Below, one piece after another: positions 1 through 64,000 of a stretch of DNA of 64,000 bases. Each line of letters opens with the position of its first letter. The stretch's first letter is position 1. Origin of the DNA: Zopfochytrium polystomum (taxonomy: Eukaryota; Chytridiomycota; Chytridiomycetes; Chytridiales; Chytridiaceae); the NCBI GenBank assembly GCA_025765615.1, contig JAIVFJ010000006.1:186001-250000 (forward strand). Direction: 5' to 3'. The position numbers were made by a program, and so were the translations under genes. The notes below the pieces were generated by a model, which saw nothing but the letters and a program-made list of their open reading frames with translations, ran no database searches and was not told where the DNA came from.

Positions 1-3000
1 GCTCATGATCCTCCTTGGTGGCTCGGTTCGACGGAACTACGCTCGCATCAAGAATAAGATTCACGTCGACGCCGTCAGGACCCTGGCGTTGAAAAGGGTG
101 AGCAGACCATCCGTCATCTCGTTGAAGGGTTGCTGTGGGTGGCATCTATCACAGGAGCTAATTGGCGTGCACCGATGCTCTTGGCAAATTTCAGTCGGAA
201 ACAGAGCTTGAAACGGTGGAATGGCTCAACAAGTTCCTTCAGCGGCTCTGGGCGCAAATGGAGCCAAGTCTCTCGGAATCCCTTAAAGCTTCCATTGGCG
301 CGACTCTGGCTTCGTCAAAGCCTGCGTTCCTCGAGGACCTCTCCCTTTCAGTGTTCACGCTCGGCTCCGCCTCTCCCCGTATTGAGACGATCCGAACCAT
401 CGCTCGCACAGCCGACGATATGCACTTGATGGACTGGGATCTGAACTTTACCCCTGTCGACGAGGACATGGTCAGCCAAAGGGAAAAGGACCTGGGAGAT
501 GTGCGCCAGTCACGAATCGAGATTGTTGCGAAGCTCGGTAAAGGCCTGGCTGTTATTCCCCTGCCTATTGTCGTTGCAGAGATTGAATTTAAAGCGAAGG
601 TGAGTTTCTCAAACACCTGTCTTGTGAACCGCCAATTCTATCCCTCAGTTGTTGACGCTCTTTTTTCTATCCATTTTTCACCTTACAGTTGCGACTCGGT
701 CTCAAATTCATGTCCAAGTACCCCCACGTGAAAACCATCGAGTACAGCTTTTTGGAAACCCCGAAGATTGACTTCACGCTCCGACCTCTAAAAGCTCTCG
801 ATATGATGGATGTACGTGATTCACTGTCATGGCACGTTGCTCCAGTTCGACTGAAACCCGCTTTATTGCACAGACTCCGGGTTTGCAAACATTCTTGAAT
901 GACATCATTGCCTCTTCTCTGTCCGGATACGTAGAACCTCGTAAGAATTTCTTCGATATGGAGGCATTCTTCACGGGCACTGAAAGTGGTATGTTGACTC
1001 GCTATTTACTAAAGGCTTGCAAAACTGGCGTGGCGCGCTCACATCTTTTACGCAGACCGAGTTCACGGCGTTTTGCGGGTCACAGTTTACGAAGCGCGGA
1101 ACCTGAAGAACCAAGAGCTCGCCGGAGTCTCCGACCCATTCGTCATTGTGAAAATTGGTTCAAAGGAAGTTGCGAAGACGAATGCCATCGACGGAAAGTG
1201 AGTATAGTGAATTCTCCCTTTGGTCTTGATTTCTTGTAACAACATTGCAAATCGCAGTCTCCACCCTTTCTGGGGTCAGACATACTACATTCCTGTCATG
1301 AAGTCAATCATCGATCCTGCGGATCCGGGGGGCCTCAATCGTGCCGACGAACTCAAGTTTGAAATCTTCGACTTCAACGAAACAATTAAGCACAAGTTCA
1401 TGGGTGGCACTTCTGGCCTATCCCTTTCGAAATGGGTCAAAATTCTGTCCGCAGGCGGGTCCGCTGCATCTTCTGCCAGTGACCCGTCGACGCAGAGCGA
1501 CCTCACTGATGCAGAGCGGGAAGCACTGATCGCTGGGTGGGGAACGCCATTCGAAGAACAGAGCGACGTTTGGCGCCCACTCACGGCAAAGGAGGAGGGC
1601 GAAGCTGGCAAGGCTAGAGGGGAAGTTCGATTTGACCTTGCCTACTTCCCGATGACTCCAACTGAGACACCCGCTGAGACCGCTCCGCCTGCCGACGCAA
1701 CGGGGGAAGCTGCACCGCCAGTGAAGGCGGAAGATGCAGCTGCAGCGGCAGCTGCCAAGGAGGCTGCCGACGCAGAGAGGAAGGCTTACCTTGCAAAACT
1801 GACGACGGGTGTCGTTACGGTTACCGTGCATCAGGCCAAGGAGCTACCATCTGGGAAATCGGGTTCACCGCAGTGCACCGTGGAACTGTTTGGAGTGGAT
1901 CGGTCACCAGTCGGTCCAACTCCGCTTGTGGGATCCACTGAACCATTGAAGAAGACTAACAACCCAGTCTGGGACACGAACTTCAACGTATACGTCAGCG
2001 ACCTTTCTGTGGCTTCCTTCCGCTTTGTTCTTCGCGACGCTCGTGATGGCGGGTTGATCGGAGAATGCAGCGTCCCCCTCCGGGATGTAGTGAACTTGCC
2101 CCCCGAGGCTGTCCCAGTGGATTGGTACAAACTCGGAACGACGTCTGGGAAATTGCGCCTTACCTTCAAATGGCTGCCACTTGACATGCAGACATCCCAG
2201 GGTGACAAAGCCAAAGTTCGAAGGAAAGAGCCAATCGGCTTGGTTCGGGTCAAGGTTGCGGAGGCAAAAGGAGTCGCGAACGTGGAAGCGCTTCGAAAGT
2301 CTGACCCTTACTGCAGGCTTGTCCTTGGCAAGGAAGAGTTTGGTAGGACTCATGTCAAGGACAATACTCTGGACCCCGTGTGGAACGAAACGTTCTTCAC
2401 TCCGTTCTACGCCAAGTCCGAAACCCTGCGGTTGGAGTTGTGGGACTTCAACAATCTGAAAAAGGACAGGACGCTGGGGAGGGTAGAGTTTTCTATCAAT
2501 GACATATTGACCGAGGCGAAAGGACCGACCAGCACTGAGCCTATTGTCGTCAAGAGCCGGGCAGATGGGCTCAAAGTCAAGGCAGTGGGTGGAAATCTTT
2601 TCGATGTGTAAGTTTATTGAGGGTATTTGTTATTTTTTTACGAACTACCCTAACAACAACTGCAAAATACTCAGCTTCGCGCCGATTTACATATACAAGT
2701 CTGCTGAGGATGAAACCGAGGCCGGAAAAGACGTTACGCGTAAATCTACTGTTGCCGGAAACGCCGCGAACCGAAACGCCCCTCGTCAGAAAGGATATCT
2801 TCAGTTCGAAGTTGAGCTCTTCAAAGTCGCTTCAGACCTCTACATCCGCGCAGAGACGGAGGCCGAGTTGGACTCGAAGGCCCGACTCCTTGAAGAAGCT
2901 GAAGCGGAACTTCGACGTCTCAGGAAACTGGAAGAAGTCGGTGTGATCAAGAAAATGGAAGGGGAGGAGGTTCCTCAAAAGATTGCGGAAGCTGAGGAGG

Positions 3001-5018
3001 AGCTCCGGAAACGGTCGTTCGCAACACCGGCCAAAGTTTTGGAGGAACACCCCTCTGGTATTATCCGTCTGCGCGTGAACCGCGCCAGCGGCATCAAGAG
3101 TCCCATTTCCTCGTATATCGAGGTGCTGATTGAGGACGAGTCTGTGTTTGTGACCCGCCCGCAACGGAAGAGTGTTAGTCCCGTGTGGGATGCTCTGGGG
3201 GATATTTTCATTCGCGATGCCCTTTCGCAAAAAATAACTCTTCAGCTGCGGTCCAAGCCCGTCAAAGACGATTCCGATAAATCAGCGTCTGAGGATCCAA
3301 TACTTGGGAAGTGGACAGGTCTTCTGGGCGACATCGTTGGCAAGAAAGGAACAACGTTAACTCTCACAGAGGTGAACGTCAACAAGGTCTTTGCAGAATT
3401 GATAGTAAGCGCTGGTTTTGCCCCCATCGCTGCTTCGTTCGCGAAGGACTCGACGAAAAGTAAGTTGGTTCAGTTTCATTATAACCCACGTTCGTTGCTA
3501 AGAAAACCCCTCGAGACTCTGGCGTTTTGTTCCTTGATATTGTCGAAGCCACACGGCTTGAAGCTGTCGACTCCGGCGGTACTTCGGACCCTTACTGCGT
3601 TGTGAATGTGAACCAAAACACGATTTACAAGACGAAAATCTTGAAGAAGAACCTAAACCCGGTGTTCAACGAAAGCTGCATGGCGCTTATCAGATCGAGG
3701 CTGCGCGCCAATGTGACTGTCACCGTTCGTGACTACAACGCGGTCGGAAAAGACAAGACCCTTGGGACGCTGACCATCGAACTGACTCTTCTGACACCGA
3801 ACGAGCTGGTCGAAATGAATCTGCCGTTGGAAGGTGCGCGAGGAGGGCAGCTGCATGTTCGTGCTTTGTTTGACTCAAGGCCGGAGACTTGGACTGCGAT
3901 CGCCAGCGAGCTTGGAGGAGACCCAGACTTTGCAAGTGTCGCCAGCGGCAGTACACTTCCAAACGGCAGCGGTGCCCCCGGGGGAGCGAGCGACAACGCT
4001 CCCCAAAAGGCGGGTGGTATCAGCGCGCTCTTGTCGGGAGGCAAGTCAAAGACCACTCAGACTCAGCAGACGTCAAAAAAGTCCGCTCTCGATCGTGCCA
4101 ACCTAATGGGCTGGCCCACCGTGCAGTTCACCGGCCGCGTTCTTGCGAATATGAAGTCGGTCTCGTCCTTCGGAAGCGAAACCAGACCAGAGACCCCTTC
4201 AGTTGCGGTCTTGGACGCCCCGCCCATCGCCGACGCCACTCGCGCGCTCCGGTCGGTGGAAGCTTCAGTTGCGCAATCTTCGGGCTCGCTTTACAGCTCC
4301 GAAGGACTAGAAGACACGGCTGGGGTTTTCGCCATTAACATCGTTGAGGCGCGCGATTTGAAGCCGGTGGACAATGGAGGAACCTCTGATCCCTTCGTCG
4401 TTGGTAAGCACATTTTCTGAATTGCGTCGCAGAATCGTCGTCGGTGTCATCACCGTCGACCCTAACCGTGAAAACTTTGCCACAGTCAACCAACTCCTTC
4501 ACGGCAAAACAAAGGCTCTTCACAAGACAAAAGTGGTGAAGAAGACGCTGGCCCCGCACTGGTCGAATGAGACGGTCATTGTGAAAGCCCCGCCCTCGAA
4601 AGTCACGTTCAGCATCAAGGACCACAACATGCTGGCGGAGTCGAAGCCTTTGGGCGACGTCCCGATCGATCTATTTTCGCTCATTCCCAACCCATCCGCG
4701 CCGACAGCAAGCTTTGACGTGTGGCTGCCCGTGGGTCTCGGTGGCACGGGCGAGCTTCACGTGACGGGCGAGTGGCGCAAGGAGCTGAGCAGTATGTCGC
4801 TCAACGCGGTGGGCAACCCGGCCATGCGCCGGTCCTCATCCGCGTCTGTGCAGTCGACTGCACCGGCCGGCCCACCCCTTCCCATGCAGCAGCAGCAGCA
4901 GCTGCGCCCGTCGCCCACGCCGTCTGGGAGTGCGTTGAGGGCCTCCAGTCCGGGACCGGACGCAGGAGGATCGTCTGACAAGGAAAAGGAGAAGAAGCGA
5001 TGGTTTTCGAAGCATTAG
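1..5018 (+). CDS. Tricalbin / extended-synaptotagmin-like protein, copy 1 (5' partial)
   Basis: Lipid-transfer tether of ER-plasma membrane contact sites, by family. Exons inferred: 1-97 (partial), 195-599, 689-811, 874-988, 1056-1197, 1258-2607, 2675-3459, 3516-4403, 4486-5018; all phases agree and give about 1478 residues. The N-terminal membrane hairpin lies before the window. After the SMP lipid-binding domain (to about 1.0 kb) come six C2-like modules, beginning near 1065, 1807, 2239, 3058, 3525 and 4324. Several keep the SDP(Y/F) calcium-loop signature, for example AGVSDPFVIVKIG and GGTSDPYCVVNV; the second and fourth look degenerate. The protein ends in a Ser/Gln-rich linker and a basic tail KEKEKKRWFSKH. 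It lies 472 bp upstream of a paralogue with the same intron positions. Family assignment is firm. Calcium dependence of each C2 is inferred. The splice acceptor at 3515 (after CTCGAG) is the least typical. Confidence 0.9.
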
Positions 5019-5053
5019 ACACTTTGGTTCTAGTTCTGCATGGGCGTTTGACG

Positions 5054-5088
<35 letters not shown>

Positions 5089-5490
5089 AAATGCGTATCA
5101 TACTTCTTTTTTTTTTTCTTGGCTGTCGAGGTTGCAGTGTGGCCAAACTCCTTTTATGTGCTCCCACCCATTCAAGCACGCCGGCCTACCTTCTGTTTGC
5201 TTGTTTGTACTTCCACTTCCTTTTTTTTCCCCGTCCTCTTTCTTCCTTTCTCCCGCTCGGTCACTCCCTCTCTCTTAAACGATCAGCCTTTTTTCCTCGT
5301 TTGCCTTTCCGGCAGAGCGTCTGTGTGAGCCGTCGTTTTCTGGCGAGCCTTCCTGCCCAGTCAAGCAAGGTGTGGCAGTGCGCGGCTGGCAGCAGCAGTG
5401 TTGTTGTTTCAACAAGGCTGAACCTTCAGGCGAGCACAAAAACGGGGTGGCGAAAGCGTTTTTGAAAGAAAAAAAGAAGGAAGACAAGGG
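5019..5490. other. Intergenic spacer between the tricalbin paralogues
   Basis: Contains a pure T run at about 5058-5087, then pyrimidine-rich DNA leading to the ATG of the second paralogue at 5491. No separate gene is visible. It must hold the 3' end of copy 1 and the promoter of copy 2; no clear TATA box was seen. Confidence 0.6.
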
Positions 5491-8400
5491 ATGACCCCGC
5501 CGCTGGAGCAGGCGCTCACCGGAGCGGCCGCAAACTCTGGTGACGCCGCCGCCGCCGCCGCCGCCGTTGCCGGGGTGGCTTCTCCGTGGACTGGCCCCCC
5601 GCCCGACAAGAGCCACGGCGCTGCCACCGCCGCCGCCACCGACGGCCCAGACGATGGAAGCAGCAGCAGCCGCACCGCCGCCCCCGCCGCTCCACCTGCT
5701 GCTGCTGCTGCCGCGGCTCCCGCCTTCTCCTCAACAACCTCGCCCCTACCACCGCCACCGGACTGGCGCAAGGCCGCGGTGGCGGCAGCAGCCGCCAGGG
5801 CCTTCACCCCACCCTCCACCTCGTCATCGCTGTTGCTTCTATCGGTGGCCGCGCCGCCACCGCCGCAGCCGCAGCCACCGTCTACGGCACCCACCGCCCA
5901 ACCAAACGCATCAGCCCCGCAGCCCCCCCTCGCGGCCGCCGTCTCCGCCGCCGCGTCCCTTCGGCCTTCGCCGGGAGCCTCCGCGCTCTTCTCGTCGCCC
6001 GCGCCGTCCGCCACAGACCTCCAGCCGAGCCGCGACAGCATCGCCAGCAGCAGCACCAGCAGCAGTGGCGGCGGTGACGGCGGCGGCGGCGCCCGCAAAA
6101 TCGTTGGAGCGAGCAGCAGCAGCAGTAGCACCGGCGCGAGCAGCTCGCCAAAGCTCGCCAGCCGCAGTGTGGCGCTGGAACCGTCGCAGAAGCTGCAGGC
6201 GGCGGGGAAGGCCGTGCTGGCCGTGACGTCCGTGAGTTCGGACGCTCGCGCGAGCGCCAGCGCGCGGCCGGCGGGCAGCGCGGCGGGCGGCGGTGGCGGA
6301 CGCTACAAGAACGGCGTGACGCCCGCGCAGGCGTTGACGAGGCTGACGGGCAAGATATTCGACCGCGACTCGGACCTGCCCGGCCCGCTGCAGGCGCCTT
6401 TGGTGGCCGCCGTGAATGCGTACGACGCGGCGGTCAAGGTTCTTCGGGCGACACGCGGTGCTGTCGACGGCCTGGTGTATTGGGAGGCCTTTATTAGCAC
6501 ATTGGGTGTGGTGGCTGCCGTTGTCTTGGCGTTTCTGTGTGGGATGTTTGGGATCGGCATCCTGCCTGTCTTCTGTCTTGCCGTGACGGTGGGCGGCTTC
6601 GTCACGAAAAATTGGAAGACCATCAAAGACAGGCTGACTGCGGACGAACTGCGAACGGTGGGCTTGAAGCGCGTAAGTTCCACTGCAAATTCCCATTTGG
6701 TCCGCAGACTGTATTGTATTGACGACGGCTGCCTTTTTGTTGTCAGATTGAGAACGACTCGGAGAGCGTCGAATGGCTCAACCGGTTTCTGTTTCGCCTC
6801 TGGACACATATGGAACCCAGCCTCTCTGACTCGATCAAAGCGTCCATCAACGCGTCGCTCGCCTCTGCCAAGCCCGCTTTCTTGGATGACCTTTCTGTTG
6901 CCGTCTTCACTCTCGGCTCTGCTTCCCCTCGCATCGAGCACATTCGCACCATTGCCCGCACAGCCGACGACGTCCACTTGATGGACTGGGACATCAATCT
7001 CACGCCCGTTGACGAAAGCATGCGTGCTAACCGTGAAAAAAGTCTTGGAGATCCAAGGCAGTCGAAAATTGAAATCGTGGCAAAGGCCGGAAAGGGCGTC
7101 ACAGCTTTCCAGATCCCAATCGTTGCGGGTGAATTCGAGTTTAAGGGAAAGGTTGTTCAGTCTTTTCGTTTGTCTTGCTGTTTGCTAATCTTTGCTATCT
7201 CCCCAGCTTCGCGTCGGCCTCAAATTCATGTCCAAATACCCTCACATCAAAGCTGTTGAGTACAGCTTTCTCGAAACTCCAAAGATCGACCTGATTTTGC
7301 GACCCCTGAAAGCCCTCGATTTGTTCGATGTTCGTGAATGTTTTATTTAACCACTTCCACTGCTGAGACGCCCCTCTTTTGCTTTTAGACTCCGGGTCTT
7401 CAGACGTTTGTAAACGATGTCATCGCTTCCTCTCTGTCTTCATATGTGGAGCCTCATAAAAACATATTCGACATGGAGTCGTTTTTCGCTGGACCAGACG
7501 CCGGTGAGTTTTTGACGTCTTGCAGTTGCGACGATATGCCAAAGACTAATTCGGTCCGTTGTGGAATACTAGACGTCGTTAAGGGTGTGCTTCGAGTCAC
7601 ATTGTACGAGGCTAGAAACCTCAAGAACGTAGAGCTGGCTGGCGTCTCTGATCCTTACGTGGTCGTGAAAATCGGCGGGAAAGAAGTGGCGAGGACGTCT
7701 ATCATCGACGGAAAGTAAGTTTCCGAGGGTTTCCGAGGGTTACAACCATCCACATCTAACGCTGTTGATTGCTACAGTCTCAATCCATTTTGGGGGGAGT
7801 CTTACTTTATTCCTATCTCGAAAGATATCCTGGATCCAATCGACCCCATTACCGCAGCCCGTGCGGACGAGCTCAAATTTGAGCTCTACGATCACAATGA
7901 AACATTGAAGCACAAGTTTATGGGTTCAACGTCTGGTCTTCCGTTGTCGAAATGGATTACCATCCTGGACGAAAGTAACCAAATTCAGCCGGCAGCAAAA
8001 ACAGAAGCGGAGAACGATTCTGACGCGGATTTAAAGCGTGCGGCCTCCGTTCTTTCCGACATCGAGCGCGATGCGCTATTATCCGGCTGGGGAACCCCCT
8101 TCGCTGAACAGAGTGACGTGTGGCGCCCTCTGATTTTGAAGGATGACCAATCAGGCTCGAGTGACCCTGTCAGCACCAGTATCGTCTCCAAAACACGCGG
8201 AGAGCTGAGGTTCGACATGGCGTTTTTCCCACTTTCGTCCACATCTTCAAGCGCACCTGCCGCCAAGCCTGCCGCACCAGCAGAGTCAGCAGCTGGCGAA
8301 GGGCCAACTCCAATGGCCCCCTCCAGTGAAGAAGCGGCGGCGGCAGCAGCGGCAGCTGCAGAAGCCGAGGAGAAGTTGGCGGCTGAGGCTCGGAGAGCAG

Positions 8401-11400
8401 CGCACATGGCCTCGTTGACGACAGGTGTTCTCACTGTCACAGTTCACCAAGCCAAGGAGCTTCCTTGCGGCAAATCGGGATGCCCACAGGCCACTGTAGA
8501 GCTTTTTGGCGTTGTCCAACCACCGACCAGCCCGAGCCCGGTGGTCGGAACAACCCCGACGATTAAAAAGACGAATAACCCGGTTTGGGATGTCGCCTTC
8601 CCCATTTTTATAAGCGATTCCGCAGCCGCCAACCTTCGAATCATTCTTCGCGACACGCGTGACGGGAGCCTCATTGGCGAAGCTGCCGTGTACGTTCGCG
8701 AGGTTATCAACCTTCCCGCCGCAGTGGTACCTGTGGATTGGTTCAAACTGGGAGCAAGCACAACGGGCAAGCTGCGCGTCACATTCAAGTGGCAGCCCTT
8801 GGACATGGAGTCATCTCAGGGCGACAAGTCAAAGGTGCGCCGAAAAGAGCCTGCTGGTCTCGTTCGGGTGAAGATAATTGAGGCAAAGGGCGTTGCCAAT
8901 GTCGAAACTTTCAGGAAATCCGATCCCTATTGCATGCTGCTGCTTGGAAATGCCGCTTTTGGTACGACCCATGTCAAAGACAACACGTTGGACCCTGTTT
9001 GGAACGAGACGTTCTTCACGCCTTTATATTCTGCGTCAGAGGCGCTGCGAATCGAGTTGTGGGATTCTAACAACGTGAAGAAAGATAGGACGCTGGGTCG
9101 AGTCGACATGACCCTCAAGGATATCATGGAGATTGCCAACAGCGGTGTATATCCTTCCGACTCAACCCTGCTTCGCAGCAAAACCGATGGTCTCAAAATT
9201 CGGGCTCTTGGGGACAATCTGTTTGACGTGTAAGTTTTCAATTTTTCTTCCCGACGCTCCCGAAAACCAGTTCTTACTTCGCATGATTTGTGCAGGTTCG
9301 CTCCAATTTATATTCACAAAGGCGCAGAGGACGAAGCAGAGAACGCCAAGGACCTGTCTCGCAAAACTTTGACCTTGATCGACCGTACTGGCAACGCACC
9401 ACGGCAGAAAGGATACCTCCAGTTTGAGCTGGAGCTCTTCAAAGTTGTGTCAGACTTCTACATTCGTCCTGAGACTCAAACGGAACTGGCGTCGAAGCAA
9501 CAAATGCTGGATGTTGCTGAGACGGAGCTGCGAAGACTCAAATTGCTCGTGGACGTCGGTGTGATCAAGACAGTCGAAGGTGAAGAGGTCCCGGAGAAGA
9601 TAAGGGAAGCGGAGAAGGTCCTTCAAGCTCTATCGGTCGGATCACCTTCCAAAGTTTTGCAGGAACATCCATCAGGCATAATTAGACTAAGAATCCACCG
9701 AGCGGTTGGATTGACGGACCCGCTCACCTCATACATCGACGTGCTGATTAGCGATGAACCTGTCTTCCAAACTCGCCCTCAAAGGCGGACCGCGTCGCCG
9801 TCGTGGGATGCGCTGGGCGACCTCTTCATCCGCGACGCTTTGACTCAGGAAATCACGCTGCAGCTGAGGACGGCGGTGAAGGATGAAGGTGCAAAGACGT
9901 CACCCGACGACCCAGCTTTAGCCGAATGGTCCGGAAAGCTTTTAGAGATAGTCGGAAAGCAGGGCGAGAACGTCTCGTTGAAGACTGCCAAAGGTTCTAC
10001 CATGGCAGAACTCGTTGTGAGTGCGGGATATGCGCCAATCTCCGCGTCGTTCTCGAATCAAACGACGAAGAGTGAGTGATGCTTGTCCATGCTGTTGCAG
10101 CTACACTTGACACTAACGCCTCCCACCATAAGATACTGGTGTTCTCTTTTTGGACATTGTGGAGGCGAACCACTTGGAGGCTGTAGACTCTGGCGGAACA
10201 TCCGACCCGTATTGTGTGGTCAGCCTCGGTCCGAATGTCTTCTACAAAAGCAAAACAATCAAAAAGAACCTGAATCCCACATTCAACGAATCCTGCATGG
10301 CCCTCGTTCGATCCCGACTTCGCGAAACGCTCACCATTACTGTCCGCGACTATAACGCCATTGGGAGACACACCACCCTGGGCACAGTGTCCCTTCAATT
10401 GTCGCAACTCAAGCCTGGGGAGCTTTACCAGGGCAGTCTGCCTCTCGAAGGCGCGCGCGGTGGTGTTCTTCAGGTCCGCATACTTTTCGACTCGCGGCCC
10501 GAGACGTGGAACTCAATCAAGTCGGAACTCGGCGTCGGCGATGGGGATGTCGCCAGCGTGTTCAGTGGGGGAACGACGGCAAGCGACGCGGCCGCCGCAA
10601 CAGCTTCCTCAAAGACGGGGGCCATCAGCGCCCTGCTTAGCGGTGGCAAATCCAAATCCGTTCAAACCCAGCAAGCAAGCCGAAAGTCTGCCTATGACCG
10701 TGCCATGCTGATGGGTTGGCCTGTCGTGCCGCTGGCGGGAGCGGTGTCTGTTTCAAAGGAGCCGTTCGGATCTCCGAGATCGCGCCCTATTAATGGGACT
10801 TCTGGCTCTCCAATCAGGGACGCCCACACCACCACGAGGGATATTGGCGAACCGCATACAACAGCAGACGGAACCCTTACACGGACAAACTCGAATTCGT
10901 CGACCGATCACGCCGTTGAGTTTGGAGCTCAGGCTGCGGTTGGTGCATTTGCCATCAATATCGTGGAAGCTCGGGAATTGAAGCCTGTCGACGCCGGAGG
11001 CACGTCCGATCCGTTTGTTGTTGGTGAGTTTGACGCTACTGCGAGAGAGCGAACCGCGACGCCAAATCTGAACCGTGCCCTCCAAAACCCCCTCCCCGGC
11101 AGTGACGCAACTCCTCCACGGCAAGTCAAAGGTCCTTCACAAAACTCGCGTCATGAAGAAGACCCTCAATCCACACTGGCCGAACGAATCGTTGATTGTC
11201 AAGGTTCCCCCCTCCAAGGTCTCGTTCATCGTCAAGGACTTCAACCTGCTGAGCGAGTCTAAGCCGCTCGGCGAAGTCTCGATCGATCTCTTCACCCTGC
11301 TGCCGCCGCTGCTGGGTACGCCGGCAGGCGGGACGACCGCGTTTGACGTGTGGCTTCCGGTCGGCGTCGGCGGCACGGGGGAGCTGCGGCTGAAGGGAGA

Positions 11401-11725
11401 GTGGCGCGACGCGTCGGCGTCGCCGCCTTCGAGCCTGTCGTCGTCGGTGAGACGGCAGCGGCGGTCCGTGTCGGCGTCGTCGACGTCCTTGTTCATGACG
11501 ACGGCGCTGGGCTCATCGGACGTGCCGCCGGTGCCGTCGATGCGGCCGAGCTTGAGCGCCGGCGGCGGGACGCACCGGTCGAGCCCGGCGTCTCAGGCGT
11601 CGTCGATGTCTGACGTGGCTGGCAACGCGAACGGCGGCTCGTCGCCTCCGCCGCCCTTGCCGCCGATGCCGCCGATGCCGCCGTCGCAGGAGAAAGAGAA
11701 GCGGCGCTGGTTCTCGCGGCACTGA
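5491..11725 (+). CDS. Tricalbin / extended-synaptotagmin-like protein, copy 2 (complete)
   Basis: Complete paralogue of the preceding gene; predicted ER-plasma membrane tether and lipid transporter. Exons: 5491-6672, 6747-7151, 7207-7329, 7389-7503, 7573-7714, 7778-9229, 9296-10071, 10133-11023, 11103-11725; 1902 residues. Residues 1-270 are Ala/Pro/Ser low complexity. A hydrophobic hairpin lies at about 331-372, the SMP domain at about 395-605, and six C2-like modules begin near 613, 870, 1014, 1267, 1402 and 1670. The C2 loops VSDPYVVVKIG, KSDPYCMLLLG and GGTSDPYCVVSL keep acidic residues expected for calcium binding. The tail QEKEKRRWFSRH is basic like that of copy 1. The start is the first ATG of the long open frame. 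The donor at 7152 (GTTGTT) is unusual but is fixed by alignment to copy 1. Six C2 modules is at the high end for the family as I know it. Confidence 0.93.
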
Positions 11726-11844
11726 CAGGAACGTCCCCACCGACTCTTTTTTGTTTTTTTTTTTGTTTTTTTTTTCCTCTGTTATAATTTTTTCCTTTTC
11801 TCGTCCCTTTTCCTCCCATTCGTTTTATTACTCTGTGCCGAAAA

Positions 11845-11850
11845 AATAAA
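11845..11850 (+). terminator. AATAAA polyadenylation signal of tricalbin copy 2
   Basis: AATAAA about 120 bp after the stop codon, in an A/T-rich stretch. It faces a convergent gene whose own AATAAA (minus strand, 11940-11935) sits directly after its stop, so the two 3' ends are only about 220 bp apart. Confidence 0.5.
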
Positions 11851-11943
11851 TATTTCGCTGTTTTTTAAGTACTCCCATTTACTACTGCTATGTACTACAC
11901 TGTAGTGGTTTATTTTTTTTTTTTTTCCTTTTCGTTTATTACA

Positions 11944-12786
11944 TCAAATCTTGCCCTTCGATCTCTCTCCCTCCCCCAGGGGCGCGTTCGCGTGCGTCGG
12001 GTCCTCGGATATCCTCTTGAGGTCGGCGGCCCACTCGAGGAACCTCTTATCGAGGACGGCGCCGTACAGCATCCTGGTGGCGTGGGCGGCGACGCCGTTC
12101 TGCAGCTCCCAGGAGCGGTAGACGCATGACCTTCCGTCGGGGCTTTCATCCAGCTCCTGCACGCGGCCGGGCGACGAAAACATGAAGGCCGGCAGCGGCA
12201 GCTCGCCGGTCCAGACGACGCGCCACAGGCGACGGCGGCGGCGGGCGCTGCCGTTATCGTCGCCGTTATCGTCGCCGTTGCCGCCGCCGAGGTCGTCCGG
12301 GGTCGATACTTCGTCGACGCGGATGGCGACGGGGAGCAGCTTGGACTTTGACGGGGCCGGGGAGTGGGCGGACATGTTTGCGTGGAAGCGGAGGCGGGAT
12401 CCCGCGGCGATTTCGGGCGGCGGCGGCGCCTCTGCTGGTGCAGTTGTTGTTGCTGGTGGTGGTGGTGGTGGTGCTGGCGGCGCGGCGGCGCCGGCGACGA
12501 CGTCGACGACGGGGACGAACGAGTTCCAGCGGGACCAGGTGGAGGGGCGGGTGAGGAAGGAGAAGGCGACGGCGGCGGGGGCGTTGATGCGGACGGTCGC
12601 GGAGATGCAGACGGCGGCGGAGGCTGCGGCGGCGGCGAGGGCGGCGGCGGCGGCGGGGGTCGCCAGGAGCGAGGTCGGGGCGGCGGCGAGGGCGGCGGGC
12701 GGGGGTGTGCCTGGCGGCGGCAGCGGGAAGAGGCGGCGCGGGACGTCGTCGGCGGCGTCGGCGGCGGCGTTGTCCGCGGCGGGCAT
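11944..12786 (-). CDS. SRPBCC (START/polyketide-cyclase-like) domain protein
   Basis: Single-exon frame of 280 residues from the ATG at 12786; the upstream extension of the frame is poly-Phe encoded by an A/T tract and is not taken. After an Ala/Pro-rich N-terminus, about residues 62-270 have the layout of an SRPBCC ligand-binding fold: a first strand ending SATVRINAPAAVAFSFL, then a Trp-rich loop (STWSRWNSFVPVV), a central GSRLRFHANM strand, WRVVWTGELPLPAFMFS, and a long C-terminal helix with LDKRFLEWAADLKRI. Such domains bind hydrophobic ligands in a helix-grip pocket; the ligand here is unknown. An Ala/Pro insert and a Gly/Asp-rich insert interrupt the domain. Convergent with tricalbin copy 2. 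Family call is moderately sure; function open. Confidence 0.7.
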   Translation of the reverse strand: MPAADNAAADAADDVPRRLFPLPPPGTPPPAALAAAPTSLLATPAAAAALAAAAASAAVCISATVRINAPAAVAFSFLTRPSTWSRWNSFVPVVDVVAGAAAPPAPPPPPPATTTAPAEAPPPPEIAAGSRLRFHANMSAHSPAPSKSKLLPVAIRVDEVSTPDDLGGGNGDDNGDDNGSARRRRRLWRVVWTGELPLPAFMFSSPGRVQELDESPDGRSCVYRSWELQNGVAAHATRMLYGAVLDKRFLEWAADLKRISEDPTHANAPLGEGERSKGKI

Positions 12787-13910
12787 TGGCGGAGGCGGAG
12801 ACAGAGTGACTTTAAAAGAAAAAAAAATAAAAAGCAAAAAAAAAAAAAAAATTCCGTCAGTTTTGTCTACCAACAGACAGAAAAAAACAATATTGGGGTC
12901 GTTTGAGAGGACGCTGTTCGCTCATCTCATTGTACGCGCTTGGGGACAGCCCAGTCCTATCGGCATTTGCACCTGGAGGTCGAAATGGGGAGCCAAGGAC
13001 CACAAACAAGCCCACCCACCGCCTTGGTCCCCAATGAGACGTCGTGGGCCATTGTTTTGTGTGGATCAAACGTACTGGATCTCAGGAAAGCAGTCCCCTG
13101 CCAGAACGGCGCAGAGATTTTGGGTCGCTGACTGAGTTGCACTTTACAACTGCGATCGTTGGTGGCCAGGTAGTAGTGCTGTTTGTGGTGACTTATGAGG
13201 CTTGCGGATCCGCGAGTTGGATGGTGCATGGAGTGCGGCGGCGAGGCTTGGAGCGACGCCATTTGGCGTCTGTGCCTCGTGTTGCTGCTGCTCACGAGCA
13301 GGACGTGGCCTTCACAGAGCTGACGGTCGGGTGGAAGTGGAGTGAGGCGATAAAGTCGAGGCTGGTGAGCAGTGACGTGCTTTGGACGCACGCCGCATTA
13401 CCGCTTTCGCTGTCAACTCCGCTGCTACTGATACCTGCGCCCAGCCTTCCCATATGTGACCGATATTCCTGACACGTACGGACAGTGGGATCATGAGTCT
13501 GTAGCGCGCACTGTTGCACTGCTCTTACACGGGAACAGGCAACTGCCTCTGTCACGTCTTCCTCCTCCTCCCACCCCGCCACTGCCCCATCCACGTGCTC
13601 CAGCTGCAGTAGACGCTGCACAATGCAGAGACCGACGTGGTGAGGGCCGGCTGTCGTTGCCGCGATCGACGACGACGAAGCGCACTCTTAACCTACAAGT
13701 AACGTTCAGCCGGTCAGGGTGTCGAAATTTGGCGCACCAATTATTAGTGGGGACTTTTTTTTCTTGATGGGTTACAACCCATCAAATTCTTTGTTGATAG
13801 GGCTTCGAAAGGAAAAGGAGGGGTACAAAATTTGAAATTTGAATATTTTTGATGCTGTACGAAAAAATTCATTCCCGGAGAAATGGAAAAATAAACAAAC
13901 GTCAAACCAG

Positions 13911-13943
<33 letters not shown>

Positions 13944-13972
13944 ACCTCGCCGCCCTCGCTCATACATCCTTT
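12787..13972. repeat. Intergenic: poly-A tract, short hairpin, CA microsatellite
   Basis: Contains an A-rich tract at 12818-12850, an 8-bp-arm hairpin near 13768-13785 (GATGGGTT facing AACCCATC), and a (CA)n microsatellite at 13912-13942. Open frames between 12940 and 13620 exist on both strands but show no recognisable domain, so none is called. Confidence 0.6.
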
Positions 13973-14844
13973 TCACATGGGCATGGCGCGAATCTCGGCC
14001 GCGCTCCAGTGCTTGCGCATGTTGTCGGCGCCGAGCAGCCGCACCTCCTCGTCCAAGTGCTGCAGCAGCACGTCGCCCCACGACTCCATCAGCGCGCGCA
14101 GCTCGCCCCAATCCAGCTCGCGCGTGCCGGCGTGGCACGCGTCCAGGTACGCCTCGAGCGCGTCCATGCCGCCGTGGATGCGGCGGTGCTGCAGCGTCAG
14201 GCGCGCGGCGGCGGCGGCTTCCGCGGAGTCGTCACCGCCGCCGCCGCTGCCCCCGTCGCCGTCGCCGCCTTCGCTTTCTCGCTCGTTGTTGTTGGCGGCG
14301 GCGGCGGCGATCTGCGCCTTTGTCGGCTTGCGGAACTCGGGCATGCGGGCGGCGAGGCGCGGGAACACGAGCGACTCTTCGATGTTGTGGTGCATGTGGA
14401 GGTGGCGGCAGAGGCGGAGGCCCTCGGCGGTGAACTGCTTCGCCGTCATGCCGCGCGGCCGGCGCCCGGTCGCGCAGGCGCTCGACAGCATCTCCCAGGT
14501 CTCGCGGAAGTGGCTGTGCTGGTTGAATGGTGTGTGTTTGTGTGTGTGTCGGGGGGAAGGGTCGGGAACAAGCGGGGCGTTGATGGAAGTGGGGTTGTGT
14601 GTGTGCGTGTGTGATCGCCCACAGCAACAACGAAATCGACAGGCAAAGCACAGCAACGGGCACTCACGAAACGATCCATCTCTTCGGCGAGGCGGTTGAA
14701 CTGGCGAAACTGGTCGCGCGACAGGGGAGGGAGATTCGGCTGCTGCTGAGCAGCACCACGAGGCCCGCTTCCACCGGTGGAAGTGGTTTGCGCGGAGGCG
14801 TCATCCTCCGGAGGTGCAGGCGCAGGCGCAGGTGGCGAGGCCAT
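13973..14844 (-). CDS. Hemerythrin-like HHE domain protein
   Basis: Two exons, 14844-14668 and 14518-13973 (intron 14519-14667, donor GTGAGT, phase 0), give 240 residues. The frame shows the four-helix HHE pattern: an N-terminal helix (SRDQFRQFNRLAEEMDRF), HLHMHHNIEESLVFPRL with the H..H..E cluster, then LQHRRIHGGMDALEAYL, and LLQHLDEEVRLL near the C-terminus. These His/Glu residues are those expected to hold a di-iron (or other metal) centre. A Gly/Asp/Ser insert of about 40 residues sits between helices 2 and 3. Fungal members are mostly small cytosolic proteins of uncertain role (oxygen or iron handling). The start is the first ATG. The intron contains a CA/TG-rich repeat. Confidence 0.85.
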
Positions 14845-15172
14845 GAGTGGGTCGTTATTGTGGGGCGATGTGAATATCCAACGATCAACGAACGATCAGC
14901 GAAGGTATCGGGGTAGGTGGCTCGGCTAAAATAGAAAAGTCGAACCCGCGGGGCGGATGACCTCATGTCTTTGTTGATTGTCAGAATGAAAAGGGCCGAC
15001 AACATGAAATTACGTACGGCCGTTACTGAACATGCATGTGCCGCGCGCTGCCAGCTAACTGGCAAACCTAGTTGGCAAACACTCAACCTCTTGCATCGCA
15101 CAATCACACTCAATCACTTGGTCGCTCACTCGCTCAAGTACGCACATTCTCCCTCACTCACTCACTCACTCA

Positions 15173-15242
<70 letters not shown>

Positions 15243-15857
15243 GAGTTCATTGCTTGCACTGTAATATATACTAGACTCGAATTTCTTCAGCCCCGCAGCT
15301 AGATTCTTTGTGTGGGCCACCGGAGAGACGAGAGAGCGAGAGAGTGTGCGATCGAGTGAGAGAGAGAGAGTGTGAGTGAGAGTGAGTGAGAGGGAGAGAG
15401 TGGAGAGTGAGAGTGAGAGAAGAGAGATGGAGAGAGAGAAGGGTTGGGATCGGCACGGTGGCTCGATGCAGAAGAGAAGGAGCCGTCAAAAAAATCAGTA
15501 AGTTTGAAGAAGTGCAAGCCCGACCGATCGACCGACCGCAAGGGGGAAAGCAGACAGACCGCTCTATCTCTCTCTCACTCTCTCTCTCTCACTCTCTCTC
15601 TCACTCTGTCTCTCTCTCTCTCCCTCTCTCTCTCTCTCTGTCGTTCTCTCTTGTGTGTGGGTGCCCAGCGGCCCGCCGACGCCAAGACGGCGCACCAATG
15701 AGGCGGTGGAAGCAAACAGCCAGCCCTCGCGCGGAGAAATGGCAACAAACGGAAGAATGAAACGGAAAGAGAAACACAGACACACTGCGCTGCGTGTGTG
15801 TGTTTGCGCGAGACAGTCGGTCGGGGTGTGAGAGGGAGAGCAAGAGAGACAGCGCGC

Positions 15858-15888
<31 letters not shown>

Positions 15889-15889
15889 T

Positions 15890-15935
<46 letters not shown>

Positions 15936-16029
15936 CGAATATCTTCCAAACAACAAAGCCTCAATGAACAATTCCCCCCAAATTAACTCGGCCGGACTGC
16001 GGCCACACAACACTCACTGCTCACCCACA
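14845..16029. repeat. Intergenic region with long TC/GA microsatellites
   Basis: Four simple-sequence blocks: (TC)n at 15177-15240, GA-rich at about 15325-15432, TC-rich at about 15565-15650, and (GA)n at about 15858-15931. Opposed TC and GA tracts could fold back on each other. Ser/Leu and Arg/Glu repeat frames here are translation products of these tracts, not genes. The region holds the promoters of the divergent hemerythrin-like and Frizzled-like genes. Confidence 0.8.
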
Positions 16030-16813
16030 ATGCGACGGCGAATATCCCCCGCCACAGTCATCTACTTCCTCGTCTCCACCCTACTACTTCCGCTTCTCGT
16101 CTTGCCCCTTCGACGCATCCTCGCATCACCCTACCCGGAGCAAGGATCTTTATGCACGCAAGGTCTGCGGTACAACGGAACCGTTTGCCCAGCCACCATT
16201 GTCGACTACGACACTGCCGTTCCCCCAGCGGACCAGGCCACCGTCGAGACAGCAATATCCTCGTTCATCTCTCTTCTGGCGGTCATCAAGAACACGGATT
16301 CGAACTGCTACTCGGCGCTCGTGGCGCTCCTGTGCGCAGATGCGTACCCAAATTGCTTGAATGGTGAGGCCTGCTCAGAAACTTGAACGACGTGCCCCAC
16401 CCCTCCCTTCCCGTGATCGGCTTCGCTCCGCATTGCTCACAACCGCAACGGCACCCACTCCCCACTTTCTTTCCCCACCCGCCAGGCGTCACGACACTGC
16501 CATGCAAGTCGGCGTGCACGTCGGCGGTTTCGGTGTGCACGGCGACGTTTACGTCTCTGCACCTTCTCGACCAGCTGAACACGGCCACCAGCAACTGCAC
16601 GATACTGTCGACGGCCAACCCGCAGACGTACCCGACCACGGCGTGCTTCGTCCCACCAGCAATCACGGCGGCGTCGACGAACCAATCCGCCGGGAACGGC
16701 GGAGGCGGCGGAAGCGGCGGAGGCAACCTTACCAGTTGAGTTGATCTCTCTGTCTCACCCCTGTCTCTCTCTGTCTCTCTCTGTCTCTCCCTCTCTCGCT
16801 CTCTCTGTCTCTC

Positions 16814-16859
<46 letters not shown>

Positions 16860-19644
16860 TCCTCCTCCTCTCTCTCGTTTTCTCCTCGGACGAACGTCGT
16901 TGGCGCAGCTCAAACTGAAAAAACAGCGGAATTTCTTGTCTTTGCCCCCGGTTGTCCCCCGATCGTCTTCGTCTTGTCTCTTCTTCCCTCCGCTGCTTCT
17001 GCTGACATGTCTGTCTGCCGCATGCTCCGATCCGATATGGACATCCGCCACCGATCCATCAATCGCATGCGCATCAAAAACAACGGGAAAAAAAAAAACA
17101 ACAAAAAAAAAACAACAAAAAAACAAAAAAACAAAACCCGCTAAATGCAGCCCTGCCGACAAGTTGCCCCGCCTTCTTCAAGCCGGCGCCCTCGCTCGCC
17201 GCGATCCAGCCGGGCACCGGCCTGCCCAACTGCGACGCGACGACCGGCTGCTGCGTGCCGTGCCCGTTCGCCAGCTACTTCTACCGCACCGGCGACTTTG
17301 ACCGCATCGTCATGTCCACAATGGTCCTCAGCCTGTTCTCGGCCCTGCTCGCCGCCTACGTACTGCTGTCGTGGGCCCTGCTGCCCGGCCGCCGCGAGCA
17401 CCCGGGCGACATTGTCATGCACTTTAGCGCCGCCCTGCTGCTGTGGCTGGCCACCGAGGGCTTCCTCGCCGGGAACCCAAAGCGCGTGCAGTGCGCCGAC
17501 GAAGTCACCATGGCCACCAACAGGAACAACATCTACTGTGGCATCAACGGCGCAATGATCGTGTTCTTTTCGTACGCCGCCGTCATGTGGGCTGCGTACA
17601 TGGTAAATTGAGGGGATTGAGTCAGGGGGGCGAACCAAGACCCGACACGCAGCTAAGTACGAAAAACCAACTCCTCCCCGAAAAAAAAAAAAAAAAACCA
17701 AAACCCAGGTGTTCAACGTCCACCTCACCATCGTCTGGCGCTCCGACTTCCTAAGGCGGTACAAGTCCATTGGGGTTATCCTCTGCTGGGGCTTCCCCGC
17801 GATCGCGACGGCTGTGACATTTGCCGTGACGGTGGTGGACGCGTCGATGGCCGTCGACTGCTTCATCTCGCCGGACCGCGCCAACGCGTTGTACTACGGC
17901 GTGCAAGGGGTGTTCACGGCCCCGTCGTTTTTTGCGACGATCGGCACCGTGGCGTACATTGTGATCATGGCGAACAAGTCGTGGGGCAGCGGCGTCGGTG
18001 GCGTCGTTGGCGGCGGCGGCGGAGGCGGAGGTAGCATGGACGCCGGGGCGAGCGTCGACGGCAGCGGCAGCGGCGCCGACACGTTCCGGCCGATCCGCAC
18101 GCGCCGGCAGTTTGCGCAGGTCGTGCGGACCAACTGGCGCGCGCTGGCGTTCGGGCTGGTGTTTGTCGTCACGTACCTGACCAACGGTGAGTGCATTGAC
18201 TCGAAGCGCCGTAAATTTTTGGTTTCACTCAACACAAACTCTTCTTGCTAACGGGCAAACCAAAGTTATCTTCTTCAACCTCTTCGTAATCCCCCTCGCA
18301 AAAACCGACCCGGGCGCGGTGTGGATCCAAACGTGGAAGCTCTGCATCATCCAGACGTACGCGTCCACCAACGGGTCGGCGACGGCGACGCAAGACGCGT
18401 GCGCTTCGGCGATCGCGTCGAACCTGCCGCCGCTGTCGGCGCTGCTGACCGCGGCCGTGACCATCAGCACGATCGGGGTGTGGGCGTTCCTGATCTTTGG
18501 CATGAACCTGCAGGTGCTGCGGGACTGGCGCGAGGCGTGCTGCGGCGGCGGGCTGCTGCGTCGCGTGAGCAGCAAGCGCGCGCAGCTGGCGCAGCAGCGG
18601 TTGCAGCAGCAGCAGCAGCAGCAGCCGCCGCCGCCGCTGCCGCGCGGCCGGAGGGCTGGTAGCGGAAGTGGCGGTGGCGCCGTGGATTACGCGGGTGGCG
18701 CGTCATCGTCGGCGCGCGACAGCCGGTCGGACAGCGCGGCGAGCGTTGTTGCGTACGCGGTGGCGCCGGGGGTCGCGGCACTGCGGGCGGGGCACTACGG
18801 CGGCGGTGGCAGCGCGGGCAGCTACAGTTCGAGCGGGTACAGCGGCGGCAGCAGCAGCGGCGGCGGCGGCGGCGTGGGCGGCGGTTACCCGGACGCCAGC
18901 AAGGGCGGCGATCTCGCGGCGGCTTGGACGACGTACCGGTTTGGCGCGACGACACCCTTGTCGGAGGGCGGCGGCAGCGGTGGGCGGATGCGCGGGTCGT
19001 CGTTTGGCAGCGAGAGCGGAACGGGGGGCGCCGCGGCGGGGGGTCTGATTGCGACGCGGCGGCCGTCGGGCGGCGAGCTTGCGGCGGCAGGGTACGTGGC
19101 GGAGCGGTGGGGCGGCGGCGGTTCGTTCCCGGGCGCCGGCGTTGGCGGCGGCGAGGTGCTTGGGTCGCGGCACGCCGAGGGCGGCGGCGGCAGTGCAGCG
19201 TGGGCCAGCAGCTTGCCGCGTGCGGGGGGCGTGGCGGCGTGGGCGTCCGCGTCGGGGTCCGTGAGCAGCGGGTCGCGGCCGCCGTCGATGCATGCGCCAC
19301 CAACGGGAGCGCGCGGGGGGTCGCACCGCGCGAACGGCAGCGGTGGCTGGGACGCCGGCGGCGACCTCGCGGGGGCGTGGCCGGCGTCCGCGTCGTCGCC
19401 GCCGCGGCGCGCCGGCTACCTCGACTACGAGCAGGCGGCGGCCGCAGGGGCGCAGCCGCAGTCGTACCCGCCAAGCCCGCAGCTCCTCGCGCATTCGTGG
19501 CAGTCGCCTCTGCAGTATCAGACCGGCATGGTCGAGCCCCAGCAACAGCAGCAGCAGCAGGCCTACTCTCAACAGTTCGTGCTCCCCTATGCGCGGGATC
19601 CGTCGTCGCAACCGTATCGGAATGCGTACGGGCACCGGCCGTGA
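16030..19644 (+). CDS. Frizzled/Smoothened-like seven-transmembrane receptor
   Basis: Exons 16030-16363, 16486-16734, 17151-17602, 17709-18186, 18266-19644 give 963 residues with consistent phases. The ATG at 16030 is preferred over 15964 because a signal peptide follows directly (VIYFLVSTLLLPLLVLPL). The mature N-terminus (about 40-195) has ten cysteines, the number in a Frizzled CRD. Seven hydrophobic segments follow, beginning near VMSTMVLSLFSALLAAY (about 248), and ending with TISTIGVWAFLIFGMNL. A tail of about 400 residues rich in Gly/Ser/Ala/Gln follows. The KTxxxW Dishevelled-binding motif of animal Frizzleds is not evident after TM7, where LQVLRDW occurs. The closest class by layout is the Frizzled-like receptors of amoebae and zoosporic fungi. 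The second intron (416 nt, TC tract plus poly-A, donor GTTGAG) is the weakest junction. Confidence 0.82.
16742..16858 (+). repeat. TC microsatellite inside intron 2 of the Frizzled-like gene
   Basis: CT/TC-rich simple sequence about 115 bp long lies in the 16735-17150 intron. A poly-A/CAAA tract (about 17085-17138) follows, then a CTAAAT branch-like motif just before the acceptor CAG at 17148-17150. Confidence 0.75.
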
Positions 19645-20356
19645 GAGTCTCCGCTCTTTCTGATCTATGATTTCTGGTTTCCCTTCGTTGCGTTTTCTAC
19701 CCAGACGGGATAGACAAGGGCAGCCGGGCCCAGCGGGCGAGGGGGAGGCGGGCCGCTCGCGCCGGCTGTCTTCTTCTTCTTCTAGACCGCCAACCGAGGG
19801 GCGAAAAGTAGTAAGCAGTATGGGCCCTTCATCCCCTTCCACTTTTTGCATGTGCAAACATTTTTTTTCTTAGTTCATCTCACGCTTTGCGCATCGTCAC
19901 CATTTTTTCCTTCACATTGCACTCGACCCCCAACTCTGTTCACTCGTGTTATTTTTTTTTGTTTTCCCCCCAGCAATGTAGCATCTAGATCTATTTTTTT
20001 TCCAGCCCTTCGATTACTGCTTTGTGCTTTTTTCCCCTTTTTGACTCGTGTCTATCCACGGATGTGAATCCACAGACTCTGAAGCCCGTCCTCTCTTCCG
20101 AAAATACCTCTTCGTCCTTCTGCTTTCCTCACCCAAACCCACACACACGCACTCGATTCCAAAGACCACGATTCAAATTAAACGAACGCAGCGATATTTG
20201 CCCTCCCCACTCACGAAAACGTCATATAAAGTTTCCGCATATTTACGCGTTTTGCAAAGAGGAATTGAATGGGAACTGATACAACAACAGCTGATGAGGT
20301 AACAAAGTAAACAAACATTGCCTGATGAACCCACAAACACGCACACGACAAACGAT
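19645..20356. other. Convergent intergenic spacer
   Basis: Lies between the Frizzled-like gene (+) and the RING/ubiquitin gene (-). T-rich runs occur at about 19860-20040. No gene or structured repeat was seen; both 3' ends must lie here. Confidence 0.5.
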
Positions 20357-22289
20357 TCAGCGGAAGATGAGACGCACCACCGTCGGGTCCTCCGCGTCGG
20401 TGGTGTACGCCTCCTTGCCAACGTCAGCAAGCGAGAGGTGGGCGCCCAAGAAACGGACTTGTTCGGTCTGGACCTCCGCGCGGCACAGGTGGCATTGGAG
20501 GGGGTGAGACTTGGTCGCGACTGCCGCAAACGCGGCCGCCGCCTTCGTAGCGTTCGTCGCGGCTTGTCGGAAGCAGTCACTGCAGGCCTGTTTTTCCCAT
20601 GGTGTCAGAAGGTATTCAAAAAAGAAAGGGGGAAAAAAAAACCTCTGCCCTACCCGATGTCCACACGGACTAAACTCCACATTGCACTCGGCAGTCATGC
20701 AGATGCAACAAACGTCGGTGCCGAGGCCAATGTCCGTTCCGTCCTTCGCCGCACACACGGCGATGGACTTGACCGCCGCAACCAGGCTGTCGACGGCGGC
20801 GGGGGTGACGGCGTCCTGATCCTGGTCAAACAGGGCGTACCACGGGAATCCGTACTGGACGTACAGCTCGTGCGAGACGACGGGGGGCGGGGCGGGGCGG
20901 CCCGTGTAGACGGGCCAGAGGACCGTGTTGAGCACCTTTACACGGCGGCGCTGCGCGCGGGCCAGGCAGTACTGCGACAGCGGCGTGGGGTCCGCGTAGA
21001 CCTTTTGCATCTTTCCGCCGGCGGCAAAGTCCATGTCGTGGGCGTCTTCGAAGGAGCGTCCGCCGCGCAGACTGAGCACGAGGTGGATGAGGCCCTCCGG
21101 CTCCACGCCGTAGTCGGCGAGGGTGCGCCAGTCCTCGAGCTGCCTGCGGGCGTAAATGAGGCGTTGCTGGTCCGGCGGGATGCCCTCTCTGTCCTGAATC
21201 ATCGCCTTCATCTCCTCGACCGTGACGTCGCTCGTCTCCAGGTCAAACTCCAGCGTCCTGCCGGTGAGCGTCTTTACGCGGACGAGGCCAAACCAGCTTC
21301 CGTCAAACTCAAACTCGACCTTGGCCGCGTCCAGACCCAGCTCCGCGAGTGTGACCTTGGCCTCGCGGAGGGCGGGTCCGAAAAACACGACGGCGTCGCC
21401 CTCGACGAGGCCTGCTTCGCGCGGGGTCGTGCTGGTCGGCACGATGCGCCGCAAGCGCGGGATCCACACGGTGCATTCCGTTTCTCGGAGCGGGAACACG
21501 TCGATGCGCAGGCCGCCCTCGACCTTTGGAATCTTGCCCTGCTCCTTGAGCTGGCGCTCAATGGTCGCGGGGTTGTCCAGAGGCATGGCGACAAACTGGC
21601 GCACAACGTCCTCCTCTTTTTCGTTGCCACGGGGGACGACAACCCCGTCGAGCCACGGCTGGTGGGGGCACGCGACATAGTTCTGCGCCCCTCCCTGGCG
21701 CAGCGGGGCCTCCTCGGGACCGTCCTCATCCATAGCGTCGTCGTCGCGGTCGTCGTCGTCGTCGTCGTCATGGTTGCTGCCGGCGGCATCATCCTTCCAA
21801 TATCGGCCGTCCACAGCATTGACGGCGCCGACGCCTATCTTGACGGCAAACGCCGATCGAGCTCTGCAGCCGAACAGCATCCACATGGCCTCGGCCTGGT
21901 ACATGGGGAGTGCGACGGAGCCGTCGTCCAGCTGGGCGAGGGGGAAGGTTCCGAGGCCCGGCGGGAGGGAGCGGGCCTTGTCGTCGTCGGGGACGCGGAT
22001 GGTGCGCTGGAAGCTCAGGTTGAAGGCGCCGTCGAAAAAGGAGAGCTTGCTGCCGTAGTCGCCGCCTTGCACGGCTGGCGGAGTGGAGCGGTCTTGTGCG
22101 ACGAGGATGGTGTCGTTGTAAATGTCGAGGAACGAACGGTCCAGCTGGTCCGCAGCGAGGCGCGGGAGGGGGCGCGCGCGGGGGCGTGCAAAGTGGAGGC
22201 CGTTGACGGGCGTGTCATCAATGACCAGGAGGAGTTTCGGCGGGGCGGTGCGGTGAGAATTTTTCTTTCTGTTATCAATATTGGCGCTC

Positions 22290-22323
<34 letters not shown>

Positions 22324-22510
22324 CTGTGGGCTCTTCTTCTTCTTCTTCTGCGGTGGTAGCATCGACTTTGATGGCATGGATGGCGGTGCGCTGGACCTTT
22401 GCGAACCAGTCCGGGTCGGTGGTCGGGACTGTGAACTGCCACTCGCTTCCTGTGGCAGTGTTCTTGACGTTGACTCCGACGCGAGGCCCGGCGGCGGAGG
22501 CGGCGGGCAT
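20357..22510 (-). CDS. RING-finger protein with an embedded ubiquitin domain
   Basis: Exons 22510-20654 and 20587-20357 (intron 20588-20653) give 695 residues; removing the intron completes the RING. Layout: Asn-repeat N-terminal region with an acidic run; a middle region (about 200-345) with [16 protein letters not shown] and [10 protein letters not shown], a domain I have seen beside ubiquitin in fungal and amoebal proteins; a ubiquitin domain (about 408-483) with [31 protein letters not shown] and LSLRGG; and a C3HC4 RING (about 598-665): CCIC, CGHRACSDC, CHLC. The diglycine is internal, followed by RSFEDAHDM. The positions of ubiquitin K11, K29, K33, K48 and K63 are not lysine, while K6 and K27 are kept. 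Probably an E3 ubiquitin ligase; substrate and role of the middle region are unknown. Confidence 0.85.
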
Positions 22511-22983
22511 CTCTTTTCCTTTTTATTTTTTTTTATTTTTTTATTTTTTTATTTTTTTATTTTTTTTATTTCCAATTTTTATTTTTCCTGCAAGGCTTGA
22601 GCAAAGCCTGTGGCACAGTCGCTGGCCGCGACGGATACCGTCCTTCACTTTGCCTTCTAAACGACATTGCAGGGGCAACGCGCGGCTGCTCGTTCAAGCA
22701 AAAAAGAGCACACTTTCAAAGCAGACGGACTGCGTAGTCTTGTTGTTGTCGTTGTCGTTGTCGTTGTTGTTGTTGTTTGTTATTGATGTAAAGAAAAAGA
22801 TATGGAGAACATAAAAGGGCGGGAGGGCCAATGTGTATGTGTGTGCGTGTGTGCATGCCCTCGCGAGGACAGAGAAGAGAAATAGAAAAAGAAAGGCAGA
22901 AGAACAAGAAGAAGGCGAAGGGAGCACGCCCAATCTGCTTTTTTTACCCAATCACCATCAAAGATCAAACCCCTCCCCTCTAT
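22511..22983. repeat. Low-complexity spacer
   Basis: Runs of TTTTTAT units (about 22517-22572) and (TTG)n near 22738-22778, then a TG-rich stretch. No gene is seen. It holds the promoter of the RING/ubiquitin gene and the 3' end of the secreted-protein gene, both on the minus strand. Confidence 0.6.
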
Positions 22984-23622
22984 TCACATCTGCTTCTTTG
23001 TGCAGATGAAGGGCTTGGGCTCGTCCCCAATTAGGTCAACGTAAACGCCGTACTTTGAGGGATCGTCCCAGCGCTTCATCATGAAGATCGGGTAGTAGTT
23101 GTACGTGTCGCCGTTCCACGATGAAATCCTGCAGTTTTACGAACGATAGCGAGTGAGCGATGGTGTGCGTGTGCGTTCGCGTGTGTTTGTGTTGGTGCCC
23201 GCGAGAACATTGAAACAGAGAGAAAGAAAACCAGAAACGCAGTTTCCTCACCAAGCCTTCATGGAGCTCGGCGCGCACGAATTGACGAGGGCGGCGAACT
23301 CGTCCGCGTTGGCGGTCGTCTCGTCGCCGAGGGTAGCAAAGCCGTTGCCGGCGATGGCGGAGCAGAACTGGACAGCGTCCTTGTAGGCGACGAGCTTGGG
23401 CTTGCCGTCGTCGCCCGTCGGCATCACGTACGTGCCGCTGCTGCTGACGCACTGGGAGGGCCACGACGACGACGTCACGGGCGACGCGTTCGTGCGCCCA
23501 AAGGCGGCGCGGGCGGCCACAGGGGCAGGCTCGTCAACCCATTTCCAGGCGGGCGCAGGGCTGGGGGCGGCGAGCGCTTGAGAGGCGACGAGGAGCGAAG
23601 CGAGGACGGCGGCGGCGAGCAT
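22984..23622 (-). CDS. Small secreted protein, C-type-lectin-like
   Basis: Exons 23622-23252 and 23128-22984 give 171 residues. The ATG at 23622 starts a clear signal peptide (MLAAAVLASLLVASQALA). The mature protein has four cysteines: SQCVSSSG, QFCSAIAG, NSCAPSS and FICTKK. The second exon reads SSWNGDTYNYYPIFMM and ends FICTKKQM. A late W-N-G-D followed by a terminal F-I-C is reminiscent of the end of C-type-lectin-like folds, but the full pattern is not certain. Predicted extracellular. The 123-nt intron carries a CA/TG-rich repeat. A TATA box lies upstream. Confidence 0.7.
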
Positions 23623-23733
23623 TTGATTGATTTGGGATTGGGTGCTTGGGTGTGTGAGGGAGTGTGTGAGTATGTGGGAAAGACTTGCGAGTGTCGGTTT
23701 GGGTGTGGGTTGTGATGGTGGGGCCGTTGTGGG

Positions 23734-23741
23734 TATTTATA
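23734..23741 (-). promoter_or_regulatory. TATA box of the small secreted-protein gene
   Basis: TATAAATA on the minus strand, about 115 bp before the ATG at 23622, in otherwise GC-rich DNA. Position and context fit a core promoter. Confidence 0.5.
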
Positions 23742-24660
23742 TGGTCCCGGCCCCGCTTTGTCTGTGCCGCCCTCTGGTCTGTCAGAGTGCCTGTCGCCCT
23801 CTGTCTGTCTGTCTATCTCTCTCTCTCTCTCCCTCTCTCCTGTGCTGTGCTGCTGCTGCTGCTGCTTGCTTCCTTCCTTCCTTTCTTGGGCACGAATTTC
23901 CTTCAGCAGCAGCCAGCACACGCAAAACAAAGCAGGAGGGAAGGGGGCGCAGTGAATGAATGAATCAAATCAATCCGTCTTTCCATCACGATGACGGCCC
24001 CCCCCGCGCGGGGAGAGGGGGCGGTGCGCGGTCCAGGGCCGGCTGTCTTTGCGTCTTTGCACGTCAAACAAAAAAAGGGGGGAAAAAAAGAAAAAGAAAA
24101 AGTATTTACAAAACCGGTGGCGTTCGTCGGGTGCCGCCCACACAGCCAGACGCGAAGGAAGGCACAGCCACGTTTGTCACGGGGTGGCCGCCAGGGTTTG
24201 GTGGCTGAGACAGAGACAGAGAGGCAGAGAGACAGAGAGAGACCATCCCGGAGTAGGTTGGAAATTCGCTGATTTCATCCTATATTTTACTGTTTTTGTT
24301 ACCCCGAAATCTGCTTTCAAAGAATGAAAATGGCTGCAGTTCTGTTAGCAAGCACAATTAAAAAAAAACCAAATACACTCCCAGCCATGTCAATTTGCCA
24401 GTGCTCATATTTGATTCATATCAAATATTTGGTCTTGAAATGAGAGGAGCGCAGGATGGCAGTGGGAAGAGCTGCACGACGGGAGGCATTGACCTTGTCA
24501 CTAATGACGTGAGAGGCCATTCTTTTTTCAATGCCCTTAGTGCTCTTACCATGTCCCGTTGTGTGTCAACTAATTGGATTTTGTCCTTTGTTGTCTGTCT
24601 TTCTTTGACCCTGTCCGCTGTGGTTATCACTCTTATTTCTCCAAAAAAAAAAACAAGAAA
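23742..24660. other. Intergenic, simple-sequence rich
   Basis: Contains CT-rich and CTG-rich short repeats (about 23800-23870) and a GAGACA-like repeat near 24207-24241. Small open frames are present but resemble nothing known; no gene called. Confidence 0.5.
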
Positions 24661-25088
24661 AAAACAGACACATTATTAGCAGGACTTCCTGCACCCCTTA
24701 GTCAGCTATGTTGACTAGCCCGGTGTCTAGTACACCACCTCGAACACCACCACCCTCCTTCGATTCGCAACTTGGAACATCTGCTGTGCCTTCTCCACAT
24801 GTGAGGACAACAGGCTGTTGAGCCTGTGACCTCAAATAAATTAAGTGTATACCTACTTTTTAACCGGTAATTGTGAGGATTACCACCCCATCTCGACCAG
24901 AGTTTTGCTTGCAAAACGTGACTAGGCTTGGATTCCTACTCTGTTATTATTTATTGAGTTTCCATACAGCCTCCGACTGGCTCCGTCTGTCTGCTTCTGA
25001 GCTCTGCTTATTATTAATTTTATTATTATTTATTATTGGTGATGTTGCAGACAGAAAGACTCAGTCTTGATTCTAATTGCTGCTACAA

Positions 25089-25156
25089 GGCTACCTTGCT
25101 CAGTGGTTAGAGTGCTCCCTTCAATTGGGAAGGTTATAAGTTTGAGACCTGCTAGT
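25089..25156 (+). repeat. tRNA-like module (candidate SINE head)
   Basis: TTGCTCAGTGGTTAGAGTGC matches a Pol III A box and D arm. CTCCC-TTCAATT-GGGAA can form an anticodon-like hairpin (CAA in the loop), and AGTTTGAGACC resembles a B box. Acceptor and T stems do not pair well, so this is not a working tRNA. An unrelated body with direct short repeats follows to about 25340, as in a SINE. Confidence 0.5.
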
Positions 25157-26788
25157 TGACAGACTGAGCAGAAATGCAAAGTTCTACTATGCCTGGCCAA
25201 TGACCCCTCGCTTTTGGAAATGACTTAGGACTGAAACACTTCTGTAGGAGAAGTGCTGAGAGAGTTAACAAGATGATGGCAGAGCTAACAAGCTCTACCA
25301 CCTGCTACCCTGATATAATGCCTCATAAAAGGGTATGAGATCGCAGGGGTTTTCTTCATCTTTTCTTTGGTGATTTTTACTTATTTTTTTAATTAGTAAT
25401 TTATCCTGTTTTCTCTTTTATTTCTTCCTTGTTGTCTCTGTCTGTGTCTTTCCTTCCTTGTGTGGTGGTGAGTGACAGTCTTCTTATCTGCACCAATCAT
25501 TTCTTGCCAGCCCTCTCCGTTCTGTTTGCCAAGAAATGCCCCAGCACACTAACTGTTCCTTGTGTTTGCCCTCTGTGTCCAACCCCCTCCAACTTAGGGC
25601 TTGTCTTTGACAGAGAGGGGGCTTTGCCCCATGGTGGTGGCTCCAACAGACCAGGTCCTGGCCACTTTCCTCCCCACTTTCTTGTCTAATTCAGTTGGAT
25701 TGAAGTGCTGCACGTAGTAACTCCAGCCACATTTGCTACAGTACTGACGAAGGTCCCTCAATCACCCACGACCCTGACCTTGTCCTGGCATCTGCCAACA
25801 ACAGGTTGAACACTGGTTTTGCCCCCATACCCTCACTCTCTTCCCACCATCCTCTCCATTCCACTCTGAGATGCAACCAACACCCTAAGCAAACAAATTG
25901 TTTTGGATGAACAAGTATTTAGTGCTCGGACCAAAAAATAGTTTCAACAAATAAACAAACAACACGCTTGTTTTGAACAAATTTATTTGTTTGGAGTTTT
26001 GGAAGTTCCCCCTGGGTAAAAAATGACAATGAGCCACTTCCAAAACCTCTGCACATTGCAAAATATGTTAAGCATATTTGCAGGAGCAAATGGTCCGACT
26101 CTATGATCCAGTGCATTCAATTTTCTGATCCCCTCCCATGTCGCCGCATTTGTGATAGCAAATGTGTGCGACATAATTTTGTGTTTTAAGCTTGTACAAC
26201 GGATAAGGGGCGGTCAACTCCCAACTTGCTGCCATCCCCAAGGAGGCTGGAACAATGAAAAAAAAAAAAGTCAAACTCCCCAAAGAGCAGAAAAGTTTGG
26301 ATCGCTTTTTTTGCACCTTTTGCATATCTTTTTTGTCGAGTTTGTAGCAAAGGTGCCATCTGGCAGCCCAAGCCTCGAAGTCTTTTGTACTGAAAACTTG
26401 GCCTTGATCAACTTCTTGGCAAAGCGTGATTTCAGCAGTGTGCCCCTTGTGCTGGGCCCATTCGCACAATGAAGGCAGGATGCACTTTTACAAAGCTTAA
26501 CACCAGAGCCTGTGAGCACTGTGGGGCCAGACGAATGGTGGTGAAATAAAGTTGGGTGCCAATAGAACCACTTCATCATTACTGGGGGAAAGCCTTTTGG
26601 AAGAGCCCAGTTAAGACCATGATTGATGAGATAAGAAATCTCACAGTGCGCTCAATTTATTAGGTTTTGCCTTTACTTTTTCCATCGACTCCCTTGGCAG
26701 AGGCTCTGGCTATCTTCTTCCTTTGAGAGATTTGCAAATAAGGTTTAAATCGATATGACATCTCAATTTTAGTGTCCTATCTCGGTAT

Positions 26789-26850
26789 GGGACCCTTTGG
26801 TGCAGTGGTAACGGCACTACGTATTGCTATCTGGTCGGAAGTTTGATTCT
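26789..26850 (+). repeat. Second tRNA-like module
   Basis: GGGACCCTTTGGTGCAGTGG followed by TAACGGCAC gives a good A box and a GTGC/GCAC D stem. AGTTTGATTCT 30 nt on resembles a B box. The acceptor stem has no partner downstream. Probably a tRNA-derived repeat or pseudogene; anticodon not assignable. Confidence 0.45.
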
Positions 26851-27912
26851 ATAGAAGTATCAATTGAACCATGAGAATATCGCATCTATCGCCAGAAATA
26901 AAAACATTCTCGTGATGTAACTATCGTGGTATTGCCAAAAAGTCATATTTGTTCGTGGTGTCGGTATCGTTTATGGCCAAAAGCCCGCCAAAATAAATTG
27001 GTTTGTCTTTTCACGCAGAGCTTCTGGTTACTTGTTTGCACCAAAAGTCTGCGCAGTGTTTTGGTTTTGGTTGGTTGTTCCTTCTTTTAGACCGAGAGAA
27101 TTTGCTCATGGGGTTCCTGTAAAATACCTATTCCTGAAACAGATTGAAGAAAACTGCTTTCGTTCTCTTCACATTTGCTATTTTGCGTGCTCCACCATGC
27201 TGGCAAAAAACATCAAGGCTGCTGAAGATAATAGAGATGTTCACGATGATAGAGATTCATGGCTTCAGCGACTCCTTGCATCCAGCAAGCGAGGGATGGA
27301 ACCAACGAACTTGTTAACGCCACAGCATCATCGAAATCCGTTGAAGGCAGCGATCTTAGATAGCCAAATCTCAGCTGTGGAATGCGACGAGATCTGTGAA
27401 TTTTGCGTGCCCAAGGCTTGCAACAACTGTTTTTTCACTCCCTCGGCGTAGTATGTGTATTAACTCAAGTTGTTTTCTTTCTGATCCAGCGATGGCGGAT
27501 TGTCCATCCCTCGGCGATCCCTGCTCCACTCTCTCTGCAGAGCACAAGATAACCTCAAACGCAGAAAGGGATGGTCTGGGTCGATGGGACGGTGCGCGAT
27601 CCCTTCGGTGCGCTGTTCGACGAACGTTTATTCTTGGGCCAAGGTATAAAGCGGATGTGGAAAAGATGACTGTGGAGAAAAGAGAGAGGAAAGAAAAGCG
27701 GAACCGGAAATCCAGGGTGGTAGAGGGGGGGAACTGAAGGGCGAAGAAGCCTCATCACCCACAATAATAAAACAGTCAATTCAGGCCAGGGAGCGACAAA
27801 GGGCGAGATGGTGAAGGAGGCAAGGCTTCCAGGTAACCTCACTTTTTTCTCGCTCAAAAAAATCCAAAAAAAGAAAATAGGGGCAAGAACAAAAGGGAGA
27901 GTCCCCGCTCCT

Positions 27913-28215
27913 TTACAGCGAGGTCGCAGACCCCGAGGTCGCCGCCGCCGAGGTCGACGGACGGCGCGACGACAGGCCGACGAGGGACCGCACGCGAGCG
28001 CCAAAGGACGACGCGGAGGCGGAGGCGAGGGACGACTTGCTGGATGACGCCGACGACGCGGCGGACGCCGACGAGGCGGTTGAGGAGGCGGTGGTGGAGC
28101 GGGTGAGGGGCAAGCCGTGCAGCAGGGCCGTCTCGACGGGGTTCTTGCTGTGGGCAAAGACCTTCGTCTTGGGGGTGAGCGAGGCGACGGCGGCGGGCGA
28201 GTTGACGTGCGGCAT
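27913..28215 (-). CDS. Small Ala/Ser-rich hypothetical protein
   Basis: Single frame of 100 residues from the ATG at 28215. The N-terminal part, SPAAVASLTPKTKVFAHSKN, precedes a Thr/Ala/Ser-rich C-terminal half with basic residues (FGARVRSLVGLSSRRPS). No domain is recognised and there is no signal peptide or membrane segment. Support comes from a TATA box about 200 bp upstream and GC-rich codon use like other genes here. The long 5' leader would contain a (CA)n repeat on the transcribed strand. It could also be a chance frame. Confidence 0.4.
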   Translation of the reverse strand: MPHVNSPAAVASLTPKTKVFAHSKNPVETALLHGLPLTRSTTASSTASSASAASSASSSKSSLASASASSFGARVRSLVGLSSRRPSTSAAATSGSATSL

Positions 28216-28304
28216 TGAAGCTGTTGCTGTTGTGGGTTGTTTGTTTCCTTCTGTTTTTTTTCTTTTTTTTCTTTTGTGTTGTGTGTTTGTGTGTGTCTGT
28301 GTGT

Positions 28305-28318
28305 GTGTGTGCGTGTGT

Positions 28319-28364
<46 letters not shown>
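28305..28364 (+). repeat. (GT)n microsatellite
   Basis: Near-pure GT repeat of about 60 bp in the predicted leader of the small Ala/Ser-rich gene. Confidence 0.85.
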
Positions 28365-28366
<2 letters not shown>

Positions 28367-28412
28367 AAGTGCGTACAGATCGTATGGTGAGGAGAGTCGG
28401 CGCCGCCCCCTC

Positions 28413-28420
28413 TATATATA
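28413..28420 (-). promoter_or_regulatory. TATA box upstream of the small Ala/Ser-rich ORF
   Basis: TATATATA in the context TTTATATATAGAGG on the minus strand, about 200 bp before the ATG at 28215. Confidence 0.4.
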
Positions 28421-31112
28421 AACGCCGTGCCCTCCTCCTCCCTCAACTCCACCCCCACACACACACACCCACACATCTCTCTCTCTCTCTCTCTCTCGGT
28501 CTCTCTCTCGAAATTTACCAACTTTGGTCGACACAGCCACAGCCGAAAAGAAACGTTTGTATTTTTACGTCATGGAAAATCTCGAAGCCTCCTCTCCAAC
28601 AGTCGTGGGGCCTTTTCTTGTGTGGCTGTGCCACAACCCTTAAATTTTAATTATTGGGGGTGGCGTTGCTGCTGGTTCAACCGAATTCCGAGCCACACAC
28701 CGCCCCCTTTCCATTCTGTTCTTTTGGACAAATTTGCGTAAGAGCCCTTTGGGTGGGTGGGTGGGCTGCAAACTTGAACGCTTGACAGCAACGTAACGTC
28801 AGTTTCCGTACTGTTCTGTTCAAGTCGCGCAGTCTGTCGGACTCGATGCGTGAGCGTGAAAGTGGCTGTTGTCTGTTGTCTGTTGTCCGCAATCTCGTTG
28901 TCTTTGTCAGTGACGGCTTCGGATGACTCGGGTTTGCAGATTAAGAGCAGTTTGGGATTCCGTTCTTTGGAACGAAAGAGAGGCCCGAAGTTGTGAGAAA
29001 AGAAAAACTCTCCAGCGAGACAGCCTAACTGTTCGACGGCCTCTCCGTTACACTCGTCGCGGTGGTGAAACGCGTCAACTTTCGCTTGTTTAACATTAGG
29101 ACGGCAAATTGCAGCTTTGACGCAAAGTAAATTCACCGATCATTGGTTGTACGTCGTTATCTTGGCCAGCTTTTATTCATTTTTTTAGGTCAAGGCCCGA
29201 AAATAAAATCCCCACATACATTATCGCTTCTCCTCCTTGATTGCAAGGGAATGCCTCGAAAGGGATGGTGTCGCGTCCAGGCTGGCTCGGTCGCTAGTAC
29301 GAATGCCGTTCCATTGAAATACAAAGGCTTGGCGGCTGCTCGATTTCCGAATCCACCACTTTGAGCTTGCGATCGAAGGATAGTCGCGCGAAATATCCAA
29401 TGATAGGAAAAGAATTCATCCCCTCCTGCAGTAACGGGGACGCTTGGTAGCAACTGAAGTTGCATTGTTGGCGGTGCAGGCCGGCTTCAAATTTGGCAGC
29501 GATTGACCAGAAAAAGCCTCGAACGGACTCTGAAGTAGTTTCGTCTTCTTCCAGCTTGTTACGTCTCTGTCGTTCCAGCGCAGCGTATGCACTTAACCCC
29601 GATCGCGGCATTCTCGCTGCGTAGAGAATTCGAGCCACCGCCGATTACGCGGCCTTTGCTTTGCTCAGAATATGCGGCTGAGATGGCGACACGGACTCGC
29701 TCGCTGGAGATTGCCAGCTGATCGACGTCTCGTAGGTTGGAGAGTGCAAACCAGACAGTGCGTTGGAGCTCATGAGCAACGGAGACTCCTCTGCTTGCGA
29801 CGCAGATGACCATGATTGATTGAGGCATGGCAAGTGCAGAATTTGCATTAACAGTATCGAAGGCCGTTTCATGGAGGTCATGAAATGGCGTGGTGATAAA
29901 AAGTGGTTAGGTAAGTTGCGAGGGAGTGAGAGGAGGGGGCGGTGGGGTGCAGGACTGAAGTGTGGAAGCTGTACAACGGCGCCAATTTTTTTCTTTTTCA
30001 CAGTTCACCATCTTCGCAACGGGGGCCACGTAACGCGACCGTCGTTGCGAGAGCACCAGCAGCGGTAGCCTGCTGCTGGGGCGGCCGCGGCGGCGCGCGG
30101 GTCGCCGGCGTGTATGACGACAGCCAGGCGGAGTTCTAATGTGGTCGTTGTCGTGGTCGTCGATGAGCTCAGTGTCGTTATCATTGTCGTGCTCTTTGTC
30201 GGCGGCGGCGAGGAGTTCGGCAAGGACGGACGGCGCGGGCTCCGTGGGGAGGGTTTCGGGCGGCGGCGGTGAGGTGGCGGCAAAGGGCGTCCACACGACA
30301 TTGCAGTGCAATAGCGACAGACTTGTCTCATCAATCGGGCTGACACCCTCCCAAACTTTATGCCCTTTCCACGAGACCACTGCAGACGTATGCTTCCAAA
30401 GACAGTAGTAGAATACCGGTGACGTGTCGAAAGTTAAATGACCCTCCATCGGGGGCGACCGGCGATAGTGATGGACTATCCCATGCGAATCTTACATCGC
30501 CGTGGTTTGGCCATCCTTGAGGAAGAAGTCCACAACGTACACCGATTTACTAGTAAATCACCAGTTTCGTGCGATCTCCACGAATTAAGCGTGTGTGTAT
30601 AAATAATGTACCACGCTAAACAAGAAAAAATCTGCGAGGGTAACGGGAAACAAACGGGAGGCAGCCAGGCCGATTCGTTGTTCGAGGGGTTGTGCTGCAA
30701 CACCAGAGGGTGAGGGTTGTGGGGTCGGGGGGGGCTCTCTGCGCTTCACACTTCACCACAAAAGTACTTTGGATACGGGGTCCGCCCCACCAACTCTCCG
30801 CAAGAGGTCAATCAAACAGAAACATGAACAAGCAAAACCCGGCTTCCCATAACAAGTCCGGAAACGATGAGGTCTTTCTCTCTCCGACGGACAGCCGGCT
30901 GTTGGCTCCGAGGTAGAATGTAAAAAGAGTGACTTGAAAGAGGAGGAGAACGGAAGGGACCGTCGCAAAGAGAAGAGAGAACAGCGGGAAGCGTTGGGAG
31001 GGAGGTGAAAAACTTAAAATATTCGTTTTTAAAAAAACAGAGAATAACAATCGCGCACACGTGTGTGGCGGCGCTCTGGAAGTACGGGTGTGGGGATGAA
31101 AAGGGGGCTGGT
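28421..31112. other. Stretch with no confident gene
   Basis: Several frames of 60-180 residues exist. The longest, on the minus strand (30449-29907, 180 residues), mixes a plausible segment (WKGHKVWEGVSPIDE) with Arg-rich and Asp/Asn-repeat sequence and has no recognisable domain. A GTATAAATAA motif lies near 30598. I see no RNA gene or mobile-element signature. Confidence 0.4.
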
Positions 31113-33974
31113 CTAAATTAATTCTTGATACTCAGGCGGAGAGGTCGCTTCCGAAGCGTCGGCGGCGGAGGGAGCGCTATTGTTTGCATAGGCGGCGTCA
31201 AGCAGTCCCAGGACGGACGCAACGAGGTGGCGGCGGATGATGAAGTCCGTGACGCCAAAGTCGTCGCGCAGCGCGTCGCCGGGAGCCGAGCCGAGTGTTA
31301 GGATGGTCGGGCCGTCGACGTTGTTGGCTAATAAGATGAATTGGGACGAGGATTGATCATTTGGTCAGAACGGAGCAGTTCAACCGCGGTCGAAGAGGTA
31401 ACCAAATAAATGAATAAATAAATCTAACAGCACCTTCAAGCACGGCCCGAGCCGCGGGCAACATCTTCCTCGCAACCGCCCAGTCGCGGACAGTCTGCCT
31501 GCTCCACCTTCCCACGTATCCTTGCGCCTGCACAAACCGATGGTCTGCTGCGAGCGCCGCCTCGTCCAGCGCGGGTTCGCTCTCGGCAACAGACACCGCC
31601 GCCCCTCCCGGGACCGACGTCGCCCCTTCCTCGCCATACGCGGCCGCGGCCGCCGCCACCGTTACCGAACCCGAGCCAGACGCTGACGCCACGCTCTGTC
31701 CGCTCTCCCACTCCGACCCCGCAGCGGGGGCAGCAGACGCCCCCGCGGCGGACGCCGCCGATCTGGCAAACAGGAGTGCCGCTGATGACGAAGACGACGA
31801 CGACGACGACGACGACGACGCCGAGCCGGCGAACGACGCGTGGGAGCCTGCACCGGCCGCGTGCACGGCGGCGGCGGCGTGGATGGAGGCGGACTCGACG
31901 GAGCCAAGGAGCGACGAGCGGGAGCCTGCGACGGCGGTACCCGCGGTGGTCGAGGACGACGGTGACGGCTGGGGCGCAGTGGGCAGCGGCTTGGATAGCT
32001 TTGGGTCATGCGGCATGGCGACAAAGTGCACGGCGCTGGATGGACCCACGTACGGTTCGGTAGTGGCAGCGGCGGGGAGCCATTGAGGCTGCGGCTGAGG
32101 CTGCATTTGGTATTGATGCTGCTGCTGCATGTAAGCGGCAGTCGGAGCTGCCGCTACCGCCGCTGCTCCGCCGTAGTATCCGTTCTGGACGAAGTAAGGC
32201 GGGTTTCCTGCAAGCGCAGCTGCTGATGCTGGGTCGGGTGGGTACCATTGCTGTACTGGCGGTTCTTGCGCATGCGTGCCAGGCGGGGGGCCGCCCCGGT
32301 AGTTTTGCGCCGCTGCGGCCTTTTTTGGTTCTCCATTCCGACGCACCAGGAAAACTGCGAGAAATATGACGGCGAGCACGATCGCGACGGCTCCTGCAGT
32401 CGCACCGGCGATGACTGAATAGTTCGAGAAAGGTAAATTTTTAGTGTTTCAGGATTAAAAGAGGGGGAATGGTTTGAATAAACAGGAAACAGTCCGCACG
32501 TGCGATGGGCGTCGATGAAGACGAAGGGGCATCGCTAGGTCCAAGGCCGGTGGGTGTAAGTGGGACAGTTTGTGTTGTGGATCGCGCTACGCTCGTGCTT
32601 TGAAACGTTGAAAGAGAATTGCTGAAAACCGTGTCGGTGGAGGAGGTTGCCGAAGAAGTGGTAGACGAGGTGGGGTCGGCGAGGGATAAGGAGGAAGAGA
32701 TTGTCGGAGAGGCGGACGTGGGGGAACCGCCACCCGCGGCTGGATTAGAACAGTCTTTATAAGTTGCGGATTCTACGTTGAGTTGCAATGAAAAGGGAGT
32801 CGAAAGCAACTCAACGGCATTCCGAAGCACTTCGCTGGTTCATCGCGTTTGTTAGGCAGTTTCCATAAAGACTGATTCAGACGCAACTGATGGTTAAACA
32901 CTGTTCCGAAAAAGCAGCCATACTGACGTTACTGCCACGTTTGGAAAGCTCGGCGCAGCACCTGTGAGATAATTTTGGTGCAATTGGCTGCGCGCAGCAG
33001 GTGAGCTGGCGAAATTGCAATCGCCGTAATCCGGATTCAACTTACAGCACTGTGAGGCTCTTAATGGAGGAAAATCCAGAAGGAATTGTGCCTGTCAGCT
33101 GATTTCTGTATGATCTGCGTTTAGAGTGGCCCCCTACAGGGCTATTCCGTCCCAAGCGTTTTACCTGTATAGATAACTAGTTTGGTTAACAATATGATCA
33201 GTTCTCGAGGTTGAAGGCAAAGCAAAAGAAGGCAAGTCGCGATCGATCAGAAAAAGAAACGCACAGGCTTTGCAGTAGCGGAATGCTTGTGTACTCTTGA
33301 GGTATGGCGCCGCTGAAGGAGTTTCCGGAGAGATCTCTGAAACACAGTCAAAGTTCTGCTGAAACAGCCAGCCCTGATCTTACATGTACCAGAGGCTTTG
33401 AAGTTTTGAAATGGCCGGAGACAGCGTTCCAGACAAAGAACGATTGTAAAACTCGCTGCGCCGTTTTCGTCGGGTCGCGACAGCCAGCCGGCATTTTTTT
33501 TTTTTTCTTTCGTTAGTCGTGTTCGAAACCGGAGGCCGATCACAAAACGGGAGTGACCTTACATGATTCGCACCGAGCCATCGTCGCCGCACTTGACGCC
33601 CCAAGTTCCACAGCACGCAGAATTCGGGCTCACGAGAGTGGGGAAAGCGCTGGCGACGACCGCGCAATCACTTGCCTGCCGGATGCGTTGTAGCGTGTTA
33701 GCTTATTCCTATTTTGCAACCACATCCGTATCTTCAACGTCCCCCTCCTTTTTTATCGCCACGGCCGGCGGCGTGTTGTCTGCAGTGCAGAGCGCCTTGT
33801 TTGGATGAGCGTGCTTGCGTGCACGGGCGGGTCCAGCAGCTTCGGGCGCGGTCAGCGCCCGTGCCACTTACACCCCCACCAATTGTGCCTCATGTCGTAC
33901 TGACGGAGGGGGAACGCAAGCAAGCAAGCAAACAATCCAGCAAGCAAGCAGGCAGAACAAACCTGCTGGCTCAT
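31113..33974 (-). CDS. LRR single-pass membrane protein with C-terminal SAM-like domain
   Basis: Exons on the minus strand: 33974-33872, 33779-33763, 33675-33563, 33455-33384, 33336-33265, 33114-33046, 32987-32939, 32809-32500, 32414-31434, 31327-31113; 666 residues, all phases consistent. Exon 1 encodes a hydrophobic leader (CSACLLAGLFACLLAFPL). Exon 3 is an LRR N-cap (SDCAVVASAFPTL, SACCGTWGVKC). Exons 4-7 each hold one plant-type LRR (for example LSGNSFSGAIPQEYTSIPLL). A Ser/Thr stalk follows, then a membrane span (TAGAVAIVLAVIFLAVFLV) stopped by RR, a Pro/Gln/Ser/Ala-rich tail, and a SAM-like domain at the C-terminus (WSRQTVRDWAVARKM, NNVDGPTIL). Likely a cell-surface receptor-like protein. 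Exons 1-2 are the weakest part; the LRR, TM and SAM parts are well supported. Ligand unknown. Confidence 0.78.
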
Positions 33975-35705
33975 GTATGCGATGAGCGTTGAACTGTCGC
34001 CGTTGGGCTTGCTTGCTTGCTCGCGCCTTTCTTCTTCTTCTTCTTCTTCGTCGTCGTCTTGTTGTGCGGAGGGGACAGGTTGGGAAAGGCAGGGGGGTGG
34101 GTGGCGCAATTGGGCGGTGTGAATGTATGCGTGTGTGTGTGTGTTTGTCGCTTATCGCCCAAAGCAGAGTGCCTCCATCGAGGAAGAAAAAAAAAAAAAA
34201 ACAAAGGAAAAAACCGGAAAGAAAATTCCGGAAACACACCAATCGAAACCGACAACGCGCGAGCCCTGCCGCAACTGCGCCGCCGCCGCCCGAATCCGGG
34301 GTCCAATCGGGCCAATCAATCGCCGTGAACCAACCACGGTCTGCGGCGCGTGCTGGCGACATTGAAGAAACCCCTTGGGTCACGAATATTAGTGAGACAT
34401 GAGAGAGCCACCGTCCAAGTATTGCTGTTTGTGATGGGCAATTGTCAGATCCTGACCATTGACAGACTTTCCCCTTCCCCCCCATCACTGCACCCAACTG
34501 CTCCAGCGCGAGACGACATTACTCGGCCCAACGGGAATACGCGAGTAAAGACAGCACTTCAAAATGTTCTCCATCCCTTCCTTGAACGCTACACGAAGCA
34601 CAATTCCCCCTCCCGTCCAACACTGCGAACAGATCAACCTCTTATTTTTTTATTTTTCTTTTTTTTCCCCCTTTCATTGTTGTGGTGATTTCCGCACGAA
34701 ACGCATGGATGCCCCCGACGTGTGGGTGGTCATCATCCCAGGGACTTGACTGAGAGGGCAGCGGCGAGCAGTTCGACTACCTGCAATCGGGAGGAAAGAG
34801 GTTGGAGGTGGGAGCAATCGGGAGTTCAATGAAAGGAAAACTGAAATTCACCCAGGGCCTAGTACGTATCATATCCACCACAAACCCCATGCCCTACAAA
34901 CTTTGGCAGACCTTGCCAATCACAAAGCGCTGAGATATGACTCAAGCAGAACATCTTGAAGCGCATCAACAATAACTTCGCATCGAAGTTGGCCAACCAT
35001 AAGAGCAGTTACTCTTTGAACTTCAGCACTCTTAATTCGTATTACGCCTCAGTCAGTCAGATTAGGGAAGCATATCAATCAAGCTTGTCGGAATTTTTGC
35101 ATTTATTAATATCTCCTCTGAGAAAAAATGTACCTCTTATCTCGTCCGCAAAGGAATTTCAAATTTAACATTACGGCCGACCTCTACCAACTCGAAGAAG
35201 AATCGAAGCAAATGGATGATGTTGTGCAGACAGCCGCCGCTGCGGAAGAGAAGAACGTAGTGTATTTGGCACACTTTTTGTCCAAGTATGTGACGTTCGT
35301 AGACGGGGAAGGGGTTACAGCCAAGATGGAATTACTTGACACGCTGATGGTAGATCAGCCCAAAAGAAGCTCAGGAGAATGTCGAATCTGACAATGTTTG
35401 ACTTTGGCGACACGATGTATCGCTCCGAGCGAAGCGAATGTCTGTTAATGGACTGCACATTTCTCGAACACGTAAACTTTCAAGAGTTCAGTGTGCCTAC
35501 TTGCTTAGGAAGCAAAACAAGTTCGACAACGAGCTTCCTTAGGTGCCTCAGCCAAGCTTGAGCAAAGCACGTGAATGCGAAATTAAACTGGAAGTCAGCT
35601 TGCCGGCATTGCGTAATCGAGCTTAGCCAGCTAGCTGACATAGCAAGTTGGTAATCATCTGATTTAAGATTCTTTATTCCTTTCCTTTCAGAATTCCGCG
35701 CACTC
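33975..35705. other. Intergenic, with an unrecognised coding-like stretch
   Basis: Between about 34956 and 35560 (+) several short frames show protein-like composition (ASVSQIREAYQSSLSEFLHL; then VVYLAHFLSKYVTFVDGEGV). They could be pieces of one decayed gene, but frames and splice sites do not join convincingly and no family is recognised. The rest is simple sequence. The 3' end of Rpt6 also lies here. Confidence 0.35.
35673..35678 (-). terminator. AATAAA polyadenylation signal of Rpt6
   Basis: AATAAA on the minus strand 28 nt beyond the Rpt6 stop codon (35708-35706). Confidence 0.55.
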
Positions 35706-37258
35706 TTACTTGAAGAGCTTCTTGATACTCATGTTCTGCTCGCTATCCTTCTTCATAACCTGCGCGATTGCGTTTCAGCATGAGATGTGCAGTTCCACGT
35801 TACCCACGCAACGCGCAAAAGGAGAAACCCTCCCCACCTACCCCCTCCCAAAACAAAAGAAAAAGTTGTGAAGCTCACCTTTCCGACCGCCATCTCAAAG
35901 TCCTCCTGGGTTACATGGACACGGCGTTCGCGCAACGCGTACATACCTGCCTCAGTGCACACACCCTTCACTTCGGCACCGCTGGCTCCCGTCATCTGCT
36001 CCGCAATCTTGCGCAGGTTAATTCCCCTAGTCAAATTCATCTTGCGCGAGTGGATTTTCAAAATGTCCGTCCGCGCCAGCTCGTTTGGTGGTGGGAACTC
36101 GATTTTGCGGTCAATGCGGCCCGGCCGAAGCAGCGCCGAGTCGAGGATGTCAATGCGGTTTGTCGCCATGATGACTTTGATGCTCTGCGTCGCTTCGAAC
36201 CCGTCCAGCTGGTTCAACAGCTCCAGCATGGTTCGCTGCACCTCAGAGTCGCCGCCAGACCCACCTCCGCCGTCGCCGCGGGAAGACCCGATCGAGTCGA
36301 TTTCATCCATGAAAATAATCGAAGGGGCGTGCTCGCGCGCCATCACGAACAGTTCACGAACCATCCGCGATCCCTCGCCAATGTACTTTTGAACAAGCTC
36401 GGAACCAGAGACGCGAATAAACTTGCAGTCCGTGTGGTGTGCGACAGCACGGGCAAGCAAGGTCTTTCCTGTCCCTGGTGGGCCGTACAAAAGCACACCT
36501 TTGGGTTGGGAAATACCAAGGGCTTCAAAAAGTTCCGGGTGCTTGACTGGAAGCTCGATGACCTCCTTGATCTCCTTGATCTGACGATCTAGACCGCCGA
36601 CTTGGTCATAGGTGCTGTCGGGGACTTTTTCGACCATCATCAGAGAAACCAGAGGGTCGACCTTGTTCGGAAGGATCTGCGTGCAAAACAACACCAGATG
36701 GGTCAGGAACCGAGTGTGGTGGTCAAAGCACAGGAACCATAACGATGCGCCCACCTTGTGAAGCTGGTAGCTGTCATACTTGAGCGCAACGCGCGTTGTC
36801 GGCGTGAGCTTGGCGATGTCGATGCTGGGATGGATATCCACCACGTATTTACCATCGGGATTCGCCTTGACGAGCACCTTCGTCTTCCCCATCAGCTTCA
36901 CAACCTCCCCAACATACGATCCAGGCTCCTGAAGCAGCCGCAGCTCATCGCGAAGCAGACGCACTTTTGCGTTCAGCTGATTCCGTTGCGCTTCGAGCCG
37001 TCGAAGGTTCTGTGTTCTGGAGGCGATGGTCGTTTCCAGTTCCTTGTTGGATCAACATCGAGGGGCCGCGCCACATCGGTCATGGTGGTACGATGGGGAG
37101 CAATGGGTGGGCGATGGAAAGGGGGCTATTAAGACGACGCGAATTTGACGACACGAGACCATCGCGGCATGCTCTACCTCGATCTTGTTTTTGTAGTAGG
37201 TCTTGATCCCCTCCGTTGGGCCGAGGTTCGCCGGCGCTGCGTCGATGGAAGGGGTCAT
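35706..37258 (-). CDS. RPT6: 26S proteasome regulatory subunit 8 (AAA-ATPase Rpt6)
   Basis: One of six ATPases of the 19S base that unfold substrates and open the 20S gate. Exons 37258-37178, 37042-36755, 36676-35879, 35759-35706 give 406 residues, the usual Rpt6 length. Visible: N-terminal coiled coil ([19 protein letters not shown]), OB region ([19 protein letters not shown]), Walker A GPPGTGKT, Walker [15 protein letters not shown], sensor-1 region VIMATNRID, arginine-finger region [13 protein letters not shown], and the C-terminus NMSIKKLFK. The diagnostic stretch [20 protein letters not shown] identifies Rpt6 rather than another Rpt. A Gly-rich insert ([10 protein letters not shown]) follows Walker B. 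The last exon is only 54 nt. Family and orthology are firm; the C-terminal Hb-Y-X motif is not present, as is normal for Rpt6. Confidence 0.96.
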
Positions 37259-38215
37259 TTTCGTGCCTTTTTTCTTGGGGGACGCGCAATCCCTTCCCCT
37301 CACGTAGCCTTGTCAGTGAATCAAGACACCAAGAGGTAGAACGACCAGTAACAACAGTAAATAACCCAAAAAATCAAAGAGAAAACAAGAAGCATTCAAA
37401 CAGATCCAACAAGGCTGCTACTGTAAACAGTCTACTCTGAGTGAGTGAGGGGAAGGAGTGAATGAAGTGGAGATGTGTGTTTGTGGGTGGTCCTTCTCCC
37501 CAACTTTGAGAGAAAGAGAAAAAACTCTGTTTGAATAATTGATACATAATGATGATATGCATGCTGTAATAGTTGCTAGGCAAGTGTGACTGGCACAGGG
37601 GAAAAACCTCTCCTATATTATCTGCTTGAGCAGAGGAGGAGGAAAACTGTTAACACCAGGTTTCTGTTCCACTTAATACTCAGAGTATTTGTCAACAGCA
37701 CAAGCCAGTGCCCAGGTCTGCATTGGCAGTGGCTGGCTCTCCCATGGGCATTGTTAGAACAATAACTGACAGTCACAATAGGTTTGGGTCTGTCTTGTGC
37801 CCCTTGCTGCTAACCAGCCAGTTACGCCTAACACCCTCGATTTGAGAGGGACAGATTACTCAAGTGCGAGAAATTGCCTACATTTGCAGTACCAATGTTG
37901 TAGCTGGAGTTGAACCAGTGCCATATCTCATGACGTATGTGAGACTATACTCACTCCTTTGATCCTGGGGTCTGGGCCTTAGAGTGAGGGAAAGCAAATA
38001 ATAGGCTAAAACTATCTTTATTGGCTGTTGTCTAGGGGGTGTTTCAACCCTACTACTTGCCTAGTCCATGAAGTATCCCTACTGATCTGTCTAACAGGGG
38101 TCTCCAACACAAAGAATGAACATTCAGAGGAACAATTCTCTGAAGGATCGGTGCAGGAGCACTGATTACTTGCATGGCTGCAGACCAGTGCGAGGGGAAA
38201 CAGAAGGGCACTCCT
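37259..38215. other. Repeat-derived spacer before the retrotransposon
   Basis: Contains an about 85-bp block (37424-37508) with GTAAACAGTCTACTCTGAGT through GGTGGTCCTTCTCCCCAACT that recurs at 42185-42265, and a minus-strand tRNA-like module (listed separately). No protein-coding frame is supported. The base composition matches the repeat-rich region, not the genes. Confidence 0.5.
37890..37957 (-). repeat. tRNA-like module on the minus strand
   Basis: Read on the minus strand: GTGAG-TATAGT-CTCAC gives a D-arm-like hairpin, and CTGG-TTCAACT-CCAG gives a well-paired T arm with a canonical B box (GGTTCAACTCC). The acceptor stem cannot be closed, so it is a tRNA-derived relic or SINE head. Confidence 0.45.
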
Positions 38216-38324
38216 TGTCAGGAACAGGGCAGGACAGGACAAGGCAGACAAGGAACTGAGAGGAGTGATGATTGTATTGGAAACAATAATTCACCTGAGG
38301 GATGGGACAGGTCCCCCATCCCCC

Positions 38325-38331
38325 TTTTATA
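38325..38331 (-). promoter_or_regulatory. TATA box of the LTR promoter (example in LTR A)
   Basis: TATAAAA on the minus strand, conserved in every LTR copy in the window. The self-primer sequence AGGTGAATTAT begins about 35 nt downstream, the usual TATA-to-start distance. Upstream on the coding strand lie the heat-shock elements. Confidence 0.75.
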
Positions 38332-38365
38332 CCCTTTGAGAGTCTTCCTTGTCTCAAGACTCAAA

Positions 38366-38378
38366 GAAAGTTCCAGAA
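38366..38378. promoter_or_regulatory. Proximal heat-shock element in LTR A
   Basis: GAAagTTCcaGAA: three perfect GAA/TTC units in alternating orientation at 5-bp spacing, about 35 bp upstream (coding strand) of the LTR TATA box. It fits the heat-shock-factor consensus of at least three nGAAn units. Conserved in all LTR copies seen. Confidence 0.65.
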
Positions 38379-38448
38379 AGAGCAATTAGTAATACAATGA
38401 TACCAATGATACCAATGACAACAAGACAAGTCAGGAAAGCAAAGGAGG

Positions 38449-38510
38449 TTCCAGAAGGTTCCAGAAGGTTCCATGAAGGAATGTTCTAGAAGGTTCCAGA
38501 GGTTTCCAGA
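38449..38510. promoter_or_regulatory. Distal heat-shock-element cluster in LTR A
   Basis: TTCcaGAAggTTCcaGAAgg followed by TTC gives five perfect units in a row (38449-38471). Further TTC/GAA units at 38484-38496 (TTCtaGAAggTTC) complete the cluster. It lies in U3, upstream of the TATA box on the coding strand. Confidence 0.65.
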
Positions 38511-38525
38511 GGGTGATTCATAACA

Positions 38526-38540
38526 TCATCTCCCCCTTTT
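38526..38540 (-). other. Polypurine tract and pol stop codon of element 1
   Basis: Coding strand AAAAGGGGGAGATGA ends exactly at the 3' LTR. Its last three bases are the pol stop codon TGA, so the reading frame runs to the last base before the LTR and the tract itself encodes the K-R-G-R end of the protein. Confidence 0.8.
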
Positions 38541-40121
38541 AGGCCTCTTCTGCAACTTGGTGGGGTACCTGGTCTTGAACTTGAGCAGAAGGTCTTGGCA
38601 GTGAGTGAGGTTTGACTCAGGTTCCCAGGTGTTGTCAGCATCTGAGTAACCTTTCCACTTAACAAGGAACTTGAGCGTCCTTCCAAACCACTTGGCATCC
38701 AAGATTTGTTCAACCTCAAATTCCTCTTCACCTTCTACCTCAACTGGAGGAGGAGGAGGAACAACTCTGCCTGGAATGGAATTGGCCACAAACTTCTCCA
38801 AAAGGCTGACATGGGAAACTGGGTGGATCTTCATGGATGCAGGGAGATCCAGCTTGAAGGTGACTGGATTGATTTGCTCCAAGATCTTGAAAGGTCCCAA
38901 CTTGAGGTTGTCTAGCTTGGGACTTGGTCTTTTGGTCTGCAAGTTCTTCCTCATGCCTGGCCAGTAAAAGTCTCTGGAAACAAGCTCATATGTCTTGTGC
39001 TCTCCTGGGTGTCCAGCTGTTGCTGCATCATGCCTTGTCTTGAGTATCTCAAGTTTTTCCTCTTCTTGGCTGATTTGAATCTTGTGAGGCTTGGGGTCCT
39101 TGGAAATAGCATGGGCCCACACACGGTCAGGAAGCAGTGAAAGGTGTGTCTTGGATTGTGGGGTGAAACCATCTCCCCCTTCAGGTGCAAGGTCTGTCCT
39201 TCTGTGCTCATCAGCAGTGGGGCTTGAATTGTTGACTGGGAACTGTGATTCTTGAATCTTTGACTGAGGGTTCTGTTCTTGGCAAAGGCTGTGAGCTGTG
39301 GAGCTTGAATCTTGAATTTGGACTGTGAACTGTGGTACTTGAATCTTTGACTGTGGGTTCTGTGAACTACAGACTTGGCCATGACTGTGAGCTCTATGAG
39401 CTGTACTGGAATCTTGACTATGAACTGTGAACTGTGAAACTTGAATCTTTGCTGGGATCTGTGAGCTGCAGGCTGATACTGGAGCTGTCATTTGTGGTTG
39501 ACCTTGGATACTAGGCTGAGAACCTTGAATCAGGGACTTGAGAGCATGAGACTTGGAGGCTTGACTTGAGTTTTGGGTGCCTGTTCCAATTGGTGGAGGT
39601 TGGACTTGACCAGTGACCCAATCAATGTCAGGGTTCTGGGCTTGCAGCCATGGTAATCCCAGGATGACAGAGAATGTGGGTGAGCCAAGATCCAATACTT
39701 CCAGGTTGACCATGGATGGTGGAAAGTCTTGGATGTGGAGGTTTAGCTTGGTTTCATGGCTGATTTCCTTGAACAGAGCATGATTGGCAAAGTGGACCTT
39801 GAGGGGTGTGGATTTCTTGATGGTGGGAATGGCACAAGACTTGGCAAGGGTGGCATCAATGATGTTGCAGGATGATCCAGAGTCGATAAGGGCCTTGGTT
39901 GTGATGGTTGACTTGGGTGAGAGTTGAATCTTCACATCCATGGTGAGTTGGTGGGGCTTGGAATCTGAGGTGTTTGTGGTGCTGGTGGTGGTGATGAAAC
40001 AGGGGCAGCTTGGAGGAGGGTCCAGGGAATTGCCCCTCAGTGAGCCTGGACCTGGGAGTTTGGGTGCTTCTTCCTTGGGCAGTCCTTGACAGCATGATCC
40101 TTGGAGCCACAGTAGAAACAC
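38526..40121 (-). pseudogene. Protease-integrase tail fusion frame of element 1
   Basis: Open frame of about 530 codons with no ATG at its 5' end, so it would need frameshifting from Gag. It holds an aspartic protease active site (ALIDSGSSCNIID) in a retropepsin domain, a Ser/Gln/Thr-rich linker with many short repeats, and the zinc-binding N-terminus of integrase (HDAATAGHPGEHKTYELVSR, DFYWPGMRK). It then passes in frame directly to NLQTKRPSPKLDNLKLGPF, the integrase tail, and a chromodomain (FEVEQILDAKWFGRTLKFLV, KWKGYSDADNTWEPESNL). RT, RNase H and the DDE core are deleted. The second deletion joins at an 8-nt shared word, CTTCCTCA. Keeping the frame across both losses is notable. Confidence 0.85.
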
Positions 40122-40519
40122 AGTCCCTGCTGGGCCCTCCTTGTTTTCTCCTCTTGGCTCAGAGGACCCTTAGGAAGTGTCTCAACTGCATCCACTTTCA
40201 TGGGTTCAGGAACTGTAAGAGCTTGAGGGACTGGGGTAGGTCTTGATGTAGTTCCTACTTGTCTTTGCTTCAGCCTCTTGGGGTAGAGTCTGTTGTCAAT
40301 CTTGATGGCAAGGAGAATGTACTCTTCCAAGGTCTCAGAAATGTGCAGAGACTGGGAGAGCATGTCTTGGATAGACTCATGGAGACCATCATGGTACAGC
40401 TCCATCAGAGCTGCATCATTGTATCCAGAGTCTCTGGCTAGTTGCTTGAATTGGTTGGTGTAGGCCACACAAGATGCTTTCCTTGCTTGATATGCTTGAG
40501 CTTGGATCTTGCTGTCCAA
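40037..40519 (-). pseudogene. Gag C-terminal half with zinc knuckle, element 1
   Basis: Frame holding the second half of Gag (NQFKQLARDSGYNDAALMEL) and one CCHC zinc knuckle (CFYCGSKDHAVKDC), which binds genomic RNA in the particle. It is one frame off from the upstream Gag start and overlaps the protease frame by 85 nt. The first shift looks like a disabling indel within Gag; the second sits where Gag-Pol frameshifts normally occur and could be programmed. Confidence 0.75.
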
Positions 40520-40959
40520 GATGCGTAGTGGTCACCAAAGGTAGCTTCCAGCCCCTCCCAGAGCTCTTGCAGGGTGGTGGGTGTGCTTGGGAGAGATCTG
40601 TACCATGATTGAGCTTGACCAGACAGGAGGGTGCTTGTGAAAAGAACCTTGACTTGCTCACTGGGAAATCTTGAAGGTTGGAGAAGGATGACATTCTCCA
40701 CAGTGGCCATAAAGTTCCTAAGGTCTTTGGCCAGCCCAGTGAACTTGTCAGGGCTGGGAACCTTGGGCTCTCTTGCTTGGTTGGCTTGGGGCAGGGGAAG
40801 AGCTTGATGTTCTTGTTGGTGAAGGTGTTGTTGAAGCTGGTGCTGCTGGTGAAGGACTTGTTCTTGAAGTTGGTGTGTCTGTCTTGAAAGGGCTTGTAAT
40901 TGGTCCATCAAGGCTTGGAAGGCAGTTGCATCAGGGAAGGTGTTGTTTGGGTCAGACAT
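40438..40959 (-). pseudogene. Gag N-terminal part, element 1
   Basis: Starts at the ATG 40959 (MSDPNNTFPD), 40 nt inside the 5' LTR. A Gln/His-rich coiled region (LHQQHQLQQHLHQQEHQ) precedes a typical Ty3-type capsid stretch (FPSEQVKVLFTSTLLSGQAQ, WYRSLPSTPTTLQELWEGLE, FGDHYA). The frame then departs from Gag, and the continuation is found in another frame from about 40519, implying a 1-base indel near 40520. Confidence 0.8.
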
Positions 40960-40987
40960 GATGGCAGAGAGTAGTGGGAGAGGGTGA

Positions 40988-40999
40988 AGTGAATTATGA
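40988..40999 (-). other. Primer-binding site of element 1 (candidate self-priming)
   Basis: Immediately inside the 5' LTR the coding strand reads TCATAATTCACTTC. It does not begin with TGG, as tRNA-primed sites do. ATAATTCACTT is the reverse complement of AAGTGAATTAT, which matches the LTR sequence about 35 nt after the TATA box (AGGTGAATTAT in this copy, one G-U wobble). This is the arrangement known for Tf1, where the RNA 5' end primes reverse transcription. Confidence 0.6.
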
Positions 41000-41309
41000 T
41001 GTCAGGAACAGGGCAGGACAGGACAAGGCAGACAAGGAACTGAGAGGAGTGATGATTGTATTGGAAACAATAATTCACCTGAGGGATGGGACAGGTCCCC
41101 CATCCCCCTTTTATACCCTTTGAGAGTCTTCCTTGTCTCAAGACTCAAAGAAAGTTCCAGAAAGAGCAATTAGTAATACAATGATACCAATGATACCAAT
41201 GACAACAAGACAAGTCAGGAAAGCAAAGGAGGTTCCAGAAGGTTCCAGAAGGTTCCATGAAGGAATGTTCTAGAAGGTTCCAGAGGTTTCCAGAGGGTGA
41301 TTCATAACA
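41000..41309 (-). repeat. LTR B (5' LTR of element 1)
   Basis: 310 bp; by eye the same sequence as LTR A along its whole length, including heat-shock elements and TATA box. Followed by the target duplication CTCCT. Confidence 0.93.
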
Positions 41310-42283
41310 CTCCTGAGGGTGCAACACAACCACAGAATAAAGAGAGGGAAGAGGGAAACAGGGGTTTTTATCACAGGAACCTAATCTCAAATGCAACAGG
41401 AGCAGTTAATAGCAACAGGACAGACAGGGCGCAACCTAGCGCCCCTCGTCACAGACAGTGCTGCAGGAGCCCTTGTCGTCGCCAGCAATGAGGGGGAGAG
41501 AGAGAAGGGACTTGCACGCGAAACACCAACAATCGTACACGCACCCCACCAGGCTGTGTTGGCACAATCACTCAACCAACAGGCAGGCACTCGTAGATCA
41601 AACTCTTAGGTTTCAGGGGCCGCACAGATCGCAGCCGCCAAAACCCTTGCAGGGATGTTGATGCTGCCATCATCACCTCTGCAGTGGGTGAGTGCCTGTG
41701 ATCCTCACTCCAACACAGAGCAAGCAGTGTCATGCCATCACGAGAGGGCCAACAACATTCCCCCTGTGCCGCCTTAAAGAGGGGCCTCACTAAGATATGA
41801 CATACTCACCTGGGTGTGTACCACCTCTCACTACGCTCACCTCATGAGCTAGATGGATTTGACGGATTCTGTATTGGTGCTGAAGGACAGAAATCAGATT
41901 GAAGAAAAAAGGAAAAGAGAAATGGCCCAAAAACAGAGAGAGAGAAAATTGGCAAGTCAACCCCCTGACTTGGAGCATCCACCACAAATGCTCTAAGTCC
42001 CCCAACCCTATGCGTGTATGTACAAGTGCTGAAAATAAATAATAAATTAGGTGGGTGGGGTGTCGGGCACCCCCTCCTTGGGCAGTCTCTGTTAGTCACC
42101 GAAAAAGAAAATATATTGAGAAAACCCTGGTGCAACAGAAATGGTTAAGACGAAAGTAGTAAAAGCAGGCCCAATAATAAAGATGTAAACAGTCTACTCT
42201 GAGTGAGTGAGTGGAAGGAGGGGAGATGTGTGTTTGTGGGTGGTCCTTCTCCCCAACTTGGAGAGATAAAATCATCAGAGAAG
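41310..42283. other. Repeat-derived spacer between element 1 and the copia remnant
   Basis: No gene supported. The left end continues the pre-insertion sequence interrupted by element 1. The block 42185-42265 repeats the 37424-37508 sequence. Its position next to the copia pol fragment suggests it may be copia LTR or other old repeat DNA; ends not determined. Confidence 0.4.
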
Positions 42284-43130
42284 TTAATAAATCAGAATTA
42301 AGAGATTGAAGCTTACGTCACTGCAGACAACGCCAGGAAAGACATGCTCATGCAAGTTATGGTGGCGTGTCCGAAGAATGGTCTGTGCAGTAAAGTCGTA
42401 GGACTCGCTGTCTGTGTCGAAACCCAAGAAGAGTCCAAGTGAGGCCCGAGGAGAGAACTTGGTCTTGTGTGAGTTTGCAGATTCTGTATACTCATTGTTG
42501 AGTGTGACAATGAGGCAGCCAAAAATTCCAAGGTGGCGTAGGTTGGGTTTTCGGCCTTGGTAATATTCAAATGGAATTCGACCAGTGCAAGTGTGTTGCA
42601 CATGATTGCACAGGAATGAAGCATGGCATATTGCGTAGGACCAGAAGAACTGCAGAAGCTGAGCCTCGATCAGGAGACAGGAAGCAATGTGGGTGATGAC
42701 CTTGATGGCATTTTCTGCAACACCATCACCCTCCTTGACATAAGGGACAGAAGGCTGAAAGATGATGGGAGGTTGGTGGTTGATACAGTAGGCCTCAAAT
42801 TGCTGAGTATTAAGACTGAGGTTGTCTGCCTGTGCAAATAGTGCTTGCCGAGTGGGGAAGAGTTGCTCTTCAAAATCAATGCAATCAATTATCCTTTGAG
42901 TGACGCCTGCTGTGCGAGCGACAGTGTTGACCCAAGCATAGCCTGTGGCGTAGTTGACAATAACTTCAAAGTAGTTGGAACCATCAAGAGAACGTGTACT
43001 GATCTTTCCAGTTTGGTCAGAACATAGCATCTGCAGTGGGGCAATATCAAAACGAGGTTTGGCCATGAGGTGTTGCCGGCGCATCTTTGCCATATCGCAA
43101 ATGAGGCAAGGCTCGCATGTTGTTGGTGGC

Positions 43131-43528
43131 TGTCAGGAACATGGCAGGACAGGGCAAGGCAGACAAGGAACTGAGAGGAGTGATGATTGTATTGGAAACA
43201 ATAATTCACTTGAGGGATGGGACAGGTCCCCCATCCCCCTTTTATACCTTTTGAGAGTCTTCCTTGTCAAGACTCAAAGAAAGTTCCAGAAAGAGCAATT
43301 AGTAATACAATGATACCAATGATACCAATGACAACAAGACAAGTCAGGAAAGCAAAGAAGGTTCCAGAAGGTTCCACAAGGTTCCATGAAGGAATGTTCT
43401 AGAAGGTTCCAGAAGGTTCCAGAATGTTCCATGAAGGAATGTTCTAGAATGTTCCAGAAGGTTCCAGAAGGTTCCATGAAGGAATGTTCTAGAAGGTTCC
43501 AGAGGTTTCCAGAGGGTGATTCATAACA
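43131..43528 (-). repeat. Solo LTR C with target-site duplication
   Basis: 398 bp, TGTCAGGAAC to CATAACA, flanked by GTGGC on both sides (43126-43130 and 43529-43533). It interrupts the copia integrase frame. It is about 88 bp longer than LTRs A/B because the TTCcaGAAgg cluster is extended by a second copy. A solo LTR normally forms by recombination between the two LTRs of a full insertion. Confidence 0.9.
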
Positions 43529-44420
43529 GTGGCGGAGCAGGAGCACTGTCGACATCACCAGACTTGAGAGTGTCACGTACTTGCTCTCAGTGGATGTGGC
43601 CAAAACATCAGTGCCATAGGTCGCGTGCAGTTGCTGGTGATGTGCTGGTGATGCGAAGGCAATGGGCTCAACTGAAATTTTCCTCTGCACAGCTGGGTGC
43701 TGGACTGGGATGAGATAGTAAAGGCTGTCACGTTGTTCGCCAATCTTGATGCTGTGTTGTGATGCGAGTGTAGCAAGATCAAGAAGAAAGACAGAATCTT
43801 GAGTGAATAGCATCCCAGCAGTTGGGTCTTGGAGGACATGCGACACAGAGAGGAGCAGTTCCTTGAGTGATGGGACATGAAGCACATTGTGGAGCACCTC
43901 ATCAAAACCAGAAAAACGGAGCACCACATCAAACAGAAAAAGTGAGAGTGACAGATCCAATTCCTTTGATGCAGCATTCATGGTCATCTGCTAGGCGGGC
44001 ATGGTGTTTGGTTTCAAATCGTTGGTACTCAGTGAATTGTTCCCGTTGTGGGATCATTGTGGAAGAGAGGCTATGCCTGTGTGTGACACGCTCACTGTTG
44101 CAGTGTTCACAAAGAAGTAGAAGCAAGAGGGACTGTTTATTTGAGAAGAAGAAGAAACAGATGGCCCTCCTGTAGCAGGTTGAGGGTGAAATCCAGAGAA
44201 AGGAACAAGAGTTGCTTGCGGTACAGCCACAGTGTGTGTGCATTGGTGGCCAAGCTTGGAATCTCCGCACAGAACTCGCACCCAGTGCCTTCAACTCTTC
44301 CAAGACGTTGATGGATTGACGTAGCCTTTGGCTCCAGCCTATGGGTGACTCCTGGCTTGCGGCCGTCACAACAGTCCCTTTCCATGTGGTGAACATATGC
44401 CTTGTGGTAACCACACCAGT

Positions 44421-44728
44421 TGTCAGGAACAGGGCAGGACAGGACAAGGCAGACAAGGAACTGAGAGGAGTGATGATTGTATTGGAAACAATAATTCACT
44501 TGAGGGATGGGACAGGTCCCCCATCCCCCTTTTATACCTTTTGAGAGTCTTCCTTGTCAAGACTCAAAGAAAGTTCCAGAAAGAGCAATTAGTAATACAA
44601 TGATACCAATGATACCAATGACAACAAGACAAGTCAGGAAAGCAAAGAAGGTTCCAGAAGGTTCCACAAGGTTCCATGAAGGAATGTTCTAGAAGGTTCC
44701 AGAGGTTTCCAGAGGGTGATTCATAACA
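44421..44728 (-). repeat. LTR D, lone copy without visible target duplication
   Basis: 308 bp, complete ends (TGTCAGGAAC to CATAACA), lying within the copia Gag region. Flanks are CCAGT on the left and TTGGA on the right, so no 5-bp duplication is seen. This fits recombination with another copy, or flank loss, rather than a simple solo LTR. Confidence 0.85.
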
Positions 44729-44833
44729 TTGGATGAACAGTTGCTGAAGTAGCTTGATCTCAGGCACATGAGAATTCAGGTCTTGGTAAGGCAAGGGGCT
44801 TTGAGTGTCTGTGCATAGCTGCAGCCTGACCAT

Positions 44834-46261
44834 CCATTTTCAAAGTTGTTGTGACAGTGATGGGAGGTGATGGCATGCAACTGTGTACAAGACTTGGAGT
44901 TTCTGGCCTAGCCCACCAAACGTCTCAGGAGAGTGCCCTATCAGAAAGATAACCTCCTGCTTGGTGACCAAGTTTCACTCAAATGTTTGTCTCTCAGTCT
45001 CTCTTCTAAATAGCTCATTTCAAATGGTCCTATTAGATTCAAGTGGGATTGGACTTGAAACCAAGTCATTTCCGTTTGGGAAGCAAGTCGGGCTTGATTT
45101 GGTCTCAATCAGTTCCCCAAAGTTTTAGAGACATTGCTGTAATTTTCCAGCGAAAATCCAATTGATCCTGGCACACACAATATCGGACTCCTCTTGTGAG
45201 GCCTGCCTGTATCGCGGTCCAACTACATTTCTTCGTTCATATTTTTTTCAACCAAGCACGACAGTCAATTAAAAATACATTTTTTTCTATTTTTTTTGGT
45301 AGATTGCCCAAAGTGCCAGAGGGGTGGCTGAGAATAAAATGCCCCAAATCCATGGCAAAACGAAGATTAAAAAGGCAAAAAAGTAATTTCCCTGACAATT
45401 GTTATCACAGCGCGACGATATCGCCCTTATGAGCAAGGTGACAGGGAATGGAACTGCAAACTTCTTTCGTTTCAGTCAGGTTCCTAACCCTCAGTAAAGG
45501 TTTCATCTATAAAGATACAATAGCATCTCCGCAAATCTTAAAAATACAAATCTGCCAAAAACGCAAATATCTCCAATCATCTGAGGATTATTGCCCAAAA
45601 GATCCCTATTTAGTTCCGTTCCAAAATCTTGAGGCGCCGGAGCGCTTGAAAGTGGAAACAGAGTTGTTCGAACACATAATGATTGTAGCTGCGCCAACAT
45701 CTTCATTGCTATCTTTGTCCTTGCAAGCAACAAGAGGCGGCGTTGGAAAGGAAATGGAGTTGGATATATGAGTGACTGGCTTGAGAACTGCAGGAGCAGA
45801 GGCTGAAGGGGTTGCTGCAGAGGAAATATATATCTTTGGCTTGACAACAACAACAGCAACAAACAACAAAAAAACGTCAGAAGCATCAAGCTGCGGCACT
45901 GCGACGGCAGCAACAGCTCCAAAATCCAGCGAGACAGCAGCAGCAACAGCAGTCCAACAGCCCAGTGACCTCATCAACTGCACCTGCATGCATGCGCCCT
46001 TGCCCTCTTTCCGTCACCCGGAACGTCATCGCTTCCTTTCCTCCTTTCGCATATTTAATATTTGTAAATAGTAATATGCACATCGAACTTTTGTCTCCAG
46101 TGCTCTGTGCTGTTTTCGGAGCGGGAGAAATTGCGGAGCTGCGTGTGACCATGCAATTTTTTTTTATTTTTTTATTTTTTTTTTTTGTTTGGAACAAACC
46201 CAGAACAAAATTTCTGCAATTGTTAATAAAGATAACAACAAAACGCAACAGCCGCCAAGAA
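44834..46261. other. Intergenic, with one end of a fold-back repeat family
   Basis: 45110-45139 carries CCCAAAGTTTTAGAGACATT followed by GCTGT, closely similar to the terminal repeat of the fold-back element at 54880-55795. The rest is A/T-rich with short frames on both strands that match nothing known. The promoter of the Vps62-like gene lies at the right end. Confidence 0.5.
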
Positions 46262-47991
46262 ATGCCACCGCGTCCTGCTGCTGCTGCTGCTGCCGCGCTC
46301 GTCGCCGCCGCCGCTGCTCTTGCTGCGCATAATGCGGTCCTCGTTCTCGGCGCGCCCGCTCCATCCCCGGCCTCCGCCCCCGGCCCCGCCGCCCAAGGCC
46401 ACCAACACAACCACCACCAAAGCGGGGAAGGCGGCCCCTCCTTCTTGACGCGGCGCGACGCGGCGAGCCCCGCCCACGCCGCCCTCGCCGCGCAGTTCGC
46501 GCCGCTCATCGTCTACCACCCGGACGAAAAGTACTTTGCGTCGTCCGTCGACTACATGTTCCCGCACTACACGCTGATCAACGCTGACGGCTCGGCCGTG
46601 GCCAACGCGCCGTCGCCGCTGACAGCCCAGAACCTCGACTTCCTGAACGAGGCCGGCACCGACGCAAGTGGGACGTACCTTGCAGTCAGCGGCTCGCCCG
46701 CCGGCGACCCCAACGTGCCGTCCGGGTTCGAGTACCTGTACTCGGACGTCAGCACCGGAACGACGGCTCCCATCTACGCCTTTGTCGTGCCAAAGGACAA
46801 CTCGGTCATTGATATTTTCTACTGTAGGTGGTCGTGTTTCCCAACCATTTTGTGCTGGGCTCCGCCAATCGAAGATTTGCTTATTTACTCTGGCACACAC
46901 ACACGCACACACACACACACACACACGCACACAACTCCTCGGCACCGACCAACACCAACAACGCGCACTGGATTGGCCTGTTATGTAGGGATGTTCACAC
47001 CATACAAGTGAGTGTTGTTGAATATCTCCCTCCTCCACCCTTTGTGTTGCTGATCGAAAACTGACCAATAAAATACAAACTCAACAGCCTTGGGAAAAAC
47101 ATCATCCTGCTAGGCTACGTCGGCGACCACGTGGGCGACTGGGAACACATTGTGGTGCGCACCGTCAACGGAAACGCCGTCTCGGTCGACTTCTCCGCGC
47201 ACTCGTCCGGCTCCGGCCTGGGCACGCTCTCCGTCGCCGACTCGCGCCTCGCGTGGTCCGGCTCGCACCCTGTCGGCTACACTGCGCTCGGCTCGCACGG
47301 CATCTGGCCGCAGACCGGCTCCAACACGTACAAGACCATCGCGGGCATCTACAAGCTGACGGACGAGACGGGCAACGGCGCGCAGTGGGAGACGTGGAAC
47401 AACGTCTACGCGGTCGACTACCTCCGCGGCGGTGGGTACACGGGCGCGCAGGCGTGGCTCAACTACAACGGCCACTTTGGCAACCCCGGCGACACGTCGT
47501 GCTGGTTCTACAGCCTGGTCGGCGAGTGCAAGTTCTCGGAGGGCCCGGACCACCCGAACCGCGACATGACGGGCCCGCCCGCGCAGGTGCTCGCCGCGCC
47601 GAACGCGGCCGACCCGGACCACTCTGTATACGCGTTCTGGCTGTCGGCGCCCGCGCAGCAGTTTGCCGCCGCCAACGCCGCGACGTACAAGTTCGTCGGC
47701 GTGCACCAGCACTGCGGCGCGTCCAGCTCTGGCCACGAGACCGACAACTGGGGGTGGGTCCCCGTCGTCGCGTCGTCTGACCCCGTAAAGTATTCGGTCA
47801 CCACCGACAGGTGCAAGAAGGACTACTCGCGCTACGCCGCAGAGTACGAGGTCATGTTCTGCGCCGACCAGACGTCCAACAGCTGCTCGTTTTCCGGGTA
47901 CCGCCAAATCCGCCAGTACAGCGGGTCCAGCGTTGTCCAGGAGAAGGGCATCGTGCTCGACGACCCGGACTACTGGTACTGGAGCTACTGA
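46262..47991 (+). CDS. Vps62-family protein (secreted or vacuolar)
   Basis: Exons 46262-46823, 46989-47007 and 47088-47991 give 494 residues. The middle exon is only 19 nt; it supplies W-M-F-T-P-Y between ...IDIFY and NLGKNIILLGY, restoring the conserved family order, and all phases fit. An Ala-rich hydrophobic N-terminus (AALVAAAAALAAHNAVLVLG) is a probable signal sequence. Family signatures: QFAPLIVYHPDEKYFASSVD, VGDHVGDWEHIVVR, AYGSHG-like LGSHGIWP, and WLNYNGHFGNPG. Cysteines are frequent in the C-terminal half. In yeast, Vps62 is linked to vacuolar protein sorting; molecular function is not established. The first intron carries a (CA)n tract. GC-rich, unlike the retrotransposons on both sides, and intact. 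Confidence 0.88.
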
Positions 47992-49199
47992 TGTTGCCGG
48001 CGCTTCGCATAGACACTGTTACATTTTCTATTTGTCAGTAACCCTGAGGAGGGTTTTCCGTGTTTATGATTTTTGCCGTCTCGCCTCAGGTGGTCTCAGA
48101 TTTTTGCATTTGGAAGAACAAACTTAGAAAGACTATAGGCCCAACTGCCGCGAAGGCTCTTCTGCAAAGTGGATAACATAAGTGCGGTTAAATGTTCGAA
48201 TGAAGCTGCTGGCTTGTAGGAGGTAGGAAATTGAAGAGGTGCACCTAGAGACGACAACAATCAAATCAGCGGTTTCCGTGGGTTTTGCGGCAATGCAAGT
48301 CCACTTGGAAAAAAAATTGGCTGCTAGCAAAGGTTGCAACTGAAAGTTTCCTAATCGGCCGGAATCTTCGAATGTTGAAAGCTAAATGTCGGCCTTGCAT
48401 TGCTAGAAGGTACATTAGCATCATTGACGTTATAATTTTATGGCCCGTACTGTCGTCTCCTCTTGCGTCAGAAGCGGGTCGCGGCCAGATGCGTACACGC
48501 CTCGGGCGGCAGCAATTTAGTCAAAATCCCTCTACGCATACAGCGCGTGCACATGTTGGTTCCTTTACTCTTCGACAAAAAATAGAAGCAGAGTGTCGTC
48601 GGCCGTGGGTTCACCCCCTTGCTTTGTTGGAAAGCAACAGTGCTCAATTCGTGCAAAACGAGTGAATCGAAAATTTTCAACAGTTTTGCCCAGCCATGTT
48701 CACTTTCAAACGTTGTGAAAGGGTGTCAAAATTCAGCCTTGGTTCAAGTTTGGATGACAGCTGTTGGGGAACAAGAATCGGATTCAAGCTGATAGGATTT
48801 CTGTCGAAGGTTTGATTCGCCGGGATGTTCTGTGGATTTTGATGCTTCTAGGCTCTGCCTCGAAAAGTTGCCTTGGTAGATTTCTCCAAGAGAATGGCCC
48901 TACACTTCCGAGCGCAGGCCTGCAATAAAAATGCTTCCTTCACGGCGAAGTGCAATATCTGCTTTTTTCGTGCTGTCAATTCCAAAGTCCCCAGCCGTCG
49001 ACTTGTGGAAAACATTCAACGGTCAGATTGCATATTTTTGGTTCCATTTGTTCTTTCAAAGGGTGAGATCCACCAGCATCAGCAGAAAGATGAAGCAGTT
49101 TTAACAGCCAATGTGGTATAGTGATTCAAAACAGCACTAAGCTGCATAAAAATATGTCGATGAACTTTACATTGAGCTCAGGTGTTTTCAGCTTGAAAA
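47992..49199. other. Intergenic stretch before the LTR array
   Basis: No gene supported. A/T-moderate sequence with frames under 130 codons on both strands, none recognisable. GGTTTGATTCGCC near 48809 resembles a Pol III B box but has no A box at the right distance. Confidence 0.45.
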
Positions 49200-49596
49200 T
49201 GTCAGGAACATGGCAGGACAGCAAGGCAGACAAGGAACTGAGAGGAGTGATGATTGTATTGGAACCAATAATTCACTTGAGGGATGCGACAGGTCCCCCC
49301 ATCCCCCTTTTATACCTTTTGAGAGTCTTCCTTGTCAAGACTCAAAGAAAGTTCCAGAAAGAGCAATTAGTAATACAATGATACCAATGATACCAATGAC
49401 AACAAGACAAGTCAGGAAAACAAAGAAGGTTCCAGAAGGTTCCACAAGGTTCCATGAAGGAATGTTCTAGAAGGTTCCAGAAGGTTCCAGAAGGTTTCAT
49501 GAAGGAATGTTCTAGAATGTTCCAGAAGGTTCCAGAAGGTTCCATGAAGGAATGTTCTAGAAGGTTCCAGAGGTTCCCAGAGGGTGATTCATAACA
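49200..49596 (-). repeat. LTR E (array, outermost left)
   Basis: 397 bp with the long heat-shock cluster. It has private differences from F/G near its left end (CATGGCAGGACAGCAAGGC; GGAACCAATAATTC), so it is not just another copy of the repeat unit. Confidence 0.9.
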
Positions 49597-50799
49597 TCAT
49601 CTCCCCCTTTTAGGCCTCTTCTGCAACTTGGTGGGGTACCTGGTCTTGAACTTGAGCAGAAGGTCTTGGCAGTGAGTGAGGTTTGACTCAGGTTCCCAGG
49701 TGTTGTCAGCATCTGAGTAACCTTTCCACTTAACAAGGAACTTGAGTGTCCTTCCAAACCACTTGGCACCCAAGATTTGTTCAACCTCAAATTCCTCTTC
49801 ACCTTCTACCTCAACTGGAGGAGGAGGAGGAACAACTCTGCCTGGAATGGAATTGGCCACAAACTTCTCCAAAAGGCTGACATGGAAAACTGGGTGGATC
49901 TTCATGGATGCAGGGAGATCCAGCTTGAAGGTGACTGGATTGATTTGCTCCAAGATCTTGAAAGGTCCCAACTTGAGGTTGTCTAGCTTGGGACTTGGTC
50001 TTTTGGTCTGCAAGTTCTTCCTCAGAAGCCAAACTTGCTGACCCACAGCAAGGTCATGGTCCATTCTGTGAGTGTTGGCGAATCTTGAGGCATCTTCTTG
50101 GGCTTGCTTCAGGGTGGAGTCCAGGAAGGTGCTGATGATCTTGAGCTTATGCAAGTGTGAAGCCACAGCAGGAGCTTGGACATTGGATAGGGTCTCTTGT
50201 CCCAGAAGATCTCCTCTTGGATTGAAGCCATAGGTTGCAAAGAAAGGAGATAGCTGGGAGCTTGAGTGGAGAGAATTGTTGAGAGCAAATTCTGCCAGCA
50301 GAAGGAGGGTGGGCCAATCATCCTGTTGATAGCTGACATAACACCTCAAATACTGCTCCAGAGTCTGGTTTGTTCTTTCTGTTTGTCCATCAGTCTGACG
50401 GTGATAAGCAGTTGACAGTTGAGACTTGATTCCAAGGGCTGCTGTGAGTGCTTTCCAAAATTGAGATCTGAACTGAGGTCCTCTGTCACTGATGATTGAC
50501 TGAGGCAGCCCATGGAGCCTGAATATGTGCTGCAAAAACAGGTCTACTGTTCCTTGTGCATCTATATTCTCAGTGCAAGGGATGAAATGGGCCAACTTTG
50601 TCCTTCTGCAGATGACAACAAGGATAGAGTCAAATCCATGGGATGGGGGCATTTTCACAATGAAGTCCATGGATATTGATGACCAAGGGCTGATGGCAAT
50701 TGGGAGGGGCTCCAGAAGTCCATAGGGCTTGTGTCTGCTGGATTTGTTTCTTTGACAGGTTTCACAGCTGCTGACATAGTTCTTGATGTACTTCCTCAT
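49597..50799 (-). CDS. Integrase-chromodomain protein, array unit 1
   Basis: From the first ATG (50799) 400 residues; the open frame extends upstream to 50856 into inverted LTR sequence without an ATG. Contains the C-x2-C of the integrase zinc domain (SSCETCQRNK) and the DDE core: D in SISMDFIVKMP, D in IISDRGPQFRSQF, E in QTERTNQTLEQYL. A GPF-type tail (LKLGPFKILEQINPVTFKL) and a chromodomain (VEQILGAKWFGRTLKFLVKW, SDADNTWEPESNL) follow. The paired His of the zinc domain are cut off upstream. Catalytic residues look intact, but without Gag and RT the unit cannot move alone. The stop codon abuts the LTR, as in element 1. Confidence 0.85.
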   Translation of the reverse strand: MRKYIKNYVSSCETCQRNKSSRHKPYGLLEPLPIAISPWSSISMDFIVKMPPSHGFDSILVVICRRTKLAHFIPCTENIDAQGTVDLFLQHIFRLHGLPQSIISDRGPQFRSQFWKALTAALGIKSQLSTAYHRQTDGQTERTNQTLEQYLRCYVSYQQDDWPTLLLLAEFALNNSLHSSSQLSPFFATYGFNPRGDLLGQETLSNVQAPAVASHLHKLKIISTFLDSTLKQAQEDASRFANTHRMDHDLAVGQQVWLLRKNLQTKRPSPKLDNLKLGPFKILEQINPVTFKLDLPASMKIHPVFHVSLLEKFVANSIPGRVVPPPPPVEVEGEEEFEVEQILGAKWFGRTLKFLVKWKGYSDADNTWEPESNLTHCQDLLLKFKTRYPTKLQKRPKRGR

Positions 50800-50820
50800 G
50801 CCTGGCCAGTAGAAGTCTCT

Positions 50821-50920
50821 ATTGCTCTTTCTGGAACTTTCTTTGAGTCTTGACAAGGAAGACTCTCAAAAGGTATAAAAGGGGGATGGGGGGACCTGTC
50901 CCATCTCTCAAGTGAATTAT
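50821..50920 (+). repeat. Inverted LTR-promoter segment, array unit 1
   Basis: About 100 bp that is the near-exact reverse complement of 50993-51092 in LTR F, differing at a few sites such as CTCTCAAG against CCCTCAAG. It includes the heat-shock element TTCtgGAActTTC (50829-50841), the TATA box (50874-50880) and the R start, now pointing along the plus strand. It sits at the primer-binding-site end of the internal region and forms a long hairpin with the adjacent LTR. Confidence 0.85.
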
Positions 50921-50922
50921 GA

Positions 50923-51321
50923 TGTCAGGAACAGGGCAGGACAGGACAAGGCAGACAAGGAACTGAGAGGAGTTATGATTGTATTGGAAACAATAATTCA
51001 CTTGAGGGATGGGACAGGTCCCCCCATCCCCCTTTTATACCTTTTGAGAGTCTTCCTTGTCAAGACTCAAAGAAAGTTCCAGAAAGAGCAATTAGTAATA
51101 CAATGATACCAATGATACCAATGACAACAAGACAAGTCAGGAAAACAAAGAAGGTTCCAGAAGGTTCCACAAGGTTCCATGAAGGAATGTTCTAGAAGGT
51201 TCCAGAAGGTTCCAGAAGGTTTCATGAAGGAATGTTCTAGAATGTTCCAGAAGGTTCCAGAAGGTTCCATGAAGGAATGTTCTAGAAGGTTCCAGAGGTT
51301 CCCAGAGGGTGATTCATAACA
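50923..51321 (-). repeat. LTR F (array)
   Basis: 399 bp, long heat-shock-element form, TGTCAGGAAC to CATAACA; repeated at LTR G with a 1725-bp offset. Confidence 0.9.
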
Positions 51322-52524
51322 TCATCTCCCCCTTTTAGGCCTCTTCTGCAACTTGGTGGGGTACCTGGTCTTGAACTTGAGCAGAAGGTCTTGGCAGTGA
51401 GTGAGGTTTGACTCAGGTTCCCAGGTGTTGTCAGCATCTGAGTAACCTTTCCACTTAACAAGGAACTTGAGTGTCCTTCCAAACCACTTGGCACCCAAGA
51501 TTTGTTCAACCTCAAATTCCTCTTCACCTTCTACCTCAACTGGAGGAGGAGGAGGAACAACTCTGCCTGGAATGGAATTGGCCACAAACTTCTCCAAAAG
51601 GCTGACATGGAAAACTGGGTGGATCTTCATGGATGCAGGGAGATCCAGCTTGAAGGTGACTGGATTGATTTGCTCCAAGATCTTGAAAGGTCCCAACTTG
51701 AGGTTGTCTAGCTTGGGACTTGGTCTTTTGGTCTGCAAGTTCTTCCTCAGAAGCCAAACTTGCTGACCCACAGCAAGGTCATGGTCCATTCTGTGAGTGT
51801 TGGCGAATCTTGAGGCATCTTCTTGGGCTTGCTTCAGGGTGGAGTCCAGGAAGGTGCTGATGATCTTGAGCTTATGCAAGTGTGAAGCCACAGCAGGAGC
51901 TTGGACATTGGATAGGGTCTCTTGTCCCAGAAGATCTCCTCTTGGATTGAAGCCATAGGTTGCAAAGAAAGGAGATAGCTGGGAGCTTGAGTGGAGAGAA
52001 TTGTTGAGAGCAAATTCTGCCAGCAGAAGGAGGGTGGGCCAATCATCCTGTTGATAGCTGACATAACACCTCAAATACTGCTCCAGAGTCTGGTTTGTTC
52101 TTTCTGTTTGTCCATCAGTCTGACGGTGATAAGCAGTTGACAGTTGAGACTTGATTCCAAGGGCTGCTGTGAGTGCTTTCCAAAATTGAGATCTGAACTG
52201 AGGTCCTCTGTCACTGATGATTGACTGAGGCAGCCCATGGAGCCTGAATATGTGCTGCAAAAACAGGTCTACTGTTCCTTGTGCATCTATATTCTCAGTG
52301 CAAGGGATGAAATGGGCCAACTTTGTCCTTCTGCAGATGACAACAAGGATAGAGTCAAATCCATGGGATGGGGGCATTTTCACAATGAAGTCCATGGATA
52401 TTGATGACCAAGGGCTGATGGCAATTGGGAGGGGCTCCAGAAGTCCATAGGGCTTGTGTCTGCTGGATTTGTTTCTTTGACAGGTTTCACAGCTGCTGAC
52501 ATAGTTCTTGATGTACTTCCTCAT
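51322..52524 (-). CDS. Integrase-chromodomain protein, array unit 2
   Basis: Second copy of the 400-residue integrase-chromodomain frame, first ATG at 52524. The translation reads as identical to unit 1 and unit 3, with the same DDE residues and chromodomain. The inverted LTR segment lies at 52546-52645. Confidence 0.85.
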   Translation of the reverse strand: MRKYIKNYVSSCETCQRNKSSRHKPYGLLEPLPIAISPWSSISMDFIVKMPPSHGFDSILVVICRRTKLAHFIPCTENIDAQGTVDLFLQHIFRLHGLPQSIISDRGPQFRSQFWKALTAALGIKSQLSTAYHRQTDGQTERTNQTLEQYLRCYVSYQQDDWPTLLLLAEFALNNSLHSSSQLSPFFATYGFNPRGDLLGQETLSNVQAPAVASHLHKLKIISTFLDSTLKQAQEDASRFANTHRMDHDLAVGQQVWLLRKNLQTKRPSPKLDNLKLGPFKILEQINPVTFKLDLPASMKIHPVFHVSLLEKFVANSIPGRVVPPPPPVEVEGEEEFEVEQILGAKWFGRTLKFLVKWKGYSDADNTWEPESNLTHCQDLLLKFKTRYPTKLQKRPKRGR

Positions 52525-52647
52525 GCCTGGCCAGTAGAAGTCTCTATTGCTCTTTCTGGAACTTTCTTTGAGTCTTGACAAGGAAGACTCTCAAAAGGTA
52601 TAAAAGGGGGATGGGGGGACCTGTCCCATCTCTCAAGTGAATTATGA

Positions 52648-53046
52648 TGTCAGGAACAGGGCAGGACAGGACAAGGCAGACAAGGAACTGAGAGGAGTTA
52701 TGATTGTATTGGAAACAATAATTCACTTGAGGGATGGGACAGGTCCCCCCATCCCCCTTTTATACCTTTTGAGAGTCTTCCTTGTCAAGACTCAAAGAAA
52801 GTTCCAGAAAGAGCAATTAGTAATACAATGATACCAATGATACCAATGACAACAAGACAAGTCAGGAAAACAAAGAAGGTTCCAGAAGGTTCCACAAGGT
52901 TCCATGAAGGAATGTTCTAGAAGGTTCCAGAAGGTTCCAGAAGGTTTCATGAAGGAATGTTCTAGAATGTTCCAGAAGGTTCCAGAAGGTTCCATGAAGG
53001 AATGTTCTAGAAGGTTCCAGAGGTTCCCAGAGGGTGATTCATAACA
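52648..53046 (-). repeat. LTR G (array)
   Basis: 399 bp; reads as the same sequence as LTR F. Confidence 0.9.
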
Positions 53047-54249
53047 TCATCTCCCCCTTTTAGGCCTCTTCTGCAACTTGGTGGGGTACCTGGTCTTGAA
53101 CTTGAGCAGAAGGTCTTGGCAGTGAGTGAGGTTTGACTCAGGTTCCCAGGTGTTGTCAGCATCTGAGTAACCTTTCCACTTAACAAGGAACTTGAGTGTC
53201 CTTCCAAACCACTTGGCACCCAAGATTTGTTCAACCTCAAATTCCTCTTCACCTTCTACCTCAACTGGAGGAGGAGGAGGAACAACTCTGCCTGGAATGG
53301 AATTGGCCACAAACTTCTCCAAAAGGCTGACATGGAAAACTGGGTGGATCTTCATGGATGCAGGGAGATCCAGCTTGAAGGTGACTGGATTGATTTGCTC
53401 CAAGATCTTGAAAGGTCCCAACTTGAGGTTGTCTAGCTTGGGACTTGGTCTTTTGGTCTGCAAGTTCTTCCTCAGAAGCCAAACTTGCTGACCCACAGCA
53501 AGGTCATGGTCCATTCTGTGAGTGTTGGCGAATCTTGAGGCATCTTCTTGGGCTTGCTTCAGGGTGGAGTCCAGGAAGGTGCTGATGATCTTGAGCTTAT
53601 GCAAGTGTGAAGCCACAGCAGGAGCTTGGACATTGGATAGGGTCTCTTGTCCCAGAAGATCTCCTCTTGGATTGAAGCCATAGGTTGCAAAGAAAGGAGA
53701 TAGCTGGGAGCTTGAGTGGAGAGAATTGTTGAGAGCAAATTCTGCCAGCAGAAGGAGGGTGGGCCAATCATCCTGTTGATAGCTGACATAACACCTCAAA
53801 TACTGCTCCAGAGTCTGGTTTGTTCTTTCTGTTTGTCCATCAGTCTGACGGTGATAAGCAGTTGACAGTTGAGACTTGATTCCAAGGGCTGCTGTGAGTG
53901 CTTTCCAAAATTGAGATCTGAACTGAGGTCCTCTGTCACTGATGATTGACTGAGGCAGCCCATGGAGCCTGAATATGTGCTGCAAAAACAGGTCTACTGT
54001 TCCTTGTGCATCTATATTCTCAGTGCAAGGGATGAAATGGGCCAACTTTGTCCTTCTGCAGATGACAACAAGGATAGAGTCAAATCCATGGGATGGGGGC
54101 ATTTTCACAATGAAGTCCATGGATATTGATGACCAAGGGCTGATGGCAATTGGGAGGGGCTCCAGAAGTCCATAGGGCTTGTGTCTGCTGGATTTGTTTC
54201 TTTGACAGGTTTCACAGCTGCTGACATAGTTCTTGATGTACTTCCTCAT
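53047..54249 (-). CDS. Integrase-chromodomain protein, array unit 3
   Basis: Third copy, first ATG at 54249, same product as units 1 and 2. The inverted LTR segment lies at 54271-54370. This is the unit nearest the 5' end of the array on the coding strand. Confidence 0.85.
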   Translation of the reverse strand: MRKYIKNYVSSCETCQRNKSSRHKPYGLLEPLPIAISPWSSISMDFIVKMPPSHGFDSILVVICRRTKLAHFIPCTENIDAQGTVDLFLQHIFRLHGLPQSIISDRGPQFRSQFWKALTAALGIKSQLSTAYHRQTDGQTERTNQTLEQYLRCYVSYQQDDWPTLLLLAEFALNNSLHSSSQLSPFFATYGFNPRGDLLGQETLSNVQAPAVASHLHKLKIISTFLDSTLKQAQEDASRFANTHRMDHDLAVGQQVWLLRKNLQTKRPSPKLDNLKLGPFKILEQINPVTFKLDLPASMKIHPVFHVSLLEKFVANSIPGRVVPPPPPVEVEGEEEFEVEQILGAKWFGRTLKFLVKWKGYSDADNTWEPESNLTHCQDLLLKFKTRYPTKLQKRPKRGR

Positions 54250-54372
54250 GCCTGGCCAGTAGAAGTCTCTATTGCTCTTTCTGGAACTTTCTTTGAGTCT
54301 TGACAAGGAAGACTCTCAAAAGGTATAAAAGGGGGATGGGGGGACCTGTCCCATCTCTCAAGTGAATTATGA

Positions 54373-54681
54373 TGTCAGGAACAGGGCAGGACAGGACAAG
54401 GCAGACAAGGAACTGAGAGGAGTTATGATTGTATTGGAAACAATAATTCACTTGAGGGATGGGACAGGTCCCCCCATCCCCCTTTTATACCTTTTGAGAG
54501 TCTTCCTTGTCAAGACTCAAAGAAAGTTCCAGAAAGAGCAATTAGTAATACAATGATACCAATGATACCAATGACAACAAGACAAGTCAGGAAAACAAAG
54601 AAGGTTCCAGAAGGTTCCACAAGGTTCCATGAAGGAATGTTCTAGAAGGTTCCAGAAGGTTCCAGAAGGTGATTCATAACA
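54373..54681 (-). repeat. LTR H (array, 5'-most on the coding strand)
   Basis: 309 bp, the short form: about 90 bp of the TTCcaGAAgg cluster present in F and G is missing near its right end, just before GTGATTCATAACA. Followed by target duplication GAAAA. Confidence 0.9.
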
Positions 54682-54879
54682 GAAAAGGGACACTTCGGCG
54701 TTCCAGTGGAGCGATTTGCATTTCGCACACGTATGCGGCGGTTCGTCCTCAATCTCGTGCCTGTTGTAAGACAACCTGTCGTCGCTCCACTGTGACCCAG
54801 TACAAGAGTCCGCTCTCCAGTCGTTTCCGACTCGAGAGCGTATGCACCCGAGGCTCCAAGTCTTTTCATTCTGAGTCCT

Positions 54880-55795
54880 TCACAGCAATATCCCTAAAAC
54901 TTTGGGCAACTGACTGATTTCAATTTGATTTCAAGTCAGAATCAAGTCACAGAAGACTGACCCAGACACAGGCAGACAAACAAAATGGCAGGAGGAAGAC
55001 AGATAGACAAATGCCCAGCTGGGGGGCACGGGAAAGCGACTGGGCCCACCGGACGAGCCTCTTCCGACAGGGGGCAATGGAATGAAGACAGAAAAAAAAC
55101 AGCCCACGTCCCACCTCGCGGTTGTTGACTATGTGCACTGGAATTTTTTTTCAGTGGTGTGTGAGGGCGTCTTCGCTGCTTATGTGCAACGGAAAGCTGA
55201 ACCTGACCAAAAAAAAAAAGTGACAGTGAGAAGTAGGCATGGAGCGTTGTCAGTCCTCAAGACTGACCTGCTTTTTCCAGGGGCCCACGGGAATGGCCCA
55301 AAAAACAGCATGTTCCTGCAAAATCCACCCTCGCACACCTCTCCCATAAGTAAAAACCAGTCAAAAACGAGAAATTTCCAGTGACCGCCAGAAGTTCAGG
55401 TGGCTCACCGGAAAGCAATGTTTTTGATTGCTTTTTTGAAGGAGAATTCCGTTACCATTAGTGCGGGAAGGCATTGGTGCGCGACAATCACTGTGGCGTC
55501 TCCAGTGCATCCAATGGCGAACCACACAGTCACAACCAAATTTTTAATTTTTTTTTCTTGCCGACGGCAGACAGATGGTGGTGAAGGTGTCCATCGTCTG
55601 TTTTGGTTTGTTTTTTTCTTAATTTTTCTACCCTTTTGTCCTATCCGGTGAAAAAAGATTTGTGGTCACTTTCCCGTGCCCCCTGAACAGGTCAGTCTCT
55701 GGCCCTTTGCTGCGGACTTGATTTTGAATTGAAACCAACTCGATATCAACTTGAAATCAAGTTGGTTCACCAAAGTTTTAGGGATTTTGCTGTGA
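54880..55795. mobile_element. Fold-back / MITE-like element with terminal inverted repeats
   Basis: TCACAGCAATATCCCTAAAA then CTTTGG at the left end, and CCAAAGTTTTAGGGATTTTG then CTGTGA at the right end, are inverted repeats with one mismatch. A looser inverted zone of CAAGTTGATTTCAAG-like sequence lies inside. The interior (916 bp total) has no transposase frame. A related end occurs at 45110-45139. No target duplication could be assigned. The class is uncertain. Confidence 0.55.
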
Positions 55796-56749
<954 letters not shown>

Positions 56750-58785
56750 TCAAAGGCGAAGTAAGGAGTCCTTCTCCTTCACATAAATTCGTGGCATAAC
56801 CGAGATGATCGGGAAGTGCCGAGAGGAAGATGGAATCGCACTCGCTCGTACGTCAAAGGAACGGAAAAGCTGGAACACGAAGACCTTGAACTGTTAAGAG
56901 CAAAGACGAGGGCGCGATGGTTCCGTCAGTCGTAAATGTGGCACGACAAACCCGCTCGGCTATCGGAAAGTACGATTATCACAAACCTCCATTTTTGCCA
57001 AGTGCATCCCCAGGCACATTCTTGGCCCGACCGAGTAAGGCGTCCAGGCGCGCTCCCTGTCCGAGGCTGCTGCAGCGTCCGCATTGCCAGGGCCTTTACC
57101 CTCGGGAAGCCAGCGGGCCATGTCAAACACAAGCGGGGACTCGAAAACGCTTGAATCCTTCATGGTCGACGCGAGGCCCGCAAAAATGCGGGTCCCCGTT
57201 CTCAGACGCCTGCCTTCGATCTCCACTTCGGAGGTGGTGGTGCGCATGGCGCCACCAATGGGGCTGTGGACGCGCAACGTCTCTTTGTACAGCGAGTCGA
57301 GGTAAGGGCATTCCGAAAGGGCCTGCTCGCTGGGGTCGTCCGGAAGCTGGGCGATTTCTTTGCGGAGGTGGTGGAGTTGGGTTGGGGAGACGTTATGAGT
57401 AAGTTCATGAAGGAGTGAGGAAAGGGCTCCAGAGGTGCTATAATGAGTTAAGGTTCAGTAGAGCACAACCGGGATGCAAAGGAAACTAAATAACGCACGT
57501 GTCGTAGCCCGCGAACAAGAGCACGACGATGTTATCCCCAATCTCCTCGTTCGACAGCATCCCTCCGTCCTCGTCGCGCGAGTTGAGAAGCGCGCCAAGC
57601 GCGTCATTGTACACAGCGCCGTCGCGTTCCATTTTGAGCTTTCTCTCCTCAACAATCTCCATAAAGACCTTGAGCATACGAGCGCGGGCGCGCATAGCCG
57701 CCGCAAACGGCCCAAAGTAGAACCAAGCGGGAAGGGCTAGGTCGCCCATGCCGGCAGACCACACGAGAAAGTCTTTGCTGCAGGCATTAAAAGCTTCAAA
57801 GTGCGCGGGGTCGGCACCAGCAACGAAACCGCAAATGACACGGAAGGTGAATGCCTGTGTGAAGGGGTAGGGATTGATTGGACTGGTACCCTGGCGAGAC
57901 GCGGCCGCCATCGCGCGGAGAGTTGCGCGGGCCTCAGCATGCAATGCAGTTGTGTAAGCTGAGATGGTTCTGAGTGAAAAATGTTACAGGAGAGAAAATG
58001 ATTAAGAGAACGCAGAACGGGTGACTGTTTCGTGTTTTGGGTGGGAAGGATGAGCCACAACTCAACTGTTTGGAGAACCCAGGCGAAAGCAGCGCGCGCA
58101 AGCGCTTGTGGTCAGAAGGGTCTGCGATGACGGATACCGCTCGAGAGCCCATAAGGAATCCCTTTCATTTAGATTATGAGTTATCGTCGCATGTGTTTAC
58201 CAAGGTGAAATTTGAAATGGGGCCTACCCAACGCTCGGGCCAAGCTGGGGAGAGGAATTTACCGACGCCCTTGAGTGCCATCCAGCGGAGATTGTCGGCG
58301 CTGGCGTTTGTCGGGGATAGTCGGTTTTGCGAAGTGTCAGTAACGAACCGGGGAAGAATAAAAAAAAGGTGGGTGGCGTCAACGGGGTGGGGTGGAGACT
58401 CAGAGAGCAGATCGCCTTCCCCCGATCGTACCCACCCCGAGATGTTGACCATCTTGATGTTGAAGAGGGTGACGTTGAAAACGTATCCCAGGCTTGGAAA
58501 GTACTTGGCAACGTCCGCGAGGATGAGGGCGTGGCCGAGAACGGGCAGCGCGCCGCCCGCGACGGGCAGGTCGTTCCCGAAGCGCGCCTCATCTTTCTGA
58601 CCAGGTTTTCGCTTTCCGCCTGCGGTGTCCTTTTTGGGCAGCCGCTCTTGCTCTTGCTCCTGCGGATCCGGGAAGAGCAGCCTGAAGAGATACGATGCAA
58701 CTATGGCGCCGGCCACGGCGGCGGCGGCGGCGCCGGCGGCGGTAGCGACGGCGACGTTGTTGCTGTTGTTGTTGTTGAGGGGCAT
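56750..58785 (-). CDS. Cytochrome P450 monooxygenase
   Basis: Exons 58785-58436, 58300-58228, 58161-58062, 57958-57499, 57437-56987, 56890-56750 give 524 residues with consistent phases. An N-terminal Ala-rich membrane anchor (VAVATAAGAAAAAVAGAIVA) reaches the ER membrane. Next come a short Pro-poor hinge, the C-helix region (DHKRLRALLSPGFSKQL), the oxygen-binding I-helix (LLFAGYDTTSGAL, created across an intron), the ExxR of the K-helix (KETLR), and the haem-binding loop YSVGPRMCLGMHLAKME with the axial Cys. All hallmark motifs are present, so it is probably active. Substrate cannot be told from sequence; fungal P450s act in sterol, fatty-acid or secondary metabolism. The donor at 58061 (GTTGTG) is the least canonical. 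Confidence 0.9.
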
Positions 58786-59860
58786 TCTGCGAACGAGAGA
58801 GAGGGTGGAGGCAACGAAAAAAGAACCTTGATTTTCTCGTTTTTTCTTTATTTGTTGTTTTGATACAAAGATTCTTCTTTTCAGGTGTCTTGCCTTGTCT
58901 TTTGTGCGGCAACAAGTACCGCACCAAACCAGTAGGTTCTCGCGTGGAGGAAAGCTGGCTGCATCATACATGCACACACATATATATATATATAGTTTTT
59001 AGTGTCTATCGCTTCACCGTTTTTTTAACCACCCGGCGCGACGCCTCCCAATCATCGATGAGAACCTCCCTGCTCCAGAGAGCACAGGACACAAACGTGG
59101 TATGGCCCTGCGGCCATACAACTGAACTGTACCTAATCGATATCATTATGGCGACCACAATTGCCCAAAGGGCGCAGGCTAATGCTTTTGGCCCTGTCCG
59201 AGCATATAGACCAGTGGTGCGAGAGTGCCTGGTCTCGAGAAGAGTTCCTTTTGTTCTTTGCTGAAGGAGTGAACTAAGCCTGAAGAAACAGCCACGCGAG
59301 CATACGAGGAATGAGGAATGGGGAGAAATAAGTCCCAAACTTGAAGAGGAGAAAACCTTCAAACTAGTCGAAAGGAACACGAGGTCAAATACTCCCAGGT
59401 CATCAAGGATGAGGGTGGGGGAAAGCGAGGGAGAGAGAAAGAGGGAGAGCATTAATGATAAGGCCTCGGTCGCAGCCGCGGGCGGAGCGAGTTTGAGTCA
59501 TTGTCTCCCATCGTCCAACGGGGCGTGCTGCCGCCGTGGGTGTCGAGAGCGTTGCTTTAGGGAGGCCGAAGCCTTTTGTGGCCATGAGGCCCTCGTTGCC
59601 TTGCGACACTTTTCTTTCGAAAAACGACAAACTTGGTTGTGCGTTGAGTTGTTTCACTCCGAGGCTGCCTAGGGCGGCAGCGTCGGCACAGCCGTCGTGA
59701 AGCCGTCAGCGGGATGAGAAGATATGGCGAGAAGGACTGTTGTTTCGTGCCCGGTCGTAGGGTACGCGAATTTCTTTGTTCGGCGACTGTTTCACGTTTG
59801 ACGTAACTTTGATATATACTATACTTAACAAAACATTGCAAGCCAGAACAACGCCACGTC
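58786..59860. promoter_or_regulatory. Divergent promoter region between P450 and ankyrin gene
   Basis: Contains (TA)n at 58979-58993 and a TATATA motif at 59813-59818, 43 bp before the ATG of the ankyrin-protein gene. Open frames (for example minus 59452-59006) have no recognisable domain and are not called. Confidence 0.5.
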
Positions 59861-61774
59861 ATGGGCCTCGCCTCTGGTCGCCAACGCGACCGCGTCGCCC
59901 GCGACGACAGCAATAACACCCGCGCTCCCAACATCACCAAGAACGATGGCACGGACGCCGTCGCCGTCGCCGCGTGCCCTGCGCGCGCACAGCTCGCCAC
60001 CCTGCCCCCAGAGCTCCTTGAGCGCATCTTCATCCTCGCCGCCTCCGCCGCGTTGCCCCTCGTCAATCGCGCCTTTTATGCCATCGCCGCGCCGCCCGCC
60101 ACAAAGGCGCGCTGGCTTCTCGCGCGCTACGGTCCGCGGCACGCCCTCGCCGCGTACTGGCGCTGGGGCTTTGCGTCGCGGATCGCGGGGAGCAGCGGCA
60201 CAACCGGCGTCGTCGTAGGCGAAGCCTTGCAGAAACGCGCGACTGCCGCCGCGACGGCGGTGCGAGGAGTGGTGTTTCCAGGAACGCAGATATCGATCGC
60301 GGAGAAGGGGATTCGGGGCCGGCCTCCGCAGCGCAAGCTCTTCACACACTGCTGTTGTGCTGCAAAAGTGGCAGCGCCGACTGGCGCCCTTGTGGTGCGG
60401 GCCTGTAAGCGAGGGCCAGGAGGACGTGAGGAATCTAACGGGGAGGACGAAGCGTCCCGAAACCGGGGAGCTTTCCAACGCGTATGGTTGTTTAATCATG
60501 GAAGCAGCTACGCAACCACTGGTCGGCCCACGGACGTCGAGGTTGTCGGCAACCGCGACGTTCGCGGCAACGGCGCGGACGGAGCAGAAGAGGACGGCGT
60601 AAGTGTTGTGGTCGAAGATGAAGGAGACAGGGGCGACGACAGCGATTTGGTCGAGGGCGACGACCAAGGCGAAAATGACGACAGTGACGAAGAGGGCGAG
60701 GACGATCCCTTCGACAATCCTGGCAGTCGGGGGGTCAGCCGCTCCGGTGCGCCGGCGGTGGGGGCAGCAGCAACGGCGGGTCCCTACCAGCAGCAGACCC
60801 AGCCATGCCAGCTGGAGCTGCAGCAGATCGAGCTGGTTCTTCTGCTTCTCGCCAGCGGCGCGGCGGTGCGCGCCGGAGGGGACATGGCGCTGCGGGAGGC
60901 CGCCAGGTACGGACACCTCCGCCTGGCCGAGACGCTACTGCGCGCCGGCGCAAACCCGGAGGTGGTCGTGCCGCTGCGAAGCACGTGGCTGTGGAACGCG
61001 CTGCAGCGTGCGGCTGCGTCGAGGTCGGCGGCGGCGCTGGCAGCGGTGATCGCCGCGGGTCCCGCAGCCGTCGCTTTAGCCGGTGCCGGTCCTGCAATCC
61101 CTCCTGCTCATCCTGTCGCCGCCGCCGCCGCCCCCCCAGGTCCCATGGGTGGTGCAGCCCCGCCGCCAGTGCCAGTCGGTGGCCCTGCTGCGGTTACGGT
61201 TGCCGGTGCGGTGGTGGCGCCAGCGCACGGCGTAGGCCGCCCGGCGATCCCTCAGCCAGCTGCTAGAGCGGGGGCCATCCCTGCACCCGTACATGCACCG
61301 CAGCAGCCGCAAATGGGCCGAGGAATCGCACTTGCGCCGCAGGCACCCTTGCCAATCCTGTTTCCACGGCCCCCACCAATGGCACTGGGCCGATTCAACC
61401 CAAGCGCTGGCGCCCTGCTTGCGGTCGACCCGCGCAGGGGACTCTCTCCAGAGGTGCGCAGAATGCTGGAAAGGACACCCATTGGAGGCGGCACGGTGGG
61501 ATCATCGCAAAGTTTGTTGGAGGGAGACGCCGCGCAGGCACCCCTCGTGCTTCCGGGACCACAGGGACCGCACGCTGTGCAATTGCCGATTCCGACCGGG
61601 CCTCTGATACCTCCTCCACTTGCTGCGCCTGCGCCGACGCCCGTGCAAGCATCTATCCCTACCGTTATCAATCAGCCTCCGCAAATACCCCAACCGACCC
61701 CTGCCCCACACGTCGCACTATCGCTGGGAACGGTATTGTGCACTTACTTCAACCCCGCCTTTTTCTGCGAGTTT

Positions 61775-61811
<37 letters not shown>

Positions 61812-63797
61812 AGTGCACGTGTGAACGCGTCGTGCTTGAGTATGTGACCACATTGTAAGCGGCGCCAAGTCTAAAAAACCTTTACTCCCGCTCACAACCC
61901 AAAAAAAGCGCCGGTCGCCCCATCGCCGATCCGTGAAAGTCTCACTTTTGCTGCAAGCCGTGCAGGCGAATCATATCCGGCTTGTGGAGCTGCTCGTATC
62001 TCCTCCCCTGCCGGACCTCCTTTCAGCTCCTCCATCCCACGACCCCAACTTGACGCAGCAGTCCGACCAGACGCGAGGCCCTACACCGCAAAACGCCGCA
62101 AACTCACAGCATCCTCCGCATCAGTCGCCGCAGAACCAGAGTCCGCACCTCGCCCCACGCCTGTCGCCTCGAACACTGCGAGACGCGTTGCGCGAAGCGT
62201 TCAACGGCGGCAGGCTCGAAATCGCGCAGGTGCTGATCGTGAAAGGCGGCGCGTTGCCCACGGCAGACATGCTTCAGGACCTTGTCGCCAGAGCGTGTTC
62301 GCAACGAGTCTCGTGTGAGTTTTTCCCCGCTCCACCGGCGGGGCTTCGCCTTGTCGCAAACTTTGACATTTCCCGGCGCCCACTGTGCTAACGCACCCAC
62401 AAACCCTACCCCCCCACCCCTCAAAAAACCAAGCAGTCCTCCTGGTCCGCAAGTCGCGCCTCACCGACCTCCTCCCGCTCCTCCTCCTCGCCATCACACA
62501 CATCCCCGCGGCCGACTTCCAGCGCGTGCAGTCCCTGACGGTGCGCTCGTGCGCCGAGATCGGCGCGGTGGCGGCGCTTCGGGCGGCGGTGGAGCGCGGG
62601 GCGGACACGGACACGTGGGACGGGCACTGCCTGTACGCGGCCGTGTACAACGGCAACGTCGAGGCGGTGCGGTGGCTGGTCGGGCGGCCCGAAGTTCGGC
62701 GGCGGCGGCGGGGGGTCGGCGCCGGGGTGGAGGCGCGCGCCGCGGACGACGACGCGCGCGGGTGGCGGCGGTGTTTCGGGCGGCTGGGGACGTGGCGGGA
62801 GCGAGAGGACGGGGACGCGGCGGCGCCGCGCAGGAGCGTGGTCTTCGGGCGGGTGCTGCAGGCGGCGTCGCGCGGCTTGGGGCGGTTGGTCTTTGCCGCG
62901 GGATGGTGGCGGTGGCGGCCGGGCCATGGCGACGGCGGCGGCGCGGACCGGGCGGCGGCAGCGGTGGCAGCGGGAAAAAAGGCCGGAGCGGCGGCTGCAG
63001 CGGCGGCGCGGGCAGGCGCAGAGTCGCGGCCGCCGCCGGTCATCCTCGCGACGGCCGACGCCGCCGCGGACTCTGCCGCGACTCCCGCCGGCGCATCGGG
63101 GCCGCCGTCGCGGCCGGTCGCAGACGCGCCGCCGCACTTGCCAATGCCTCCGCTTTCACCCGCGTCCACGACGACGACCGCAACCACAACCGCCGCGGCG
63201 CCGCCGACGCGACACGCATCCGCGCTGCGGGCCGCGGGGACGACACCGACGGCGCCCGTCGCGACACCGGCGCCAGCGCGCGGTCATCCACTACCGGCGC
63301 CCGCACCGCCGGCACCGCCACCGCGCGCGCCGCAGCAGCAGCCGCGGTGCACGCTGTCGCTCTTCACGCTTCCAAAGCTTCTCTTCTGCGTGACGCTGCT
63401 GTCGATGGAGCTGCTCGCGCTCGCGGCGTTCGCGTGCCTGAGCCTGCTGTGGGTGTGCGCGGCGCTGCAGGCGGCGCTGCCGCGGTCGGGGGCCGCCGCG
63501 CACCTGCTGCAGGGCGTGCTCGCGGGGCTCGGGGCGCCCGGCGCCGGCGCAGACGGCGGCGGCGGCGACAGTGGGGGCGGAAACGGCGGGGGGGACGCGG
63601 CCACGACGACACTGGCGGAGATGTCGGCGCTGGTGGTGCCGTGCGGGGTGGCGCTGGTGGCCACATACCGGCTGGTGCCGCTCCATCGCGTCGCAGAGTC
63701 GTTGTGGGTCGTTTTGGCGGCGCAGGCGCAGTGGAGGGCGGCGTTCCGGGAGCGGGAGAGGGAGCGCCGTCGGTTGGAGGATGCGGGCGGGAGGTAG
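59861..63797 (+). CDS. F-box-like / ankyrin-repeat protein with C-terminal membrane segments
   Basis: Exons 59861-61732, 61909-62314, 62437-63797 give 1212 residues, phases consistent. Residues about 44-75 (LATLPPELLERIFILAA, LPLVNRAFYAIA) resemble an F-box. Ankyrin-type units follow: ALREAARYGHLRLAETLLRA then GANPE; LLQAVQANHIRLVELLV; ALREAFNGGRLEIAQVLI; and in exon 3 AALRAAVERGADTDTWDGHC, LYAAVYNGNVEAVRWLVG. Between them lie long Pro/Ala-rich low-complexity stretches. Near the C-terminus are hydrophobic segments (LFCVTLLSMELLALAAFACL; LVVPCGVALVATYRLVPL) that could span a membrane, then an Arg/Glu-rich tail. This order suggests a membrane-associated adaptor, perhaps of a ubiquitin ligase; that is inference. 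The second exon's acceptor (poly-A then AG) is weak. Confidence 0.72.
61779..61808 (+). repeat. (GT)n microsatellite in intron 1 of the ankyrin gene
   Basis: Pure GT run of about 30 bp within the 61733-61908 intron; several other introns in this window (hemerythrin-like, secreted protein, Vps62) also carry CA/GT tracts. Confidence 0.8.
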
Positions 63798-64000
63798 ATG
63801 GCCAGCAAACACCTTTTTTTGTTTTTGTTCGCTGACGCGCACTTGAGGAGCTGTTCCCTATTGTGTCCCACTCTTCAGTGATTGAGGGATTTCCGATTCA
63901 TCTGATGTTAGTCCTGAGAGTACAGAAGGCATTATACTGGCACTCTGCCCTTTGACAATGGAAGTTCTTGACAGTTTTCCTTTCAGTTTGAATTTGGCGT
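63798..64000. other. Window end, no gene seen
   Basis: About 200 bp downstream of the ankyrin gene; T-rich start, no further feature visible. Confidence 0.5.

Follow-up and report, generated by a model that had tools for sequence, protein, structure and literature searches.

Perfect heat-shock element arrays in the LTRs of a chytrid chromovirus: a putative heat-inducible promoter

Do the long terminal repeats (LTRs) of a retrotransposon family in the chytrid Zopfochytrium polystomum act as heat-shock promoters, or do they carry the corresponding motif as a neutral repeat? The question arises from a genomic stretch of 64,000 nucleotides (called the window below), in which the original prediction had described TTC and GAA triplets that alternate with an exact 5-bp spacing in the U3 region of every LTR copy, and had matched them to the consensus for heat-shock factor (HSF).

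Heat-shock motif arrays in the window LTRs

All elements in the window lie in minus-strand orientation, and its eight LTRs are divided as follows: a deleted element has two, a tandem array has four, and the other two stand singly and apart. The features, as read from the sequence, are as follows.

38216..38525, minus strand: 3′ LTR of deleted element 1, heat-shock runs of 3+5+4 units
41000..41309, minus strand: 5′ LTR of deleted element 1, runs of 3+5+4
38366..38378 (same at 41150-41162), no strand assigned: promoter-proximal three-unit perfect heat-shock element of the 3′ LTR, 34 bp upstream of TATA
38449..38496, no strand assigned: distal heat-shock array of the 3′ LTR, runs of 5 and 4 units
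38325..38331, minus strand: TATA box (TATAAAA) of the 3′ LTR
38286..38296, minus strand: putative R start and mRNA 5′ end of the 3′ LTR, primer-site complement with one G-U
40987..40999, minus strand: primer-binding site TCATAATTCACTT adjoining the 5′ LTR, 13 letters shared by all 4 window junctions that were read
38526..38540, minus strand: polypurine tract AAAAGGGGGAGATGA adjoining the 3′ LTR
38211..38215, partner 41310-41314, no strand assigned: target-site duplication CTCCT of element 1
38526..40169, minus strand: ORF of element 1, 547 aa, aspartic protease, then integrase H2C2, Tf2-1 SH3 and chromodomain
43131..43528, minus strand: solo LTR with expanded array, runs of 3+4+8+8+4, 27 units
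43126-43130 and 43529-43533, no strand assigned: target-site duplication GTGGC of the solo LTR
44421..44728, minus strand: single LTR, runs of 3+4+4
49200..54681, minus strand: tandem insertion of four LTRs and three internal units, 1725-bp repeats
49200-49596, 50923-51321, 52648-53046 and 54373-54681, minus strand: LTRs of the tandem insertion
49195-49199 and 54682-54686, no strand assigned: duplication GAAAA, once around the whole tandem insertion
49597..50865 (repeated at 51322-52590 and 53047-54315), minus strand: 422-aa ORF of the tandem units, the first of the three scanned
50821..50920, 52546-52645 and 54271-54370, plus strand: inverted LTR pieces (three-unit element, TATA, R start) adjoining the primer site

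Perfect GAA/TTC runs at the 5-bp step were present in all eight window LTRs, at 11–27 units each and with a longest run of eight; the units contained in runs of at least three numbered 12, 12, 27, 11, 26, 26, 26 and 14 per LTR. The pattern thus holds for every copy, as had been claimed. In the LTR at 38216-38525, three units were found at 38366-38378 and five at 38449-38471, exactly where the original prediction had placed them, and a further run of four at 38479-38496 had escaped it. All but one of the 36 window runs of at least three units fell within an LTR or an inverted LTR piece, the sole run outside LTR sequence in the 64 kb lying at 34221-34233. Shuffling the window 60 times with dinucleotides preserved gave a mean of 1.2 runs with three or more units (maximum 5) and of 0.02 with four or more (maximum 1).

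A scan of LTR copies against shuffled controls gave 493 units in such runs among 38 non-redundant full-length LTRs, whereas 200 shuffled sets contained 1.07 on average and never more than 9. This sample, in which the eight window LTRs are included, consists mostly of close relatives of the window LTR, because 37 of its members are window LTRs or hits of a search that sorted candidates by similarity to a window LTR (40 of 122 scored); one copy (C1:27064) entered via a motif search. At least four adjacent units were found in 36 of the 38. The motifs therefore fit the HSF consensus far above chance, and a chance origin was ruled out by the shuffles together with the reversed-pattern controls described below.

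The arrays are tandem repeats with periods of 10, 35 and 45, that of the solo LTR at 43131-43528 having grown in 45-bp steps, and LTR length ranged from 297 to 398 nt in the 38-LTR sample. A second short tandem repeat, ATTGGTATC, is present in U3, from which we conclude that slippage is common there. These properties, together with a broken array unit in 20 of 30 aligned LTRs, would suit the main rival to a promoter function, a neutral minisatellite: the decamer TTCCAGAAGG would have arisen in U3, spread by slippage and recombination and been carried along by a successful element, with a functionless match to HSF sites. We consider this explanation unlikely, though by no means negligible. A chance decamer would rarely place GAA and TTC at exactly half its period, and the proximal three-unit site stands 65–70 bp apart from the array in the window copies.

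Element class and promoter layout

By its sequence, the element is a Ty3-type chromovirus of the Tf1/sushi type, and the class assigned by the original prediction is supported by the integrase, Tf2-1 SH3 and chromodomain. The domain scan of the 422-aa ORF, carried out on the first of the three repeats, detected part of integrase H2C2, the integrase core (rve, 1.4e-9), Tf2-1 SH3 (2.9e-19) and a chromodomain (Chromo, 4.6e-16), that is, an integrase with a C-terminal chromodomain as in Tf1/sushi chromoviruses. LTR ends of the TG...CA form and 5-bp duplications (CTCCT, GTGGC and GAAAA) were found at three of the four window insertions; no target-site duplication was seen at the flanks of the single LTR at 44421-44728. 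In the 547-aa ORF of element 1, the domain scan detected no RT, RNase H or integrase core, and from its sequence element 1 is a deletion derivative. A complete gag-pol with RT before integrase is absent from the window copies, since their interiors (2.5 kb and 1.3 kb) are too short, and LTR pairs lying ~4.5-5.3 kb apart suggest that longer copies exist elsewhere in the genome. The LTR pair of element 1 (38216-41309) is identical across the 309 nt compared, as is a pair on contig C611 (309/309), and a pair on C556 differs by 7 mismatches and 3 gaps; the identical pairs point to recent activity.

The window offers further observations on the history of these copies. The exact 1725-bp repeats enclosed in one GAAAA duplication may have arrived together as one tandem element, or have arisen by unequal exchange once an element had inserted. 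On the same contig (C6), five LTR hallmarks spaced at exact 3171-bp steps (359959-372673) suggest another tandem LTR array, built on an internal unit that differs from this one. The plus strand at 45845-47991 of the window carries open frames of a gene, and the two neighbouring minus-strand single LTRs point away from it.

In element orientation, the U3 of the window copies consists of the distal array, 65–70 bp of other U3 sequence and the three-unit site. In element 1, this site is followed after 34 bp, on the minus strand, by TATAAAA, where the original prediction had given ~35 bp, and a word of the AAGTGAATTAT type begins ~35 nt after the first base of TATA. TATAAAA is present in all 38 sampled LTRs. 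The last 11 letters of the primer site are the exact complement of AAGTGAATTAT, which occupies the R start in 28 of the 38 LTRs; seven, element 1 among them, carry AGGTGAATTAT, whose pairing with the primer site would leave one G-U, and three carry neither word. Tf1 is known to prime itself in this way, the RNA 5′ end pairing with the primer site; in the chytrid element the arrangement is seen as a match between sequences. By this arrangement, the R-start word probably marks the transcription start, independently of any guess about the promoter. The inverted LTR pieces next to the primer sites of the tandem units would fit plus-strand DNA copying that continued beyond the self-priming RNA 5′ end into a U3-started RNA, and may be a natural trace of self-priming.

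Genome-wide distribution, constancy and host sites

We scanned the 80.2-Mb assembly (761 contigs) for the four-unit perfect pattern TTCnnGAAnnTTCnnGAA, which occurred at 2281 places as compared with 15 for the backwards pattern; TTCnnGAAnnTTCnnGAA is its own reverse complement, and a long array contributes more than one count. The promoter hallmark, defined by the sequence flanking the three-unit site to left and right with at most two mismatches, was found at 2204 places, the inverted LTR pieces of the window included, and its reversed pattern at none. Among the places listed for contigs C1-C5, 26 four-unit clusters were distinguished, and 18 of them are LTRs of the chromovirus: 14 have an exact LTR hallmark no more than 400 bp away, one (L067) aligns to the LTR, and three were fetched and aligned at 86 to 100% identity. 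The remaining eight were placed by spacing alone, six in pairs 4.9 kb apart and two 2.8 kb apart, and are LTR-pair-like in this respect. When the first spacer of the four-unit pattern was made foreign to the family, 12 places were found (6 in the control), eight of which overlap an LTR alignment of 258-322 nt (L067, L069, L071, L072, L073, L075, L076 and L077). The other four are not LTRs: L070 and L078 are near-identical loci with the four-unit site inside an open frame; in L074 a longer open frame follows the site after ~240 bp; and L068 has a 51-nt LTR piece ~285 bp from it. The original prediction had weighed a minisatellite common elsewhere in the genome; within this sample none was found, 18 of the 26 clusters being LTRs and the non-LTR places few (4 of the 12 with a foreign spacer). 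On extrapolation from the C1-C5 sample and the low reversed-pattern background, the chromovirus family would hold the great majority of the 2281 four-unit sites.

Such numbers would also suit a sink role, in which the LTR arrays would chiefly draw HSF off host genes; the effect would then fall on the host and not on transcription of the element. This we regard as highly improbable, as silenced copies would not bind, even with ~2200 hallmark places and with most of the sampled four-unit sites belonging to one chromovirus.

The constancy of the proximal site bears on the neutral minisatellite from both sides. With exact flanks, the site was found at 1178 places; the nine core letters were intact in 1084 of them (92%), and core and four spacer letters together in 982. 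The genome-wide change per base was 0.92% in the core and 2.44% in the spacers, with related copies counted as independent, so that the binomial p of 5e-10 for this contrast is not a valid probability. Taken at face value, an intact core and more changeable spacers speak against a neutral repeat. The first 100 places listed showed the opposite, with 11 core changes and no spacer change, as a neutral repeat would allow. The variants are unevenly spread, because a changed spacer occurred in 2 of the first 100 core-intact places listed as against 102 of 1084 overall. In the 30 aligned LTRs, variable positions made up 6/36 of the core, 5/18 of the spacer, 29/139 of other U3 and 31/116 of the stretch from TATA to the end, a sample in which the core-spacer contrast is not clear. 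The evidence for selection on the motif, as far as these alignments and counts go, is mixed.

We then turn to the host. The genome contains 14 matches to the HSF domain, representing several distinct HSF-type domains, and all 12 fetched HSF loci, two of which overlap, encode SFVRQLNMYGFHKV, which we take to be the recognition-helix stretch of HSF. This diversity would be compatible with an HSF-family factor that binds the LTR and activates it constitutively or in development, for example in zoospores or sporangia, or via a protein with an HSF domain of the Skn7 or Sfl1 kind, and not in response to heat; the very dense arrays could bind HSF even at its basal level. We hold this to be rather improbable, the closest host site having been found at heat-shock protein genes.

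That site lies upstream of HSP20 genes. Two of these upstream regions (L080 and L082) contain GAATTGTCCAGAAGCTTCC and GAATTGTCCAGAAACTTCC, each with four units at 5-bp steps, one of them imperfect, and TATAAAA follows the four-unit site as it does in the LTR. The HSP20-derived pattern GAAnnGTCCAGAAnnTTCC occurred at 15 places genome-wide and its reversed control at none. Nine of the 15 precede an HSP20 match by 347-388 bp on the gene's strand, seven of them being independent because the other two had defined the pattern; four are the LTR spelling and two lie elsewhere. Exact GAAnnGTCCAGAAnnTTCC is absent beside five of the 12 strongest HSP20 matches (C1:203529, C133, C58, C256 and C260:8445). 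At C1:211596 and C283:76357, HSP20-type sites stand with no listed HSP20 match adjoining, and may belong to other HSF target genes or to unlisted HSP20 copies.

Other heat-shock genes were sparser in perfect sites. In an SSA-type HSP70 pair (L048/L049), the site is GAATGTTCTTGGAATGTTCC, in which one extra base puts two GAA-TTC pairs out of step. Over 640 residues, L048 is 100% identical to an HSP70 protein recorded for Z. polystomum. No perfect run of at least three units was present in the stretches fetched for 19 of 20 HSP70-match loci, several of which are exon fragments and one of which (L048) was covered for ~0.44 kb upstream; in the exception, L064, one three-unit run precedes by ~0.84 kb a match that is interrupted by two stops. 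Nor did ~0.7 kb upstream of one HSP90 gene or the upstream regions of three HSP20 genes, where one unit of the site is imperfect, contain any such run. Dense arrays as the normal host design were thus unsupported by the HSP70, HSP90 and HSP20 promoters read. In kind, the host sites appear canonical, and the words CCAGAA and TTCC are common to host sites and LTR; the LTR arrays are denser than every host promoter read here. For the neutral minisatellite, the related site at HSP20 genes is an unfavourable finding, and the lack of such arrays in the host promoters a favourable one. Groups of HSP70 loci on different contigs (L047, L050-L052 and L059-L062) start with the same residues, which may reflect separate haplotypes in the assembly or recent duplications, with copy counts possibly too high as a result.

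A putative heat-shock promoter and known systems

Taking both sides together, we consider it fairly probable that the LTR U3 is a heat-shock promoter and that HSF binding makes the chromovirus inducible by heat or other stress. Protein-folding stress would release the host HSF, whose trimers would bind the distal array and the TATA-proximal three-unit site; bound HSF would drive transcription from the start ~35 nt after TATA, and element RNA and new copies would be made mainly under heat or proteotoxic stress. Array length, varying by 10-bp and 45-bp steps, would tune HSF loading. The heat-shock promoter is favoured because the HSF consensus is far above shuffles and four-unit sites far above their control, because the proximal core is mostly intact and changes less per base than the spacer, because host HSF genes exist and a related site precedes HSP20 genes, because identical LTR pairs indicate recent activity, and because in Brassicaceae COPIA elements the strongest heat response accompanies four-unit elements. 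It is disfavoured because the host promoters read have no such arrays and some of the strongest HSP20 matches no site, because the core-spacer contrast counts kin copies and is reversed in the first places listed, and because most aligned LTRs carry a broken unit in a U3 where slippage is common.

A wider proposition is that the strongest HSF sites of the genome have been taken over by a single heat-activated chromovirus, most four-unit sites lying in its LTRs: heat would fire a network of LTR promoters, with bursts of transposition and competition for HSF with host chaperone genes, and array length would be selected as a volume control. We put this forward as a doubtful idea. Should the U3 indeed be a heat-shock promoter, stress-timed transposition would have evolved in a fungal lineage that branched off early, and heat-responsive promoters would have been spread across the genome with the LTRs. 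The chytrid would provide a clean test, with defined sites and many LTRs that are much alike and differ in array length; the identical LTR pairs, as signs of recent activity, and the HSP20 genes with a related site, as internal controls, would aid it.

A close counterpart is ONSEN/COPIA78 of Arabidopsis, for which HSF dependence and binding were demonstrated (PMC3907296). Like the chytrid element, ONSEN has an LTR with adjacent nGAAn units, which in ONSEN recruit host heat-shock factors, and the ONSEN-like feature of at least three adjacent units is found in all eight window LTRs and in all 38 sampled LTRs. ONSEN is a plant COPIA family with eight full-length copies in A. thaliana and a four-unit plus a gapped element (PMC3907296 and PMC5059998), whereas the chytrid element is a chromovirus with 11–27 units per window LTR, ~2200 hallmark places and a putative heat response. 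Among Brassicaceae COPIA elements, the strongest heat response is associated with four adjacent units (PMC5059998).

In fungi, the LTR retrotransposons TCN12 and TCN3 of Cryptococcus have putative LTR heat-shock elements and are mobilised at 37 °C, according to a 2026 paper, which also states that transposon activation by heat shock via host machinery was still undescribed in fungi (PMC12810828). TCN12 is reported to have one putative heat-shock element and TCN3 two, compared with 11–27 units per window LTR here, and their mobility was measured, whereas the chytrid element is described here from its sequence. A literature search, with most subscription papers outside its reach, found no report of heat-shock elements in a chytrid retrotransposon. 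MAGGY of Magnaporthe, which we take to be a Ty3 chromovirus, resembles the proposal for the chytrid element in being fungal and in its reported heat-shock activation. The title of Ikeda et al. 2001 describes MAGGY as activated by heat shock. DIRS-1 of Dictyostelium is reported to have terminal repeats with a heat-shock promoter and differs from the chytrid element in that its repeats are inverted. DIRS-1 is presumably a tyrosine-recombinase element. The fission yeast elements Tf1 and Tf2 resemble the chytrid element in the Tf2-1-type SH3 and chromodomain of the integrase, and Tf1/sushi chromoviruses share the 11-nt complementarity between R start and primer site; we know of no LTR heat-shock arrays in Tf1/Tf2. 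A heat-activated fungal element is not a new idea, as MAGGY, TCN12 and TCN3 precede this one, and ONSEN and DIRS-1 do so outside the fungi; new here are the chytrid host, the long expandable arrays, the copy number and a single family that apparently holds most of the four-unit sites.
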